In this document: positions 1 through 64,000 of the stretch, one piece after another
Layout: the number at the start of each line of letters is the position of its first letter
How positions within the stretch are numbered: the stretch's first letter is position 1
Assembly: GCF_020091585.1 (NCBI RefSeq)
Contig: NZ_CP083582.1
Coordinates: 3,038,001-3,102,000 of the forward strand
DNA length: 64,000 bases
Reading direction: 5' to 3'
DNA from: Kovacikia minuta CCNUW1
GTDB lineage: Bacteria > Cyanobacteriota > Cyanobacteriia > Leptolyngbyales > Leptolyngbyaceae
Notes under the pieces: model-generated
Told to the model about the DNA's origin: nothing
What the model saw: only the letters and a program-made list of their open reading frames with translations
The model's database searches: none
Translations under genes and position numbers: made by a program

Positions 1-1391
1 GAGAAGCAGAAGCCGCCAACCGAATGAAAGACGAGTTTTTGGCAGTTCTTTCCCATGAACTACGCACTCCTCTTAGTGCCATGCTGGGTTGGGCACGCCT
101 ACTTCGCACCCAAAAGTTGGATAAGCCCACCAGGGAGCGCGCCCTGGAGACAATTGAACGCAACGCAGTGGTTCAGTCCCAACTGATTGAAGATATCCTG
201 GATGTTTCAAAAATTATCCGCGGCAAGCTGAACCTGAAATGCGCGCCAATCAATCTGGTTTCTGTGGTTGAAGGTGCAATCGATTCGGTTCGACACCAGT
301 TGGAATCAAAGGAAATTCAGCTGGAAACCCTATTGGATGCGGCAACCGGACGAGTTCAAGGAGACCCTTTCCGACTCCAGCAGGTGATCTGGAATTTGCT
401 GACCAACGCCATTAAATTTACCCCCGATAAGGGCAGGGTGGAAATCAGACTAGAAAGGGTGCAAGCAGGGAGTAGGGAGTGGGGAGTAGGGAGTGGGGAA
501 CAAGCGTCCCACGCCCCACACCCCACGCCCCACACCCCCGCTTTTGTTCAAATCCAGGTCATCGACACTGGCATTGGCATCAGTCCAGATTTTTTGCCCA
601 ATGTCTTTGACCGCTTTCGTCAGGCAGATAGCACCACCACCCGATCGCACAATGGATTGGGCTTGGGGCTTGCGATCGTGCGCCACCTGGTTGAACTGCA
701 CGGCGGCACAGTCCACGCTGCCAGCCCCGGTGAGGGCAAAGGGGCAACCTTTACGGTGCGGCTACCCTTGATTGAGGCAGGCAAGCCAGGAGGGGAGGCG
801 GGGACACGGGGATGGGGGGACGCGGAGATTAAAGTAGAAGGCAGAGGGCAGGAGGCAGAGGGCAGAAGGCAGGAGGTGCAGGGGGAAACTCAGCGCTCAG
901 TACTCAGCCCTCAGCCCTCAGCCTCAATTCAAAATTCAAAATTCAAAATTCAAAATTCTGAATTCACTCAAAACCCTGCCCCAGCCGACACCCCCCTGCA
1001 CGGAATTCAGGTTCTCGTTGTAGATGACGAAGCAGACACGCTGGAATTGATGTCCTTTGCCCTCCAGCAGTTTGGTGCAACCACGATCGCCGTGAATTCG
1101 GCTAACAAAGCGCTGGAAGAACTGAGTCATGCCAAACCTGACGTATTAATCAGCGATATTAGCATGCCAGAACAGGATGGCTACATGCTGATTCACCAGG
1201 TTCGGGAGCGCGAAACGGAAAGCCAGGCACCCCTGCCCGCGATTGCCCTGACTGCGCACACCCGCGAAGAAGACCAAAAAAAAGTCCTATCCGCAGGATT
1301 CCAGGCTCACCTCGCTAAGCCCATTGACATGAACCTGCTAGCAGAGGCGATCGTCCGACTTCTGAACCACCCTGTAGAACTATCTAATTAA
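1..1391 (+). CDS. Hybrid sensor histidine kinase, C-terminal part (5' end outside window)
   Basis: The reading frame is open to the first base and codes for helix-like residues before the first ATG at 24, so the gene starts upstream and its sensor domains are missing here. Domains: HisKA with SHELRTPL (phospho-His, about codon 12 after that ATG), HATPase_c with N box NLLTNAIKFTP and G1 box DTGIGI, a low-complexity linker, then a receiver domain (VLVVDDEAD, acceptor Asp in DVLISDISMP, Lys in HLAKPID). Autophosphorylation and internal phosphorelay follow from the family. The oddity is repeat-derived sequence read in frame: one block inside the ATPase domain between the N and G1 boxes (about 458-540) and a longer block in the linker (about 790-975). 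All catalytic boxes remain. Confidence 0.92.
   Translation, partial: EAEAANRMKDEFLAVLSHELRTPLSAMLGWARLLRTQKLDKPTRERALETIERNAVVQSQLIEDILDVSKIIRGKLNLKCAPINLVSVVEGAIDSVRHQLESKEIQLETLLDAATGRVQGDPFRLQQVIWNLLTNAIKFTPDKGRVEIRLERVQAGSREWGVGSGEQASHAPHPTPHTPAFVQIQVIDTGIGISPDFLPNVFDRFRQADSTTTRSHNGLGLGLAIVRHLVELHGGTVHAASPGEGKGATFTVRLPLIEAGKPGGEAGTRGWGDAEIKVEGRGQEAEGRRQEVQGETQRSVLSPQPSASIQNSKFKIQNSEFTQNPAPADTPLHGIQVLVVDDEADTLELMSFALQQFGATTIAVNSANKALEELSHAKPDVLISDISMPEQDGYMLIHQVRERETESQAPLPAIALTAHTREEDQKKVLSAGFQAHLAKPIDMNLLAEAIVRLLNHPVELSN
458..540 (+). repeat. G/C-skewed short dispersed repeat read in frame inside the kinase ATPase domain
   Basis: The block is built of GGGAGTGGGGAGTAGGGAGT-like units followed by CCCCACACCCCACGCCCC-like units. 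The same GGGGTGT heptamer occurs between genes at about 4523-4556, 32305-32335 and 51901-51945. Here it adds about 27 residues of Gly/Ser/His/Pro-rich sequence without breaking the frame. Confidence 0.8.
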
Positions 1392-1407
1392 ACCTGAATG
1401 ACACCTT

Positions 1408-1440
1408 AGATCCCCGGATTCTCAAAGAATCCGGGGATCT
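1408..1440 (+). terminator. Strong hairpin after the kinase gene
   Basis: A perfect 15-bp stem (agatccccggattct and its complement) closes a 3-nt loop 17 bp after the kinase stop codon. No T-tract follows, so it is either an atypical terminator or an mRNA 3'-end stabiliser. Confidence 0.6.
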
Positions 1441-1827
1441 AAAATTCCTTGAGTCAGTGCCATTCAATTAAACCTGAATTTTTCTCTCTATTTACCTTTC
1501 ACGCCCCATTCCGTCTCTCCCTCCTCCCCCTCCCCCCACTCCTATTTCCTCCTCCCCTCCCCCTGTACCCCATTCCTTCTCCCCTCCACACCTCCAATTT
1601 GCCATACAACCAGGGGATCGGAGAGATCAGCACACAGTTGGACAGGCAAATTGACATAAAGAAGGAATAAATAGAACCCCAATCTCCTAGTTTCAATGGC
1701 AGCCTCCTGGAAGTTGGGTGTAAGCTAGAGTAACGAGTACAGGTGCATCTGACATTGATGGTGTCGGGGTTAGCAATTTCAAATCTGTTCTCGACCAGGC
1801 AACTCCTAAGACTGGCATTCCTACTCC
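1441..1827. other. Gene-free stretch with C-rich low-complexity tract
   Basis: About 1500-1590 is an almost pure pyrimidine tract (CTCCTCCCC units) typical of cyanobacterial intergenic repeats. The pentadecamer AATTAAACCTGAAT appears at 1387 and again near 1466. The hisD promoter must lie in the remaining sequence, but I see no convincing box. Confidence 0.5.
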
Positions 1828-3147
1828 ATGCTGCGAATCATTACTCAGCGGTCTGAGGCACGAACGGAACTGCGACGAATCTGCGATCGCACCCACGATG
1901 ATCAGGTCGTTCATAAAGAGGCAACGGTGCGGGAAGTGCTTCAGGCGGTTAAACGCCAGGGGGATCGCGCACTCCTGCATTACACATCGGAATTTGATCA
2001 AATTGACCTGAAACCAGAAGAGTTGAGGGTTAGCGGTTCAGAACTAGACGCCGCCTACCAGCAGGTCTCCAAGGAACTACTGGATGCCATCCGGCTTGCC
2101 TGCCGTCAGATTGAAGCTTTTCATCGGCAACGGATTCCCAAGAGCTGGGTTCACTTTGCTGAAGATGAAGTGGTATTGGGAAAACGATATACCCCTGTCG
2201 ATCGGGCAGGGCTTTACATTCCAGGTGGGCAGGCTGCCTATCCCAGTACGGTTTTGATGAATGCGGTTCCTGCCAAGGTGGCAGGGGTGCCCCGGATTGT
2301 GATGGTGACACCCCCCGGCAGCGAGAAAGGAATTAATGCAGCAGTTCTGGTTGCTGCCCAAGAAGCCGGAGTAGAGGAAATATACCGGGTAGGCGGGGCA
2401 CAGGCGGTTGCGGCTCTTGCCTACGGAACCGAAACCATCCCAAAGGTGGATGTGATTACAGGGCCAGGCAACATTTATGTTACCCTGGCGAAAAAATTAG
2501 TCTATGGCACAGTTGGGATCGATTCCCTGGCCGGGCCTTCGGAGGTGCTCATTATTGCTGACAAAGCAGCCAATCCCTCCCATGTTGCCGCTGATATGCT
2601 GGCCCAGGCAGAACATGACCAGATGGCAGCCGCTATTCTACTGACAGATGATTCGGTGTTAGCCCGCAAGGTAGTAGAAGAGGTTGAGCGCCAGTTGATC
2701 GATCACCCTCGTCGGTTGCTGACGGAGAAAGCCATTGCCCACTATGGTTTAGTTGTCGTGGTGGAATCGCTGGAAGTGGCAGCAGAACTTTCTAACGAAT
2801 TTGCCCCCGAACACCTGGAGCTGGAAATTGAAGATCCCTGGGCACTTTTAGATAAAATCCGCCATGCCGGGGCAATTTTTCTGGGCAACTCCACACCGGA
2901 GGCTGTTGGTGACTATCTGGCAGGTCCCAATCACACCTTACCCACATCGGGATCAGCCCGCTATGCCTCCGCATTAGGTGTAGAAACCTTCCTCAAACAT
3001 TCCAGCCTGATCCAATATTCCCCCACCGCACTACAAAAAGTTGCCGGGGCGATCGATGTACTGGCAACCGCTGAAGGGCTTCCTTCCCACGCCGATTCTG
3101 TGCGCCTCCGGGTTCGAGGCAGCCTAAATCCCGATAGTTCCCACTAA
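1828..3147 (+). CDS. hisD: Histidinol dehydrogenase
   Basis: Catalyses the last two steps of histidine synthesis, oxidising L-histidinol to L-histidine with NAD+ and a Zn ion. The 439-residue length is normal for HisD. Family landmarks are all present: YIPGG near residue 135, VGGAQAVAALAYGT, the nucleotide-binding GPGN, AGPSE, the zinc/catalytic AEHDQ, the catalytic FAPEHLEL and the closing GPNHTLPT. The start at 1828 gives the usual N-terminus; no clear Shine-Dalgarno precedes it. It stands alone, as his genes are scattered in cyanobacteria. Confidence 0.97.
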   Translation: MLRIITQRSEARTELRRICDRTHDDQVVHKEATVREVLQAVKRQGDRALLHYTSEFDQIDLKPEELRVSGSELDAAYQQVSKELLDAIRLACRQIEAFHRQRIPKSWVHFAEDEVVLGKRYTPVDRAGLYIPGGQAAYPSTVLMNAVPAKVAGVPRIVMVTPPGSEKGINAAVLVAAQEAGVEEIYRVGGAQAVAALAYGTETIPKVDVITGPGNIYVTLAKKLVYGTVGIDSLAGPSEVLIIADKAANPSHVAADMLAQAEHDQMAAAILLTDDSVLARKVVEEVERQLIDHPRRLLTEKAIAHYGLVVVVESLEVAAELSNEFAPEHLELEIEDPWALLDKIRHAGAIFLGNSTPEAVGDYLAGPNHTLPTSGSARYASALGVETFLKHSSLIQYSPTALQKVAGAIDVLATAEGLPSHADSVRLRVRGSLNPDSSH

Positions 3148-3200
3148 AGCTTGGGGTTCGGTTTGTCAGGCTTACTCCCCCTCGTTTATCCAAAGACTAT

Positions 3201-3284
3201 GCCCTGAAAGGAAGGAGGGTGGGAGAGTGTAAAATGCCACCCTCCCACCCTCGCTCTCCTAATCCGCATCTTTTCCTACTTGGA
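3201..3284 (-). repeat. Dispersed repeat family R1, copy a (inverted)
   Basis: Read on the minus strand it matches the copies at 7694-7792 and 40326-40433: AGAGCGAGGGTGGGA, a spacer, CACTCTCCCACCCTCC, then a CCTT...CAGGGCA tail. Its core forms an 11-bp stem (3215-3225 with 3242-3252) and could also end hisD transcription. Confidence 0.7.
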
Positions 3285-3388
3285 AAAATTAAGTCCCATC
3301 AATTGAGCGCCAACCCATCGTTCTCTTCACATTTTGGAAGTATGGCGACCAAAGCTCCCACCCTTAATTTGTAACGAGTGGTTGTCCT

Positions 3389-3892
3389 TTATTGCTTTGG
3401 CGAAGAACTTTTGAAACTGCGGGAACCCCGGTAACCGGAAGCAGTGGCAAGTTCCTCCAAAGATTGAGTCCCTGTGAGCGTTTGTCCTTTAATTTTCCAG
3501 GTGGGATAGCCTTCAATATTGGCAGCTTTACAGAGATCGGGACGGGCATTTTTGCCATCCTCTGCACACTCAATGTAGGGAACCTGAAGGGCTGCCTGAC
3601 GACCAAATGCTGCCATTTGCTCATGGCAGTGGGGACACCAGTAAGCGCCGTACATTTTGGCTCCAATGTTTTTGAGGTGACGCGCCAGGGCGACTTCGGC
3701 TGGACCGGAAGTAGTGGTAATGGGAGGAGCGGTTGCCCCAGCTTGAGCGATCGCGTCACCCCGTTCTCCAACTGGGTTCTCTGCCTGCAAAACGGTATCA
3801 GGAAAATTTCCAGAGTGGGCAATCCCGGTGAAAACAAGCCAACCAGTTCCAGCCAGAACAACGGGAATGCTCAAAATCTGAACCCATTTCAT
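3389..3892 (-). CDS. Membrane-anchored thioredoxin-like protein (VKOR-associated type)
   Basis: A 167-residue protein with one N-terminal membrane segment (about residues 5-26), a polar linker and a C-terminal thioredoxin-like domain. The active site reads YWCPHCH near residue 94. A second cysteine pair (YIECAEDG ... PDLCKAA) and GYPTW follow, as in the thioredoxin domain fused to cyanobacterial VKOR proteins. It probably acts in the thylakoid lumen or periplasm in disulfide exchange. Assignment to that subgroup rests on the CPHC and GYPTW motifs; its partner is not in this window. A same-size open frame on the minus strand in another phase is a shadow. Confidence 0.82.
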   Translation of the reverse strand: MKWVQILSIPVVLAGTGWLVFTGIAHSGNFPDTVLQAENPVGERGDAIAQAGATAPPITTTSGPAEVALARHLKNIGAKMYGAYWCPHCHEQMAAFGRQAALQVPYIECAEDGKNARPDLCKAANIEGYPTWKIKGQTLTGTQSLEELATASGYRGSRSFKSSSPKQ

Positions 3893-3941
3893 TACCTTCT
3901 CTCCCTAATAAAATCTTCTACTACCTGAGACAGAGATTAAT

Positions 3942-4325
3942 CTAGCTTTGTTGCGCTAGAAATTGCTTCAGACGGAGTAAAGTGAATGTTTGCCCCAAAT
4001 TAATCGGAAGCAAAGAAATTCCCTCCAGTCGAGACTGCACCCAGCCATCTCCCCAGTACCATTCCTGAAAACCATCAACACCCTTACTAAGAAGTAACCT
4101 TAGACAATTTGGTTCGACACGGGCAACCTGATGTTGAATCGGAACAGGCCCCAACCAACTGGTATAGGTTAACCCTGGTTGTAATTGCTCAGGTAATCCC
4201 TGGTCAAGCCGAATCGGTACGAGCCACTGCCGAAGTTTAGTCGGGTAAAGTAAACTTTCCCTCAAGGATTGTTCTGAAGCAGCAATCTCAATTCGCAAAC
4301 TGCTCTGCTGAAAAGTGCCAAACAT
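3942..4325 (-). CDS. Small SRPBCC-like protein of unknown function
   Basis: A 127-residue soluble protein. The N-terminal pattern (strand, short helix SEQSLRESLLYPTKLRQWL) and the later YWGDGWVQSRLEGISLLPINLGQTFTL are compatible with an SRPBCC (START-like) ligand-binding fold. I recognise no catalytic residues and cannot name a ligand. It lies 50 bp upstream of, and in the same direction as, the thioredoxin-like gene, so co-transcription is likely. Confidence 0.65.
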   Translation of the reverse strand: MFGTFQQSSLRIEIAASEQSLRESLLYPTKLRQWLVPIRLDQGLPEQLQPGLTYTSWLGPVPIQHQVARVEPNCLRLLLSKGVDGFQEWYWGDGWVQSRLEGISLLPINLGQTFTLLRLKQFLAQQS

Positions 4326-4646
4326 GGGGGGATTTGCGGAAATTACTTCTTTAGTATGCCAGAGGGAGCAGGTGTCAGTGTTAAGTGATGGGTGGTAGAG
4401 AAGGGATAAAGGATATAGCGATCCTCTCTGGATTGTGAAAGGACTTTCTCGGAGGGAAGACTTTCACAACTCTCCTTTTTCACAAATGATTCAGAACTGC
4501 TATAGCGTTTTCTGGTCTGCTGAGGTACACCCCACACCCTACACCCCACACCCCGTCTTAATTCGATGTACTTCACTTACACGAGAATTGCTATATATAA
4601 GGATAAAAAGGCAAAGGGCAGAAGGCGGGGAGCCAGTCACAAGAAT
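4326..4646. other. Gene-free stretch with short dispersed repeats
   Basis: Holds a CACCCCACACC-type repeat block (about 4523-4556), the same heptamer family as at 509-538, 32305-32335 and 51901-51945. No coding potential is evident. Confidence 0.5.
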
Positions 4647-4648
4647 TA

Positions 4649-4811
4649 TTAACCCGGCAGCTTTTGTTCCTACATATTTTGGAATTGCGCCATGATTGCG
4701 TAGGGTGCTGTTAGCGACAGCGTAACGCACCGAGGCGTGGGTTAGCGGTGCGTTACGGCGATGCCTAACAGCACCCTACAGCTCATGCTAGATCAAATAT
4801 TGCCAGGTTAA
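4649..4811. mobile_element. 163-bp MITE, copy 1
   Basis: Base-for-base identical to 10449-10611. The ends form an imperfect inverted repeat (TTAACCCGGCA and TGCCAGGTTAA), flanked on both sides by TA (4647-4648 and 4812-4813). The centre is a long palindrome, GTAGGGTGCTGTTAGCG...CTAACAGCACCCTAC, built from the common cyanobacterial GTAACGCACC repeat. TA-flanked ends fit mobilisation by an IS630/Tc1-mariner type transposase. No such transposase gene is in the window. Confidence 0.85.
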
Positions 4812-4882
4812 TAGTGTAAATCCCTAGGGCTAGCGCATACATTTCTTCATGTTTTAGGAACAGGTCTGGAGGACTGAGATAA

Positions 4883-4978
4883 CTATTGCTGCAAGCGGCT
4901 AAGGCCAATCTCCAGCTTCAGTCTGCGCTGTTAAAGCTGGATAAGTTTGACCTGCTCATCCTCGATGATCTTAGCTAA
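4883..4978 (+). pseudogene. IstB (IS21 helper ATPase) fragment
   Basis: One frame reads QAAKANLQLQSALLKLDKF then DLLILDDLS before a stop. This matches the segment of IS21-family IstB that leads into Walker B (KLDKFDLLILDD). The upstream part is degenerate and in another frame. It is a short remnant with no IstA nearby. Confidence 0.6.
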
Positions 4979-5052
4979 CGTGAGTTCGGGATAAGGAAGG
5001 GCGGAACAGATACAGTTGAAAGTGTCTAATTCTCAACGCATCTGACCACCCT

Positions 5053-5160
5053 ATGCTTAGTCTAGAAGCCCTGTTTTGCCATGTCGATGATTTTTGTCGA
5101 TGGCTTGAAATTACAGATAAATCAATAGCGGTATGCGTATTCCCAGTTCAACAAAGAAAA
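5053..5160 (+). pseudogene. Transposase N-terminus remnant, IS982-like
   Basis: The frame from the ATG at 5053 reads MLSLEALFCHVDDFCRWLE, which resembles the N-terminus of IS982-family transposases. It then loses resemblance and stops within about 50 codons. I call the family from that short stretch only. Confidence 0.4.
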
Positions 5161-5230
5161 AGGATATCGTTCACTTTAAAGAATTTTTAGAGAAAAGACA
5201 TTATTCGATTTAATCCCTGTAAAAGAGTAT

Positions 5231-5299
5231 AAAACCCAGAAAAGAGCCTGGAAATCCTTTTCTGCAAGGATCTCCGACTCTTTCCTTTTGTTGGGTTTT
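5231..5299 (-). terminator. Long imperfect hairpin downstream of the sigma factor gene
   Basis: AAAACCCA (5231-5238) pairs with TGGGTTTT (5292-5299). Inner segments GAAAAGAG and GGAaATCCTT pair with CTCTTTcC and AAGGATcTCC. It lies about 85 bp past the sigma gene stop on the minus strand, so it may end that transcript. Confidence 0.5.
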
Positions 5300-5382
5300 G
5301 GACAAAATCGCCTTAAAGTTCGGACAACATCACTTTAATGGACATTTACGGGTTACCACTGACCGTTCAACTTGAGTTACCG

Positions 5383-6645
5383 TCAGGGCTGAACTTCGCG
5401 CAGCCGACGCTCCAGGAAGCGGCGTTCACTCTCATTTGTGGCCAGTTCCAGAGAGCGTGTATATCTGTGGGTCGCTTCCTGTAAGGCTCCAACACGGCGC
5501 AGTAAATCAGCACGAGTGGCATGGAACAGGTGATAGCTGTCGAGTTCAGCCGCCAGTCGATCGATGAGGGTAAGGGCTGCCTGGGGGCTATCTGCCATAG
5601 CGATTGCCACTGCCCGATTTAACGCAACGATCGGTGAAGGCTGCAAGCGTTCTAGCACATCATAGAGGCGCACAATTTGTACCCAATCTGTGTCTTCAGC
5701 TCGTACTGCCTGACAATGGAGGGCGGCGATCGCGGCTTGGAGGGCATAAACGCCCGTTCCACCACGCAACGCTTCTTCCACCAGAGGCAACGCCTCAGCA
5801 ATTTGGTGATGATTCCAACGGCTCCGATCCTGGTCTTCCAGCAGAACCAGATCCCCTGCCTTGTCCAAACGGGCAGCTCGGCGCGCATCGTGTAACAACA
5901 TCAGTGCCACCAGTGCTGTAACTTCTGAGGGGGGGTGGGGTGCCATCAATTGCCGCAGCAGTTGTCCCAGTCGAATCGCTTCGGTGCAGAGATCAGCTCG
6001 TACTATTGAATCTCCCTTCGTTGCTGCGTAGCCTTCGTTGAAGATGAGATAAATAACTGTCAGGACTGCCCCTATCCGAGGAGAGAGATCGGTTGTCTCT
6101 GGTACTTTGTAAGGAATGCCTGCGTCTCGAATTTTGCGTTTGGCACGGACTAACCGCTGTGCCATTGTTGCTGGGGGTACGAGAAATGCGCGGGCAATTT
6201 CGTCCGTTTCCAGTCCGCCCAACATTCGCAGTGTCAAAGCGACCTGAGTTTCGATCGCCAGTGCCGGATGGCAACAGGTGAAGATCAGGCGCAGGCGATC
6301 GTCTGGAATCTCATCACTGTCGTAGGTTGGCTCCTCACTTGATGGGATTAAACCGGATGCGGAGTACCATTCCAGTTTTTCCGTCAGTCGGGTCCGTCGT
6401 CGCAGGCGATCGATTGCCTTGTATCGAGCGGTTCGGATAATCCAGGCGCGGGGAAGACCGGGAATACCTGTAGATTGCCACTGATTCACAGCTGCCGCAA
6501 ACGCCTCCTGTGCGGCTTCTTCAGCCAGATCAAAATCTCCCACCAGCCGAATCAGGATAGCGACGATGCGCCCCCATTCAGCGCGATAAACGGAAGCAAT
6601 TGCCTGAGCAACATCGGATTTTGAGGTTGAAGCCATACCTGTCAT
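5383..6645 (-). CDS. ECF sigma factor of the ECF42 type (with C-terminal DUF6596 extension)
   Basis: About 420 residues. Region sigma2 (AEEAAQEAF ... ARYKAIDRLRRR) lies near the N-terminus and sigma4 (LTLRMLGGLETDEIARAF, then AQRLVRAKRKIRDAGIPY) follows. A long alpha-helical, TPR-like C-terminal extension distinguishes ECF42 from simple ECF factors. The usual partner is a DGPF/YCII protein, and one is encoded divergently at 6804. ECF42 factors have no classical anti-sigma factor; the extension is thought to control activity. The frame is open to 6726, but ATGs at 6645 and 6636 give the normal N-terminus, and starting there leaves the promoter-like site at 6673-6700 outside the coding region. 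Confidence 0.88.
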   Translation of the reverse strand: MTGMASTSKSDVAQAIASVYRAEWGRIVAILIRLVGDFDLAEEAAQEAFAAAVNQWQSTGIPGLPRAWIIRTARYKAIDRLRRRTRLTEKLEWYSASGLIPSSEEPTYDSDEIPDDRLRLIFTCCHPALAIETQVALTLRMLGGLETDEIARAFLVPPATMAQRLVRAKRKIRDAGIPYKVPETTDLSPRIGAVLTVIYLIFNEGYAATKGDSIVRADLCTEAIRLGQLLRQLMAPHPPSEVTALVALMLLHDARRAARLDKAGDLVLLEDQDRSRWNHHQIAEALPLVEEALRGGTGVYALQAAIAALHCQAVRAEDTDWVQIVRLYDVLERLQPSPIVALNRAVAIAMADSPQAALTLIDRLAAELDSYHLFHATRADLLRRVGALQEATHRYTRSLELATNESERRFLERRLREVQP

Positions 6646-6672
6646 AAAACGACACAAAAAGTTTGGGCAAAA

Positions 6673-6700
6673 TGTCGATTTGAGCGATTCCCGTTCGACT
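6673..6700 (+). promoter_or_regulatory. Candidate ECF42-dependent promoter, distal copy
   Basis: TGTCGA (6673-6678), a 17-nt spacer and CGACT (6696-6700). The -35 TGTCGA and a CGA-type -10 are what I recall for ECF42 in Streptomyces. It points toward the YCII gene and repeats the element 81 bp downstream. Confidence 0.6.
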
Positions 6701-6753
6701 GACAGACAAACGGAGTTAAAGTTCAATTGTACTAAATATTTTTTGCAGTCAGA

Positions 6754-6780
6754 TGTCGATTTGAGCGATCGGCATTCGAC
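6754..6780 (+). promoter_or_regulatory. Candidate ECF42-dependent promoter, proximal copy
   Basis: TGTCGA (6754-6759), a 17-nt spacer and CGAC (6777-6780), about 24 bp before the YCII start codon. Nearly all 29 positions of the surrounding block (6753-6781) match the distal copy at 6672-6700. Confidence 0.65.
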
Positions 6781-6803
6781 TTAACCACAAAGGAGGCAAC
6801 TGA

Positions 6804-7160
6804 ATGAAATATCTGCTGCTGATCTATATGGACGAAAACGTCCTGAGTGAAACTGAGCGGGAGCATTGCTATCTGGAATCTGCCCAACTCGTCCAGGAAC
6901 TCAATGCAAAGGGGCAATTTTTGGCAACTGCTCCGCTTCATCCCGTTGCAACGGCAACCAGTGTGCGGGTACGCGATGGCAAATCGCTTGTGACTGATGG
7001 TCCCTTTGCCGAAACCCGTGAACAATTGGGCGGGTTCTTCTTCGTCAATGCCCAGGATTTGGATGAGGCAATTGCGATCGCCGCTCAAATTCCAGGAGCA
7101 AGAGCTGGCACCGTCGAGATCCGTCCCGTGCTTGAAGTTGCGGGACTTCCAAAACCCTGA
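6804..7160 (+). CDS. YCII/DGPF-domain protein
   Basis: A 118-residue single-domain protein with the ferredoxin-like YCII fold. It starts MKYLLLIYMDE and carries VTDGPFAETREQLGGFF, the DGPF motif that names the family, then ARAGTVEIRPV. A strong ribosome site AAAGGAGG lies 7 nt upstream. DGPF proteins are the hallmark partners of ECF42 sigma factors; their biochemical role is not settled. First gene of a six-gene same-strand cluster behind two ECF42-type promoters. Confidence 0.92.
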   Translation: MKYLLLIYMDENVLSETEREHCYLESAQLVQELNAKGQFLATAPLHPVATATSVRVRDGKSLVTDGPFAETREQLGGFFFVNAQDLDEAIAIAAQIPGARAGTVEIRPVLEVAGLPKP

Positions 7161-7214
7161 TGTTGGTGCTCCAGCCATCACTAATTTGAACCTCAAACCA
7201 AAGGAGAAATGACC

Positions 7215-7658
7215 ATGACTACTGCAAGCACAAGCACAACCCACGAAGCTGAGATTCGTCAATTGGTTGCCGATCAACAACATGCCATTTGCACCAAAGA
7301 TGTGGATCAAATTCTGTCTCGCTATGCCACTGCGATCGTGATTTTTGATGTCAAGCCACCTTTCCAAACCCAGGGTAAAGAAGCGGTTCGTCAACTGTGG
7401 GAAGACTGTTTGCCTTACTTTCCAGATTCATTTGAGATGGAAACACGCGACCTAACCATTACCGCTAATGATGAAATAGCCACTGCCCACTGGTTGTTTC
7501 GCCTTAAGGGCGAGCAAGAGCACCCTGCCATGCAAATGTGGATGCGTGCCACCGCTGTGTGCCAGAAGCACCAGGGCAATTGGCAGATTCTACATGAACA
7601 CATCTCAGTCCCCTTTGATCCTTCCAATGCTCAAGCGGTCTTTACCCTCAACCCCTGA
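7215..7658 (+). CDS. NTF2-like (SnoaL/ketosteroid-isomerase-type) protein
   Basis: About 147 residues. EAEIRQLVADQQHAICTKDV, a central strand with IVIFDVKPP and the closing WQILHEHISVPF are typical of the SgcJ/EcaC-like NTF2 fold, a cone that binds small hydrophobic ligands. Two ATGs compete: at 7209 the ribosome site GGAG is only 2 nt away, at 7215 it is 8 nt away, so 7215 is preferred. Part of the ECF42-linked cluster, 54 bp after the YCII gene. Substrate unknown. Confidence 0.82.
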   Translation: MTTASTSTTHEAEIRQLVADQQHAICTKDVDQILSRYATAIVIFDVKPPFQTQGKEAVRQLWEDCLPYFPDSFEMETRDLTITANDEIATAHWLFRLKGEQEHPAMQMWMRATAVCQKHQGNWQILHEHISVPFDPSNAQAVFTLNP

Positions 7659-7693
7659 AGTCTGGGTCAACGATCTCAAACTCTGGTTGGTCG

Positions 7694-7792
7694 TCCTATT
7701 TTGCAAAAGACAGAGATTAAGAGAGCGAGGGTGGAAGGAGGGGATTTCGCACTCTCCTACCTTCCACCCTCCTTCCCCTCAAAGCACTACCC
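7694..7792 (+). repeat. Dispersed repeat family R1, copy b
   Basis: Shares TCCTATTT, AGAGATTAAGAG, GCACTCTCC and CACCCTCCTTCCCCTCA with 40326-40433, and with the complement of 3201-3284. It fills the gap between the NTF2-like and first VOC genes together with R2 copy a. Confidence 0.75.
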
Positions 7793-7893
7793 TCCGGTTT
7801 AGCCCAGGCAAAGTGCCCAGGACTGAGGACCAAGTATTCACCGCTTCTCAGCACTTAAGCCTCCGCACGATCGAACGAACACTCCCCTTTTCT

Positions 7894-7983
7894 CCCACTC
7901 AGGGACTCGCTGAGAAACAAAATCCCGCTTTCATCCACCCCTCCACCCATTCACCCCTTTCAACCTGGAATTTTGTTTGTACG
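7894..7983 (+). repeat. Dispersed repeat family R2, copy a
   Basis: GGGACTCGCTGAGAAA ... ATCCCGCTTTCATCC ... CCTTTCAACC matches the complement of 40176-40272 over about 80 bp. The 7659-8015 gap thus holds R1 and R2 copies and no gene, and it splits the ECF42 cluster into two blocks. Confidence 0.7.
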
Positions 7984-8015
7984 CACATCCCTCAGCACTT
8001 TTAGGAGTAGTAGCC

Positions 8016-8426
8016 ATGAAAATCAATCCCTATCTCATGTTTGATGGCAACTGTGAGGCAGCATTCAAGTTCTACGAGCAATGTCTCGGTGGCAAAATCA
8101 CCATGATGATGAGTCATAAAGAGGCACCTTCCGCGGAAGGTGTTCCACCTGAGTGGCATGACAAGATCATGCATGCCTGCCTGGATTTAGGCGATCGCCT
8201 CCTGATGGGGTCGGACTGCCCACCGGGATATTTTGAAATGCTCCAGGGCTTTTATGTACAGGTTAGCGTTCCCGAAGCAGCCGAGGCAGAACGGATTTTT
8301 TACGCTCTGGCAGAAAACGGCAAGGTGAAAATGCCGATCGCCCAAACCTTTTGGTCTGTCCGCTTTGGCATGTTAAATGATCAGTTCGGTACACCGTGGA
8401 TGGTCAACTGTGAGCAGGTGGTTTAA
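8016..8426 (+). CDS. PhnB-like VOC-family protein
   Basis: A 136-residue PhnB/3-demethylubiquinone-methyltransferase-like member of the vicinal oxygen chelate superfamily. Landmarks: INPYLMFDGNCEAAFKFYE at the start, the central MHACLDLGDRLLMGSD, and the closing WSVRFGMLNDQFGTPWMVNC. No phosphonate genes are nearby, so a role in phosphonate use is not implied. The frame is open from 7977, but TTAGGAG lies 8 nt before the ATG at 8016 and homologues begin there. Confidence 0.88.
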   Translation: MKINPYLMFDGNCEAAFKFYEQCLGGKITMMMSHKEAPSAEGVPPEWHDKIMHACLDLGDRLLMGSDCPPGYFEMLQGFYVQVSVPEAAEAERIFYALAENGKVKMPIAQTFWSVRFGMLNDQFGTPWMVNCEQVV

Positions 8427-8500
8427 GCCTTCTAATTTTCCTTTAACCCTGCTTTCAATGTTCCAAAGATTGAACTACAGCACATTACATAGGAGAACCC

Positions 8501-8935
8501 ATGAGCACTCAAATTTTCGTCAATCTACCTGTCAAAAATCTTAAGCAATCGATCGAGTTTTTCACCCAACTTGGCTTTCAGTTCAATCCCCAATTTACTG
8601 ATGAGACTGCTACCTGCATGGTTGTCTCGGAGACAATCTTCGTGATGCTTTTGACCCATGAGAAGTTCAAGACATTCACGCCAAATGAGATCTGTGATAC
8701 TACCCAAAATACTGAAGTATTGGTGTGTTTATCGGTTGAGAGCCGCGCAAAAGTGGATGAGATGATTCGTGAAGCTGTTACTGCGGGTGGCACAACCTAT
8801 AGCGAACCCCAGGAACACGGGTTCATGTACGCCCACGGGTTTCAAGATTTAGATGGTCACATTTGGGAACTGGTGTATATGGAACCCAGTACCATCGACC
8901 AGGCTGAATCTGCCAAGAAAAAGGTAGAGGTGTAA
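8501..8935 (+). CDS. Glyoxalase/bleomycin-resistance-like VOC protein
   Basis: A 144-residue VOC protein of the lactoylglutathione-lyase-related type: FVNLPVKNLKQSIEFFTQLG at the N-terminus and FQDLDGHIWELVYMEPS at the C-terminus, which holds the usual metal-ligand Glu. AGGAG precedes the ATG. It is 74 bp after the PhnB-like gene in the same direction. Exact substrate unknown; detoxification is the usual guess for this family. Confidence 0.88.
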   Translation: MSTQIFVNLPVKNLKQSIEFFTQLGFQFNPQFTDETATCMVVSETIFVMLLTHEKFKTFTPNEICDTTQNTEVLVCLSVESRAKVDEMIREAVTAGGTTYSEPQEHGFMYAHGFQDLDGHIWELVYMEPSTIDQAESAKKKVEV

Positions 8936-9004
8936 ACCACAACAAAATTGCAAATACAACTCAGCAGTTTGTCTGAGTTCAACCCTTGCACTATGGAGAT
9001 TACA

Positions 9005-9733
9005 ATGATTAAGAACAAAATTGCACATCCAAAAATCGTTGGGAAAACCGAGTGGCTCACTGCTCGTAAAACATTACTTGAACACGAGAAAGAATTAACC
9101 AAGCACCACGATCGCGTCAATGCTGAACGACGCAGGCTACCAATGGTCAAACTTGAGAAAGAATACACCTTTGAAGAACCAAATGGCTCTGCCAAACTGA
9201 TCGATTTATTTGTAGGACGCACCCAACTGATCATCTACCATTTTATGTTTGCTCCGGAGTGGGAGAAGGGCTGTATGGGCTGTACTGGGTTTGTGAATGC
9301 CCTGGGCGACCTATCCATGTTGAACGAGCGCGACACAACCTTTGTGCTTGTTTCCCGTGCTCCCCTACCCAAATTGGAAGCCTATAAGCAGTTAAAGGGA
9401 TGGACTGTCCCCTGGTATTCTTCCTCTGGCAGCGATTTCAACTACGATTTCCATGTCACCTTAGACGAAAACATTACACCCATCCAATACAACTACCGAG
9501 ACAAGGCAGAGTTGACGGAACGCCACGGACCGAATGTGATGCAGGGCGAGAGCCACGGTCTCAGCGTTTTCTTCCGAATCGATAACGATGTTTTCCACAC
9601 CTACTCGACCTATGCCCGTGGGGTTGAATCCCTTACGGATACCTACAGTCTTCTTGATGTGACCCCCTATGGACGGCAGGAAGACTTTGAAGACTCACCG
9701 CCTGGGTGGCCACAACGCCCGACCTATGGGTAG
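9005..9733 (+). CDS. DUF899 thioredoxin-fold protein
   Basis: A 242-residue DUF899 protein. N-terminal helix [23 protein letters not shown], the strand [16 protein letters not shown], a CMGC pair in place of a thioredoxin CxxC, and the closing [14 protein letters not shown] and [11 protein letters not shown] are family features. It probably binds thiols or peroxides, but no activity is established. The start at 9005 has GGAG 6 nt upstream; a TTG at 8948 and an ATG at 8993 in the same frame are less well placed. DUF899 proteins often sit next to DGPF/VOC genes. Confidence 0.88.
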
Positions 9734-9803
9734 AAAGGCAGCCCTTTTAAGCCGACTGTGGGGCGATCGCAATCCTTCATCATTCATTACAAGGAGATAA
9801 AAG

Positions 9804-10319
9804 ATGGAAACGACCCAAACCGAACAAACCTCACCCATGCCTGCTCAACCGCAAAAAGAACATCAGTGGCTCCAGAAACTCATCGGGGAGTGGACCTTTG
9901 AAATCGAAGCAATGATGGGTCCCGATCAACCTCCCGAAAAATCAACGGGAACGGAGATTGTGCGTTCCCTGGGCGAACTTTGGATTTTGGCGGAAGGACA
10001 GGGAGAAATGCCTGGTTGTGGTCAGACAACAACCCTGATGACCCTGGGCTACGACCCACAGAAACAGCGTTATGTGGGCACCTGGATCGGATCAATGATG
10101 ACATATCTGTGGCAATACGATGGTGAATTGGATGCCGGGGAAACCATACTAACGCTCAATTCTGATGGACCTGCCATGACGGGTGACGAGAAAATAGGCA
10201 AGTACAAAGATGTGATCGAGTTCAAGAGCGACGATCACCGAACCTTGACCTCGCATATGTTGAGGGATGATGGGCAGTGGCAGCACTTTATGACCGCCCA
10301 TTATTGGCGGAAGCAGTAG
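9804..10319 (+). CDS. DUF1579 protein
   Basis: A 171-residue DUF1579 member. KEHQWLQKLIGEWTFEIEA opens the domain; GEGQGEMPG-like GQGEMPGCG, TLGYDPQKQRYVGTWI and GSMMTYLWQYDG follow; it ends in HYWRKQ. The fold is probably a lipocalin-like barrel, function unknown. AAGGAG sits 8 nt before the ATG. Last gene of the ECF42-linked set. A hairpin and the second MITE copy follow directly. Confidence 0.88.
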   Translation: METTQTEQTSPMPAQPQKEHQWLQKLIGEWTFEIEAMMGPDQPPEKSTGTEIVRSLGELWILAEGQGEMPGCGQTTTLMTLGYDPQKQRYVGTWIGSMMTYLWQYDGELDAGETILTLNSDGPAMTGDEKIGKYKDVIEFKSDDHRTLTSHMLRDDGQWQHFMTAHYWRKQ

Positions 10320-10366
10320 GGATATCTTGTTCCCAACAACCAGAGCATCACAGGTAATATAATCGC

Positions 10367-10438
10367 TGAGGAAACCATCCATGCGATACCCAACAGGATT
10401 TGCCATTTGGGTGTCGCGTGGATGGTTTGTTTTCCTCA
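10367..10438 (+). terminator. Long stem-loop after the DUF1579 gene
   Basis: TGAGGAAaCCATCC pairs with GGATGGtttgTTTTCCTCA, with inner pairs GCGAtACCCAA and TTGGGTgTCGC. It lies 48 bp past the stop codon and abuts the MITE. No T-run follows; an end-of-operon terminator is the simplest reading. Confidence 0.5.
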
Positions 10439-10448
10439 GGAAGAGGTA

Positions 10449-10611
10449 TTAACCCGGCAGCTTTTGTTCCTACATATTTTGGAATTGCGCCATGATTGCG
10501 TAGGGTGCTGTTAGCGACAGCGTAACGCACCGAGGCGTGGGTTAGCGGTGCGTTACGGCGATGCCTAACAGCACCCTACAGCTCATGCTAGATCAAATAT
10601 TGCCAGGTTAA
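10449..10611. mobile_element. 163-bp MITE, copy 2
   Basis: Identical to 4649-4811, in the same orientation, with TA on both sides (10447-10448, 10612-10613). The absence of any difference between two copies 5.8 kb apart points to recent transposition or gene conversion. Confidence 0.85.
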
Positions 10612-10678
10612 TAGCAGACGACGGATCGCTACAGCTACACTAATGGCTGTTAAAACTGGGGAATAAAAACCTGTTCCT

Positions 10679-11623
10679 TTAGAGTTCAAAATCAATTTGG
10701 GGACCTTTAGGAATAATGCGCCGATTGATGATGCCTTCATAGGTATCAAAGTAATGCCGTTTGATGTGGTCGAATTTGACCGTTTCAGCGACTCCAGGCA
10801 AATGGTAAATTCTGCGCGTGTAATTCCACAGATTGGGATAATCGGCTAGCCGTTGTAGATTACAATGCAGTGCTGTGTAGTAAACCGCATCAAAGCGAAC
10901 CAGGGTGGTAAATAGGCGTAAATCTGCTTCAGTCAGACGATCGCCAGTCAAGTAAGGTTTGTGCTCTAGAGATTGTTCTAAAGTATTCAATGCATTAAAC
11001 AGGCGTTCAACCGCACTATCATAAGCCTCCTGGCTACTAGCAAATCCAGCATGATAAACCCCATCGCTAATACGATCGCCAATAAAGTCATTCAGCTGAT
11101 CAATCTCTTCTCGAAGATCTTTTGGATAAAAATCGATGGTTGCATCACCGAAGGTATTGAATTCACAATTCAACATCCGCAGAATCTCGGCTGACTCGTA
11201 GTTCACAATGGTTCCTTTCTGCTTATCCCATAGCACTGGAACGGTGACTTTACCTGTAAAATCTGGTTTTGCCTGTTGGTAAACCTGGTAGAGATAGTCG
11301 TGTCCATTCACATCATCGGTGGTGGCATCTGTCCAACTCGCAAAGGTCCAACCCTGGGGGCTACCCCAATCTGGACTGAGCACGGACATGGAGATGATAT
11401 TTTCTAACTTTTTTAGCTTGCGAATTAGGATGGCGCGATGGGCATAGGGACAGGCATAGGAGACGTATAAGTGATAGCGATCGGGTTCCGCTTTGTAACC
11501 GGAGGAAGCATCGGCAGTAATCCAATTACGAAAGAATTGAGTCCGAACTCGGTTTCGTTCAGTTTGAAGTTGGGCAGAATCGGGATGGCTGGAATGCCAA
11601 ATACCATTGATGAGTAACTTCAT
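10679..11623 (-). CDS. Glutathionyl-hydroquinone reductase / omega-class GST (YqjG/ECM4 type)
   Basis: About 314 residues. The catalytic Cys is in SYACPYAHRAI, as in the CPWA motif of YqjG/ECM4 enzymes. NYESAEILRML is the glutathione-binding segment and YLTGDRLTEADLRLFTTLVRFD the C-terminal GST helix signature. Such enzymes remove glutathione from glutathionyl-hydroquinones. The start at 11623 (MKLLINGIWH) is the homologous one; the frame runs open to 11731 over the upstream gene. It lies 22 bp after the azoreductase gene in the same operon, which suggests joint handling of quinones. Confidence 0.9.
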   Translation of the reverse strand: MKLLINGIWHSSHPDSAQLQTERNRVRTQFFRNWITADASSGYKAEPDRYHLYVSYACPYAHRAILIRKLKKLENIISMSVLSPDWGSPQGWTFASWTDATTDDVNGHDYLYQVYQQAKPDFTGKVTVPVLWDKQKGTIVNYESAEILRMLNCEFNTFGDATIDFYPKDLREEIDQLNDFIGDRISDGVYHAGFASSQEAYDSAVERLFNALNTLEQSLEHKPYLTGDRLTEADLRLFTTLVRFDAVYYTALHCNLQRLADYPNLWNYTRRIYHLPGVAETVKFDHIKRHYFDTYEGIINRRIIPKGPQIDFEL

Positions 11624-11645
11624 GGAAGGAAAGGGGAAAGGGAAT

Positions 11646-12260
11646 TTACCAGGTGATAGCGAGGGTGTGAAGGGTGGTTTTGGCATTTGCCAATTCCTGG
11701 TCACGCAGTTCAGTGTTGAGTCCATTCGCATTGATCGTCTCTATGTCCGTGATGCCAATGAAGCCAAAAATGGTCTTGAGATAAGGTTCTTGAAAGTTCA
11801 CCGCATCATAGGCTGAACCTGGACGAAAATCGCTACCTCGCGCCTGGACAAGGATCATTTTTCGATCGGTAACCAAACCCTGAAACCCGTTCTGGGTAGC
11901 AGCAAACGTTCGTCTGGGGCGCACAATGTAATCAATGTAAGATTTGAGAACAGCCGGAATGCCAAAGTTATACATAGGTGTGGATAATATATAGCGATCG
12001 GCTGCCAGAAATTCATCAACCAGTTGATCCGAAAGGGCGATCGCCGTTGCCAGTTCAGGGGTATATTCAGCGGCAGGTGTAAACTTTGCGGTTACCCAGG
12101 TATGGTCAATGTAAGGAACTGGATGGCGTGCTAAATCTCGATGCGTTATGGTCGTCTCTGGATGATGGAGTTTCCGTTGCTCTAAAAATTCTCGCGCAAG
12201 CGAACGAGAGTGAGAGCGTTCCAGTCGCGGACTGGTGTCGATATGTAGAATGTGCGTCAT
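11646..12260 (-). CDS. azoR: FMN-dependent NADH:quinone/azo oxidoreductase
   Basis: A 204-residue flavodoxin-fold enzyme. FMN-phosphate loop DTSPRLERSHSRSLA near residues 8-22, STPMYNFGIPAVLKSYIDYI near 93-112 and VQARGSDF near 138 are AzoR landmarks. It reduces quinones to hydroquinones in a two-electron step, giving substrates for the neighbouring glutathionyl-hydroquinone reductase. AAAGG lies upstream of the ATG. Confidence 0.93.
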   Translation of the reverse strand: MTHILHIDTSPRLERSHSRSLAREFLEQRKLHHPETTITHRDLARHPVPYIDHTWVTAKFTPAAEYTPELATAIALSDQLVDEFLAADRYILSTPMYNFGIPAVLKSYIDYIVRPRRTFAATQNGFQGLVTDRKMILVQARGSDFRPGSAYDAVNFQEPYLKTIFGFIGITDIETINANGLNTELRDQELANAKTTLHTLAITW

Positions 12261-12300
12261 AAAAACCTTTAGACTTAATTGCCGGAAAGCTGAAAGGAAA

Positions 12301-13230
12301 TCAATGGCGGCTCGCCAGTTTTAACTTACAGTCGGTTTCATGTAGTTGTAGAGTCGTGACTGCACTGACGATGAGAACACCACCCAGGATTTGCAAGCCG
12401 GTTAAAGTTTGCCCAAACCAAAACCAAGCCAGAATTGCTGCAACAATGGGTTCTAAGGTGGCAACGATCGCGGCTCGCTCTGCCCGCACCCGTTGAATGC
12501 TCCACAAAAACAAAAGGTACGGCAACAGGTTTCCGATGATGCCAACCATCAACACTTTTGGGAAATGTTCGAGCGTGAGCAAGTTAAGCGGTAATCCCTG
12601 GGTGAATTGGTATGTTAACCAGAACAAACTAGCCACTGCATATGTTTTCAGCAGCACCCCAACAGGGGCATCAGTGCTTGCCAGTTGCTCACTTAAAACA
12701 ATGTAGGCAGCAAAAAATACCGCAGTGGTGAGACCAATCCCAATGCCAAACCAATTGACTTGTTTTAAACTGCTCTCCAAAAGTTTAGAGACCAGAACAA
12801 CCCCCAGGATCGATAGGGTCAGAGCAAGGAGAACCCATCGGGATGGAGTACACCGAGTGGTAAATGCTGTCCACAAAACGACCAGCATGGGCGCGGTAAA
12901 AAGGAGGACGATCGCGATTGCCACAGGTAACTGTTGAATAGCAACATAGTCTGCCGCAACCAGAAAAACCAATACCAATCCCAAAGCAAATTGTTTCAGG
13001 CTCATGGGTTTCGTTTGTCCGCGTCCCCCAAAGCTATGGAGAATCGCCAAACCAACGGTGGCAATTAGGGCACTGGCTCCTGCCAACTCCAGGGGGTGAA
13101 TGCCGACTCTAAACAAATCGAAGGCAAGGTTTGCTGCAACTGCCCAACCCAGGGACGCCAGGAAGATTGCAACGAGACCAAACGCATTGGAAGAAAAGCG
13201 TGTAGATGAGGTCGGAGGAACGCCAAGCAT
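12301..13230 (-). CDS. EamA-family (DMT) inner-membrane transporter
   Basis: About 309 residues with ten predicted membrane helices in two EamA repeats. The first repeat begins GLVAIFLASLGWAVAANL and the second GIGIGLTTAVFFAAYIVLS; it ends with ATLEPIVAAILAWFWFGQ and LQILGGVLIV, as in RhaT/YdcZ-like exporters. The ATG at 13230 is chosen because GGAG lies 6 nt upstream; a TTG at 13242 is also possible. 40 bp upstream of azoR in the same direction, and divergent from the MarR gene. Substrate unknown. Confidence 0.88.
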   Translation of the reverse strand: MLGVPPTSSTRFSSNAFGLVAIFLASLGWAVAANLAFDLFRVGIHPLELAGASALIATVGLAILHSFGGRGQTKPMSLKQFALGLVLVFLVAADYVAIQQLPVAIAIVLLFTAPMLVVLWTAFTTRCTPSRWVLLALTLSILGVVLVSKLLESSLKQVNWFGIGIGLTTAVFFAAYIVLSEQLASTDAPVGVLLKTYAVASLFWLTYQFTQGLPLNLLTLEHFPKVLMVGIIGNLLPYLLFLWSIQRVRAERAAIVATLEPIVAAILAWFWFGQTLTGLQILGGVLIVSAVTTLQLHETDCKLKLASRH

Positions 13231-13330
13231 GACAAGCTCCAAAGTAAGTAGAAGACGGACAGAGGGAGGTAAAAACCAGCAGACAACTTCCTTTGCGATC
13301 GCTCAGGGGTCTAACAAAAGCTAGAGCATC

Positions 13331-13417
13331 GGTACAGTATTTCGAGAAACCGGGTTTCTGGTGAGGATATGCAACGAAACTTGAGCATCTCACAGAAGAA
13401 ACCCGGTTTCTGTACCG
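13331..13417. repeat. Inverted repeat of the CGGGTTTCT family
   Basis: Two arms, each containing AGAAACCGGGTTTCT-like palindromes, can pair over about 20 bp (GGTACAG...AGAAACCGGGTTTCT with its complement), with a 7-nt insertion in one arm. A shorter hairpin with the same core is at 52043-52062. Confidence 0.65.
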
Positions 13418-13459
13418 GCGTTCTAGGTAAATACCAGGGCCCAACTTGTTACACCCAGG

Positions 13460-13521
13460 ATAATTACATCTGTAACTATTAGAGGTATAGCACCGCTTAG
13501 CTGCAAATGCAATAATTACAT
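13460..13521. promoter_or_regulatory. Candidate MarR operators in the divergent promoter
   Basis: ATAATTACAT occurs twice (13460-13469 and 13512-13521), and the first is part of TTACATCTGTAA, a small palindrome. Duplicated palindromes between a marR gene and a divergent efflux/oxidoreductase operon are the usual arrangement. Confidence 0.4.
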
Positions 13522-13544
13522 TAGAAATCAATTGTGGGGCTAAG

Positions 13545-14000
13545 ATGGCTGAGCTGGATTCTGCTCAAAATTCCTTGTGGAAGTTGTTTTTGACCGCTCA
13601 TACTCGGCTGGTTGAACGGGCGGAGCATGAGTTTAAGCAGGCGGGGCTGCCTCCATTTGAGTGGTATGACCTGCTAATTGCGCTTAAACAAGCCCCCGAA
13701 AAACGATTACGCCTAAGTGACCTGGCAGAAGTTTTGCTCGTAAATCGTACAAGTGTGACTCGGCTTGCCGATCGCCTGGAGAAAGCCGGGTTGATTCGGC
13801 GCGAGCTGTGCCAGGACGATCGCCGGGGTGCATTTGCGGTCTTGACAGAAGCAGGACTGGAAATGCAGGAAAAAATGTGGACGGTGTATGCCCACAGCAT
13901 TGCTCAACACTTTGGTCGCCACTTAACCCCAAACGACACCACCGCATTTACAAAAGCACTCTCTGCGATGCTGACCGCATTGGATGAAAAATCCTCCTGA
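13545..14000 (+). CDS. MarR-family transcriptional regulator
   Basis: A 151-residue winged-helix repressor. Helices RLRLSDLAEVLLVNRTSVTR and LADRLEKAGLIRRE form the DNA-binding part; DDRRGAFAVLTEAG is the wing. The gene is divergent from the EamA/azoR/GST operon, so it probably represses that operon and is released by quinone-like or phenolic compounds. The effector is inference. Confidence 0.92.
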   Translation: MAELDSAQNSLWKLFLTAHTRLVERAEHEFKQAGLPPFEWYDLLIALKQAPEKRLRLSDLAEVLLVNRTSVTRLADRLEKAGLIRRELCQDDRRGAFAVLTEAGLEMQEKMWTVYAHSIAQHFGRHLTPNDTTAFTKALSAMLTALDEKSS

Positions 14001-14175
14001 AGGGCTGCCATAAAGCTTGACTTGGAATTGTTAGCACCAGTAGCGCGGGGCAATCTCCGGGTCCAGTGGGGGTTAGACAGGGGTATTTGGTTTGCAGTAC
14101 TCCTGAGTTAGAACACCGTCTCAGCATCAGCAATCAGCCGTCCTGCATTTGCTCCCATCCACTTACCGACTGAAA

Positions 14176-14213
14176 AAAGTTAAGGTGTTCTCCCCGCTAA
14201 ACTCCTTAACTTT
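14176..14213 (+). promoter_or_regulatory. Hairpin in the leader of the small membrane protein gene
   Basis: AAAGTTAAGG (14176-14185) and CCTTAACTTT (14204-14213) form a perfect 10-bp stem about 75 bp before the start at 14289. It may be a leader structure or the terminator of marR. I see nothing else in 14001-14230. Confidence 0.4.
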
Positions 14214-14288
14214 CCTGAATCGACGGTCACCGGGATGAATTATATAAATGAATTGTTCAAGAGTTCAGCAGCCCCCAGGAGAAGAGAT

Positions 14289-14558
14289 ATGCACTATTAC
14301 GACTACGGCACCTGCTTCAGCGCAACAGAAATGTGGTCAGCCAGTTCAACAGGAACTACCACAATCCAGGAAGATGCATTTGCAGATGAGAACTTGGCGC
14401 TTCAATCTAAGCCTGCTTCGGTCAAAACGTTAGTTGCCATCGGGCTTATCGCCAGTCTAATTTCGATCGGTTTTGGAACATTGGCATTTAGCAAAATGAA
14501 TGGCACGCGTCAGGTTGCCTTGCTCGAAACTTCAGTAGCCACGCAAGTAGCTAAATAG
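14289..14558 (+). CDS. Small single-pass membrane protein, unknown
   Basis: 89 residues if started at 14289, where AGGAG lies 8 nt upstream; the frame is open from 14235. An acidic, Thr-rich N-terminal half is followed by one membrane segment (VAIGLIASLISIGFGTLAF). I recognise no family. It lies 29 bp before the DUF1830 gene and probably shares its transcript. Confidence 0.55.
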   Translation: MHYYDYGTCFSATEMWSASSTGTTTIQEDAFADENLALQSKPASVKTLVAIGLIASLISIGFGTLAFSKMNGTRQVALLETSVATQVAK

Positions 14559-14587
14559 ACAAACCTGAAGGAATGGGAGAGAAGAAA

Positions 14588-14854
14588 ATGAAACTTGTTG
14601 CCCTGCACTCCGTTGCCCCGATCTGTTGCAGTTACATTAACCTGACCAGTCAGATTCAGGTTGTTCGCATCACCAATCTACCCAATGCTTTCTTTGAACG
14701 TACCGTGTTTCCAGGGCAGAGAATTGTATTTGAAACACTGCCAACGGCTCAACTCGAAATTCACACTGGCATGATGGCAAGCGCGATTTTATCTGACTGC
14801 ATTCCTTGTCGTCAATTGCAACTATCTGACGTGATGAATAACCAGGCAGCTTAA
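14588..14854 (+). CDS. DUF1830 protein
   Basis: About 88 residues. It has the DUF1830 pattern: CSYINLTSQIQVVRITNLPN, FFERTVFPGQRIVFE and LEIHTG. DUF1830 is nearly confined to cyanobacteria and has no known function. GGAGAG lies just upstream of the ATG at 14588; the frame extends to 14573. Confidence 0.85.
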   Translation: MKLVALHSVAPICCSYINLTSQIQVVRITNLPNAFFERTVFPGQRIVFETLPTAQLEIHTGMMASAILSDCIPCRQLQLSDVMNNQAA

Positions 14855-15136
14855 TTAGGGAGTAGGGCACAGACCCAAATTGCCGCAGTCGATATAACAT
14901 CGCGGTATAGGAGTGGGGATAAAGGGAAGATTTTTATTTGAGGAGTTTAGTTTAGAATCTCCAGAACCGTGGAGAATTAGATGAAAATCCCATTGCACAC
15001 CGATCGAATCAAGTTGGTTCGTGCATTCAGGAGTCCTTAGCGGCAGGTAACCAGGGGCATTGCATTACTGGTTTATCCGTTGTCTATCTAAGACTTTAGG
15101 GAATTCTAATGAAACTAAAGCCCTCTTCATAAATTT

Positions 15137-18100
15137 ATGACTCCTCCAACACAGCAATTTCCAGAAATTTCTGGCTATACCCTGGTTGAGCAACTGTATT
15201 TAGGATCAAAAACTGCTGTCTATCGAGGAGTGCACAGGTCACAACAATCTTCGGTGGTCATTAAGACGCTGAGGCATGGCTATCCCAGTTTTAGGGAGTT
15301 GGTACAGTTTCGCAATCAATATGCGATCGCTAAAAATCTTAACATTCCAGGCATTATTCGCCCGATTAGTCTAGAACCCTACGCCGACAGTTATGCCCTG
15401 GTAATGGAAGATATAGGCGGCATCTCCCTCCGTCATTACATTCGGGATTCCTTTCTAACGATCGAACAATTCTGGTCCATTGCTCTACAAATTGTGGATA
15501 TCCTCCACCAACTCTACCAGCAACGAATTATTCACAAAGATATTAAACCTGCCAACATTCTGATTCAGCCCGAAACTGGGCAGATTAAGCTGATTGACTT
15601 TAGCATTGCCTCCCTGTTACCTCGCGAAACCCAAGAGATTCAAAATCCCAACGTTCTGGAAGGCACCCTGGCTTACATTTCACCAGAACAAACCGGACGG
15701 ATGAACCGGGGAATTGACTACCGCAGCGATTTTTATTCCCTGGGAATTACCTTTTTTGAACTGCTGACGGGAAAGTTACCCTTCCAGGCGGACGAGGCAA
15801 TGGAAATGGTGCATGCTCATCTGGCGAAGCAACCCCTGTTTGCCTGCGATCTCAATCCTGATGTGCCTATTATGCTGGGTGAAATCATCCGCAAGTTGAT
15901 GGCTAAGAACGCCGAAGATCGCTATCAAAGTGCCCTCGGTCTCAAGCACGATCTGATCACGTGTCAGGAAGCGTATCGTACCGCAGGCAAACCTGTCTGC
16001 TTTGAGCTAGGGGAACGGGATATCAGCGATCGCTTTTTAATTCCCGAAAAGCTTTATGGTCGTGAACAGGAAGTTCAAACCCTGCTCGATGCGTTTGGTC
16101 GAGTTGCCAACGGAGCCTCTGAATTAATGCTGGTGGCAGGGTTTTCTGGCATTGGCAAAACCGCCGTCGTGAATCAAGTGCATAAGCCAATTGTTCGTTG
16201 GCACGGCTATTTCATCAAAGGTAAATACGATCAATTCAACCGCAATCTGCCGTTTAGCGCCTTTGTCCAAGCCTTCCGTGATCTGATGGGCCAACTGCTA
16301 AGCAGCGATGATACCCAGTTGGCTGAGTGGAAAGCAAAGATCCTGGCGGCTGTGGGTGACAACGGTCAAGTGCTAATCGAGGTGATTCCGGAACTGGAAC
16401 AGGTGATCGGTTCACAACCGGCGGTACCGGAACTTTCTGGCAGTGCTGCTCAAAACCGCTTCAATCTGCTGTTCCAGAAGTTCATCACGGTGTTCACGAC
16501 CTCAGAGCATCCCCTGGTCATTTTCCTGGATGACTTGCAGTGGGTTGATTCGGCTTCTCTCAACTTGCTAAAGCTACTGCTGACAGAACGCGATCGCGGT
16601 TACCTATTTATCATTGGAGCCTATCGAGATAACGAAGTGTTCCCGACGCATCCCTTAATGCTGATGCTGGATGAGGTCAAAAAAACGAAAACCCTGATCC
16701 ATACCCTCACCCTGGAACCCCTGAGTCAGGTAGATGTGAATCAATTAACAGCGGATACGCTGAGTTGCTCGACCGAACTGGCTCAACCACTCACAGAGTT
16801 GGTCTATCAAAAAACTAAGGGAAATCCCTTCTTCCTCACCCAATTTCTCAAAGCCCTGCATGAGGATGGCTATATTTCGTTTGACTTTGCCATCGGGCAT
16901 TGGCAGTGTGACCTGGCAACCGTGAAGTTGCTTGCACTCACGGATGATGTCGTCGAGTTTATGGCACTTCAGTTGCAAAAATTGCCGACTGCCACCCAGG
17001 CTGTTTTGAAACTGGCGGCTTGCGTTGGTGCCCAGTTCGATTTGGCAACCCTGGCGATCGTGAATGAGCGGTCGCCTGAAGACACGGCGATCGACCTCTG
17101 GAAAGCTTTGCAAGAAGGGATAATTTTACCTATCACCGAGATCTATAAGTTCTATCAACCGTCAGAACTCAAGCTGGCAAAAGTCAACCAGGCAATCACA
17201 TTTAACTGCTCTTACCGCTTTCTCCACGATCGGGTTCAGCAAGCTGCCTATTCCCTGATTCCTGATGAGCAAAAACAGACGACTCATTACCAGATTGGTC
17301 AACTGCTGCTGCAACAAGTTTCCCCAGTCGCCAGGGACGATCGTATTTTTGAAATCGTCAATCAGTTGAACTACGGCACTGGGCTGCTTGAGACCCAATC
17401 AGATCGGGACGATCTGGCTCAACTCAATCTGACGGCTTGCCGCAAAGCCCGATTGGCAACTGCCTATCAAGCTGCCCGTGAATATGCCACCGTGGGGCTG
17501 CAACTGCTGGGAGCAGACGGCTGGCAACGGCAATACGAAATGACCTTATCCCTGCATGACTTAGCAGCGGAGGTCGCTTTCCTGGTTGGCGATTTTGAGC
17601 AGATGGATCAGTGGATCGAAGCGGTGGATTCGGCAGGCAAAAACGCCTTTAGAACAGGTGCAAGTTTATCAAGTTAGAATCCAGGCGTTGGTCGCTCGCA
17701 ATGAATTTTTAGAGGCGATCGCGATCGGTCAATCGGTCTTCCGCATGTTGGGCGTAAACCTGCCAAACGAACCAACCCTGGAAAACATTCGCCAGGTAAA
17801 GCAGGAAATTGATGCCTTAATTGGCGATCGTTCCATTGAGTCATTCATCCATCTACCGCCAATGACCGATCCCCAGCAGCTTGCCATTCTGCAAAATGCA
17901 GCTCGGCTCACACCTGTCTGCTACATGTCTGGCACAAAGCTCTATTTTCTGGTCGTGGCGCTCCAGGTCAAATTATCGATTCAATTTGGCAATAGTCCGG
18001 TTTCAGCTTATTGCTATGCGGGTTACGCCTTCCAACTCAGAATTCTCTGGGGAGAGATGACCAAGGTGCCCCAGTTCGGGCGCTTAGGCTATCAACTGGC

Positions 18101-20832
18101 CTCGGAGCCAGATGCCAAAAATATTCGCGCCGCAACAGCCCTGTTAATGGGGGGGTATGTGGGTCACTGGACAACCCATCTGCAAGAGTCGCTGCCCATC
18201 CTGCTAGATGGATATCAAGCAGGATGGGAAACTGGCAATCTAGAATTTATGGGCTACGATGCCCAGTTGTATTGCTTAAATGCTTATTGGTGTGGTCAAC
18301 CGCTGAGTGAACTTGAACCCCAAATTCACGCCTAGTTACCAACAGTTGTGCGACCTCCACCAATTTACGGCAGCAAACTGCGTTTTGGCTTACTGGCAAG
18401 CGGCTCAAATTCTCCTGGGTCAGTCAGAGGACAACATTCCCTTACGCCAGGATGCCTATGAAGCAAAAGTCCTGGCTGAGGCAAAAGTCGATTTTTACCG
18501 CCTCTGTTACTTTTATCTGTACCGCTTCACCTTGAATTACTGGCTGCGAGACTTTGCTAAAGCGGAACACGATGCTGTGCAAACTCGCCAGTATTTAGCT
18601 GGGGGGATGGGAAATATTGTTGAACCACTTCTATATTTCTATGATTCTCTGACCGTGCTGGCTAATCCTCCTGAATCGATCGCGGAGTCAGAGCCTGGGT
18701 GGCAGCGAATGCTAGACAATCAAGCCAAGTTGAAGGAATGGGCGCATTATGCTCCCATGAATTACTTGAACAAGTGGGAGTTGGTAGAAGCGGAGCGTTA
18801 TCGCGTCAGAGGGCAAATTTTAGCGGCAATGGATGCCTACGATCGGGCGATCGCCCTGGCAAAAGAGCATCAATATCTGCAAGAAGAAGCGTTGGCAAAT
18901 GAACTTGCTGCCCGATTTTATTTGGCTCAACGCAAAACCACCGTTGCTCGTGCTTATTTGAAGGAAGCCCACTATTGCTATATGCGTTGGGAAGCCTCAG
19001 CCAAAGTAGAAGCATTGGAAACCGAATTTCCTCACCTGCGAGAACACGTGCACTTGGGGGGGCGCTCTCCGGAAAGCCTGAGTTCCAGGACAACTACCTC
19101 AATCTCAACCAAACTAGATGCCTTAGATCTTGCCAGTGTCTTAAAAGCCTCTCAGGCGATCGCCAGTGAAATTTATCTTGATCAATTGCTGGCGACGTTG
19201 ATGAAAATCCTGATTGAAAACGCGGGTGCCCAAACGGGCTATCTCCTTCTGCAAACCCAAAATGAATGGTGTATCGAAGCCACTGGCTGCATTAATAATG
19301 AAAATGTTGCGGTATTGCAGTCTATTCCTCCAGGTAGGCGTGGTATCAAAGACCATCCCCTACCCACAGCCATCATCCACTACGTTGCTCACACCTTAGA
19401 AGGAATTGTGCTGGAGGATGCCGCTCAGCAAGGTTCCTTCAAAAACGATCCCTGGATTACGCAACACCAGACCAAATCCATTCTGTGTGCGCCTTTGCTA
19501 AAACAAGGAAGCCTGACGGGTATTGTTTATCTGGAAAACAATTTGGTGACGGGTGCATTTAATCCACAACGAATTGAAATGGTAAATTTATTGTCAACCC
19601 AAGCGGCAATTTCAATTGATAATGCACGGTTGCTTAAACAACAGGCGGAACTTAACACGTCGTTGCAGATGGAGATTGCAGAAAGAGAACGGGTTAAGAA
19701 GGAACGCGATCGCATCATTACCATTTTGGAAGTTTCAACGGACCACATTGGACTGTCTGATCCTGGGGGAACCCTTCTTTGGGCGAATGCCTTCTCGCGG
19801 AAAAAAATGGGGCTTTCGTCGAGTGATGACATTACTCAGTCCCGTATTTCCGATTATTATCCTGAGTGGGTATTAAAAATTATTCAGCAGGAAGGTTTGC
19901 CCACTGCAATTCGAGATGGAACCTGGGTGGGTGAAACCGCCGTGTTCGACAAAGATGGCAATGAGATTCCGGTGTCGCAGATGATCATTGCACATAAAAC
20001 CGCAGAAGGGAGTGTGGAATATTTTTCAACGGTGATGCGTGATATCAGCGCGCTCAAAGCGGCTGAAGTTGAAGTTCGCCAACTGAATGCAGAACTAGAA
20101 CAGCGGGTGATGCAACGAACAGCCCAACTGGCGGCAGCAAACAAGGAACTGGAAGCATTTTCCTACTCTGTTTCCCATGACTTACGGGCTCCCCTGCGGG
20201 CGATCGATGGGTTTTTGCGCATTCTACAAGAAGACTATGGTGCCCAACTGGATGCAGAAGGCAATCGCTGCATGAAAATTGTGCGCGATAATGCCAAGCG
20301 CATGGGTGAGCTAATTGATGATTTGTTAGCGCTTTCCCGCACAAATCGCCAGGAAATTTTGCCTCAGCTCATTTATCCCAATGAACTTATCTATAAGATT
20401 CTGAAGGATATGGAACTGGAGCTGCACGGACGTCAGGTGGAGTTTGAAATCGCTGATCTACCACTTTGTCAAGCAGACCTTTCGCTGTTGCGCCAGGTTT
20501 GGGTCAATTTGCTTTCCAATGCCATTAAATATACGCGCCATCGAACCCAGGCTCGAATTGAAATTGGATTTAGGGTCAATTCCGCAGAAATCACGTATTT
20601 TGTCCGGGATAATGGAACAGGATTCGATATGCGCTATGCCGATAAATTGTTTGGTGTGTTTCAGCGGTTGCATCGAGATGATGAGTTTGAAGGAACTGGG
20701 ATTGGCCTGGCGATCGTTCAACGCATTTTACATCGACATGGGGGGCGAATCTGGGTAGAAGCTGCTGTTGACCAGGGAAGTATCTTTTACTTTACGCTTC
20801 CTGCCATCTGTGTTCTTCCTCCAATCCCTTAA
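15137..20832 (+). pseudogene. Giant Ser/Thr kinase - AAA - GAF - PAS - histidine kinase, split by two frameshifts
   Basis: Three overlapping frames (15137-17677, 17586-18335, 18307-20832) add up to one signalling protein of about 1,890 residues. Order: Ser/Thr kinase ([18 protein letters not shown] where DFG is usual), AAA/NACHT-like ATPase ([11 protein letters not shown], then [11 protein letters not shown]), TPR-like helical region, GAF, PAS, HisKA (YSVSHDLRAPLRAIDGF) and HATPase (NLLSNAIKYT, RDNGTGFD, GTGIGLAIV). Break 1 is repaired by dropping one G at about 17626; the frame then reads [13 protein letters not shown]. Break 2, at about 18334-18338, is repaired by dropping one base near CCTAGTTACC. 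Both are single-base insertions, and every domain is otherwise intact, so this may be a working gene with sequence errors. A receiver gene follows 17 bp later. Confidence 0.85.
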
Positions 20833-20849
20833 CCCAAACGTTTGAATAT

Positions 20850-21329
20850 ATGTCCGATCAGCTCAGCTCTTCATCCAATGCTTCTTTATCGCCGAATTTA
20901 ATTTCGATTGTGTTGGTTGAAGATAACCCAGCTGATGCCGAACTGACGATTCGAGCATTACGTCGGGGAAAGATCAACAATCCCATTCATCATTTGAAAG
21001 ATGGAGTCGAAGCGCTCGATTTTTTGTTTTCTGAAGGGGCGTACTCCGATCGCCCCATTGACAGTTCCCCTAAAGTGATTTTGCTGGATCTCAAGTTGCC
21101 GAAGGTCAGTGGGTTGGAAGTGTTACGACGACTCAAATCTGATCCACAAACTCAAACAATTCCCGTTGTGGTGCTGACCTCTTCTGGGGAAGATCGGGAT
21201 TTGATCAATAGCTATGCCCTGGGCATTAATAGTTACATCGTTAAACCAGTTGACTTTGAGCAATTTAGTGAGGCAGTTCAACAAATTGGACTTTATTGGG
21301 TGTTGCTTAACCAGACCCTAGAAGGGTAA
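20850..21329 (+). CDS. Rcp1-like single-domain response regulator
   Basis: A 159-residue CheY-like receiver of the Rcp1 type: LVEDNPADAELTIRAL (acidic pocket), acceptor Asp in VILLDLKLPKVSGLEVL, Thr/Ser in VVVLTSSGEDRD and Lys in SYIVKPVDFEQF. Such stand-alone regulators accept phosphate from phytochrome-type kinases whose HisKA resembles that of the upstream gene. At 17 bp spacing it is almost surely the partner of that kinase. Confidence 0.93.
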   Translation: MSDQLSSSSNASLSPNLISIVLVEDNPADAELTIRALRRGKINNPIHHLKDGVEALDFLFSEGAYSDRPIDSSPKVILLDLKLPKVSGLEVLRRLKSDPQTQTIPVVVLTSSGEDRDLINSYALGINSYIVKPVDFEQFSEAVQQIGLYWVLLNQTLEG

Positions 21330-21494
21330 CAAACCTTTAACTTGCCCCACATGACTTCAGATGGACACCGTTCCAGGCGCGATCGCCAGATCCTAAGAGG
21401 GTGTTTGAAAAGTCCTACTGTCGGTAGCAAAGATGCGATCCCCCTAAGTCCCCCTGATTAAGGGGGACTTTAAGCCTGTTTCCCCCCTTTTTAA

Positions 21495-22665
21495 GGTAGG
21501 GCTGATTCTTTAGGGAGAAGAATTTAAGCTAAAGGGGAGGACGACTGGAGTATACCAATGGGTGTAGAAGCATTGATCGAACAACTCAAAACGATTCCCG
21601 ACTGGAGACGGGGCAGAACAGTGCAGTACCCACTGTGGTTGATGCTGTTGCTGAGCTTACTTGGAGTGATGAGCGGGTACAGTAGTCTGCGCGGTCTAGA
21701 GGACTTTATGAAACGGCACCAGCAAGAGGTTGCTGAATTATTTGGGTTAAGCAAAGCGAAACTGCCAAGTTACTCGACCTTGCGAGACATGAGCTTGCAT
21801 ATCAACCCCCAGGACGTTGCTCAAGTCTTCTTGGTGTGGGTCAAACAAGCTGTTTCCATTGAGGCAGGGCAGGTGGTTTCGATGGATGGCAAAGCTTTAG
21901 CGAGTACGGTGGAGGATGGTTATGGTCAGCAGCAGGATTTTGTCAGCGTCATCAGTGCTTGTGTACAACAGTGGGATGGCGTGATTGGTCAACTGAGCTT
22001 TCAAAATGGTAAAACCAGCGAGATTGTAGGTGTGCGTCAATTGCTGAAGCAACTCAACCTCAAAGGGGTGTGGGTCACCCTAGATGCCTTACACACTCAA
22101 AAAAACGGTGAGTCAGATTATCGAGAGTGAAAATCACTACTGTATTGGACTGAAAGCCAATCAACTCAAGTTACTCAAGCACGCCCAAAGCTGTGCCCAA
22201 ACTCAGTCCCCTTGAGCCACCATCATACTTGTGAGACCTCTCATGGACGGGAAGTTGAGCGTCAGGTGCGCGTTTTTGCTGCCCCAGTTGACGCTTGCCA
22301 AGGAGTGGGCGGGTTTAGCGGCATTTGTTGCGGTTGAGCGCTTTGGGATTCGGGAAGGGAAACCGTTCCATCGACAGTCCTGGTTTATCTTGAGCCGAGT
22401 CATTCCTGCTGCCGCTGCCGCTGAGATGATTCAAGCCCATCGGGGTACAACTGAAAATAAATTGCATTGGGTCAAAGACGTGGTGCAAGGGGAAGATACC
22501 TCTTTGATTCAAGCGGCACAACCCGCGACATTGATGGCATTTCTGCGGTCTTGGGCCATTTCCTTGTTTCGCAAAGCGGGCTACTCCTCCATCACCAAAG
22601 CCATGCGCTTGTGTAAACATGACCTTCCAACTCTTCTTTCCTTCATTTAGAGAATCAGCCCTACC
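21495..22665. mobile_element. ISAs1-like insertion sequence A
   Basis: A 1,171-bp element with ends GGTAGGGCTGATTCT and its complement, flanked by an exact 8-bp duplication CTTTTTAA (21487-21494 and 22666-22673). That length fits the ISAs1 family as I recall it. It carries one transposase gene with several frame breaks. Confidence 0.85.
21558..22650 (+). pseudogene. ISAs1-family DDE transposase, frameshifted
   Basis: About 364 codons, the normal ISAs1 size. LPSYSTLRDM, then MDGKALAST (first Asp) and LDALHTQK (second Asp) belong to the DDE fold; NKLHWVKDVVQGEDTS ends it. Break 1 is in an A7 run at 22099-22105 (one base out, +1). Break 2 is near 22207-22212 (one base missing). Break 3 is near 22290 (+1). 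Without repair the product stops after DALHTQKN and loses the catalytic Glu region. Confidence 0.8.
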
Positions 22666-22917
22666 CTTTTTAAGGGGGGTTAGGGGGGATCTCTGAGTGT
22701 TGCATCTTACAGTCCATACCTTTTCAAACATCCTCTAAGGGGACTTTAGAGTAACACTGCAAAATAGTGAGGAGAAGGGGTATCGCTGGTTCGAGACCGA
22801 TTCTCCGCTTGGGAATGGGAATTAAATAATATCGGTAATTTCAGGCGTAAGGGCTTAGCATTGGGTAGCGATGCTTGCAGCGATGGTAAAGTGCCCAGAA
22901 GTTCATTTAAATCGGTA

Positions 22918-23512
22918 TTATTTCGTACTTGTTCCTTCGTTCATTTTGATTTCCAATAATTTATCCAGTCCTTCCTGGAGAGCGGGGGGTGCGCCCATAA
23001 GAGAGCGATGCATATCCAGAATAACGGAGACTGGCACCTGACGATCGCGATGCTCATTTCTTTGCAGACAGAGCCAGAGCGGTGTATTTAGCCAAAATCC
23101 GGTGATGTAGGTAAAGCCTGCATCGCGGGCAAGGGCGATTGCCTCCCGTCGTTGCTTGCGAACCACATTGGTGCGCGTCAAAGATTGCCTCTGACACCTC
23201 CCTTGCCATAATTTGTTGAACAGTTTGACGAAACTGATTGCCAACTTCCTGCCAGACTTTGAGCCACGGACCTTGAACAGATTCATCTCCAAACAGGCAC
23301 GATCGGATCTGGTCTGTAGAAATTAGCCTGCGGTGGGCATCCTCCTGCATCAACTTCGCTGCCACCGTTGACTTACCACTCCCAGGAAGCCCGATGAGAA
23401 GAATCCAGGCGGGGGAGGGGAGTAGAGAGGGGTGAGGGAGGGGGGATGAGGGATGAATAAAGAGATTTGAAATTTGAAGTTTGAAGTTTGGATGGTTGGA
23501 TTTTTTCTTCAT
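22918..23512 (-). CDS. P-loop nucleotide kinase-like protein, frameshifted
   Basis: Two frames join into one protein of about 198 residues. WILLIGLPGSGKSTVAAKL is the Walker A loop; RRLISTDQIRSCLFG follows, and the second frame adds TNVVRKQRREAIALARDAG and the C-terminal RQVPVSVILDMHR. The layout resembles gluconate-kinase/PNK-type kinases that phosphorylate small molecules or RNA ends; the substrate is unknown. The break near 23172-23177 is repaired by removing one base (giving IFDATNVVRK). The N-terminal 35 residues are coded by dispersed repeats (CATCCCTCATCCCTCATCC and TTTGAAGTTTGAAG units), so the true start is uncertain. Confidence 0.72.
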
Positions 23513-23538
23513 CCCTCATCCCTCATCCCTCATCCTTC

Positions 23539-24838
23539 CTAAATCACCGTTCCATCTGGAATGGTTGCGTTCTTCAACACCACCACAATGCCGTTACGAA
23601 TATAGAACCCCTGATTCTCCCGTTCGGCTTCTTCCACCCGGTCTTTATTGATGATTTTCACATTGCAGCCAATGCGCGCATTTTTATCGATGATGGCACG
23701 CCGGATCAGTGTATCAGCCCCAATTCCGAGGGGGGGAAATGTGTCGGTGTAACAATCTTTCTCGGATAGGCGTTCGGTAAAGGGTTGGTAGTAGTCAGCT
23801 CCCATAATCAGGGCATCTTCGACGATACAACCAGATTCAACCCGCGATCGCACCCCCAATACAGAATGGGTTACCGAGCAACTTTTAAGGATAGAGCCTT
23901 CACTGACGATCGATTCTCGAATATGGCAGTCAAGCAGTTTGCTGGGAGGCAAAAATCGAGTACGGGTATAAATCGGTGCTTTTTCGTCATAAAAGCTGAA
24001 GGGTGGATGGGGTTGCTGGGTCAGCGCTAAATTTGCTTCATAGAAAGCTTCGATCGTCCCAATGTCTTCCCAATATCCGTCAAATAGAAACGCTTGAACG
24101 TTATAGTCCTGGGCAGAAGCCGGAATAATCTCTTTGCCAAAGTCCGTTTGTTCGGTAGACTGCCGCAGGAGCTTAGCCATCACCTCTTTTTTAAAGACAT
24201 AAATCCCCATGGAGGCAATGTAGGGAAACTGTTTTGCCTGTTCTGGCGCAAGCCCTAAAACAGTAGTATCAACCTGCATGGCAGTCAGGGCATCCCCCTT
24301 CGGCTTTTCGCTGAAATTGACCACTCGCCCGGAGGAATCAATTTTCATCAAGCCAAAATCTGACGCCCGTCGATTGTCCATCGGAACCACGGAAATGGTG
24401 ATGTCTGCGTCAGTTTCGCGGTGACGACGGACAAACTCACCATAGTCCATACGGTAGAGATGGTCACCCGATAAAATCAGGTACTCATCCACATCCCATT
24501 CTTGAAACAACCAGAGGTATTGCCGGACTGCATCTGCCGTCCCCTGGAACCAGTTGGGATTTTCTGGAGTCTGCTGTGCTGGCAGCACTTCCACAAACCC
24601 TTCGCTGAATCCCCCAAAGCTATAGGCACGAGAAATGTGCCGATTTAACGAAGCAGAGTTGAACTGGGTCAGGACATAAATCTTATAAATTTCTGAGTTG
24701 ACACAGTTACTGACAGGAATATCAATCAAGCAAGTACTTGCCTGCGATCGGCACAGCAGGCTTAGCTCGTTGCTTCGTCAATGGATAGAGGCGAGTTCCT
24801 GCGCCACCGCCCAAAATAATCGCTAATACTTTTTTCAC
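23539..24838 (-). CDS. glgC: Glucose-1-phosphate adenylyltransferase (ADP-glucose pyrophosphorylase), one frameshift
   Basis: Makes ADP-glucose from glucose-1-phosphate and ATP, the committed step to glycogen. From GTG at 24838 the protein reads [19 protein letters not shown] and KRAKPAVP-like [13 protein letters not shown], then breaks. The other frame resumes at [19 protein letters not shown] and runs to the normal C-terminus, with [10 protein letters not shown] and [10 protein letters not shown] as substrate-binding segments. The total of 1,300 nt is 433 codons plus one base. The break near 24729-24734 is a single extra base. glgC is usually single-copy and important in cyanobacteria, so a sequence error is more likely than gene death. 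Confidence 0.92.
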
Positions 24839-25161
24839 AACGACCCCCTTCCACCAGGCTGCGATCCCACCTCTAGTGTGAGGCGGGATGGCACAGTTTG
24901 CAAGGAGTCTAGATAACAAGAATGCGGATTTTTAAGCCCAAATTCATTTTGCTTTAGAGGGTTCTCAGCTAAAACTCAGTCAGGTAGGCATTAATAAACC
25001 TTAGCAAGCACCTGCACCGAGCTGGCAGATGATTTCCTTCTCCAGGAAAATTAACTTCCTTAGATAGACACATCCTGTTAGCCTGGACATTAGCCTTAGA
25101 TAGCAAGAGAAATTTCGTCATCATCACCGTACACGACACAAGGAGATCACCTTAGTGAAGA

Positions 25162-26172
25162 TTGGACAGTCGGGAAAGCTCCCGCCTCCGCTGGGTCACA
25201 TTAGGCTCAAGTGAGGCACTTGTGGATGAAGGATTGGATGTATTGCATGGGCTAAAGCAACCTTCCAAAACGCTTCCTTGTCGCTACTTTTACGACGATC
25301 GTGGGTCTGATTTGTTTGAGCAGATTACTGACTTACCAGAATATTACCCAACCCGCACAGAGCAGTCGATTCTGGAAAATTGCGCCCTAGAAATTGCCCA
25401 ACTAACCGGCTCCTGTGAACTGGTAGAATTGGGCAGCGGCAGCTCTCGCAAAACCCGCCTGCTGTTGGAAGCTTACAGCCAACTTCATACCCAGTTGCAA
25501 TACTGCCCAATCGATGTCAGTGCTGGAATCCTGAGAACAACCGCCCTGGAACTGTTACGCCAGTATCCCAAACTCAGGCTTTGTGGTTTGGCAGGAACCT
25601 ACGAACAGGCATTGGCCCACCTTCCCCCAGCAGAGCTGGAAAACCGGATGCTGATTTTTTTGGGTAGCACGATCGGGAATCTGAGTGCAGAAGCCTGCGA
25701 TCGCTTCCTTACCCAAATTCAACACGCACTGAAACCAGGGGAGTATTTCTTGCTGGGAGTCGATTTACAAAAGGAAGTAAGCGTAATTGAAGCCGCCTAC
25801 AACGATGCCCAGGGAATAACGGCTGCCTTCAATCTCAATATCCTGAATCATCTGAATCATCGCTTTCAAGGGAATTTTGACCTGAACCAATTCTCCCATT
25901 GGGCATTCTATAACCCCGTTCAGCATCAGATTGAGATGCATCTTCGCAGCTTAAAGCATCAGATCGTGACGCTGAAGGCGCTCAACTTAGAGGTAACACT
26001 GGAAGCCGGAGAAACCATTCAAACCGAAATTTCCCGCAAATTTCATCTCCCAACCCTGACCACAACCCTGGAATCCCATGCCCTCCACCCCCTACACATC
26101 TGGACCGATCCACAGGCGTGGTTTGGTCTGTTACTCTGCCAGCGGCAATGCGTTGGAGCGGAATGTCCCTAA
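25162..26172 (+). CDS. egtD: L-histidine N-alpha-methyltransferase (ergothioneine synthesis)
   Basis: SAM-dependent trimethylation of histidine to hercynine, the first step to ergothioneine. About 336 residues. PCRYFYDDRGSDLFEQIT and LPEYYPTRTEQSIL are the EgtD signature, LVELGSGSSRKTRLLL the SAM site, and MLIFLGSTIGNL follows. The start is doubtful: the frame begins with TTG at 25162, but the ribosome site AAGGAG at 25139-25144 suits the GTG at 25155, which is one base out of frame. An extra base in 25157-25190 would explain this. No egtB is in the window. Confidence 0.92.
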   Translation: MDSRESSRLRWVTLGSSEALVDEGLDVLHGLKQPSKTLPCRYFYDDRGSDLFEQITDLPEYYPTRTEQSILENCALEIAQLTGSCELVELGSGSSRKTRLLLEAYSQLHTQLQYCPIDVSAGILRTTALELLRQYPKLRLCGLAGTYEQALAHLPPAELENRMLIFLGSTIGNLSAEACDRFLTQIQHALKPGEYFLLGVDLQKEVSVIEAAYNDAQGITAAFNLNILNHLNHRFQGNFDLNQFSHWAFYNPVQHQIEMHLRSLKHQIVTLKALNLEVTLEAGETIQTEISRKFHLPTLTTTLESHALHPLHIWTDPQAWFGLLLCQRQCVGAECP

Positions 26173-26441
26173 GGGGGAAAAGAAAAGAGCGCTGAGTATT
26201 ACAGGCTGAGTATTACAGTGGTTTTCAGATCAGTCAGCCCCATCTTGTGAAATGGGGTGGGAGGCTTCGCCGTGAGCTTTCGATTTGAGCACTCAGCCGA
26301 ACGGGGGGGTGGGGGTAATCCCCATGAAATCGGCTGTAAGGTTTTAGGTTGAGTAATCGATCCCAGGAAATGGGGCATCGGATTTTTCCTCTACCACCCC
26401 ATCTCGCTCTTCCTCCATCTACAACCGAATACCTGACCGGC

Positions 26442-26723
26442 TCAATTTGCGATCGCTTCTCGCAACGGCTGATGGCTAACCACGGTTGAAGATTCTTCCG
26501 CAGAACTGGTCAGACGAGTTTGAAGGTAGGCATACAGCCTTTCGTCTGCCTGGAAATAAAGATTGATCCCACCCCGGCGTTCTTCAGCAAAGACAATTTG
26601 GACTTGCTGCCGGGGAGAAACGAGAAAATTAATCCAATCCGCCGATTTGCGATGGGGGATACTGAGTTTGCCAAGACGAGAGCCGTCGGTTTCTACAACG
26701 CAGAACTGAACTTGGGCAGGCAT
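26442..26723 (-). CDS. Conserved-looking small protein, unknown
   Basis: A 93-residue soluble protein beginning MPAQVQFCVVETDGSRLGKL. The pattern of strands and one C-terminal helix (DERLYAYLQTRL) suggests a compact beta-rich domain. I do not recognise the family. It is alone, convergent with egtD, with a gap of 270 bp that holds short G-rich inverted repeats but no gene. Confidence 0.55.
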   Translation of the reverse strand: MPAQVQFCVVETDGSRLGKLSIPHRKSADWINFLVSPRQQVQIVFAEERRGGINLYFQADERLYAYLQTRLTSSAEESSTVVSHQPLREAIAN

Positions 26724-26943
26724 GGGAATGTCCTCAGAATTTTTTGAATCAGTGTTGAACCAGCTTTTGAACCAGTGTAGTTTGACTCTACATCAAAACA
26801 GTACACTTGTATTAAAATGATAACTTGCTTTTGTGGTTTGTCCAGGGGGTACTGGTTGCTGGTTGTTGGGCTTTAACCTGTACTCCCTACCCATTCGCAA
26901 TTACTTAAGTCAGAGAGAGTACAATCCTCTGGTTCTACCCCAT

Positions 26944-27636
26944 ATGAAAGCTAGAGCAAGACGTATGTCTAGACCAGATAAGACCAGCGATGACAGTTCT
27001 GTTCGCTACCTTGTCTATGTGATCAGCGCACTTTGTGCCGCTGGACTTGCTTTTAGTGTGCTGCGAATTCTGTTACCGTCCTTACGGGTAGTTGTCCCCA
27101 TTCTGGTGGGATGGTGGCTCTGGCAACGTTTTCGCAACTTCCAGAAGAGCCAGCAGGATGCGTTGAATGCCATTTTTTATCAACTCATTCAGGAGCATCA
27201 GGGGCGGGTGACGGTGCTCGATTTTGCGATGTCTACACAGCTTTCGGCAGTTGCAGCACGGGAATTTTTGGACGCCAGAGCGAAGGAATTTTCTGCCCAC
27301 TTTGAGGTAACGGAGCAGGGCGACACATTCTACGTTTTCCGAACCTTGAGATCGTACCCATTTCAGCCGTCTGCTGCAAAGCCAACCAATCCGCAGTCGA
27401 TCGTATCTGAAAAAATCTCCCCTTTGCCTGCGGAGCCGCTCACTCAAGCACAGTTGGCAAGGCGGTTAGGGGTAAATGCGGATACGATCAGGCGTAAAAA
27501 GTTCTCATCAGACCTGGCTGCATGGACTCAAACCCGCGATCCAGATGGATTTGGCTGGATGTATGTGGTTCAAACGCGACGCTTCTTACCGTCCGAAACA
27601 GTAGAAACAAAGGAGAGTAATTCCCCAGACTCATAA
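26944..27636 (+). CDS. Membrane-anchored protein with a C-terminal HTH-like domain, unknown
   Basis: About 230 residues from the ATG at 26944; the frame is open to 26833 and another ATG is at 26965. One hydrophobic stretch (YVISALCAAGLAFSVLRIL with VVVPILVGWWLW) gives one or two membrane segments. A cytoplasmic part has a winged-helix-like region (VTVLDFAMSTQLSAVAAREFL), and the C-terminus has LTQAQLARRLGVNADTIRR, a plain helix-turn-helix. It may be a membrane-tethered DNA-binding protein. I cannot name a family. Confidence 0.6.
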   Translation: MKARARRMSRPDKTSDDSSVRYLVYVISALCAAGLAFSVLRILLPSLRVVVPILVGWWLWQRFRNFQKSQQDALNAIFYQLIQEHQGRVTVLDFAMSTQLSAVAAREFLDARAKEFSAHFEVTEQGDTFYVFRTLRSYPFQPSAAKPTNPQSIVSEKISPLPAEPLTQAQLARRLGVNADTIRRKKFSSDLAAWTQTRDPDGFGWMYVVQTRRFLPSETVETKESNSPDS

Positions 27637-27846
27637 ACCTGCTGAATAGACTTTATCCCAGTCTCCACAGATTCTCTTCAAGCATGGACTACAAAGGGGT
27701 TACTTGCGCTATCCTAAGAAAGCAGTATTCACGACTTATCTTGTTTGGATTAAGCCGGTACTTTCATACAATTAACTGTCACCCTGATAGCTATTTGCAT
27801 AGAACGTACATCAACCAAACTTGCCTAAGCCTGGAAAACTCAACTT

Positions 27847-27918
<72 letters not shown>

Positions 27919-27921
27919 TAG

Positions 27922-28110
27922 ATGTCCATGTATGCAGACTACTTAATTGCCATGAAAGCTGGACAGATTTTTGCCGCAGGTGAACCACAGGACGTGATCA
28001 CAGTAGATATGGTACAAACAGTCTTTAATCTGCAATGCCAAATTCATCCTGATCCAATTGCTGGAACTCCAATGTGTGTGCCCATTAGTGCAAAAATGAG
28101 ACGAAGCTGA
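27922..28110 (+). pseudogene. C-terminal fragment of a ferric-siderophore ABC transporter ATPase (FecE/FhuC type)
   Basis: Reads YADYLIAMKAGQIFAAG, then DVITVDMVQTVFNLQCQI and DPIAGTPMCVPI, which matches the end of FecE-type ATPases just after the H-loop region. Walker A, signature and Walker B are all missing. The fragment begins 4 bp after the tRNA-Val 3' end, so it is a recombination or integration scar rather than a gene. Confidence 0.7.
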
Positions 28111-28264
28111 TAGAGATTGAAACTCACAATTCATATCGCTTATCCTGTGACTGTGATTTCTTTTGTTCTAGTAGACCTCTGCGTAAGTTCGGCAACCCTC
28201 TGGTTCGACAGTGCTGGAGACTGCGTGCTGAGTGCCAAGGAAGAACAGTAAGCGTATTTCCGCC

Positions 28265-28429
28265 GTGTACTACTAGCAGACTTCAAGCGAACAATCTGCT
28301 GATCCAGCACCGCAAAATTTTCCGCCTGCTCACGGGAGAAACACGAGCATAACCAAGGGTTGTAGGAATTTCAGCAAGGTTCTGGGGATTGTTCACAAGC
28401 TCCAATGCTGACCCAACTAGTAGAGCCAT
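28265..28429 (-). pseudogene. Serine recombinase N-terminal remnant
   Basis: From ATG at 28429 the frame gives AEIPTTLGYARVS, the catalytic-Ser YxRVS motif of resolvase/invertase recombinases. A shift of one base then gives REQAENFAVLDQQIVRLKSA, the next conserved segment, before it fades out. The rest of the catalytic domain and the DNA-binding domain are missing. The rest of the 28111-28576 gap shows nothing I can name. Confidence 0.6.
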
Positions 28430-28576
28430 CTTCCCAGTGTTCCTTTTTCCTCAAAAGAGTGTAGGGTTAAGCGCTTTTGATTGCACCATATTGAGTTTCT
28501 ATGGCGCATGAAGAAGCACAGCAGAATGAAAGACGATTCGTCGATGGACTGATCAACTAAAGCGGCGATCGCCTTT

Positions 28577-29407
28577 CTACCCCTGCTTCGGTTTGCTCTG
28601 GCGGTTTGCAAGGGCTTGAATGGCAAAGAGCGCGACCCCAATCAGCACAAACGAGAAAATCGTGGTTAGCGTGCCGAGGGCGTACAGCGCTGGGGATGTC
28701 ACGTTGGTTGTCATGCCAAAGATTTCCAGCGGCAGCGTGTTGGTTTCGCCCGAAATCAAGGAGGTGCGGGTGAACTCATCATACGAAAGCGTGAAGCCTA
28801 GCAGCCCAACCCCAACGACGCTGGAGGCAATCAAGGGAAACACCACCTGCCAGAAGGTCGTTGTTTCACTTGCGCCCAAATCACGAGCTGCTTCTTCGTA
28901 GGCGGGGTTGAAACGACCAAAAATCCCAAGCATGATTAGGAACGCAAACGGCAAGGTCCAGGTTAAATGTCCTGCTAGAGCCGATGAATACCATTGATTA
29001 TCGATGCCGACCAGACCGAAGACAATGCCGATACCGAGCGAAACCAGGATGCTTGGCACAATCAGGCTAGAAATGGTCAGGTAAAAGACCAGATTTGAGC
29101 CTTTGAAACGGCTGCGGAACGCCAGCCCTGCCATCACGCTGAAGATCACTGTAATGACCATGACGATCAAGCCAAGGGTGAGCGACCGCCAGAATGCCTC
29201 GACAAAATTCCCCACTCGTTGTTCACCAAACACCGCACCCAGCCAGTAGAAGCTAAAGCCACGCATGGGAAACGTTAATTGACCCTCTGGTCCTTGTAGC
29301 GAGAGCAGAAACACGGCAAACATAGGACCGTACAAAAACAACACAAAGAGTCCAAAGAACCCTGCCAGGAGGTAATGCGAAAGTGGTTTCTTTTTCATTT
29401 CAGCCAT
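28577..29407 (-). CDS. ABC importer permease, PotC type
   Basis: A 276-residue inner-membrane permease with six predicted helices. The EAA loop reads EEAARDLGASETTTFWQVVFPLI, which docks the ATPase. The family (PotC/YdcV) handles polyamines, putrescine-like amines, opines and related compounds. It overlaps closely with the PotB-type gene (stop at 29411). Last gene of the importer operon. Confidence 0.92.
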   Translation of the reverse strand: MAEMKKKPLSHYLLAGFFGLFVLFLYGPMFAVFLLSLQGPEGQLTFPMRGFSFYWLGAVFGEQRVGNFVEAFWRSLTLGLIVMVITVIFSVMAGLAFRSRFKGSNLVFYLTISSLIVPSILVSLGIGIVFGLVGIDNQWYSSALAGHLTWTLPFAFLIMLGIFGRFNPAYEEAARDLGASETTTFWQVVFPLIASSVVGVGLLGFTLSYDEFTRTSLISGETNTLPLEIFGMTTNVTSPALYALGTLTTIFSFVLIGVALFAIQALANRQSKPKQG

Positions 29408-29410
29408 GAC

Positions 29411-30325
29411 TTACAGCTCCTTGCGAATATCAACAACGCGGAGAATGGAAAACACAATGATCAACGCAATGATTAGAAGCACAACGGCATTAGCGGCAGC
29501 CATTGGATATTGCAAACTGTCGAGTTGGTTCTTAATCAAATAGCCAACAGAAGATGATTTGCCGCCGCTCATAATCCGCATCGTGGCAAATTCACCCATT
29601 ACCAGTGTGATGACAAAGATAGAACCGATCGCGATTCCCGGCGCAGACAGCGGCAGAATAATTTCTTTTTGAATCTGAAAGGGCGAAGCACCCGCATCTT
29701 CAGCAGCGGCCACTAAGTTGCGATCGATCCGCACCATGCTATTGAAAATCGGTGCCACCATAAACAGCGCATAGAGATGCACCATTGCCAGCACCACCGA
29801 AAAGTCAGAAAACAAAAAGATTTCAACGGGCTTTTGTGTGAGGTGCAATCCCATCAGCGCATTGTTGATTAAACCTTCACGACCCAGAAAGGGAATCCAG
29901 GAAATCATGCGAATGATATTGGACGTGAGAAAGGGCACGGTGCAAATCAAAAACCAGATGGTTTGCCACTTGGGATTTTTGATGTGGAAGGACAAGAAGT
30001 ACGCGACGGGGTAACTAATCAGCAGACACACCGACCAGACCAGAAACGCGAATTTGAACGTGTTGAGATAGGTAGACAGATACACTTTGGACGTGAAAAT
30101 GCCCAAATAATTGTTCAACGTAAAGCCCGGTGTCATGGCAAAGCCATTGAAATTCCAGAAGCTAACGGTGACGATCGCGGCGATCGGCAAGACCAAAAAC
30201 AGCAGAAACACAATGGTTTGCGGTGCTGCCAGCAGATACGGTTGCCATGCTTTCCAGTTAAATGGTTTGGCACGACTACGACGAGCAGGCTGAGCAGGTG
30301 TTGGGATATTTTGAGTGGCTGTCAT
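29411..30325 (-). CDS. ABC importer permease, PotB type
   Basis: About 304 residues with six predicted membrane helices; EAA loop AAAEDAGASPFQIQKEIILPLS. The ATG at 30325 (MTATQNIP) has an AGGTGA site upstream and is preferred over 30355. Forms the heteromeric membrane channel with the PotC-type product. Confidence 0.92.
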   Translation of the reverse strand: MTATQNIPTPAQPARRSRAKPFNWKAWQPYLLAAPQTIVFLLFLVLPIAAIVTVSFWNFNGFAMTPGFTLNNYLGIFTSKVYLSTYLNTFKFAFLVWSVCLLISYPVAYFLSFHIKNPKWQTIWFLICTVPFLTSNIIRMISWIPFLGREGLINNALMGLHLTQKPVEIFLFSDFSVVLAMVHLYALFMVAPIFNSMVRIDRNLVAAAEDAGASPFQIQKEIILPLSAPGIAIGSIFVITLVMGEFATMRIMSGGKSSSVGYLIKNQLDSLQYPMAAANAVVLLIIALIIVFSILRVVDIRKEL

Positions 30326-30472
30326 ACGGTTCACCTGGGTGAGAGGATTGAACAAAAGGACGGCGCGATCGCGTTGGTTTTATAGCGATTGAGCAATCTA
30401 CACATAATGGAAACGGAGTTGAGACGTTGGTTTTGGTTCACGAAAGATAATGGAAATCCTGCTCCTACTGCC

Positions 30473-32242
30473 TTAGAAATTAAAGTTGGTACGGATTAAG
30501 CCTACAAAAATCGTGTCATTACTGCTGTTGTGTTCCGGATTGGTGATGACGATAATACCGGGGGTAATGCCAATGTGATCATTCACCTGATACTTGTAGA
30601 AGGCTTCAAGCTGAATCGACGTATCTCGATCTTCAAACCCTCTAATATCGTTCGCAGTTGTTTTGGAGGGCATGCCGACGACAATACCGCCCAGGTTACC
30701 TTTCTTGAGTAAATCTGGGAACGCGAGTGCTACTGCCCAGGCTTGAATGGTGGCATCTGCACCTTTACCAAAGCCAGCTTCTGCTTCTGCTTTGGCATAG
30801 TAGTACCAACCGCTCAGGATAAATTTGGGACTGAAGGCATACTGTGCTTGCACTCCAAAGCCATCGGTAGAGGTAGGAAACGGGCCAAAGGGATAAATAG
30901 AATTCTCACTGCCAAAAAAGCCTCCTGGTGGAGCATTACCACTTCCATCATCGTAAGCGTGGAGATACGTGAGGGCGATCGCAAACTTATCGAAAGGCTT
31001 AATTGTCACCTGTCCCAATGCACCGTAGGGACCACCAAACAACCCACTGGTGGGATCATTAGCAGTGGGTTTACCTGCCAGATAACCACCGCCAATGTTG
31101 ATTTGGTCTGTGATGTTGTAATTAAAGCCAGCACCCGTAACCCCACTGGGAAAATAGATGGGACTCCGCAGGGCAAATCCAGTAAGAACGGTGTCGTAGT
31201 CACCATCTAACGGATGCAACGTGGGTACAAACAAGTCCAGAAAGCCAAACGCTTCCACAAACGCTGTGCCGCGATCGCCAATGGGAAAGCGATACTCTAG
31301 CTGGTTAATGGAGAAGGCATTACCACTGGGTGAAGAAAACGCTAACTTAGCAGAGGCAGTTCCTGTGGCATCAAATAAGCTCGGTGTATTACCCGCTTGT
31401 AAACGCATGATTAATTGATCTCTGCCAGTAAAGCTACTGGTAAGAATGAGACGAACCCGATCGGTAAAAATCGCGTTGTCGTCAATGTCTCCCGGTGCAG
31501 GCAAGCCTCTTCGAGAATTGGGCACACCAAATTGCCCCGGTGCTTGAGGTCTTACACCCGCACCAGAAGCCGCCGCTTTATCACCCCCAAACGCGTTCAC
31601 CAGCGCAAAGATAACATTGCCTCTCAGTTTGGTGGTCGTCGAGAACTGTTGTTTTTCCAGCGTTGCCGTCCGTGCTTCTAGCGCACCCACCCGTCCACGT
31701 AAGGTTGCCAGTTCAGCCGCAAACTCTTCTTGCAGTTTTTGCACTGCCAGCAAATCTTCTTTTTTGACCAGATCGGCTGTGCCAGCGGCAATCAGTTCAT
31801 TGATGCGATCCATACAGGCGTTAAGCCCTGCCGCAAACTCATAGCGAGACAGTGCCCGATTCCCGCGATAGGTTTTGTCGGGATAGCCCACAATGCAGCC
31901 GTAGCGTTCTACCAACGATTGCAATGCTTGAAACGCCCAATCTGTTGGCTTTACATCCGAAAGCTGCGAAACAGATGTGACCTGTTCCTGCATTGCCGTT
32001 TCTAAACCATTGCCTTCAATGGATTGTACGCTGTTTGTAGATGGATTGTTGTCGATCGCGACGCTGGTTGCATCAGCCACGATCGTTGGCATCACACTCA
32101 ACTCAGAGCTGTCTTGCGCCTGTGCTGCATCCCTTTCACGCTCAGGGCTTGCTTCAGCCGCACGTACCAATGGAGCCATTAATAACAAAATCAACACAAT
32201 AAAACCCTGTCCCAGACAATGCCTGAGCAAATTCATCATCAT
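30473..32242 (-). CDS. SLH-domain OprB-type outer-membrane porin
   Basis: About 589 residues. A signal peptide (GFIVLILLLMAPLVRAAEA) is followed by a low-complexity stretch, one SLH domain (LSDVKPTDWAFQALQSLVER, GYPDKTYRGNRALSRYEFA) that binds the cell wall, a coiled coil (VKKEDLLAVQKLQEEFAAEL and on) and a beta-barrel ending in IFVGLIRTNFNF with the C-terminal Phe usual for barrel proteins. The family includes SomA/SomB and the so-called iron-uptake porins. The ATG at 32242 has GAGG 6 nt upstream. It lies inside the importer operon between the binding protein and the permeases, so it is likely the outer-membrane gate for the same solute. Confidence 0.9.
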   Translation of the reverse strand: MMMNLLRHCLGQGFIVLILLLMAPLVRAAEASPERERDAAQAQDSSELSVMPTIVADATSVAIDNNPSTNSVQSIEGNGLETAMQEQVTSVSQLSDVKPTDWAFQALQSLVERYGCIVGYPDKTYRGNRALSRYEFAAGLNACMDRINELIAAGTADLVKKEDLLAVQKLQEEFAAELATLRGRVGALEARTATLEKQQFSTTTKLRGNVIFALVNAFGGDKAAASGAGVRPQAPGQFGVPNSRRGLPAPGDIDDNAIFTDRVRLILTSSFTGRDQLIMRLQAGNTPSLFDATGTASAKLAFSSPSGNAFSINQLEYRFPIGDRGTAFVEAFGFLDLFVPTLHPLDGDYDTVLTGFALRSPIYFPSGVTGAGFNYNITDQINIGGGYLAGKPTANDPTSGLFGGPYGALGQVTIKPFDKFAIALTYLHAYDDGSGNAPPGGFFGSENSIYPFGPFPTSTDGFGVQAQYAFSPKFILSGWYYYAKAEAEAGFGKGADATIQAWAVALAFPDLLKKGNLGGIVVGMPSKTTANDIRGFEDRDTSIQLEAFYKYQVNDHIGITPGIIVITNPEHNSSNDTIFVGLIRTNFNF

Positions 32243-32304
32243 TCCATTCCTCACACCTACAGCAATTTTCAGTTGAGTGCAGCGCGATTTGGTTGGGAAG
32301 GTTA

Positions 32305-32394
32305 CGGGGTGTGGGGTGTGGGGTATAGGGTGTGAAACTCAAAATTCTCCCCCTGCCTCCCCCTCTTCCCTCGCTCTTTTCCCCTCTTCCTTCC
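32305..32394. repeat. GGGGTGT repeat and C-rich tract inside the importer operon
   Basis: GGGGTGTGGGGTGTGGGG followed by a CTCCCC/TCTTCC tract, the same repeat class as at 509-538, 4523-4556 and 51901-51945. It separates the binding-protein and porin genes. Confidence 0.6.
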
Positions 32395-33678
32395 TCACGC
32401 CACAATAAATTCTGTCCACTTGTAGACCAGATACACTTGCTCCTGCATAAAGGAGTTCCAGCAGGCGACGTTGCCCATGCGTTCGGTGAAAGAACCACCA
32501 TCGCGCACGGCACCCACCGATTCAATCTTTTTGCCGAAGGGATCAATCATGTCGATCGCCGCTGGTTTGCCTTCATACCAGAAGTCCCATTCTTCCGGCT
32601 TCATGAATTTGCGGGCATTCTCTGGAGCGGCACTGTAATAGCCCTGCCGTGATAGGAAACCACCCGCCCAGCCATTCAGCATCCAGTTGAGATATTCATA
32701 GGCGGCATCTAGCTCAATCCCAGAAAGGTTTTTGGATAGACCCAAACCGCCGCCCCAGCCGCGATAGCCTTCTTTCAATGGAGCGTAGGTGCATTTGTAG
32801 CCTCGCGCTTTGACCGCTGTGACGGCAGGCGACCACATGGATTGCAGCACCACTTCCCCAGAAGACATGAAATTGACGGATTCATCAAACGTCTTCCAAA
32901 AGGCTCGGAACTGTCCCGCTTGCTTTTGCTCAATTAAAATCTGGGTCACTTTATCGAGTTCTTCACGGGTCATGTTGCCTTTGTCGCCAAACTTCATCAC
33001 CCCCTGGGATTCCATCACCATCGCGGCATCCATAATGCCGATCGAGGGAATATCCAGCAGCGACGTTTTGCCTTTGAACTCAGGGTTAAACAATTCCGCC
33101 CACGATTCAATTTTGCGATTCACCAGATCAGGACGGTAGCCCAGCGTATCGGCGTTGTACTGAAAGGGAATCATAGTTGCCCAATCGGTGGGCGATGAGG
33201 CAAACTCGGTGGAATCTTTGCCTTTGAGGAACACGACCTTGCGGGGAGCCGTGCCCTGAGACGTGTTGACCTTCGCGCCGGGATAGAGTTTGCCCGTGGT
33301 GAAAATGGGCGTGATTTTGTCAAAGTCCTTGATGCGCTTGATGTCGATCGCCTGCAAATTTCCCGATGGCACGACCAATGGCAAACTGAAATATTCACCA
33401 TCAAAAATGTCGTACTGCTTAGGCTGCGTAATCGCAATCTGCACATTCTCTGCGGTACTCAAGGCACGCATTTTGAGCTTAAAGCCCAAATCCTTTTCTG
33501 CCTGCACCCGGATGTCATTAATTTGTGCGGCTCCGGTGCCAATCAGGCGCAAGGTGACATCTTTAATCTGGTTAGTAATGAGGGTGGGTCCCCGATTGGG
33601 GCTACAGCTAGCCGCCGCGATCGCGGTTCCAGCCGCCAGCCCACCCTTGACGAACGAACGCCGAGTGATGTTAGACAT
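32395..33678 (-). CDS. Tat-exported lipoprotein, PotD-type substrate-binding protein
   Basis: About 427 residues. TRRSFVKGG is a twin-arginine signal and AAASC a lipobox, so the protein is probably Tat-exported and lipid-anchored outside the inner membrane. The mature part has the PotD/extracellular-binding fold (IPFQYNADTLGYRPDLV, WAELFNPEFKGKTSLLD, VLQSMWSPAVTAVKARG). It is longer than PotD (about 350), with an extended C-terminus. The start at 33678 sets the RR motif near residue 6; the frame opens at 33753. Ligand unknown. Confidence 0.9.
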   Translation of the reverse strand: MSNITRRSFVKGGLAAGTAIAAASCSPNRGPTLITNQIKDVTLRLIGTGAAQINDIRVQAEKDLGFKLKMRALSTAENVQIAITQPKQYDIFDGEYFSLPLVVPSGNLQAIDIKRIKDFDKITPIFTTGKLYPGAKVNTSQGTAPRKVVFLKGKDSTEFASSPTDWATMIPFQYNADTLGYRPDLVNRKIESWAELFNPEFKGKTSLLDIPSIGIMDAAMVMESQGVMKFGDKGNMTREELDKVTQILIEQKQAGQFRAFWKTFDESVNFMSSGEVVLQSMWSPAVTAVKARGYKCTYAPLKEGYRGWGGGLGLSKNLSGIELDAAYEYLNWMLNGWAGGFLSRQGYYSAAPENARKFMKPEEWDFWYEGKPAAIDMIDPFGKKIESVGAVRDGGSFTERMGNVACWNSFMQEQVYLVYKWTEFIVA

Positions 33679-33839
33679 AGCGATGAAATAGTGATGAATT
33701 GTGAGCGATGAGTTACGAGTTGACTTCCATCGTTCAAACTCATAACTCTCCAATCTGGTTTTGAATGATGAGTTTTAAGCAGAATCCTGGTATGCAAAAC
33801 TCCCGTTTGGAGTCATGGCTTAAATAAGCTGCAATTTTC

Positions 33840-33915
33840 GTAGGGTGCGTTAGTGCAACGTAACGCACCACCTTAGAAGCTTCCCGTGCGTTACGGCTTC
33901 GCCTAACACACCCTA
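33840..33915. repeat. GTAACGCACC palindromic repeat
   Basis: GTAGGGTGCGTTAG...CTAACACACCCTAC, a hairpin-forming repeat with the same core as the centre of the 163-bp MITEs but without their ends. It sits in the importer operon between the ATPase and binding-protein genes. Confidence 0.7.
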
Positions 33916-33935
33916 CTTGATTAAACTTGCCATTC

Positions 33936-35135
33936 TTAGTGCGGCAAAAACACACAGTTATCTTTCGACCAGCTCATAACAACCAACTGCCCTTCATGCA
34001 TTGAATTGCTATACCAGTCGGTGGTGCGAACTTTGTAGAGCAATTCCTGTCCGGTGGTTTCGGTCATGAGTGAAACACGCGTGACGTAGCCCGTCATCTC
34101 AACGGCAGTAATTCGCACCACAATCTGGTTGCCTGCCAGTGTTGATTTAGCCGGTACATCGGGTGAGTAGGGTTCAACGTGAACTAGATCGGGGCGAACA
34201 GAACACGCAGCTTCTGACCCAACGGGTGAAGCGTGCCCTCTAGAAAACAGCGTGCCCAGCCCTTCAACCTCAAGCTGGATCAGGTCTAACCCTTCGTCGT
34301 GAACCGCGTTCACCACTTTGCCCGTAAAGATGTTGTTGTCGCCCATGAATTTGGCAACAAACTGAGAGCCGGGCTTTTGGAATAGTTCGTCTGGCGTAGC
34401 AATCTGGTCAACCCGTCCATGCGTCATCACCACGACCTGATCGGATAGTGAGAAGGCTTCTTCGACGTGGTGTGTCACCTGAATAAAGGTCATACCAAAC
34501 TGCTTTTGAATCTTGCGTAACTCGGTTCGCATTCGCACGCGCAGGTTTTCATCTAAGGCACTGAGCGGTTCATCTAGCATCAGTACTTGGGGACGGGTGA
34601 CGAGCGATCGCGCCAGGGCAATCCGTTGCTGTTGCCCACCGCTAAGCTGGGTTGGTTTGCGATCTGCCGTATGGCTTAGTCCCACCAGTTCCAGCATTTC
34701 GCCCACACGCGTCCGGCGATCGCTGTCAGAAAGCTTTCGCATCTTCAAGCCAAAATCGACGTTTTCCCAAATCGTTTTGTGGGGAAACAGCGCGTAACTC
34801 TGGAACATCATGGAGGTGTTGCGCTTGGCGGCAGGTAAGTCATTCACGCGACGATCGCCAATGAGAATATCGCCGCCGCTGATTTCTTCGTGTCCCGCAA
34901 CCATGCGTAACACGGTCGTCTTGCCGCAGCCACTAGGACCCAAAAGGCAACAGTAATGCCCCGCTGGAATATCAAATGTGACATTTTCGACAGCGGTAAC
35001 GGGACCATACTTTTTCGTCACCATTCGCAGGGAGACACCTGCTGCTGCTGCCGCCAGTTCTTGCTTTAAGTCAATGGCAGCAGGTTGGGCTACCGCTTTC
35101 GTCCTGGTCGGTTGTCTCTCGGTGTCGATCGTCAT
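33936..35135 (-). CDS. ABC importer ATPase, PotA type
   Basis: 399 residues. Walker A GPSGCGKTT, Q-loop FQSYALFPH, signature LSGGQQQRIALARSL, Walker B VLMLDEPLSALD, H-loop VTHHVEEA, then a TOBE-type regulatory domain (FTGKVVNAVHDEG to SVRPDLVHVEPYS). GGAGACACC precedes the ATG. First gene of the operon ATPase - binding protein - porin - two permeases; divergent from the GntR gene. Confidence 0.94.
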   Translation of the reverse strand: MTIDTERQPTRTKAVAQPAAIDLKQELAAAAAGVSLRMVTKKYGPVTAVENVTFDIPAGHYCCLLGPSGCGKTTVLRMVAGHEEISGGDILIGDRRVNDLPAAKRNTSMMFQSYALFPHKTIWENVDFGLKMRKLSDSDRRTRVGEMLELVGLSHTADRKPTQLSGGQQQRIALARSLVTRPQVLMLDEPLSALDENLRVRMRTELRKIQKQFGMTFIQVTHHVEEAFSLSDQVVVMTHGRVDQIATPDELFQKPGSQFVAKFMGDNNIFTGKVVNAVHDEGLDLIQLEVEGLGTLFSRGHASPVGSEAACSVRPDLVHVEPYSPDVPAKSTLAGNQIVVRITAVEMTGYVTRVSLMTETTGQELLYKVRTTDWYSNSMHEGQLVVMSWSKDNCVFLPH

Positions 35136-35207
35136 GGTGTCTCCTTAATGAAAGGGATAGATGACTGTCAAAGGGATAGAGGATGGTAGCGCCAGAAAGG
35201 AACGCTT

Positions 35208-35275
35208 TTGTATACAATTTTTGTATGCGTTCTACTGGAAGCGAATTGAAAATTGTATACAACTTTTGTATGCGA
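35208..35275. promoter_or_regulatory. Tandem GntR operator candidates at the divergent promoter
   Basis: The unit TTGTATACAA-TTTTTGTATGCG occurs at 35208-35230 and again, with one change in its first 22 bases, at 35253-35275, 45 bp apart. The palindrome TTGTATACAA and a half-site make each unit. The same palindrome recurs at 37349-37384. The rest of the 35136-35515 gap must hold both promoters. Confidence 0.7.
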
Positions 35276-35515
35276 TGTTGCTCGGAGAAAAAGTATAGAG
35301 AATCACAATCTGGCAATTAAATCTCACTAGCCTGAAGCATTACTGCTGCTTCAGAGTGGCGACTGATGGTCGTTATCGAGCAAAATAGTTAAGCGTGGGA
35401 TGATAAAGCTCGGTTGCCACAAAGAAGACTTGCTCTAGCTGCCTTATTTCAGCATCTTCCAACTCAACCACCATCCCGTCGTTAGACAAAATTCCCTTAG
35501 TAAGCTCCTTCAAAC

Positions 35516-36220
35516 ATGGTTTCAGCCAAGCCACTCCCGCAAGCCAAAGCGAAGTCCAAGCCGACGGAAGATTTCATCTACACCGAGCTTTACAACGCCG
35601 TTCTGGAACGCCGACTGCCACCAGAAACGAAATTAGGCGAAAACGCGCTGGCTGAGTATTACGGTGTTAGTCGTACCATCATTCGCCAGGTTTTGGCACG
35701 GTTAGCGCACGATCGCCTGGTCAAGCTAGAACCCAATCGGGGCGCGTTTATTGCCAGCCTTACCCCCGACGAGGCAAAGCACATCTACGCCGCATGGCGA
35801 TTAGTAGAAGCCGAAATTCTGCGCGATTTGACCCAATCCATGACAAAAGAGCAGATTGCTTCAGTACGTGCCTTAATCGCATCTGAACGGCAGGCATGCG
35901 ATCAGCAGGACATGCCCCAACTCTCTCGCTTATCCGTACAGTTTCACCTGGAACTCGCGCGCCTGTGTCAAAATCAATTTCTCGGTCGCTTCATGCGAGA
36001 ATTAATTCCCCAAACATCGCTGGCATTCTTCTATGAAGTGCGAAAGATGCCCATCTGCGGCGAAGATGAGCACAGCAAAATTCTCGACGCGATCGAAGCA
36101 GGGGATGCAGAAGGCGCGATCGCGGCTGCCACAAAGCATCTAGACGGCATCGAAGCTGCCCTCAATGCCCGCGCACTCATGACGCAAAAAGCCAAACTTG
36201 AAGACATCTTGGGGGCGTAA
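35516..36220 (+). CDS. GntR-family (FadR/FCD) transcriptional regulator
   Basis: 234 residues. The winged helix is KLGENALAEYYGVSRTIIRQ followed by RLVKLEPNRGAFIASL; the FCD ligand-binding domain has IYAAWRLVEAEILRDLT, a SVQFHLELARLCQN metal-ligand segment and KILDAIEAGDAEGAIAAATKHL. FCD members sense small carboxylates, often through a bound metal. Divergent from the importer and upstream of the racemase gene. Shared TTGTATACAA sites make it the probable regulator of both. Confidence 0.93.
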   Translation: MVSAKPLPQAKAKSKPTEDFIYTELYNAVLERRLPPETKLGENALAEYYGVSRTIIRQVLARLAHDRLVKLEPNRGAFIASLTPDEAKHIYAAWRLVEAEILRDLTQSMTKEQIASVRALIASERQACDQQDMPQLSRLSVQFHLELARLCQNQFLGRFMRELIPQTSLAFFYEVRKMPICGEDEHSKILDAIEAGDAEGAIAAATKHLDGIEAALNARALMTQKAKLEDILGA

Positions 36221-36287
36221 ATTCGCTACCAGCTACATTGGTGCCAGCTTTTTCTGGTCGCAACTCTAGAGGCTTAGCGATCGCGTT

Positions 36288-36422
36288 GTGATACTTTGCA
36301 TTCATGACAAAACTCTTGAGGAAGCAATTCACAACGGCGAAGAAGCCATTGAAATGTACCGGGAAGCTTGGCAAAGTGAAGGTGAACCAAGCCCTGGACC
36401 TAAAACGCTTCATATCGTCTAA
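36288..36422 (+). pseudogene. HicB-type antitoxin remnant
   Basis: A frame ending at 36422 reads KTLEEAIHNGEEAIEMYREA then EPSPGPKTLHIV, the C-terminal half of a HicB partial RNase H-fold antitoxin. The N-terminal half and HicA are missing, so it is a fragment. A GTG at 36288 could start it, but that seems accidental. Confidence 0.55.
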
Positions 36423-36495
36423 CGGTTGTATTCAGCGGTTTTTAGAGGCTTTTCGCTCTGCCAGTAGGTATCAATAATCTGCTGCAATACGGTTG

Positions 36496-36780
36496 TTATG
36501 CGTTTTTCGGTGAAGACTTCCAATGCACAAGAGGCATTCCACGTACCTTCACGACCTGCTGGTCAATATAACCAATGCGAATAGCACAGTTGTGGAAGTG
36601 GTGAAGTTCAACCAAGTCGCAGTAGGTCACAGATTTGTCAGGGTTCGTGACAAAGAAGTCATCGATGGGAAGCACTTGGACTGGCTCACCAACTTGGTTG
36701 TGGACAGCTGCCAAATCACCGAAAGCATAAACTGTGGCGACAGTTTCGCGACACTTCCGATAGAGTTCTTCGTCTAACAT
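36496..36780 (-). CDS. Short hypothetical protein, uncertain
   Basis: About 94 codons from the ATG at 36780, with MLDEELYRKCRETVATVYAFG and VTYCDLVELHHFHNCAIRIGY. I recognise no family. An open frame on the opposite strand (36523-36777) covers it, and the surrounding region is debris (HicB remnant, lone InsA-like gene), so coding status is weak. I see nothing in 36805-37025. Confidence 0.3.
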   Translation of the reverse strand: MLDEELYRKCRETVATVYAFGDLAAVHNQVGEPVQVLPIDDFFVTNPDKSVTYCDLVELHHFHNCAIRIGYIDQQVVKVRGMPLVHWKSSPKNA

Positions 36781-37025
36781 CGCCGAAGGTTCCCTCCAAC
36801 GCATAACAACTTATTACCCAGATTTTTCCGTGGTAATGCCTGAATTGGTGCATTATCGAGAATTTCTGTGGAGTTCCTACTCAATAATAGGAGTGACTAG
36901 AAACTTCATAGCCTGTATCCCAATTGACAACTTCTATAGCAGGCACATAACCATTGGGCTGGAACACCTGTTATTAGCTGACGATCGCATTCTTATGAAC
37001 GCTGCGGTTAACGATCGCCCTCATC

Positions 37026-37313
37026 CTACCTCAACGAATCAGCCCGAGCACCAGAGACTAAGCCTGCCTGCTTCACCCAATGACTCAGCGTACTGCGTGG
37101 AATTCCCGTAAATTGCTCAACCTGCCGCAGCTTCAGGCCACGTCGATACATCTCCACGCAAAGGCGCTTAATCTCCTCGGAATAGCCCCTTGATGTGTAG
37201 GTTTCAATAAACTGGCGATCGCACGTTTTGCAGCGGTAATTTTGCTTGCCGCGTCGATGACCATTTTTATTAATTTGCTCTGAACCACAGTGGGGACAGG
37301 TTGAACAAGCCAT
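37026..37313 (-). CDS. InsA-like zinc-ribbon/HTH protein of an IS1-type element
   Basis: About 95 residues. CPHCGSEQINKNGHRRGKQN and YRCKTCDRQFIETY form the zinc ribbon; KRLCVEMYRRGLKLRQVEQF and IPRSTLSHWVKQAG the helix-turn-helix. This is the DNA-binding InsA-type protein of IS1 relatives. No InsB catalytic partner and no obvious IS ends are nearby, so it is an orphan or a captured DNA-binding gene. It lies between GntR and racemase, next to the third GntR-type site. Confidence 0.7.
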   Translation of the reverse strand: MACSTCPHCGSEQINKNGHRRGKQNYRCKTCDRQFIETYTSRGYSEEIKRLCVEMYRRGLKLRQVEQFTGIPRSTLSHWVKQAGLVSGARADSLR

Positions 37314-37348
37314 ACTTTGTGCCGATCGCACCATCGCTACTGCTTAGA

Positions 37349-37384
37349 TTGTATACAAAAATAGCATACACTTTTTGCATACAA
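37349..37384. promoter_or_regulatory. GntR operator candidate upstream of the racemase gene
   Basis: TTGTATACAA (37349-37358), then GCATACA, then TTGCATACAA (37375-37384). These match the palindrome and half-site at 35208-35275, in a region with no other similarity. They lie 87 bp before the racemase ATG. Confidence 0.65.
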
Positions 37385-37470
37385 TTTTTAGTTGTTCGTT
37401 TAAGCTCATCGCCTGCGCCAGTTCGCTGCTATCCTCAACAGCAATTTAATGTGCAGACCTCTAGCAACCT

Positions 37471-38202
37471 ATGAAAATTAAAGTGATCAATCCAAACACG
37501 ACTGCCAGTATGACCGCCAAAATTGGTGCGGCTGCACGCACGGTAGCGAGTCCTGACACCGAGATAATTGCTTGCCATCCTGTTATGGGTCCGGTCGCGA
37601 TCGAAGGACACTACGACGAGGCATTGAGTGTGATTGGCGTGCTGGATGAAATTCGTAAAGGTGAGGCAGATGGGATGGATGGTTACGTCATTGCCTGCTT
37701 CGGCGACCCTGGGTTATTAGCGGCGCGGGAATTAGCAAAAGCGCCCGTACTCGGTATTGCCGAAGCAGCCATGCACGCCGCCAGTTTCATTACGACAGGG
37801 TTTTCTATCGTTACTACATTGGAACGGACGCGGGGCATTGCTCAGCACCTGGTTGAGCGTTACGGAATGACTCGCTTCTGTCGCCAAATTCGCGCGATCG
37901 ACCTGCCCGTGTTGAGTTTAGAAAATGGTCCTGAAGCGGAAACTGCCGTTCTGCAGGAATGTCACCGAGCCATGAAAGAGGACGGTTGTGGCGCGATCGT
38001 GCTGGGCTGTGGCGGTATGGCAGATCTAGCGGCTCCGATAAGCCAACAGTTAGGCATTCCAGTGATTGATGGGGTTGGAGTCGCAATCAAGTTTGTGGAA
38101 GCGCTGGCGGGACTTGGCTTTGGCACCAGCAAAGTTGGAGAATTAGCCTATCCCATCGCTAAACCGTGTTTGGGAATGTTGTCTTCGTTTACCCGCTCGT
38201 AG
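37471..38202 (+). CDS. Hydantoin/allantoin racemase-like protein (Asp/Glu racemase superfamily)
   Basis: 243 residues. IKVINPNTTASMTAKI at the start is the substrate-phosphate-like loop of hydantoin racemases; the two catalytic cysteines are seen in IACFGDPGLL and IVLGCGGMADL, spaced as in the HyuA/allantoin racemase group. It would invert a chiral carbon without cofactor. No hydantoinase or carbamoylase is in the window, so substrate is inferred from family only. It shares probable GntR operators with the importer operon, which ties it to the imported solute. Confidence 0.88.
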   Translation: MKIKVINPNTTASMTAKIGAAARTVASPDTEIIACHPVMGPVAIEGHYDEALSVIGVLDEIRKGEADGMDGYVIACFGDPGLLAARELAKAPVLGIAEAAMHAASFITTGFSIVTTLERTRGIAQHLVERYGMTRFCRQIRAIDLPVLSLENGPEAETAVLQECHRAMKEDGCGAIVLGCGGMADLAAPISQQLGIPVIDGVGVAIKFVEALAGLGFGTSKVGELAYPIAKPCLGMLSSFTRS

Positions 38203-38248
38203 TGAATGAGCAAAGCAAGATTGACTCACATTGATGATTGTTGAAACC

Positions 38249-38764
38249 TCAACAACCTGCTTCCGACTGTTCGCAGGCAGCAATACTGACCCAACTGCTG
38301 GATAGCTTACCATCCTGCTCGCTATACCACTCCTTTTTCCAAATGGGGGCATTGTGTTTGAGGGTGTCGATCGCATACTTGCAAGCTGCAAATGCCTCCG
38401 TCCGATGGGGACAACCCACGGCAACCAGCACGCTAATTTCCCCAATCTGTAACTTGCCAGTCCGGTGATGAATTACCACGTGGGTTGTTTCTGTCCAGGT
38501 TTGGCGAATCTCGACGGCAATTTGCTGAAACACCCGGATTGCCATTGGTTCGTAGGCCTGATATTCCAGTGCCACAACGGCTTTGCCATCGGTGTTGTTA
38601 CGCACCATCCCACTCATAACCACGATCGCTCCATTTGCCGAGTCATCTGCCAGCCGATAGACCTCTTCTAAAGAAAGGGGCGCAAAGGAAATGGCAAAGT
38701 GGTCAGCCGAATGATTCTGATGGGTGTTAGGAGCAGAAATACGCGCAGGCGAAAAACTAGTCAT
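38249..38764 (-). CDS. moaE: Molybdopterin synthase catalytic subunit
   Basis: 171 residues. Adds sulfur, carried by MoaD, to cyclic pyranopterin. GAIVVMSGMVRNNTDGKAV, LEYQAYEPMA, IHHRTGKLQIGEISVLVAV and HRTEAFAACKYAIDTLK with the catalytic WKKEWYSEQDG are all MoaE landmarks. It converges with the racemase gene. Molybdenum hydroxylases act in purine breakdown, a possible but unproven link with the neighbouring cluster. Confidence 0.95.
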   Translation of the reverse strand: MTSFSPARISAPNTHQNHSADHFAISFAPLSLEEVYRLADDSANGAIVVMSGMVRNNTDGKAVVALEYQAYEPMAIRVFQQIAVEIRQTWTETTHVVIHHRTGKLQIGEISVLVAVGCPHRTEAFAACKYAIDTLKHNAPIWKKEWYSEQDGKLSSSWVSIAACEQSEAGC

Positions 38765-38908
38765 GCAAAAAGGTATCTTTCAACTGAATCTATTGTGAAT
38801 CAAATTGGAGCTAATGGTAGGTGAGGTGGTCGCTTAGATGTAAGAGGGTGTTTGAAAAGTCCTACTGTCGGTAGCAAAGATGCGATCCCCCTAAGTCCCC
38901 CTTAATCA

Positions 38909-40101
38909 GGTAGGGTTGATTCATTCTAGTAGAGGATTATTAAGCTAGATCAGGAGGACATATAGATACCCGTTTCCAAAGCTCATCATGACTCTCATTG
39001 AAGCTCTCAAAACCATTCCTGACCATCGACGTGGTGCTGGACAGCGCTATCCGCTCTGGGTGTTTCTGTTGTTAATCATTCTGGGAACAATGAGCGGCTA
39101 TCGCGGTTATCGTGGGTTAACTCGCTTTATGCTACGACATCAAGAGACCCTCTCCGAACAGTTAGGGTTACGACGAGCAGCATTACCGAGTTATTCAACG
39201 ATTCGACGGTTATTGCTAGAGATTGACTTTAATGCGGTTGCCGATGCATTCAACAGTTGGGCACAAACAGCAGGATTAATGCAAGCTGGAGAAAACTGTG
39301 CGGTGGATGGCAAAAGCTTGAGGAATACGGTTAACAATGCTCATGGTTCAGAGCAAAACTTTGTTAACGTCGTCTCGGTGTTCCAACTGGAGCAAGGATT
39401 GGTGGTGGGGCAAGCGGCTTTTGACAATGGGGACAGAAGCGAGATTCAGGTAGTCTATGACCTGTTAGAGCGATTGCAGTTATCGGGAGTCACGATCAGC
39501 TTGGATGCTTTGCACGCCCCAAAAAACAGTTGAGTTGATTCATCAGCAGGGTAATGATTATGTGATTACCGTTAAAGCCAATCAGAAGACGCTTTATCAA
39601 CAATTGCAGGCATTGGCACAAAGTGATGAAGTCGTGAGTGTTCATCTCGATAGCGAAACCACTCGTAGTCGTCAAACGACCCGCATTGCGTCAGTCTTTC
39701 CCTTGCCTGATGCGTTCAAAGACCAGTGGAGCGGTGCCCAACAGGGAGTCGAGGTGATTCGCTGCGGTCATCGTCAAGGGCAACCGTATTTAGAGCATCG
39801 CTACTACATCACCAGTTGGACGGACAAGGCAGATGCCTTCGCAAGGGCGCATTCGGGCTCATTGGGGTATCGAGAATCTGTTGCATTGGGTCAAAGATGT
39901 GGTGCTGGGGGAAGACACTCACTCCATTTCTGCTCCTGCTGCGGCTACCTTGATGGCGTTGATTCGCAACTTGTCGATTACCTTATTCCGCCGAGCGGGG
40001 CATCGCTCGATTACAACTGCGATCGACCTTCTCAAAAACGACTTTTCTCAGCTATTGCCGATGCTTGACTTCCCCTCTGGCTAGAATAAATCAACCCTAC
40101 C
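38909..40101. mobile_element. ISAs1-like insertion sequence B
   Basis: A 1,193-bp element with ends GGTAGGGTTGATTCATTCTAG and its complement (one mismatch). No target duplication is visible: left CTTAATCA, right CTTTTTAA. The right flank is the same as for IS A, so IS B entered the same site of a related repeat and lost or rearranged its left flank. Confidence 0.82.
38988..40084 (+). pseudogene. ISAs1-family DDE transposase, frameshifted, distinct from IS A
   Basis: LPSYSTIRRLL, VDGKSLRNTV and LDALHAPK are the same catalytic segments as in IS A, but the proteins differ at many positions, so these are two different elements. Break 1 is in the A6 run at about 39524-39529, at the same codon as in IS A. 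Break 2 is near 39838. Both act as +1. The last frame ends with ENLLHWVKDVVLGEDTHS. Confidence 0.8.
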
Positions 40102-40175
40102 CTTTTTAAGGGGGGTTAGGGGGGATCTATGAGTGTTGCATCTTACAGTCCATACCTTTTCAAACATCCTCTAAG

Positions 40176-40272
40176 GGATGAGCGAATAAATAGAATCCCA
40201 GGGTTGAAGGGGGTGATGGGTGGATGAGGGGATGAAAGCGGGATGGAATTTCTCAGCGAGTCCCCCCAGTGA
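40176..40272 (-). repeat. Dispersed repeat family R2, copy b (inverted)
   Basis: Complement of 7894-7983: GGTTGAAGGGGGTGATGGG, GATGAAAGCGGGAT, CTCAGCGAGTCCC. Confidence 0.7.
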
Positions 40273-40325
40273 AATAGGCGGGAGTAATAAAGTTAATAAT
40301 TTTCAGGCTCTACAATCTACGCTAG

Positions 40326-40433
40326 TCCTATTTAGGAAAGGATAGAGATTAAGAGCGCGATGGTGGGAAGGGTCAAGGGGGGCATTTCGCACTCTCCCAC
40401 CCTTTCACCCTCCTTCCCCTCAGGGCACTACCC
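40326..40433 (+). repeat. Dispersed repeat family R1, copy c
   Basis: Matches 7694-7792 over nearly its whole length, with GATAGAGATTAAGAGCGCGA, GCATTTCGCACTCTCCC and CCTTCCCCTCAGGGCAC as landmarks. With R2 it fills most of the 40173-40680 gap, which has no gene. Confidence 0.75.
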
Positions 40434-40680
40434 AATCTACTGTGCCATTGCTTTCATTGAGAGAGCCGACCCAAAAAGGTTCACAGAATTTACAAACAAT
40501 TTTCATACCCCCTCAAAGATTACCGGAATCAGGAAATTAGAATAGGAAGATAGTTAGAGTTCCGTAATCTTCTTGTAAATTACCAACCGCATATCCAGAA
40601 CATTACTACCAGCGATGGTTTTCTCAATCATTCCCTGTTGAAATATTTCGGCTAGCGATTAAGTTTGATAAGGTGACCAG

Positions 40681-41466
40681 ATGCTGGATCGTAATCTCTG
40701 TCCCCCCATGACCTACACCTGGGTTGAGTGGACATGGCAATTTTCTTACTTTTTAACGAAGCCAATTAATTTTCCGCTGAAATTCATTTGGCTTGTCCTA
40801 TTTGTTGCGATCGTCAGTCTATTCCTGGTAGCGCTTCGCAGCCCTACCTGGAAGCGCTGGATCTTGCGGCAGTTGCATTGGCAGCGCTGGTGGACTCGAA
40901 CCGCCATCATTTTGACCGTCGTTACTTTGTTGATTACGTCTCCACCAGGACTTGCTTTGGCAACTCAAGTTTTGGTTAGCCTGGTTCCCCAAAAGGCTGT
41001 CGCTAACGCCGATGCAATCGTTGTGCTGGGACGGGGATTTAACTTTGAAGGAGCCAGGGCAGAAACAGCCCTGGCACTCTGGCAGGCGAAGCAAGCCCCC
41101 AAGATCTTTATTAGTGGTCATGGGGATGCGGAGCGCCTGGTCAGAAAGTTGGAAGCAGAAGGCGTGCCCGCACAAGCCCTGAATGGGGAAGAATGTTCGT
41201 TGACAACGGAACAAAATGCTACTTTCTCTGCAAAAATTCTCGTCCCACAAGGCGTCAAACGAATTGTGCTGGTTACCGATCCCCCCCACATGCTGCGAGC
41301 GTTCCTGACCTTTCAGAGTCAAGGTTTTGAAGTGATCCCGCACACCACTTCCTTACCCAATAACCTTTCCTACCGCCAAAAAATGATGATTACATTCAGA
41401 GAATATGGAGGATTGGTTAGCTATGTTTTGAAGGGACACATTTTTGAACGGGGAGATACGGCGTAA
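40681..41466 (+). CDS. YdcF/ElyC/SanA-type DUF218 membrane protein
   Basis: 261 residues. Two N-terminal membrane segments (FPLKFIWLVLFVAIVSLFLV and TAIILTVVTLLIT) precede the DUF218 domain: ADAIVVLGRGFNFEGARAE, KIFISGHGDAE, and a late RIVLVTDPPHMLRAFLTFQ. The family is linked to envelope maintenance and vancomycin resistance in E. coli; the reaction is unknown. An ATG at 40708 is an alternative start. It converges with pyrB at 3 bp. Confidence 0.85.
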   Translation: MLDRNLCPPMTYTWVEWTWQFSYFLTKPINFPLKFIWLVLFVAIVSLFLVALRSPTWKRWILRQLHWQRWWTRTAIILTVVTLLITSPPGLALATQVLVSLVPQKAVANADAIVVLGRGFNFEGARAETALALWQAKQAPKIFISGHGDAERLVRKLEAEGVPAQALNGEECSLTTEQNATFSAKILVPQGVKRIVLVTDPPHMLRAFLTFQSQGFEVIPHTTSLPNNLSYRQKMMITFREYGGLVSYVLKGHIFERGDTA

Positions 41467-41469
41467 TTC

Positions 41470-42534
41470 TTAATTTTTGCCGCTTCCCATCAAGTACAGG
41501 AGTGCCATGCGGACAGCGACACCACTGGTTACCTGTTGAGAAATCAGGCTGAATTGGGGATCGTCCATCAGATCTGAACTAATTTCCACGCCACGATTTA
41601 CCGGACCTGGATGGAGGACTTTGACCTCAGGTTTACACAACTTGAGGCGATCGCGGGTAATCCCAAATTGCTGATGATATTCTCGCAAACTGGGTAGCAG
41701 ATGACTCGTCATCCGTTCTTTCTGCAACCGCAGTGTCATCACAAAGTCCGCATCCTTCAATGCAGGAGCGAGAGACCAGTGGAGGAAAAGCTTTCTTTGA
41801 AAGGATAAAGGACTAAGAATAAAGGCTGAATCAGACTCATCACTTTTATTCTTTATCTTGAATCCTTTATCTTTTTTCTCCTTCACAAAATTAGCAAACA
41901 ACTGTGGCAACAGCGTTGGTGGTCCCGCCAAATGAACTTCGGCTCCGCTGGCGGTGAGGCTCCAAATATTAGAACGGGCAACGCGGGAATGGAGGATATC
42001 CCCGACGATCGCGATCTTTTTATCTTTGAGCAGATCCAGACGGGGATAGGCAGGATCAAGCAGGGTACAAATGGTAAACAGGTCGAGCAGGGCTTGCGAG
42101 GGGTGTTCGTGTTGACCATCCCCAGCATTGAGAACGCCCACCCGGACACCGAGGCGATCCATTTCGTTGGCGATCGCCTGGGGAACGCCTGCCTCCCGGT
42201 GGCGAATCACCATCATGTCTGTTCCCATCGCCAGGTAAGTTTTAGCCGTGTCCAAGATGGTTTCTCCCTTGCTGAGGGATGAAGTTCCTGGGGTAAAATT
42301 CAGCGTATCCGCAGACAGACGTTTGGCTGCCAGTTCAAAACTGCTACGAGTACGGGTAGAAGATTCAAAAAATAAATTGGCTACAACCTGCCCCTGAAGC
42401 GTTGGTACTTTCTTGGTTCGCCGCGACAGAACTTCCCGAAAACTAGATGCGGTTTGCAGCACCGTGTCATATTCCAGGGGCGTGAAGTCCGCCAGGGAAA
42501 GGATGTGATGGCGTGTCCAGATACTTGTAGCCAT
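41470..42534 (-). CDS. pyrB: Aspartate carbamoyltransferase catalytic subunit with a repeat-derived insertion
   Basis: Condenses carbamoyl phosphate and aspartate in pyrimidine synthesis. [19 protein letters not shown] binds carbamoyl phosphate; HRE and [18 protein letters not shown] form the rest of the site; [10 protein letters not shown] is the mobile loop that binds aspartate, and [12 protein letters not shown] ends it. The start at 42534 ([10 protein letters not shown]) is the homologous one. About 354 residues, longer than the usual 310-335: around 41800-41885 an insertion of about 28 residues rich in Lys, Ser and Phe is coded by AAGGATAAAGGACTAAGAATAAAG-like dispersed repeats just before the [10 protein letters not shown] helix. 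Confidence 0.94.
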
Positions 42535-43026
42535 ACCGAAAGCTGAAAAAGGAACGCCTTCAGCGTACATGAATTGGTCTGTCAGAATCGACAGATTTTC
42601 ATTGGGCTGCATAAGTGCCAGGGATAAGAAGGATATCCTTCTTCTTTCATTCCCAGGTTTTTATTTCAGGAAATTACGATTATTTATAGTGGGAAAGCAG
42701 AAAAGAGATGGAGCTATGGCTTGCGTTCGCCCGCCACGGAGGAAACAGGCGTCAAAAGTCAAAAATCAGAAGTTAGAAGCCAATTTGTGCTACTGATCTC
42801 CTTATACCGCAGGTTTTTTATGTTCTACCGTCTACCACCTGTCAACTTACCTCCTCCATTCAATAGCAGCTTTTCAACTACAGTATTTAGAAGATGCGAT
42901 ACCCTGGTCTAGACCAGTCTTCTAGCAATCCAGCAACCAGCCTCCCATGACCTACCTCACCGCCAGGCATGGAAAATATTTCCCCCCATCCCACACCCGT
43001 TTCCTAGTCAGCGGTCAACCAAATCC
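42535..43026. other. Gene-free stretch between pyrB and pcrA
   Basis: Contains a short A+T-rich dispersed repeat (AAAAGTCAAAAATCAGAAG, about 42756-42775) and divergent promoters for pyrB and pcrA. No ORF of substance. Confidence 0.4.
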
Positions 43027-45382
43027 ATGATACAGACCTCGGAATTTCTCAGTCATCTCAACCCATCTCAACGGCAATCAGTCGAGCATTATTGTGGTCC
43101 CTTACTGGTGGTTGCAGGGGCAGGGTCAGGTAAAACACGGGCGTTGACCTACCGGATTGCGAACCTGGTGTTGACCCACAAGGTGGACCCGGAAAATATC
43201 CTGGCAGTGACATTTACCAACAAGGCTGCTAGAGAAATGAAGGAGCGGATTGAAAAGCTGTTTGCCGATCGCCAGTCCCAGAGCGAGTACGGCAAATCGC
43301 TGGACTCTTTGCCCCCCGAACAGCAGACCCGATTAAAATCCCGGATTTATAAAACCATTACGAAGAACCTCTGGATTGGGACTTTTCACGCGATTTGTGC
43401 CCGGATTTTACGGTTTGATATTGAAAAATTTCAGGGCAGCAATGGGCGCAAGTGGGATCGCAATTTTTCCATCTTTGATGAGTCTGATGCTCAAAGTTTG
43501 GTGAAGAATATCATCATTAACCAGCTGCAACTCGATGATAAGAAGTTTGATCCGCGCTCGGTGCGCTATGCCATCAGCAATGCTAAGAATCAGGGCTGGT
43601 CGCCCCAGGACTTGGAGCGGGAACAGCCCAACTACCGGGGACGAGTAATTGCTAATGTCTACAGCGTCTACCAGGACTCCCTGGCAGCAAATAACGCTTT
43701 GGATTTTGATGATTTAATCCTGATGCCCGTGCAGCTTTTCCGCCAGAACGAGCAGGTGCGGGGGTACTGGCACAACCGCTTCCGCCATATTCTAGTAGAT
43801 GAATATCAGGACACGAACCGCACCCAATATGACCTGATTCGCTTACTCGTGACCAACGGTGAGGATTCGCAGACCTTCAATAACTGGCAGTACCGATCGG
43901 TGTTTGTGGTCGGAGATGCGGATCAATCTATTTATTCCTTTAGAGCAGCGGATTTCACCATTCTGATGGGGTTTCAGGAGGATTTTGGCGATCGCCTGCC
44001 CGATGATGACACCCGCACAATGGTCAAATTGGAGGAAAACTACCGATCCACGGAAAATATCCTGGAAGTCGCTAACCAACTGATTGAAAACAACACGGAA
44101 CGGATCGATAAAGTTCTGAAGCCGACCCGGGGCAGCGGTGAAGCAATCTATCTTTATCGAGCCGATGACGAAGCAGCGGAAGCAGAATTTGTCGTTCAAA
44201 AAATCCGCAAGTTGGAGCAGGAAAATCCCGAACTCAATTGGGGTAAGTTTGCCATTCTTTACCGCACGAACGCCCAGTCCCGTGCGTTTGAAGAAAGTCT
44301 GGTGCGCTGGCAAGTGCCCTATAAAGTCGTGGGTGGATTGCGATTCTACGATCGCAAAGAAATTAAAGATGTGCTGGCATACCTGAGGGCGATCGTGAAC
44401 CCCTTCGATACACTCAGTTTGCTGCGGGTGATCAACACGCCCCGACGGGGTATCGGCAAAACCACCATCGATTCTCTGGCAAAAGCCTCCCAGGAGCTGA
44501 ACCAGCCCCTATGGGAAATTCTCAGCGATGAAACCTCGATCAGAACTTTAGCCGGACGATCTGCGAAAGGTGTCATTGCCTTCGCGGCATTAATCAAAAA
44601 GTGGCGAGAGCAACTAGACTCCCTGCCTGCGAATGAAATCGTTCAGGGCGTACTGGAGGATTCAGGTTATGTTGCCGACCTAAAAGCACAGGGAACGGAT
44701 GAAGCGGACGATCGCCTGGGCAACGTCCAGGAACTTTACAATGCGGTGTTGCAGTTTGAGGAAGAGAACGAAGAAGATAAAAATCTGATTGCCTTCCTTG
44801 CCAGCGCATCCTTAGCTTCTGACCTGGACAATCTGGAAGAAGGCGCAACCACCGTTTCTCTGATGACTTTGCACTCCTCTAAGGGATTGGAGTTTCCGGT
44901 TGTCTTCCTGGTTGGTTTGGAGCAAGGACTGTTCCCAAACCACCGCTCAATGGATGATCCAGCCGCTTTGGAGGAAGAGCGTCGCCTGTGTTACGTTGGC
45001 ATTACCCGTGCGCAGGAACGATTGTTCATCTCCTATGCTCGCGAACGCAGGCTCTATGGTTCCCGCGAACCTGCCAGTCCTTCCCTGTTTCTGTCGGAAC
45101 TGCCGAGGGAATTAATGGAAAGCAACGTCAGTACAGCCCTTCCTCAACGTTGGACGAAGACGACCTCCGAATCGCGGAAGAGCGCTTTAGAATCCAATCT
45201 GCCCAATACCCATGCGGATGATTGGACGGTAGGCGATCGAGTCGTTCACAAAGCTTATGGAACAGGGCAGGTTACTAATATTTTTGGCGCTGGAAACAAA
45301 ATTTGCTTGGCAGTCACGCTTTTCTGGAATGGGTCAAAAAATCATCGATCCCAAGCTGACTCCTTTAGACCGGGTTGAGTAA
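43027..45382 (+). CDS. pcrA: UvrD/PcrA-type superfamily 1 DNA helicase, C-terminal frameshift
   Basis: About 785 residues if repaired. Motif I GAGSGKT, Ia TFTNKAAREM, II VDEYQDTNRTQYDL, III GDADQSIYSFR, IV NYRS, V TLHSSKGLEF and VI CYVGITRAQERL are all present, so the motor is whole. Unwinds DNA 3' to 5' in repair and removes RNA polymerase or RecA. The last 20 or so codons run in the wrong frame: removing one base near 45319 (ACGCTTTTCT) restores VTFSGMGQKIIDPKLTPLDR and the stop at 45380-45382. The tail binds RNA polymerase in relatives. Confidence 0.94.
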
Positions 45383-45553
45383 AACCCGATGATGGATTTG
45401 GGGCGGAGGGGGGGGAATACCCAAAGTCGCGTCTAAAAAGTCGCAGGGACTTAAAAACTGGGTTGATTTCAGAACTCTCCATGTTTGATGTTCCAATTTA
45501 ATTGGGGAACGCTAGAATTGCTCAGCTTGAATGGCAACAGCAGGATGATTCGG

Positions 45554-45655
45554 GCAAGGGGCAAAAACAAACCCAGATACCCGCAATGGGTTTACCCCTA
45601 CCCCCTGCTTTACAGGTAAACCTGCCTAAAAAGCTGGCGTTTTTGCCCTGCCTTG
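45554..45655 (+). ncRNA. Candidate structured leader upstream of the MFS exporter
   Basis: CAAGG-GGCAAAAAC (about 45555-45568) pairs with GTTTTTGCC-CCTTG (about 45639-45655). Inside are two more hairpins: AAACCCA/TGGGTTT (45569-45593) and CAGGT/ACCTG (45613-45624). The element ends 8 bp before the MFS start. I do not recognise a known riboswitch class. Confidence 0.35.
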
Positions 45656-45663
45656 AGGCATGA

Positions 45664-46965
45664 ATGAATAGGAGGGATTTGCATCTGGTTTCCAAACAAT
45701 TTCCTGAAAAACGTGATCCCATGCTTTCAGCTAGTTCCACTGGTGGTGGATTTGCCGCACTGCTAAAGAACCGTCCCTTCCTGGCACTATGGATTGGGCA
45801 AGTTCTGTCGCAGGTAGCAGACAAGGTTTTCTTTGTCCTGATGATTGCCCTACTGGTCAACTACCAACCTCCACCCGGATGGGAAAATTCTGCCCGTTCA
45901 GCCTTGATGATTGCCATTACCCTGCCTGCGATTCTGTTTGGGTCAGCAGCGGGGATCTTTGTTGATCGATTTGACAAACGCCAAATTCTGTCGGGCTGCA
46001 ATTTGTTACGCGGAGCAATTATCCTGGCAATTCCGATACTGCCCAGGGCATTTGTTGTTCTGCTCGTAATCGGCTTTTTGCAATCAGTCCTGACTCAATT
46101 TTTTGCCCCAGCAGAACAGGCTGCCATTCCGCTGTTGGTTCCTAAACAGGGCCTTATGACAGCCAATGCTTTGTTTACCACCACCATGATGGGGTCTCTG
46201 ATTGTCGGCTTTGCGATCGGAGAACCGCTGTTAACCCTGGCTAGAACCTGGGGCAGATTTGGGCAGGAAATTCTGGTGGGGGGGCTGTATCTGCTGGCAG
46301 CGATCGTTCTCCATTCCCTCCCACTGCACAACACGGGTGCCGACCCTCAGATTGTTCAGGCACACCCCTGGAGTGATTTTAAGGCAGGCTTGAAATATCT
46401 CAAAACAGATCGTTTGGTGAGCAATGCAATGGTGCAGTTGACCCTGCTCTACTCGGTCTTTGCTGCTCTGACGGTACTGGCAATTAATCTGGTAGAGGAA
46501 ATTGGCTTGAAATCCACCCAGTTTGGCTTTCTACTGGCAGCAGCAGGAGTGGGGATGGTTTTTGGGGCAGGTATTTTGGGGCATTGGGGCGATCGCTTCC
46601 ACCACAAGCCTTTGCCCTTGATTGGATTTCTGATTATGGCAGGCAGCCTGACCGCCTTCACCTTTATTGAAAACCTATGGGTTGGCTTAGGTCTGAGTAC
46701 CTTGCTGGGGGTGGGAGCCTCAATGGTCGGATTACCGATGCAAACCCTGATCCAGAGACAAACCCCCGAAACCATGCGTGGCAAGGTTTTTGGATTTCAA
46801 AACAATGTCATTAATATTGCCCTCAGTTTGCCGCTGGCGATCGCCGGCCCCCTGACCGACACCCTGGGACTGCGCGTTGTGCTGCTCAGCATGAGCCTGA
46901 TTGTCAGCCTGGTCGGTATCTGGGCATGGCGCAACACTCGTCGGGTGTTGCAGGACGCGATTTGA
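45664..46965 (+). CDS. MFS transporter (EntS/MFS_3-like exporter)
   Basis: 433 residues, about twelve membrane helices. The MFS signature between helices 2 and 3 is GIFVDRFDKRQIL; the N-terminus has ALWIGQVLSQVADKVFFVLM, usual for the MFS_3 group that includes EntS and macrolide exporters; GLGLSTLLGVGASMVGLPMQ follows late. An ATG at 45721 is an alternative start. A structured leader lies upstream. Substrate unknown. Confidence 0.88.
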   Translation: MNRRDLHLVSKQFPEKRDPMLSASSTGGGFAALLKNRPFLALWIGQVLSQVADKVFFVLMIALLVNYQPPPGWENSARSALMIAITLPAILFGSAAGIFVDRFDKRQILSGCNLLRGAIILAIPILPRAFVVLLVIGFLQSVLTQFFAPAEQAAIPLLVPKQGLMTANALFTTTMMGSLIVGFAIGEPLLTLARTWGRFGQEILVGGLYLLAAIVLHSLPLHNTGADPQIVQAHPWSDFKAGLKYLKTDRLVSNAMVQLTLLYSVFAALTVLAINLVEEIGLKSTQFGFLLAAAGVGMVFGAGILGHWGDRFHHKPLPLIGFLIMAGSLTAFTFIENLWVGLGLSTLLGVGASMVGLPMQTLIQRQTPETMRGKVFGFQNNVINIALSLPLAIAGPLTDTLGLRVVLLSMSLIVSLVGIWAWRNTRRVLQDAI

Positions 46966-47296
46966 CTACAAGCCTAACCAACCACGCAGAGATTGCTCAA
47001 GCTGTTCCGCGTCAGCATCGACTAACTGACCAATCACTTTTATCATCAAACTTTCATGCACTGTGATACACCCCTCTTTTGACCGCTGTCACTACATTCA
47101 ATCCCGCTGTTGCCCAGTCAGACAACACAAACTCCCCCACAAGTAACGAGCTTGTTTTGCTTGTTAAAGGGGTAATAATAACGTCTTGGGACGAGTGAGG
47201 CACACTCACAACAACGGCAGGTCTTACCTTTGAGCTTGACAAATCTGAGAAGGGATATCGCACCAAAATAACGTCATGTTTGGAGGATCTGGGCAT
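46966..47296 (-). CDS. MazF/PemK-like toxin, frameshifted
   Basis: PRSSKHDVILVRYPFSDLSS, SKVRPAVVVS and QDVIITPLTSKTSSLLVGEF are MazF/PemK landmarks; the family are RNases. The frame stops after KRGVYHSA. Removing one base near 47063-47067 gives GVYTVHESLMIKVIGQLVDA and runs to a stop at 46966, the usual length. The start overlaps the antitoxin end by about 23 nt. The stop abuts the MFS stop, so the pair is convergent with it. Confidence 0.72.
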
Positions 47297-47483
47297 AAAC
47301 ATCGTCCTCAGCATTATTCCAAACTGTGTCAAGTGATGTTTGACTTGCTTGTAGCCAAAATTCAGTCTCACCGTCAGGCAACAGGGTCACTAGCACTCTT
47401 CCCCCTTCTGGTAACTCAGTTGCCTCTAATAGCTCAATTTTTCCATGCCGAACCGTAGCCCAAAGCGTTTTTAACATAACCAT
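47274..47483 (-). CDS. Antitoxin of the MazF-like pair
   Basis: A 69-residue protein: LKTLWATVRHGKIELLEATE, LPEGGRVLVTLLPDGETEFW and SLDTVWNNAEDDVYAQIL. The N-terminal half is a short beta-rich DNA-binding-like fold; the C-terminal acidic part would bind the toxin. It overlaps the toxin start, the typical order antitoxin then toxin. An ATG at 47477 is also possible. Confidence 0.72.
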   Translation of the reverse strand: MVMLKTLWATVRHGKIELLEATELPEGGRVLVTLLPDGETEFWLQASQTSLDTVWNNAEDDVYAQILQT

Positions 47484-47928
47484 TCATAAAATCATGCTTT
47501 TGATTGTATGACGCTTATTAGAAGTCAGCCCAACTGATTTACCGAATCGATCAAACCTTGCAACCGCTGTTGAGCTTCATGAACCGGGATCATAATCCTC
47601 CATTTATGGGTTCGGCAGGCTATGAAGAGGAATAGAAAATTTGATTGCCGCGCAAGTCAGTTGTACTTGTTACCTCTATTTAGAATCCAAACTGTCTAAC
47701 CAATTGTTAAGCTGTGTTGCGGGAATTTTGTGTGTCATGGAATACTGATATGCACGTAACTGGGTGAATGACTGCATATCAGGTAGAGTCAATGTTATAG
47801 GCGATCGGTTCCCACTAGGTAAGCTCTCGACAGGGATCGCGATCGGCTCTAGACTTAAGTTCTGGGGGCTTGTGCATCATTCGATACAAAACGCGGTACA
47901 ACAGATTGAAGGATTGGTGAGGTATTCC

Positions 47929-49764
47929 GTGCAACTACAACGGGTGGCTGTAAAACGGGTTTCTGGCGGTTATGCATTGATCGATAGTCTGAAGCGCCAC
48001 GGCGTTAAGCACATCTTTGGCTATCCTGGTGGGGCGATTTTGCCCATTTATGACGAGCTTTACCGGGCAGAAGCGGAAGGTGGGATTCAGCACATTCTGG
48101 TACGGCATGAACAGGGTGCTGCCCATGCTGCCGATGGTTACGCCCGTGCCACAGGTCAGGTTGGCGTTTGCTTTGGTACGTCTGGTCCAGGCGCGACCAA
48201 TCTGGTCACAGGGATTGCCACTGCCCATATGGACTCTATCCCAATGGTGGTGGTGACGGGTCAGGTACCTCGCCACGCGATCGGTAGCGACGCCTTTCAG
48301 GAAACCGACATTTATGGCATCTCGCTGCCCATTGTGAAGCACTCCTACGTGGTGCGTGATCCGAGAGAAATGTCGAGAATTGTCGCTGAGGCGTTCCACA
48401 TCGCCAGCACGGGTCGTCCTGGTCCCGTTTTGATCGATGTTCCCAAGGATGTGGCGCTGGAACTGTTTGATTATAAACCCGTCGAACCGGGAAATGTTAA
48501 ACTGCCGGGCTACCGTCCAACAGTGAAAGGGAATCCCCGTCAAATTTCTCAGGCATTAAGGCTGATTCGGAATGCAAATCAGCCGTTGCTCTATGTTGGA
48601 GGAGGCGCGATCGCTGCCAATGCCCATGCCGAAATCAAAGAATTGGCTGAACGTTTTAACCTCCCCGTGACGACCACGTTGATGGGTCTAGGTGCCTTTG
48701 ACGAACATCATTCCCTCTCCCTGGGCATGCTGGGTATGCATGGGACTGCCTATGCCAACTTTGCGGTGACTGAGTGCGATTTGTTGATTGCCGTTGGTGC
48801 CCGCTTCGACGATCGGGTAACGGGTAAGCTAGACGAATTTGCCTCCCGCGCCAAGGTCATTCATATCGATATCGATCCGGCTGAAGTCGGTAAGAACCGT
48901 GCTCCGGATGTTCCGATTGTAGGGGATGTGCGCCAGGTACTCATTGACCTGTTGCGGCGCAGCAAACAGGATGGGGATATGCGGGACCCAGAACGTAACC
49001 AACCCTGGCTCAACCGCATTGCCCGCTGGCAAGAGGACTATCCGCTGGAAGTTCCCCACTATCCTGATTCCCTTTCACCCCAGGAAGTGATTGTTGAGGT
49101 TGGGTTACAGGCTCCTAATGCTTACTACACCACTGATGTGGGTCAGCATCAGATGTGGGCGGCCCAATTTCTCAAATGTGGTCCCCGTCGCTGGATCTCC
49201 AGTGCGGGGTTGGGGACAATGGGCTACGGAGTGCCCGCTGCAATGGGCGCGAAAGTTGCCCTACCGGATGAAGAGGTCATCTGTATCAGTGGAGATGCCA
49301 GCTTCCAGATGAATCTTCAGGAATTGGGCACCCTGGCTCAGTACGGCATCAATATCAAGACCGTGATTATCAACAATGGCTGGCAGGGGATGGTGCGCCA
49401 GTGGCAAGAAGCCTTCTACGAAGAGCGCTATTCTTCGTCGAATATGCAGGCTGGGATGCCAGACATTATCAAATTGGCGGATGCTTATGGCATTAAGGGC
49501 ATGGTGGTTCGTTCCCGTGATGAGTTGAAGGGAGCGATCGCCCAAATGCTGGCGCACAAAGGTCCTGTCATTGTTGATATCCGGGTCAAGAAAGACGAGA
49601 ACTGTTACCCCATGGTTGCCCCTGGCAAGAGCAATTCCCAAATGATTGGCTTACCCCAACATAAAAAGTTGGATAAGGCAGCAGAACTCCTCTATTGCAG
49701 CAGTTGTGGCGCGAAAAATATTTCTACCAACAATTTCTGCCCAGAGTGTGGAACGAAGCTATAA
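47929..49764 (+). CDS. ilvB: Acetolactate synthase large subunit with a C-terminal zinc ribbon
   Basis: ThDP-dependent condensation of pyruvate in valine, leucine and isoleucine synthesis. About 611 residues: [20 protein letters not shown], catalytic Glu in [31 protein letters not shown]/middle domain, and ThDP/Mg motif [14 protein letters not shown] ... [16 protein letters not shown] at 47929 with GAGG 6 nt upstream gives the normal N-terminus; the frame opens at 47764. The C-terminus adds CSSCGAKN and CPECGTKL, a four-cysteine zinc ribbon not seen in enteric enzymes. 47484-47928 holds the promoter and no other gene. Confidence 0.95.
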
Positions 49765-49794
49765 AGCGGACTGAAAACTTTCTGTAGTGTGCTT

Positions 49795-50733
49795 ATGGTT
49801 TCAGTGCTGATTGCTTCTGCTGCTGATGCCGCTTATTTTGGTTGGCTCAACGATCTGATCACGTCCGTTCTGACCACCAGAGCATCTCTTCAACGCTCCC
49901 TCGATTATGATTTGGCGTTGGGCTGTTTTGATGTCGGACTAACGGAACAGCAGCAGCACTGGCTGCAACAAAATGGGGTTCAGTTAGTTGAACCGCTCTG
50001 GCACGTCATAGACGAAGAACAGAGCAAAGACATCACCCCCTTTCTCAGGGCACTTCTAGCAAAAGCATTTTTGTCAGAATACTTTCCTGGCTACGACATT
50101 TACCTCTGGATCGATGCTGACGCATGGGTACAGGATTGGAGAGCCATTGATTTGTTTGTGCAAGGTGCCCACGAGAGAAAGGGTTTGGCGATTGTTCCTG
50201 AACTGACTCGAAACAGCCCTGGATTTTACGGGCAGTTAGACACTGTTCTGCAATATCACCGTGAAATTCTAATTCGGCTCACTGATGAAGAAACTGCAAA
50301 CCAACTTTATCTTTATCCTCTGTTGAATCTGGGAGCCTATGCCTTACATAAAAATGCGCTCCACTGGATAAATTGGCAGTTATGCCTACAACGGATGCTC
50401 CAAGCTCATCCGCCGGAATTTATGATGGAAACTGTCTCCTTAGTCGTTGCTGCATACGGATGCGCAGGATTTGAGCAGATTGAGTTTTTACCTGCCTGGT
50501 GTAATTGGACGACCCATTCGATGACGCTGCCCTGTTGGGATAGGGAGCAAAGCTGTTTTGTCGAGCGCTACCTTCCCCGACATCCGATCGGTATCCTGCA
50601 TCTGAGTGGAATGAAGTATAAGAACGATTCAATTCAGGTCGTTCCTACAGTTCAAGGAGACCAGATTGAAATGAGTTTGCGTTATCCAAGAGAAAATAAT
50701 GCTTCAAACCCAGATGGAAGAGACAGCAGTTGA
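49795..50733 (+). CDS. Glycosyltransferase-like protein (GT-A fold)
   Basis: 312 residues. VSVLIASAADAAYFGWLNDL at the start and IYLWIDADAWVQDW, a DxD motif, near residue 105 fit a GT-A, GT8-like nucleotide-sugar transferase. LNLGAYALHKNALHWINW resembles the acceptor-side region. No polysaccharide genes are adjacent, so the product is unknown. It follows ilvB by 30 bp in the same direction. Confidence 0.65.
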   Translation: MVSVLIASAADAAYFGWLNDLITSVLTTRASLQRSLDYDLALGCFDVGLTEQQQHWLQQNGVQLVEPLWHVIDEEQSKDITPFLRALLAKAFLSEYFPGYDIYLWIDADAWVQDWRAIDLFVQGAHERKGLAIVPELTRNSPGFYGQLDTVLQYHREILIRLTDEETANQLYLYPLLNLGAYALHKNALHWINWQLCLQRMLQAHPPEFMMETVSLVVAAYGCAGFEQIEFLPAWCNWTTHSMTLPCWDREQSCFVERYLPRHPIGILHLSGMKYKNDSIQVVPTVQGDQIEMSLRYPRENNASNPDGRDSS

Positions 50734-50799
50734 AAAATAGACCTTGATTTACACAAACGAACGGGGAATTACCCGCTCGCTTACCAACTTTCGTCTTAT

Positions 50800-51237
50800 T
50801 TATAACGCTGACCCAAGTTGACTCAGGGTTCTTACGGCGTAAATCGATCCCATAGAGGCTTTACCTGTTTCAAACGGACAGTAGTGAATTTCAGTATTCC
50901 GCGAGTGAATTTCCATTCTCTCCACTTTTTGCTCACTATAGCCCTTGAAGTTACCAAATCCATAAGTAACTATTTCCGATACAACTACAGAGCCTAACTG
51001 TTCCTCTGTGGCGTACCATATACGACGAGTTGTGAAAAGCGTCCAGTTTGCTGGGTCAATATAGGAATAAAGGATTGGTAGCTCGCCCGCCTCAACTTTG
51101 CATACATGAGATAACTTTGTTTTCAGAATGGCGTCTCCCTCGTCCCACAACTGCGTATGAGTCCAAGTATTCATGTCCATGCTATGTCTACAAATTGCAG
51201 CCACGACGATGTCTTTGATGTTTTGGTCGGTTTTCAT
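50800..51237 (-). CDS. Hypothetical protein, possibly PH-like
   Basis: 145 residues, soluble, mostly beta. ANWTLFTTRRIWYATEEQLG and SEIVTYGFGNFKGYSEQKVE resemble bacterial PH-like domains by pattern only. It is 27 bp upstream of ruvA on the same strand, so the two could share a transcript. Function unknown. Confidence 0.55.
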   Translation of the reverse strand: MKTDQNIKDIVVAAICRHSMDMNTWTHTQLWDEGDAILKTKLSHVCKVEAGELPILYSYIDPANWTLFTTRRIWYATEEQLGSVVVSEIVTYGFGNFKGYSEQKVERMEIHSRNTEIHYCPFETGKASMGSIYAVRTLSQLGSAL

Positions 51238-51264
51238 ACTTGAGGCAGGATAAATACAGTGGAA

Positions 51265-51888
51265 CTATTGACTCAACCACGCGATCGCCTGACGAATCCA
51301 CTCCTCCGCATCGGCATTTTTGGCAAGAGTGGTGCTTTGTCCGACTGCCTGTAACGCTTTAGCAATTTCACTGTTGGTATAGCCCAAAGCCAGCAGGGTC
51401 ATTTCCACATCTTCTTGAATCGAAACCGCAGGTCCCGCTGAGGGGGCAGCGATAACGCCTGCTTCCTGTCGCCATTCTGCCAGTTTAGTTCGCAACTCCA
51501 GGGCAATCCGTTCTGCTGTTTTACTGCCTACACCAGGGGTTTTAGTAAGGGCGCGGGTATTGCCAGAAACGATCGCCTGCACCAATCCCTGCAACCCCAA
51601 CGTATCCAGCAACGCCAGCGCCAGTTGAGGACCGATACCACTCACACTCACCAACTGACGGAACAAATCCCGCTCCGCTGAGGCACCAAACCCAAACAGC
51701 ACCACCAGATCTTCACGCAGGTGCAAATGGGTAAAGACTTGCACAAACTCTCCGATCGCAGGTAACTCCTGCACCAAACGCGGCACAATTTGAACGTCAT
51801 ACCCAACCTGATTCACCTCTAAGGTCAGGATCACCCTGCTCCCAGTTTTTTGGATGTTTGCAATGGTGCCTTTGAGGTAGCTGAGCAT
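51265..51888 (-). CDS. ruvA: Holliday junction helicase subunit RuvA
   Basis: 207 residues, normal length. Domain I starts MLSYLKGTIANIQKTGSRVI; domain II has two helix-hairpin-helix motifs (LVSVSGIGPQLALALLD and LTKTPGVGSKTAERIALEL); domain III (EMTLLALGYTNSEIAKALQ) binds RuvB. RuvA tetramers hold four-way junctions for RuvB. Just upstream lie two tandem repeat arrays that may sit in its leader. Confidence 0.96.
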   Translation of the reverse strand: MLSYLKGTIANIQKTGSRVILTLEVNQVGYDVQIVPRLVQELPAIGEFVQVFTHLHLREDLVVLFGFGASAERDLFRQLVSVSGIGPQLALALLDTLGLQGLVQAIVSGNTRALTKTPGVGSKTAERIALELRTKLAEWRQEAGVIAAPSAGPAVSIQEDVEMTLLALGYTNSEIAKALQAVGQSTTLAKNADAEEWIRQAIAWLSQ

Positions 51889-51900
51889 GGATAAAGGTTA

Positions 51901-52030
51901 TGGGGTGTGGGGTGTGGGGTGTGGGGTGTGGGGTGTGGGGTGTGGATTTGAATAGGGAAGGTGAGGGAGATGGGGAAGGTGAGGGAGATGGGGAAGGTGA
52001 GGGAGATGGGGAAGGTGAGGGAGATGGGGA
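51901..52030. repeat. Two tandem arrays upstream of ruvA
   Basis: GGGGTGT units repeated about six times (51901-51945), then GGGAAGGTGAGGGAGATG repeated four times (about 51955-52030). Copy numbers of such arrays vary between strains. A hairpin CGGGTTTC-TTCA-GAAACCCG follows at 52043-52062. Confidence 0.8.
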
Positions 52031-52217
52031 GATGGTTTTTATCGGGTTTCTTCAGAAACCCGTGTCTAACTCTCCCTTGACTCCCTTGCAGATCTGACAC
52101 AGAAATTTTGACAAATCCTTTTTATCCTTTATCCTTCATCCTTTCCCTAACACCTGACACCTACCACCTGCCTCCTCTAAAGTACAATGAGGAGCGTCGC
52201 GATCGCCCAACTTCCCT

Positions 52218-53177
52218 ATGACTAACTCGACCAAACCGGCCTGGGCTGGTGATGATCTGCTGTCCCGGTTTGTCAACATCCTGATCCAGACTAAGCCCAT
52301 CTATGCTGTGCTGAAGCAGCAGGCAAGACAGGTGTTAATTAAAACGGCAGAGAAAAATGGTGTGCTCTGGCGGAAAAATATTGAAGAATTGGAAGCGTCT
52401 GGGATTCGATCGCAATTACAGCAAATTACCAATCCAGATATTACCTACCCTGACTATTATCAATTGCCCTTCCATGCTTATGACCAGGGCAACCTGTGCT
52501 GGCAGGCAGCGTTTGAAGCAGAACCAGCCACCTATGCTATGGGGTTAAGGGTCTGGAAAGATAAACCCTTGACCTGGCAGGAGGCTCAGGTACGGCTCCG
52601 GGGAAGTTTTCACCAAGTTCTGGCAGCGCATGGCCCTCAAACTGTACAGGACATTTTGGACATCGGTTGCTCCGTTGGCATCTCTACGTTAGCGTTGCAC
52701 CGCTACTTTCAAGAACTTCAAAATAGACCGATTCAGACTGTTGGGTTGGATCTGTCGCCCTATATGCTGGCCGTTGCCCAGATGCGGGATGTTAACCAGG
52801 AGATTAAATGGCGACATGGCAAGGGAGAGGAAACCGGGTTGCCTGACTCCTCCTTTGATCTGATAACCCTACAATTTGTGATTCACGAATTACCTCGTTA
52901 CGCGACAGAAGCTATCTTTCGGGAAGCACTGCGGCTGCTACGCCCCGGTGGGTATCTGGCGATCGTGGACAATAACCCGAAATCTCCTGTCATTCAAAAC
53001 CTTCCACCCGTGCTATTTACCTTGATGAAAAGCACCGAACCCTGGTCAGATGACTACTACACCTTTGATGTGGAAGCCGCGATGCAGCGGATTGGGTTTG
53101 AACTCGTTATCACAACCGCAAGCGATCCACGCCATCGGACGATTTTAGCGCGGAAGCAATCGGCGAAAGGCAGTTAA
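52218..53177 (+). CDS. Class I SAM-dependent methyltransferase
   Basis: 319 residues. The SAM loop is ILDIGCSVGISTLALHRYF near residue 146, followed by VGLDLSPYMLAVAQMR and LPDSSFDLITLQFVIHELP; ALRLLRPGGYLAIVD is motif III. The N-terminal 130 residues are helical and specific to a cyanobacterial subgroup. Substrate unknown. It overlaps the aldo/keto reductase stop by 4 bp (convergent). Confidence 0.85.
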   Translation: MTNSTKPAWAGDDLLSRFVNILIQTKPIYAVLKQQARQVLIKTAEKNGVLWRKNIEELEASGIRSQLQQITNPDITYPDYYQLPFHAYDQGNLCWQAAFEAEPATYAMGLRVWKDKPLTWQEAQVRLRGSFHQVLAAHGPQTVQDILDIGCSVGISTLALHRYFQELQNRPIQTVGLDLSPYMLAVAQMRDVNQEIKWRHGKGEETGLPDSSFDLITLQFVIHELPRYATEAIFREALRLLRPGGYLAIVDNNPKSPVIQNLPPVLFTLMKSTEPWSDDYYTFDVEAAMQRIGFELVITTASDPRHRTILARKQSAKGS

Positions 53178-54211
53178 GGAGCAGGATTGGGATAGCGATC
53201 GTGAACTCTGTCAATTTCTGTCAGGATGTCTGGACTGAGCGTTACTTCGATACTGGCAAGATTTTCCTTGAGTTGATCGAGGCTGGTGGCACCGACGATC
53301 GCACTGGTAACAAACCAGCGTTGGCGGACAAATGCCAGCGCCAGGGTAGTAGGGCTGAGATGATATTGACGGGCGATCGCCGCATATCCAGCAACCGCCT
53401 CCATCACATTTGGTTTGAGATACCGCTGCCCAAATCCTGGGAATAGCGTCATGCGACCATTTACAGGACTGGCTTGCAGATATTTACCCGTCAAGTTTCC
53501 AAACCCAAGCGGGCTATAGGCCAGAAGTCCGAGTTTCTCCTGTAAACAGGTTTCCACCAGTGCCGTCTCGAATCCGCGGTTAATTAAGTTGTAGGCATTC
53601 TGAATCGAGATAATTTTAGGTAAGCCCAACAACCGGGCAGTATGGCAAAACTCCGCCACGCCCCAGGGGGTTTCGTTGCTAAGTCCGAGGTAGCGAATTT
53701 TTCCTGCCTGAATCAGGTCAGCAAATACGCTCAGTTGTTCGGCAATCGGGATGGTATTCCTGACCTGCTGAGGATTGTAGACCGTCTGCCCAAACAGGGG
53801 GACGTAGCGATCGGGCCAGTGGATTTGATAGAGGTCAATATAATCCGTTTGCAATCGTTGCAGGCTGTCATGGACGGCTTGCTCAATGTTGGCACGATCA
53901 ATCGCTTTCGGACCACCCCGAATCCAGTTCAGGTTGCGGGAAGGTCCTGCAATTTTGGTGGCAATAATCAGGCGATCGCGGTGCTGCCGTGCCAACCAAC
54001 TCCCCAGGTAAACTTCTGTCAATCCCTGGGTTTCAGCCTTAGCAGGAACGGGATACATTTCCGCGGCATCAATAAAATTAACTCCCTGGGCAACCGCATA
54101 GTCTAACTGTTGGTGGGCATCCTTCTCCGTGTTCTGTTGTCCATAGGTCATTGTCCCCAAACAAAGTTCTGAAACCTGAAGATCGCTTTCACCGAGTTGC
54201 CGATACTGCAT
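53174..54211 (-). CDS. Aldo/keto reductase, Tas-like
   Basis: 345 residues, (beta/alpha)8 barrel. Catalytic Asp in VNFIDAAEMYP with Tyr nearby, catalytic Lys in LIIATKIAGP and His in DLYQIHWPDRYVP; NADPH-binding YSPLGFGNLTGKYL and SAIVGATSLDQLKENL. Reduces carbonyls with NADPH. The closest named relative is E. coli Tas; the substrate is unknown. Confidence 0.93.
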   Translation of the reverse strand: MQYRQLGESDLQVSELCLGTMTYGQQNTEKDAHQQLDYAVAQGVNFIDAAEMYPVPAKAETQGLTEVYLGSWLARQHRDRLIIATKIAGPSRNLNWIRGGPKAIDRANIEQAVHDSLQRLQTDYIDLYQIHWPDRYVPLFGQTVYNPQQVRNTIPIAEQLSVFADLIQAGKIRYLGLSNETPWGVAEFCHTARLLGLPKIISIQNAYNLINRGFETALVETCLQEKLGLLAYSPLGFGNLTGKYLQASPVNGRMTLFPGFGQRYLKPNVMEAVAGYAAIARQYHLSPTTLALAFVRQRWFVTSAIVGATSLDQLKENLASIEVTLSPDILTEIDRVHDRYPNPAP

Positions 54212-54459
54212 GTTGTCGATTTTGAGTTGGAGGGAATCGGGGGTTAACGGGTGATGGGTAATGGTAATGGGTTGAAAAGCGATTGCCCAGTAGTTATTTG
54301 TCGATCATCATTCATCACGGGGCATTTGTATTTTTCGATCGCCTATTACCCATTACCAGCGTAGCTTTACACAAATTAGAAATAAAAACTGCCTTTGAAC
54401 CATTTGTAATATTTTGTAGTATGATTGTAATAACTATAGTCCTGTCCTAATTTCTAAAG

Positions 54460-55665
54460 ATGGCACCCGGCTACTTCAATCATTTCGAAGATTCTTCCAA
54501 CACCAGGAAATTTCAGGGGCAGGGGTTGCTGGGTGCTGGTTGGCGACCGTATTACCGTCAGATAGACCCCAAGTTTTTGACCGACTTACTGCTGGAGGAT
54601 ACCTCCGAATTTGCCCACAAAACCCTGAATCTGGTCAGCTATCTTGCTGATGCAACGGGTCGTCAAAACTACACCGGATGGGCAAATCTGATGAATTTGT
54701 TCTCGGCTGATACTCGCTACTACCTGGATGAGTTTTGGAACTATATTACGCCTGAGCCTCCAAGCCCAGATCACCGTTATGCAGACATTTTAAGCATTGA
54801 GACACCCATCAAACAGGTTGTGAGTCGGAATAGTATCGCGATCGATCACGTATTTAACTGCTTGCAAGAAATTACCATTCGCAAGATTCTTCAGCTTCTA
54901 GGACGCCCCAACCTGATCACCCAATACTATCTAGAGCGCTACTTCTATTACCCGGTTCAACAATTCCAGCATTGGGAGCGACTGGACGTAATTAATACCG
55001 TCCATGCCTACTGGCAAGAACACGAAATTTGGCTGCAAATCGACAGCCTGGGGAAAGAACGACGCCTGACTTTGATGGCACAGGATTTGGCCCCTCTCGT
55101 TCGAAAAGCGACCACTGGCGTTGCTGTCATGCTGAGTGGCTATCAGAGCCGGGTAGGGCAAATTCAAGCCCCCTATCCCATTCGAACCTTTCCGGAGGAT
55201 GTGCAGAATTTTACAGATGCGGTGCAGCAAGGGATTTTTGACCAATCCCAGTTGGCTGTTCTGGTGAGTGGCGAACCGGGCACAGGCAAAACTGCCTGGA
55301 CTCAGGCAGTTGCCAAAGAAATTTTGGTGCCCTTAGGCTATGTCGTGTTCATCCTGGACCACGATGCAGTTGAGAATTTTGTGCCCCCCACCTATCTTGA
55401 ACGGATTTGCCTGATCATCAATGAAGCGGATAATCTGGCTCAAAACCGGGCACTGGAAGCTGCTCAACGCAACAACAAGACGGAACACATTCTGAGTCTA
55501 TTAGATGGCACCTTGTACCAAAGTGTTATTGACCAAACTAACAGCCATCGGTCTCAAAAGCTGGTCGTGCTAATGACCTGCAACACAACCGAAAGGCTTG
55601 ATCCGGCAATTCTTCGTAAAGGAAGAATTGATCTCATCTGCGAGTTCACCCATCGGTTTGTTTAA
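54460..55665 (+). CDS. AAA-family ATPase, cyanobacterial type
   Basis: 401 residues. The N-terminal 250 residues are helical and unknown. The C-terminal AAA domain has Walker A SGEPGTGKTAW near residue 271, a Walker B-like ICLIINEADNLA and the sensor/Arg-finger part MTCNTTERLDPAILRKGRID. The Walker B acid pair is Asn-Glu instead of Asp-Glu. The gene is alone. An A8 run follows the stop, so the 3' end could be affected by an indel. Function unknown. Confidence 0.75.
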   Translation: MAPGYFNHFEDSSNTRKFQGQGLLGAGWRPYYRQIDPKFLTDLLLEDTSEFAHKTLNLVSYLADATGRQNYTGWANLMNLFSADTRYYLDEFWNYITPEPPSPDHRYADILSIETPIKQVVSRNSIAIDHVFNCLQEITIRKILQLLGRPNLITQYYLERYFYYPVQQFQHWERLDVINTVHAYWQEHEIWLQIDSLGKERRLTLMAQDLAPLVRKATTGVAVMLSGYQSRVGQIQAPYPIRTFPEDVQNFTDAVQQGIFDQSQLAVLVSGEPGTGKTAWTQAVAKEILVPLGYVVFILDHDAVENFVPPTYLERICLIINEADNLAQNRALEAAQRNNKTEHILSLLDGTLYQSVIDQTNSHRSQKLVVLMTCNTTERLDPAILRKGRIDLICEFTHRFV

Positions 55666-56168
55666 AAAAAAGGGCAAAACAAGCTTCCCGCATTGTATCC
55701 ACGGATTCGCTAAACCGCCATCCTCTGAGGGAGCAGTGCGTATGAGGATCACCGGGTTAGGTTGCTTGCCTGCCCTCGCAGTTCATTCACCTGTGATTTA
55801 AAGGTATCAGGGCGGTTTGTCAATCCTGTGTTTCAGTAGTGAAGTTGAAATGACAGGTTATGGGTAGCAGATGCCCAGTGCCCAGATGCCTGGTGCCAGA
55901 GAACAGGCTTTTAGAAAGGTTCTCTTTCAGAGAGCAGGATTCATTCTTCTGTGATAAGGGTGTTATCAAAAAGTCATATGTGCTATCTACATTTGGAGTG
56001 AGTAGGATAGGGTTAATGATGACTTTGAGTCGTTTCGGTAATTTCTCCTACATTTTGCGACGAAAATTTGTCATTCTTTGAACAAAACCCATAACAAGTA
56101 GTGCAACCAGCAGAACAGGTGTTTGACTCGAATCACTCTAACCTACTGAAAAACCCGACAGCATAACA
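55666..56168. other. Gene-free stretch before the HtrA gene
   Basis: I find no credible gene. Around 55869-55895 a CAGATGCC/CAGTGCC repeat is seen. The promoter of the HtrA gene lies at the right end. Confidence 0.4.
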
Positions 56169-57443
56169 ATGAAAACCCCAACTCATCATCAACCTGATTC
56201 CATTCATTTCTTCTGGAAGAAGTCGGCGATTTATCTGTTGCTCCCACTATTTGGCGCAGGAGCTGCGATCGCGGGCGATCGTCTGCTGTCTTCTGGTCTG
56301 GTGGCAACCGCTCCTGCCATCGCCCAAACAACGAGCAACCTGCCCCAGTCTCCATCAACCATTGCCCAGGCTCCTAACAGAAGCAGCGCGATTCTTAACT
56401 CTTCTGACCCTAATTTTGTGGTTAATGTTGTAGACCGGGTAGGACCTGCGGTTGTTCGAATTGATTCGGCTCGAACCGTTAAAAGTCGGACTCCAGCAAT
56501 TTTTAATGACCCTTTTTTCCGCCAGTTTTTTGGCTCCGATTTTCCCACCCCTCCCTCCACACGGGTTGAGCGGGGAACAGGGTCTGGGTTCATCATCCGA
56601 CCCGATGGGCTAATTTTAACTAATGCCCACGTAGTTGATGGGGTTGATAGTGTAACCGTAAAACTGACAGACGGGCGGGAATTAAAAGGCAAGGTGCTAG
56701 GAACTGACCCCTTAACGGATGTGGCGGTGGTCAAGGTACAAGCTTCAAGCTTACCGATTGTGAAGGTGGGTAATTCAGAACAGTTGAAACCAGGGGAGTG
56801 GGCGATCGCAATTGGGAATCCATTAGGACTGGATAATACCGTGACAGTCGGTATTATCAGTGGTACAGGTCGCAGGAGTTCTCAAATTGGAGTCTCTGAT
56901 AAGCGTGTTGGTTTCATCCAAACCGATGCCGCAATTAACCCTGGTAACTCTGGTGGTCCCCTGCTGAACCAGCGTGGAGAAGTGATTGGGATGAACACTG
57001 CCATTATTGGGGGTGCTCAGGGTTTGGGCTTTGCCATTCCAATCAACACGGCACAGCGCATTGCAGACCAGTTGATTGCCAAAGGCAAAATTGACCATCC
57101 CTACCTGGGAATTCAAATGACCACGCTGACCCCTGAACTCAGGAAGCAGATTAACAGCACTCCTAGTAGCAATATCACCGTTAAGGAAGACCGGGGCGTT
57201 GTGGTGATTGGGGTTATGCGAAATTCTCCTGCTGCCAGGGGAGGAATTAAGATTGGCGATGTGATCCAGAAAGTGAATGGTCGGGTTGTGAATACGGCGG
57301 ATGATGTTCAGCAAGCGGTGGAAAATAGTTCCGTTGGTGGCAACCTCCAGGTTGAGCTGAACCGCAATGGGCAATCCCAAACACTGTCGCTCCAACCCGG
57401 CGCATTTCCAACCAAAACTGCTCAGAGTGGACAGGATGAGTAG
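56169..57443 (+). CDS. HtrA/Deg-type serine protease with PDZ domain
   Basis: 424 residues. An N-terminal signal anchor (AIYLLLPLFGAGAAIAG) exports it. The trypsin-like domain has the triad His in LTNAHVVDGVD, Asp in DPLTDVAVVKV and Ser in NPGNSGGPLLN; one PDZ domain (GVVVIGVMRNSPAARGGIK and DVIQKVNGRVV) follows. Belongs to the cyanobacterial HhoA/HhoB/HtrA group, which degrades damaged periplasmic or lumenal proteins. Which paralogue cannot be decided here. Confidence 0.94.
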   Translation: MKTPTHHQPDSIHFFWKKSAIYLLLPLFGAGAAIAGDRLLSSGLVATAPAIAQTTSNLPQSPSTIAQAPNRSSAILNSSDPNFVVNVVDRVGPAVVRIDSARTVKSRTPAIFNDPFFRQFFGSDFPTPPSTRVERGTGSGFIIRPDGLILTNAHVVDGVDSVTVKLTDGRELKGKVLGTDPLTDVAVVKVQASSLPIVKVGNSEQLKPGEWAIAIGNPLGLDNTVTVGIISGTGRRSSQIGVSDKRVGFIQTDAAINPGNSGGPLLNQRGEVIGMNTAIIGGAQGLGFAIPINTAQRIADQLIAKGKIDHPYLGIQMTTLTPELRKQINSTPSSNITVKEDRGVVVIGVMRNSPAARGGIKIGDVIQKVNGRVVNTADDVQQAVENSSVGGNLQVELNRNGQSQTLSLQPGAFPTKTAQSGQDE

Positions 57444-57606
57444 GGGAGAAGGCAGAGGGTGATGGGGTAATGGGGCAGGGAGGGGAGGGGAAGATGGGGA
57501 AGACAAGGGGGAAATGCGGAATTTACCCTTTATCCTTTCTCTACCACCTGCTACCTATCCCCTTCTGCCTTTTCAAAACGAAGTCAATTCTCGCCAATTT
57601 TTTGCT

Positions 57607-58146
57607 ATGACTGAACCTTTGAAAGTAATTGAATTAGGAAACCCGGTTTTACGGCAGCGATCGCAGCCTGTGTTAGATGTCAGGAATGAGCGTATCCAAA
57701 CACTGATTGATGATTTGATTTTGACGGTGCAAAAGGCTAATGGAGTTGGAATTGCAGCTCCCCAGGTTGCCCAGAGCGATCGCCTCTTTATCGTGGCATC
57801 CCGCCCCAACCCCCGCTATCCCCATGCGCCAGAGATGGAACCAACAGCAATGATCAACCCGCGTATCCTTTCCCATTCCAGCGAGACCGAGAAGGGGTGG
57901 GAAGGGTGCCTCAGCATTCCAGGGATTCGCGGACAGGTGCCGAGGTTTCGGGCGATCGAAGTGGAATATGTGGGGCGAGACGGTAGGCAATACAGGCAGG
58001 AATTGACCGATTTTGTTGCCCGCATCTTCCAGCATGAATTGGATCATCTGGACGGGATTGTGTTTCTCGATCGGGTGCAGAGTACCCAGGAGCTGATGAC
58101 TGAGCAGGAATATCAGCAGCGGGTGGTGCAAGCGCCAGAAGCCTGA
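57607..58146 (+). CDS. def: Peptide deformylase
   Basis: 179 residues. The three PDF motifs are GVGIAAPQV, EGCLSIPG (metal-binding Cys) and FQHELDHLDG (two metal His and catalytic Glu). Removes the formyl group from nascent proteins. The frame opens at 57514, but that part is repeat-derived and the ATG at 57607 (MTEPLKVIEL) gives the usual N-terminus. It converges with dnaE-C. Confidence 0.95.
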   Translation: MTEPLKVIELGNPVLRQRSQPVLDVRNERIQTLIDDLILTVQKANGVGIAAPQVAQSDRLFIVASRPNPRYPHAPEMEPTAMINPRILSHSSETEKGWEGCLSIPGIRGQVPRFRAIEVEYVGRDGRQYRQELTDFVARIFQHELDHLDGIVFLDRVQSTQELMTEQEYQQRVVQAPEA

Positions 58147-58176
58147 AGGTGCATCCTCCTGACTCCTGGCTGTTAC

Positions 58177-59532
58177 TTAAGAATTTGCGCCTGCCAATGG
58201 TGTCACCCTTGCCTGAAATCCAGCTCTCACTAGCGCATTCACCGCTGTTTGATAGTCCTGAACCCGGAATTGGGGACCAAAACGGACAAAATGACATTTA
58301 TCTTGGGCACTCACGATCGCCACGACAGGCACCTTTGCTTTATCCTTCTCACCCTGGTTTTCCAATAACACTTCTTTTAACCGCTGCCGCTGGGCAATGT
58401 CGCTGGCGATTACAGGGTTGATTTCAACCATCACCATTTGCACCATTTCGATCGGTTCCGCATCTTCAATGATGAACTGAACCTGATCATCCCGTCGATC
58501 GACCTTGCCCCAAACCATCAAGCGGGCATCGGGCTGAATGTGTTGACCAATATTTGCGTAGGATTTGGGAAAGACGACCGCTTCCGTTTGTCCAGTCAAA
58601 TCTTCTACCTGAACGATCGCCATGCGATCTCCCTTCTTCGTCATAACTGGCTTCACATTGGTCAACAGAACGATGGCACTTACGGTTGCACCATTTTCGC
58701 TGTAGTCTGCCAGGTCACTTAAATTAATTGGAGCCAGAATCCGAGCCGATTCCCGCACCTGCTTCAGTGGATGGTCAGAGATGTAAAAGCCCAGAATTTC
58801 CTTCTCCATCCGTAATTTTTCCTGCTGGGGCAATTCTGGGGCAGGTGGAGCTTTGGGTGCAGATTCAAAGCTGGCAGGTGCTTCTTGCACAGTTGTACCG
58901 CTGCCCAGTAAATCAAACAGATTTCCCTGTCCACTGGCTCGGTCTCTGGCGCGAGACTGTGCCCAGTCCAGGACCAACTCCAGGTCTTTTAATAGTTGAT
59001 TGCGGTTAGATTCAAAACTGTCAAATGCTCCACAATAAATCAGCGCTTCCATTGCCCGCCGGTTAACCGTGCGAGAATCGACACGATCGCACAAATCCGC
59101 CAGCGATTTAAATGGCCCCCCTTCTTCCCGGACGGCCAAAATACTCTCTATTGCGCCAATTCCAACATTACGGACTGCCGACAATCCAAACAAAATGCTG
59201 TCGCTCATGGGAGTAAAATCTATCCCAGAACGATTCACGTCTGGCGGTTCTACCTTAATCCCCATTGCCATGCAGGTGGCAATATATTTTTGAACCTTGT
59301 CCTGATCGCCGCTATTTGCCGTCAGCAGCGCCGCCATATATTCAACCGGATAGTTTGCCTTCAGGTAAGCCGTCTGAAACGTTACATACCCGTAGGCAGT
59401 CGAGTGGCTTTTGTTGAAACAGTTAGAAGCAACCAGCCCATTTGCCAAAACAAAGTTATGGTCATCAGCCCGAACACCGATATCAAACACAGGCTGAATT
59501 CCCAATGATTTCCGGCTGACAATCTTTACCAT
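58177..59532 (-). CDS. dnaE: DNA polymerase III alpha, C-terminal piece, led by a split-intein C half
   Basis: About 451 residues. The first 36 form the C-terminal half of the DnaE split intein: MVKIVSRKSLGIQPVFDIGV, DDHNFVLANGLVASN with the catalytic final Asn, then CFN as the first extein residues. The rest is the C-terminal region of the alpha subunit: KSHSTAYGYVTFQTAYLKAN, helix-hairpin region, and the OB-fold part (IVLLTNVKPVMTKKGDRMAI). The N-terminal part with the polymerase active site and the N intein half must be encoded elsewhere; the two products are joined by protein trans-splicing. The frame opens at 59628, but 59532 is the usual start. Confidence 0.95.
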   Translation of the reverse strand: MVKIVSRKSLGIQPVFDIGVRADDHNFVLANGLVASNCFNKSHSTAYGYVTFQTAYLKANYPVEYMAALLTANSGDQDKVQKYIATCMAMGIKVEPPDVNRSGIDFTPMSDSILFGLSAVRNVGIGAIESILAVREEGGPFKSLADLCDRVDSRTVNRRAMEALIYCGAFDSFESNRNQLLKDLELVLDWAQSRARDRASGQGNLFDLLGSGTTVQEAPASFESAPKAPPAPELPQQEKLRMEKEILGFYISDHPLKQVRESARILAPINLSDLADYSENGATVSAIVLLTNVKPVMTKKGDRMAIVQVEDLTGQTEAVVFPKSYANIGQHIQPDARLMVWGKVDRRDDQVQFIIEDAEPIEMVQMVMVEINPVIASDIAQRQRLKEVLLENQGEKDKAKVPVVAIVSAQDKCHFVRFGPQFRVQDYQTAVNALVRAGFQARVTPLAGANS

Positions 59533-59996
59533 ACCTGAAGTCTGTAAGGGAGTAAAAAGAGGAGTTTTATGTTCTAAGTCTTTGGTTGTTCGGGAAGAGT
59601 GAGATTTGATAATACCGCTTAATCGCAAACCGGGACAGGAAAATTTTCAATTCCGATCGTTACTCCAATTGAATCGGGGATCTATAACCACAGCCCTAAA
59701 GGGTAGCGCATATATTGTTAAACCCCTTTCCCATCGGCTATTTCCTCTCTGCCGCCTGCCACAACACTGAAACCTTTACACAATTGTTGCTTCCCTAACT
59801 CCAATTTCCCATGCCTCAGCTCTAACCTCTGATAAATTCAAGTTTCATCTTGTAAGAGTTAGGGTTTAATTTTCATGGGTTTACTTGCATTGATTAAGAG
59901 AAGCGACAATTTAGTACGCAGGTTCTATAATTTTGTCAACCCCCTTCATTCGATCGCTCGCCTTACCCATCTCCATCCATCTCCAAGTAGTCTGCC
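59533..59996. other. Gene-free stretch between dnaE-C and the kinase-like gene
   Basis: Divergent promoters must lie here. No ORF, RNA or repeat that I can support. Confidence 0.35.
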
Positions 59997-61961
59997 ATGC
60001 TTGCTCCTCTTGCTTCTGGAACCCTGCTTGACAACCGCTACCGAGTAGTGGGTGTTGCACGACGGGGAAAATACGGTCAAACTTACCTAGCGCGAGATCA
60101 GAAGCAGTTTAATGAACTGTGTGTACTGAAGGAATTTGTTCCATCTCAACAGGACCCGGCGATCGCGGCGACACTCCTGCAACTCTTTCATCAGGAAGCG
60201 TCCACCCTCTACGGATTACGCCATCCTCAGTTACCTCGTCCACGCGCCATGATCGTTGAGGGACAACGCTTCTACTGGGTGCGAGAATATGTTGAAGGCA
60301 AGAGTTACGGGGTTTTGCTCAACGATCGCAAAGCCAAGGGACAAACGTTCTCAGAAGACGAAGTGATGCGGCTGATCCTTCAACTTTTGCCTGTTTTGTC
60401 TTACATTCATAGCCGGGGAGTGATTCACGGTAATATTTCACCCGATAGTTTGATTTTGCGTCAGCAAGATCAACTTCCAGTTCTGATTAATTATGGACTG
60501 GTGCGGGATCTGGTCGCCCGCTTGCAGCTTCATCCGGTAACGCCGGAAGATGCCCGGGGACGATGGGGCTACACCCCTCCCGAAAAGCAAAGTGCAGGGA
60601 GAGTGTACCCAAACAGTGATTTATATTCTCTGGCGGTTACGGCGATCGTTTTATTAACCGCCAAACCACCGGAAGAGCTTTACAACGAAAGTAGTCAGAG
60701 CTTTGAGTGGGGACAGGGGGGAATGGTTAACCCCAAGTTTGCTCGGATTCTCCGACAAATGCTCGACCAACGTCCTCAAAAGCGCTTTGCATCGGCTGAG
60801 CAGGTTCTTCAGGCTTTAGAACCGGCAATGGGTGCTTCGATTCAAACCTCTGATACCCAGCCCTTCCCCGCTTCTATTTCGGTTCAACCCGCGCCCCCGC
60901 CCGCCCCCAAATATTCCCCAAATTCCGGTTCAAATCAACCTGCGCCTCCTGCTGCTCTCCCCTATCCATCGACTTCTGATTCAGAACCATCTCTACCTCC
61001 TCGCCCAGAACCTCTCACCCCAGAACCTCCCACCCCAGAAGTTTCTGCTGATTCAGAGATGGTACAACCCGTGCAGGCAACGGTGCTTCAACCAGCTGAG
61101 GAGGAACACCAGCCTGCCGCAGGAGAACCAGCAGCAATCAGAAAGCGGGTTCGACGCAACCGCAGTAGTGGCGATCCACGGGCATCCGTAGCGATGGCGG
61201 TGGGGTTAGCGTTGTTAGTTGGGGTAATTTCCTGGAGGGCACTCTCCTCTATGAGATCGCAGCCCAAACCCCCCGAATCTCCTCCAGCAGAAACAGCCAA
61301 CCCCGCGCCTCAAAGTCCGGTGGCACAAAAGCCCGTAGAAAAAGAACCCCCAGCAAAAAATCCGGCACCAAAAAAATCACCCCCTAAACCTGGACAGGCT
61401 CCTGCTCCTTTGGCAGCTCGTTCTGTCCCTGCCAAGAAACCTTCTGGGGAAAAGCCAACCAAGCAGGAAAACCTGACTGCCACTTCAGCCAGTTCACTGC
61501 GTGATCGCCTGCGTAAGCTGGAAGTAAACAATCAAGTCTTTACAGAGCTGACCAATGAAGTGTTCTATGCCAAATACCCTCAGTTCAAGGATCAGCAGGG
61601 TGGCGGCAAGACTGAACAGGGTAAAGCACGGTGGAACGAGACTGCTAATAACGTGATAGATAAACTGGAAAGCCTTTCGCCAGAAAGCCGCAAGAAAATT
61701 GGAACCTACCAGCGCTCTGACTATGACCAGTGGCTAACCGCCTTAGGAGAAGCTGATGCAAAAAATAGTCCGACTCTAGATGCACTGGCAGATGGGCGGT
61801 TCTTCAAATGGTTTCCAAATCAAAAGGGTAAACCAATCAATCCCCGTACAACGGGTCAAGTCTGGTACGCGATCGCCGCAGATCAGTTAGACGCAGCCAA
61901 AGCCAAGAAAGCCGCCCAACCCAGAAAAAATCCAGCTCCCAAAGCAGACAAGGTTGATTAA
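59997..61961 (+). CDS. Membrane-bound Ser/Thr pseudokinase-like protein
   Basis: 654 residues. The N-terminal kinase fold begins LLDNRYRVVGVARRGKYGQT and has the lysine in VLKEF. However, the catalytic HRD is VIHGNISPDSL (Asp replaced by Asn) and DFG is INYGLV (Asp replaced by Asn), so both catalytic acids are lost. A Pro-rich linker, one membrane segment (SVAMAVGLALLVGVISW, about residue 400) and a second Pro/Lys-rich linker follow. The C-terminal extracytoplasmic domain (DRLRKLEVNNQVFTELTNEV to QVWYAIAADQLDA) is unknown. It probably binds rather than phosphorylates. Confidence 0.82.
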   Translation: MLAPLASGTLLDNRYRVVGVARRGKYGQTYLARDQKQFNELCVLKEFVPSQQDPAIAATLLQLFHQEASTLYGLRHPQLPRPRAMIVEGQRFYWVREYVEGKSYGVLLNDRKAKGQTFSEDEVMRLILQLLPVLSYIHSRGVIHGNISPDSLILRQQDQLPVLINYGLVRDLVARLQLHPVTPEDARGRWGYTPPEKQSAGRVYPNSDLYSLAVTAIVLLTAKPPEELYNESSQSFEWGQGGMVNPKFARILRQMLDQRPQKRFASAEQVLQALEPAMGASIQTSDTQPFPASISVQPAPPPAPKYSPNSGSNQPAPPAALPYPSTSDSEPSLPPRPEPLTPEPPTPEVSADSEMVQPVQATVLQPAEEEHQPAAGEPAAIRKRVRRNRSSGDPRASVAMAVGLALLVGVISWRALSSMRSQPKPPESPPAETANPAPQSPVAQKPVEKEPPAKNPAPKKSPPKPGQAPAPLAARSVPAKKPSGEKPTKQENLTATSASSLRDRLRKLEVNNQVFTELTNEVFYAKYPQFKDQQGGGKTEQGKARWNETANNVIDKLESLSPESRKKIGTYQRSDYDQWLTALGEADAKNSPTLDALADGRFFKWFPNQKGKPINPRTTGQVWYAIAADQLDAAKAKKAAQPRKNPAPKADKVD

Positions 61962-62218
61962 GTAACATCGGTAACTCCAATCCTGAGGGCTTAGCATGCG
62001 GCAGGGATGTTTTCGGTCATCGCAAAGGTTTTCGCCCGTATGCTAGATCCCTACAAATTACTGGTTTTATTTTGCTCTCGTTCCTAAACCTGGGGGCATG
62101 AATCCTACCTTTCGATTCGATCAAAATTTGCCCTCTAAAAAATCCGCTCAATTCTGCGCTTCACACCACTCAAGCTACGGTAGAATTAATCGCCCTGCCT
62201 GAGAGATGCCATTCATCC

Positions 62219-63157
62219 ATGCTTGAATCAGCCGACTTTCAAACACTTTTTTCCCAGCTACAGTCTCGCTATCCCTCCGCTAGTTTGACTTCCGATCTGG
62301 TTCAAATCCATGCAGGACACTACGTTGTGCGAGCTGTGGTTCAGGTCGGCGGAGTGGTGTTGGCAACCAGTCTGTCAGCAGGGGCAACCGTAGAACTGGC
62401 AGAGGATCAGGCAAGGCTGCGCGTCCTCAAAATGTTGGGAATTGTGCCTGCCTCCTCAGGACAGGGGATTCATCCACCTGAGAACGGTACCCGATCGGAG
62501 CGATCGCCCTATTTCTTGGATGCTAAAAACCCATCATCCGGGTCTTTAAACTCAAATAGCTTTGAGTCTGCCCTGCCCAATTCTTTACCCGATCTCAATT
62601 CAATTTTTCAGCCTGTAACCGAATCCTCGCGCTCCTTTGAAACCCAGGGGATTTCAGAAACTCTGGCTTCTGGAACATCACTCTTGACAGAGTTAGAAGG
62701 TTTAGAGCGGAAATCTGATCATGAGGATGAATTGCCCCTCAACAGCGTCCCAACGTTTGACGCAACTGATCCATTAACGTCAAACAGTTTGTTGTCGCCT
62801 GAGGTTGCGATGCTGGAAGCCATAGAACTAACCGATGATCCCCCTGCCCCCCCTCCCCCTGCCCGTTCTTCTAAGCCGCGAAAAAATTCGACCGCCCAAG
62901 TATCCCCTACCCCAGATACTCCCCCCCCGGCGCTGAATGAACCACTGGATTTGACCCCCTTGTTTCTGCAAATCGAGGATGAAATGGAACGCATCGGTTG
63001 GACAAAGGAACAGGGGCGCAATCATCTCAAAAAAGCCTACAACAAGCGATCGCGCCAGCAACTGACCGATGAAGAACTGATGGACTTTCTGGCATACCTG
63101 AAAACCCAATTTCCAGTAGTGGATGAAAAGGATAACGAGGTTGAAGTCGGGCAATAG
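62219..63157 (+). CDS. Cyanobacterial conserved protein, unknown
   Basis: 312 residues in three parts. The N-terminal domain (ASLTSDLVQIHAGHYVVRAV ... ELAEDQARLRVLKMLGI) resembles a double-stranded-RNA-binding-like fold by pattern. The middle is a disordered Ser/Pro-rich linker of about 140 residues. The C-terminal 70 residues are helical (EDEMERIGWTKEQGRNHLKK, RSRQQLTDEELMDFLAYL). Function unknown. Confidence 0.7.
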   Translation: MLESADFQTLFSQLQSRYPSASLTSDLVQIHAGHYVVRAVVQVGGVVLATSLSAGATVELAEDQARLRVLKMLGIVPASSGQGIHPPENGTRSERSPYFLDAKNPSSGSLNSNSFESALPNSLPDLNSIFQPVTESSRSFETQGISETLASGTSLLTELEGLERKSDHEDELPLNSVPTFDATDPLTSNSLLSPEVAMLEAIELTDDPPAPPPPARSSKPRKNSTAQVSPTPDTPPPALNEPLDLTPLFLQIEDEMERIGWTKEQGRNHLKKAYNKRSRQQLTDEELMDFLAYLKTQFPVVDEKDNEVEVGQ

Positions 63158-63249
63158 AGAAAGGGGATTTAACCCAACTCGAAACACTCTAATCTTCTGC
63201 CGCTACTTTCTCGCTTTCCGTGGGAACCCTGAATTTACTAAACCTTCAT

Positions 63250-63410
63250 GGGGGCTTAACCACAGTCCAACATTGAATGTTTAGGATTGTGGATGCACTG
63301 ATCCCCTAATAGATAACAGGTGTTGAGTGTTAGGGAATCATGGCTGGTAGCAAAGGGGGCTAATCCTCCGGTACTAACCCAGTTTAAGGTGCAGACACCT
63401 GAATCCCTGG
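63250..63410 (+). ncRNA. Multi-hairpin gene-free region, candidate RNA
   Basis: Four stems in 160 nt: CCACA-g-TCC/GGA-t-TGTGG with inner ACATT/AATGT (63260-63292); GATcCCCTAA/TTAGGGaATC (about 63300-63340); GGTAG/GTACTAACC-like; AGGTG/CACCT (about 63390-63403). No T-run or known riboswitch motif. Confidence 0.25.
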
Positions 63411-63429
63411 TCCCATTGAGATTCCTGAA

Positions 63430-63642
63430 TTGCATCAGTATAATGCGATTCTTGCATTCCTTAATTTGATCTACGTCTCAGGGGATAAGCCTGATTGGCA
63501 AGGTCTATTGCAAAGTAATAAATGGCTTAACGAGAGTACAACGATGAAAACAAAACCCGGAAAGGACCAAAATCAATCAATTGAATCGATCGGTAATAAT
63601 ACTCAAGAATTCAATTTTGAGCTGTCGGGCAAAACAGGTTAG
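63430..63642 (+). CDS. Possible small peptide gene
   Basis: 70 codons from the ATG at 63430, or 32 from the ATG at 63544 (MKTKPGKDQNQSIESIGN and on). No family recognised and no good ribosome site. Listed as doubtful. Confidence 0.25.
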   Translation: MHQYNAILAFLNLIYVSGDKPDWQGLLQSNKWLNESTTMKTKPGKDQNQSIESIGNNTQEFNFELSGKTG

Positions 63643-63684
63643 ACCTCTTTTGCTTGCTTCACTGAATAAGCGCGGTAGTCATTA

Positions 63685-64000
63685 TTAATTTACTCTCACT
63701 AGGCGAATTTCAGTTCGCTGATTGCGGGAACTGCCAGGTTGAATACCAGGGAGAGGTTGGCTAAACCCCTTGCCTTCAGCAATAATGTTGTGTCGAATGC
63801 CCCTAGTACGCAGATAGTCCACAACAACCTGTGCCCGCTGCTGGCTTAAGCTCTGGTTGAAACTGGCAGAACCCGTTCGAGATGTATGTCCAATGACGCG
63901 AACGGCAACAGTTTGGGTATTAAATTCGTTAATTTCTTGCACCAGTTGAGCCAGGGTTTGAGTGCCATCAGAGGTCAGATCAGCGGAACCAACCCCAAAG
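63685..64000 (-). CDS. OmpA-family C-terminal domain protein (start outside window)
   Basis: The frame is open to the window edge and enters from the right. It shows TSDGTQTLAQLVQEI, VRVIGHTSRTGSASFNQSLS, QQRAQVVVDYLRTRGI and GSSRNQRTEIRLVRVN, the OmpA/MotB-like peptidoglycan-binding fold with its Asp-to-Ser variation at GHTSRTG (normally GHTDxxG) and conserved Arg in NQRTEI. The N-terminal part is not visible. Anchors a membrane protein to the cell wall. Confidence 0.85.
   Translation of the reverse strand, partial: FGVGSADLTSDGTQTLAQLVQEINEFNTQTVAVRVIGHTSRTGSASFNQSLSQQRAQVVVDYLRTRGIRHNIIAEGKGFSQPLPGIQPGSSRNQRTEIRLVRVN

Follow-up and report, generated by a model that had tools for sequence, protein, structure and literature searches.

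The window (the whole stretch of 64,000 nucleotides that was analysed, from the cyanobacterium Kovacikia minuta CCNUW1) contains a gene for a sigma factor of the ECF42 type and, divergent from it, a cluster of genes led by one for a DGPF/YCII-domain protein (Table 1). The sigma open reading frame (ORF) begins with an ATG at position 6636, and between it and the DGPF gene lie two promoter-like sites, referred to here as site 1 and site 2. The whole sigma/DGPF cluster is bracketed by a 174-bp repeat in direct orientation (99% identical; 4641–4814 and 10441–10614). Allowing up to 3 mismatches, the 45-nt core of this repeat occurs 42 times in the genome, and 36 of these copies are perfect. Its ends, TATTAACC and GGTTAATA as judged by eye, suggest a recently active MITE-like element.

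Table 1. Predicted features of the sigma/DGPF region (feature, positions in the window, strand, remarks)
ECF42-type sigma factor	5383..6636	-	417 aa; regions 2 and 4; C-terminal extension with DUF6596
Stretch with A+T-rich tract, upstream of site 1	6653..6672	+	
Site 1 (upstream ECF42-type promoter, predicted)	6673..6699	+	-35 TGTCGA 6673-6678, 17-nt spacer, -10 CGAC 6696-6699
Inter-site element AATTGTACT (often GATCGTACT at other loci)	6725..6733	.	- strand reads TACAAT or TACGAT
Stretch with A+T-rich tract, upstream of site 2	6734..6753	+	
Site 2 (downstream ECF42-type promoter, predicted)	6754..6780	+	-35 TGTCGA 6754-6759, 17-nt spacer, -10 CGAC 6777-6780
Shine-Dalgarno-like AAGGAGG ahead of DGPF gene	6790..6796	+	
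DGPF/YCII-domain protein, first gene of target cluster	6804..7160	+	Pfam YCII PF03795, 2.1e-22
SnoaL-like protein	7209..7658	+	
Glyoxalase-fold (3-dmu-9_3-mt) protein	8016..8426	+	
Glyoxalase/bleomycin-resistance-like protein	8501..8935	+	
DUF899 protein	9005..9733	+	
DUF1579 protein	9804..10319	+	

The sigma protein has sigma-70 regions 2 and 4 without region 3, as is characteristic of ECF42 (PF04542 and PF08281 above cut-off in Pfam). The sole further Pfam match at E 0.001 is DUF6596, at residues 187–289, in a C-terminal extension that brings the total to 417 aa. Extensions of ECF42 factors span about 200 residues and carry TPR-type repeats; in the window's factor, no TPR family was found in Pfam at E 0.001. 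Among the best 25 of 40 NCBIfam models, only the sigma70-ECF superfamily model was above cut-off. A YCII/DGPF gene lies beside the sigma gene, also as in ECF42 systems, and DGPF-like domain matches occur at 85 of the 92 loci examined. Promoters of ECF42 factors have a -35 of TGTCG, about 17 nt and a -10 of CG(A/T)C upstream of the target, and sites 1 and 2, compared with the promoters listed in PMC6180224, show this arrangement.

The sequence-only reading had described TGTCGA, 17 nt and CGAC as occurring twice, 81 bp apart and pointing at the DGPF cluster, and both copies are there: site 1 (TGTCGATTTGAGCGATTCCCGTTCGAC) and site 2 (TGTCGATTTGAGCGATCGGCATTCGAC) are on the forward strand, with 81 bp between their starts, and read toward the DGPF/YCII gene. 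Each is an imperfect palindrome, and the two are contained in a 39-nt direct repeat of 79% identity. A Shine-Dalgarno-like stretch, weaker than that ahead of the DGPF gene, is also present after site 1. If the last base of the listed S. meliloti RpoE10 promoter, 8 nt past CGTC (PMC6180224), is taken as the start, then transcription would be predicted to begin near 6708 (site 1) and near 6789 (site 2).

The short form TGTCGA-N15..19-CGA has seven matches in the window against 1.48 expected, a number reached by 0 of 100 shuffles; only two of the seven are sites 1 and 2. Across the genome, the loose form TGTCGA-N16..18-CGAC gives fewer matches (17) than its backwards-read control (50), and is therefore uninformative alone. 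In the 8.56-Mb genome, the extended motif TGTCGATYT-N13-TCGACTNA is matched perfectly four times, never with one mismatch and 13 times with two; its backwards-read control has nine matches in all at up to two mismatches. The four perfect matches make up two tandem pairs, namely that of the window and a second one 83 bp apart (G000:C1:6998312 and 6998395) in a decayed copy of the locus (L009). The decayed duplicate (L009:8099-9081, in G000:C1:6990000-7008000) comprises a sigma remnant, the intact tandem sites and a remnant of the DGPF start: the first 38 residues of the sigma factor (63% identical) and the first DGPF codons remain, followed by an intact YCII gene.

The window's sigma factor belongs to a cyanobacterial clade (clade A; 80–90% identical in the matches listed), for which 40 loci were collected and 36 kept after removal of those with identical first 200 nt. 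The 40 do not include L013 and L015, which duplicate L117 and L104, or a broken copy in genome G283; the stretch of L112 (genome G316) is the same as that of L024, a Pantanalinema bin of Cyanobacteriota. Two or more sites of the form TGTCGA-N17-[CT]GA are found in 33 of the 36 loci. At up to 3 of 13 mismatches, 35 of 36 have at least two (two in 25, three in nine and four in one), the same search giving 3 matches in the reversed clade A sequences. The lone exception, L142, has a single perfect site adjoining the sigma gene, and there is no DGPF gene in the 4.25 kb seen. Between the first site and the estimated sigma start there are 24–39 bp at 33 of 36 loci (31 of 36 have an ATG at that place). 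A DGPF start was identified at 31 loci, and it lies 50–51 bp from the last site at 22 of them, 59–60 bp at seven and 72–74 bp at two. The array units repeat an A+T tract, the -35, the -10 and a Shine-Dalgarno-like stretch. Neighbouring strict sites are separated by 40 gaps, none of them shorter than 81 bp; at L014, a weak extra site lies 52 bp from its neighbour. Helical phasing was considered, as the gaps cluster at 81–83 and 92–96 bp and the end distances also have two modes, but is not claimed, because in-between values (85, 87, 89 and 90 bp) occur and the loci are related.

The sites also follow the sigma gene from genome to genome within the order. The order sample had 42 genomes: 21 with a clade A or clade B sigma gene, three with only the distant clade C, and 18 with none at E 1e-60. 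The motif TGTCGATYT-N13-TCGACT occurs in 20 of the 21 genomes with a clade A or B gene and in none of the 21 others (Fisher p 8e-11, a test that ignores kinship), and the backwards-read control has no match in any of the 42. In the exception, G283, the sigma gene is broken and the surrounding 4 kb lack a site.

Outside clade A, the motif was examined in loci from a genome-contig scan, using the best 80 of a larger number of sigma relatives; 79 of these (L025-L103, including three clade B cyanobacteria) are outside the window's sigma clade. Among the 79 listed, TGTCGA-N16/17-CG[AT] stands within 150 nt upstream of 56 of 111 DGPF-like ORFs, at 50 of 74 testable loci, compared with a mean of 0.38 and a maximum of 3 in 200 shuffles and with 1 on the opposite strand; the other 24 testable loci listed have no site within 150 nt upstream of a DGPF-like ORF. 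The spacer is 17 in 47 of the 56 sites, CTA is what most often follows CGA or CGT (32 of 56), and A+T content peaks about 11–18 nt before TGTCGA. At 28 listed loci (L017 and 27 of L025-L103), no DGPF-like ORF has a site within 300 nt, and half of these loci (14) have TGTCGA-N16/17-CGAC[TA] elsewhere outside the sigma gene.

The suggestion that promoter recognition by ECF42 factors may be conserved between phyla is supported, in that the motif precedes DGPF-like genes in several phyla. The sharing is not a new idea, because the motifs of the S. meliloti (Sinorhizobium) factor RpoE10 are stated in PMC6180224 to match those predicted for group ECF42. The sequence-only reading had also given TGTCGA with a CGA-type -10 as the actinobacterial motif. 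TGTCGA is borne out by the actinobacterial loci listed, the CGA-type -10 is not: a site is present in nine of these 11 loci (eight before a DGPF-like ORF; L075 elsewhere in the locus), and all nine end in CGT. CGT is also found in three Chloroflexota loci and a Rokubacteria locus, and the remaining listed loci have mostly CGA. Residue 72 of the sigma factor was considered as the setter of this third -10 base: of the 76 CGA rows, 64 have F or Y there, as do 0 of 20 CGT rows (labels by a scoring rule, five set by hand, the mixed L066 set aside and other unlabelled loci uncounted). This was rejected as phylogenetically confounded; the correlation is not independent evidence, because the label changes only once on the sigma tree.

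What looks particular to clade A is the stacking of sites. Two strict sites within 400 nt upstream of one DGPF-like ORF occur at only two of the 79 listed loci outside the clade (L037 and L066). In a quick sigma tree, clade A is one group (support 100) inside a larger group of 20 rows with L025-L030 (SH-aLRT 98). As the related L025-L030 have one site on the sigma side, the amplification most plausibly took place in the founder of the cyanobacterial clade.

Arrays also occur without an intact sigma gene next to them. Strict sites are kept in arrays beside a broken or absent sigma gene at three loci: the decayed L009; L196 (G310:C106), where a pair of sites before a DGPF cluster lies beside an apparently truncated sigma gene; and L197 (G316:C23, reverse strand), where a triple array precedes a DGPF cluster and a glyoxalase gene takes the place of the sigma gene on the other side. 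Therefore, the array goes with the target cluster and, judging from these arrangements, could be served in trans by a sigma factor encoded elsewhere. Genome G316 also has a sigma-linked array. Separately, a single ECF42-type site precedes a glutathione S-transferase gene at L198 (G054) and L199 (G321), and is conserved between both genomes.

The sequence-only reading had taken sites 1 and 2 for tandem ECF42-type promoters. This is backed by their position, by the co-occurrence with the sigma gene across the order, by the motif in other phyla and by the match to the RpoE10 promoters listed in PMC6180224. We regard it as highly likely, from the comparison of sequences, that the locus carries tandem ECF42 promoters reading into the DGPF cluster, that they derive from duplication of a unit and that the copies have been kept. 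The neighbouring sigma factor very probably recognises the stacked copies. RNA polymerase with this factor would transcribe the DGPF-led cluster from both sites. The leader from site 2 would be about 15 nt long and contain AAGGAGG, and that from site 1 would be about 96 nt long and cross site 2. The pair would have arisen by duplication of the whole unit (A+T tract, -35, -10 and Shine-Dalgarno-like stretch), probably in an ancestor of one cyanobacterial sigma clade. The two to four copies per locus would then have been kept, most likely since having several of them increases or stabilises expression of a dedicated, very small regulon. The recognition by this particular factor, the positions of the starts and the explanation for the number of copies are what we infer. 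Tandem stacking seems to be customary in this cyanobacterial group and to have been retained by selection.

Perhaps only site 2 works, and site 1 is a relic of the tandem duplication. The stretch between the sites does resemble a copy of the stretch from promoter to start codon, and middle sites of longer arrays are looser (pairwise core divergence 0.089, n=9; 7 of 9 perfect), some being degenerate. However, across 31 loci the divergence of the ten core bases is about the same for the first site (0.019; core perfect in 30 of 31) as for the last (0.012; 31 of 31). The corresponding values are 0.276–0.315 for spacers, 0.40–0.44 for flanks and 0.451 for the third positions of sigma codons; the site search tolerated up to 4 of 13 mismatches, which biases the core values low to some degree. 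The upstream site is very unlikely to be a relic, because its core is nearly invariant while the flanks drift. It is also very unlikely that a dimeric repressor or activator uses the sites as its operators, an idea suggested by their GTCGA and TCGAC ends, an inverted repeat with a spacing of about two helical turns, by the fact that operators are commonly repeated, and by the T before CGA in 75 of 76 strict clade A sites, which preserves the dyad. That dyad is lost elsewhere: in 40 sites outside clade A and L025-L030 the base before CGAC is T in 18, A in 17, G in four and C in one, and the sites of actinobacteria and of clade C have CGT at their end. A single orientation, a narrow distance to the gene, the upstream A+T peak and the match to the RpoE10 promoters in PMC6180224 also point to promoters rather than operators.

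The palindromic character bears equally on whether the sites are bidirectional, site 1 also driving the sigma gene in positive autoregulation. The statement of the sequence-only reading that no such site faces the sigma gene is true of the strict motif, and the reverse reading of both sites, AGTCGA-N17-CGAC, is one base off it. Site 1 is separated from the start codon of the sigma gene by 36 bp, the corresponding site of six relatives outside the cyanobacteria (L025-L030) is 17–19 bp from the estimated sigma start, and L142, without a DGPF gene by its sigma gene, retains just the sigma-proximal site. Base conservation makes this reading unlikely. Of 79 clade A sites, 77 have T as the first -35 base, as do 41 of 44 others, and the reverse has A there when T follows CGAC (76 of 79), so reading in reverse is probably weak; moreover, three of the six divergent loci outside the cyanobacteria (L028-L030) have CGATTC, without even GTCGA in reverse. 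Positive feedback is possible at 14 other loci, in which a site, the DGPF gene and the sigma gene follow each other on the same strand.

In the window, the sigma gene's own promoter must overlap site 1 or lie beyond it, and thus an occupied site 1 could repress the sigma gene. A candidate lies in the inter-site unit, in which GTAC is present in 30 of 34 aligned units and GTACT in 26, usually as (G/A)AT(C/T)GTACT. On the reverse strand this sequence reads TAC(A/G)AT, possibly a -10 toward the sigma gene; the same letters are also kept in one of the two units of the sigma-less G316 array. A sigma-70 consensus scan found no promoter at the inter-site element (6725-6733); its one weak match, roughly what chance would give, spans the sigma start codon. 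The idea that GTACT belongs to a LexA box was set aside, as the other half misfits and varies between loci (by eye, against the consensus). The footprint of RNA polymerase is about 75 bp. The strict gaps of at least 81 bp are just over one such footprint, which could allow two or more ECF42 holoenzymes to bind next to one another. One might, tentatively and with considerable doubt, picture the array as a compact control element that tunes a one-sigma regulon through the number of its promoters, and in which a sigma promoter at the TAC(A/G)AT of the unit nearest the sigma gene is shut by holoenzyme at site 1, giving negative feedback.

The same genome encodes a second DUF6596 sigma factor (clade C; L152), 38% identical to that of the window. 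As in the window, L152 combines a DUF6596 sigma factor, a YCII gene and a promoter-like site with TGTCGA-N17, but the -10 is CGTCATA instead of CGAC. The site, TGTCGAAAT-N14-CGTCATA, precedes the YCII gene, and the gene order is YCII, GST, sigma. In the seven clade C loci examined (L152 and L159-L164), TGTCGA-N17-CGTC stands before the YCII gene in six and CGTT takes its place in one (L164); the full CGTCATA is present in five. The clade C motif has one perfect match in its own genome and three with 2 mismatches, the control having eight. Residue 72 of clade C sigma factors is H, N or R and that of CGA-type factors mostly F or Y, a difference that is phylogenetically confounded. Two DUF6596 sigma factors in one genome, whose promoter-like sites have TGTCGA in common and differ in the -10 (CGAC vs CGTC), provide a ready test of cross-talk.

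ECF42 factors are widespread, and we know of no established signal for them. Since the perfect extended matches in this genome are just two tandem pairs, it offers a clean system for finding the stimulus of its ECF42-type factor. The one to four copies found at the same locus in related species are natural variation that bears on why bacteria stack near-identical promoters. A conserved tandem ECF42 arrangement was not found in print in the open-access literature searched; the conserved tandem array looks new, and the motif itself is known from other phyla.

The closest known group is ECF42, with S. meliloti RpoE10, S. venezuelae Sven_0747 and others, and P. putida ECF-10. The likeness to the group as described in PMC8999054 lies in the long C-terminal extension past the sigma regions and in the adjacent YCII/DGPF gene. 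Among the relatives studied here, L025-L030 (Acidobacteriota, Myxococcota and one bin titled Pseudomonadota) come near in having an outward-facing site just upstream of a divergent sigma gene, with a DGPF-like ORF within 50 nt after the site in four of the six; they differ in that the gap on the sigma side holds a single site and no array, although L025 has another site before another DGPF-like ORF. Promoters were compared with those of S. meliloti only, as mapped for RpoE10 in PMC6180224 (TGTCGG-N17-CGTC), and agree in the TGTCG -35, the 17-nt spacer and the CG(A/T)C -10. According to the results given there, over-expression of RpoE10 raised only other motif-bearing genes; the DGPF/YCII gene, in which the motif overlaps the start, showed no increase. 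The arrangement also differs: as described in PMC6180224, rpoE10 of S. meliloti is downstream of the YCII gene and predicted to be co-transcribed with it, with one motif per gene, whereas in clade A the sigma gene is divergent and two to four sites are stacked ahead of the DGPF cluster.
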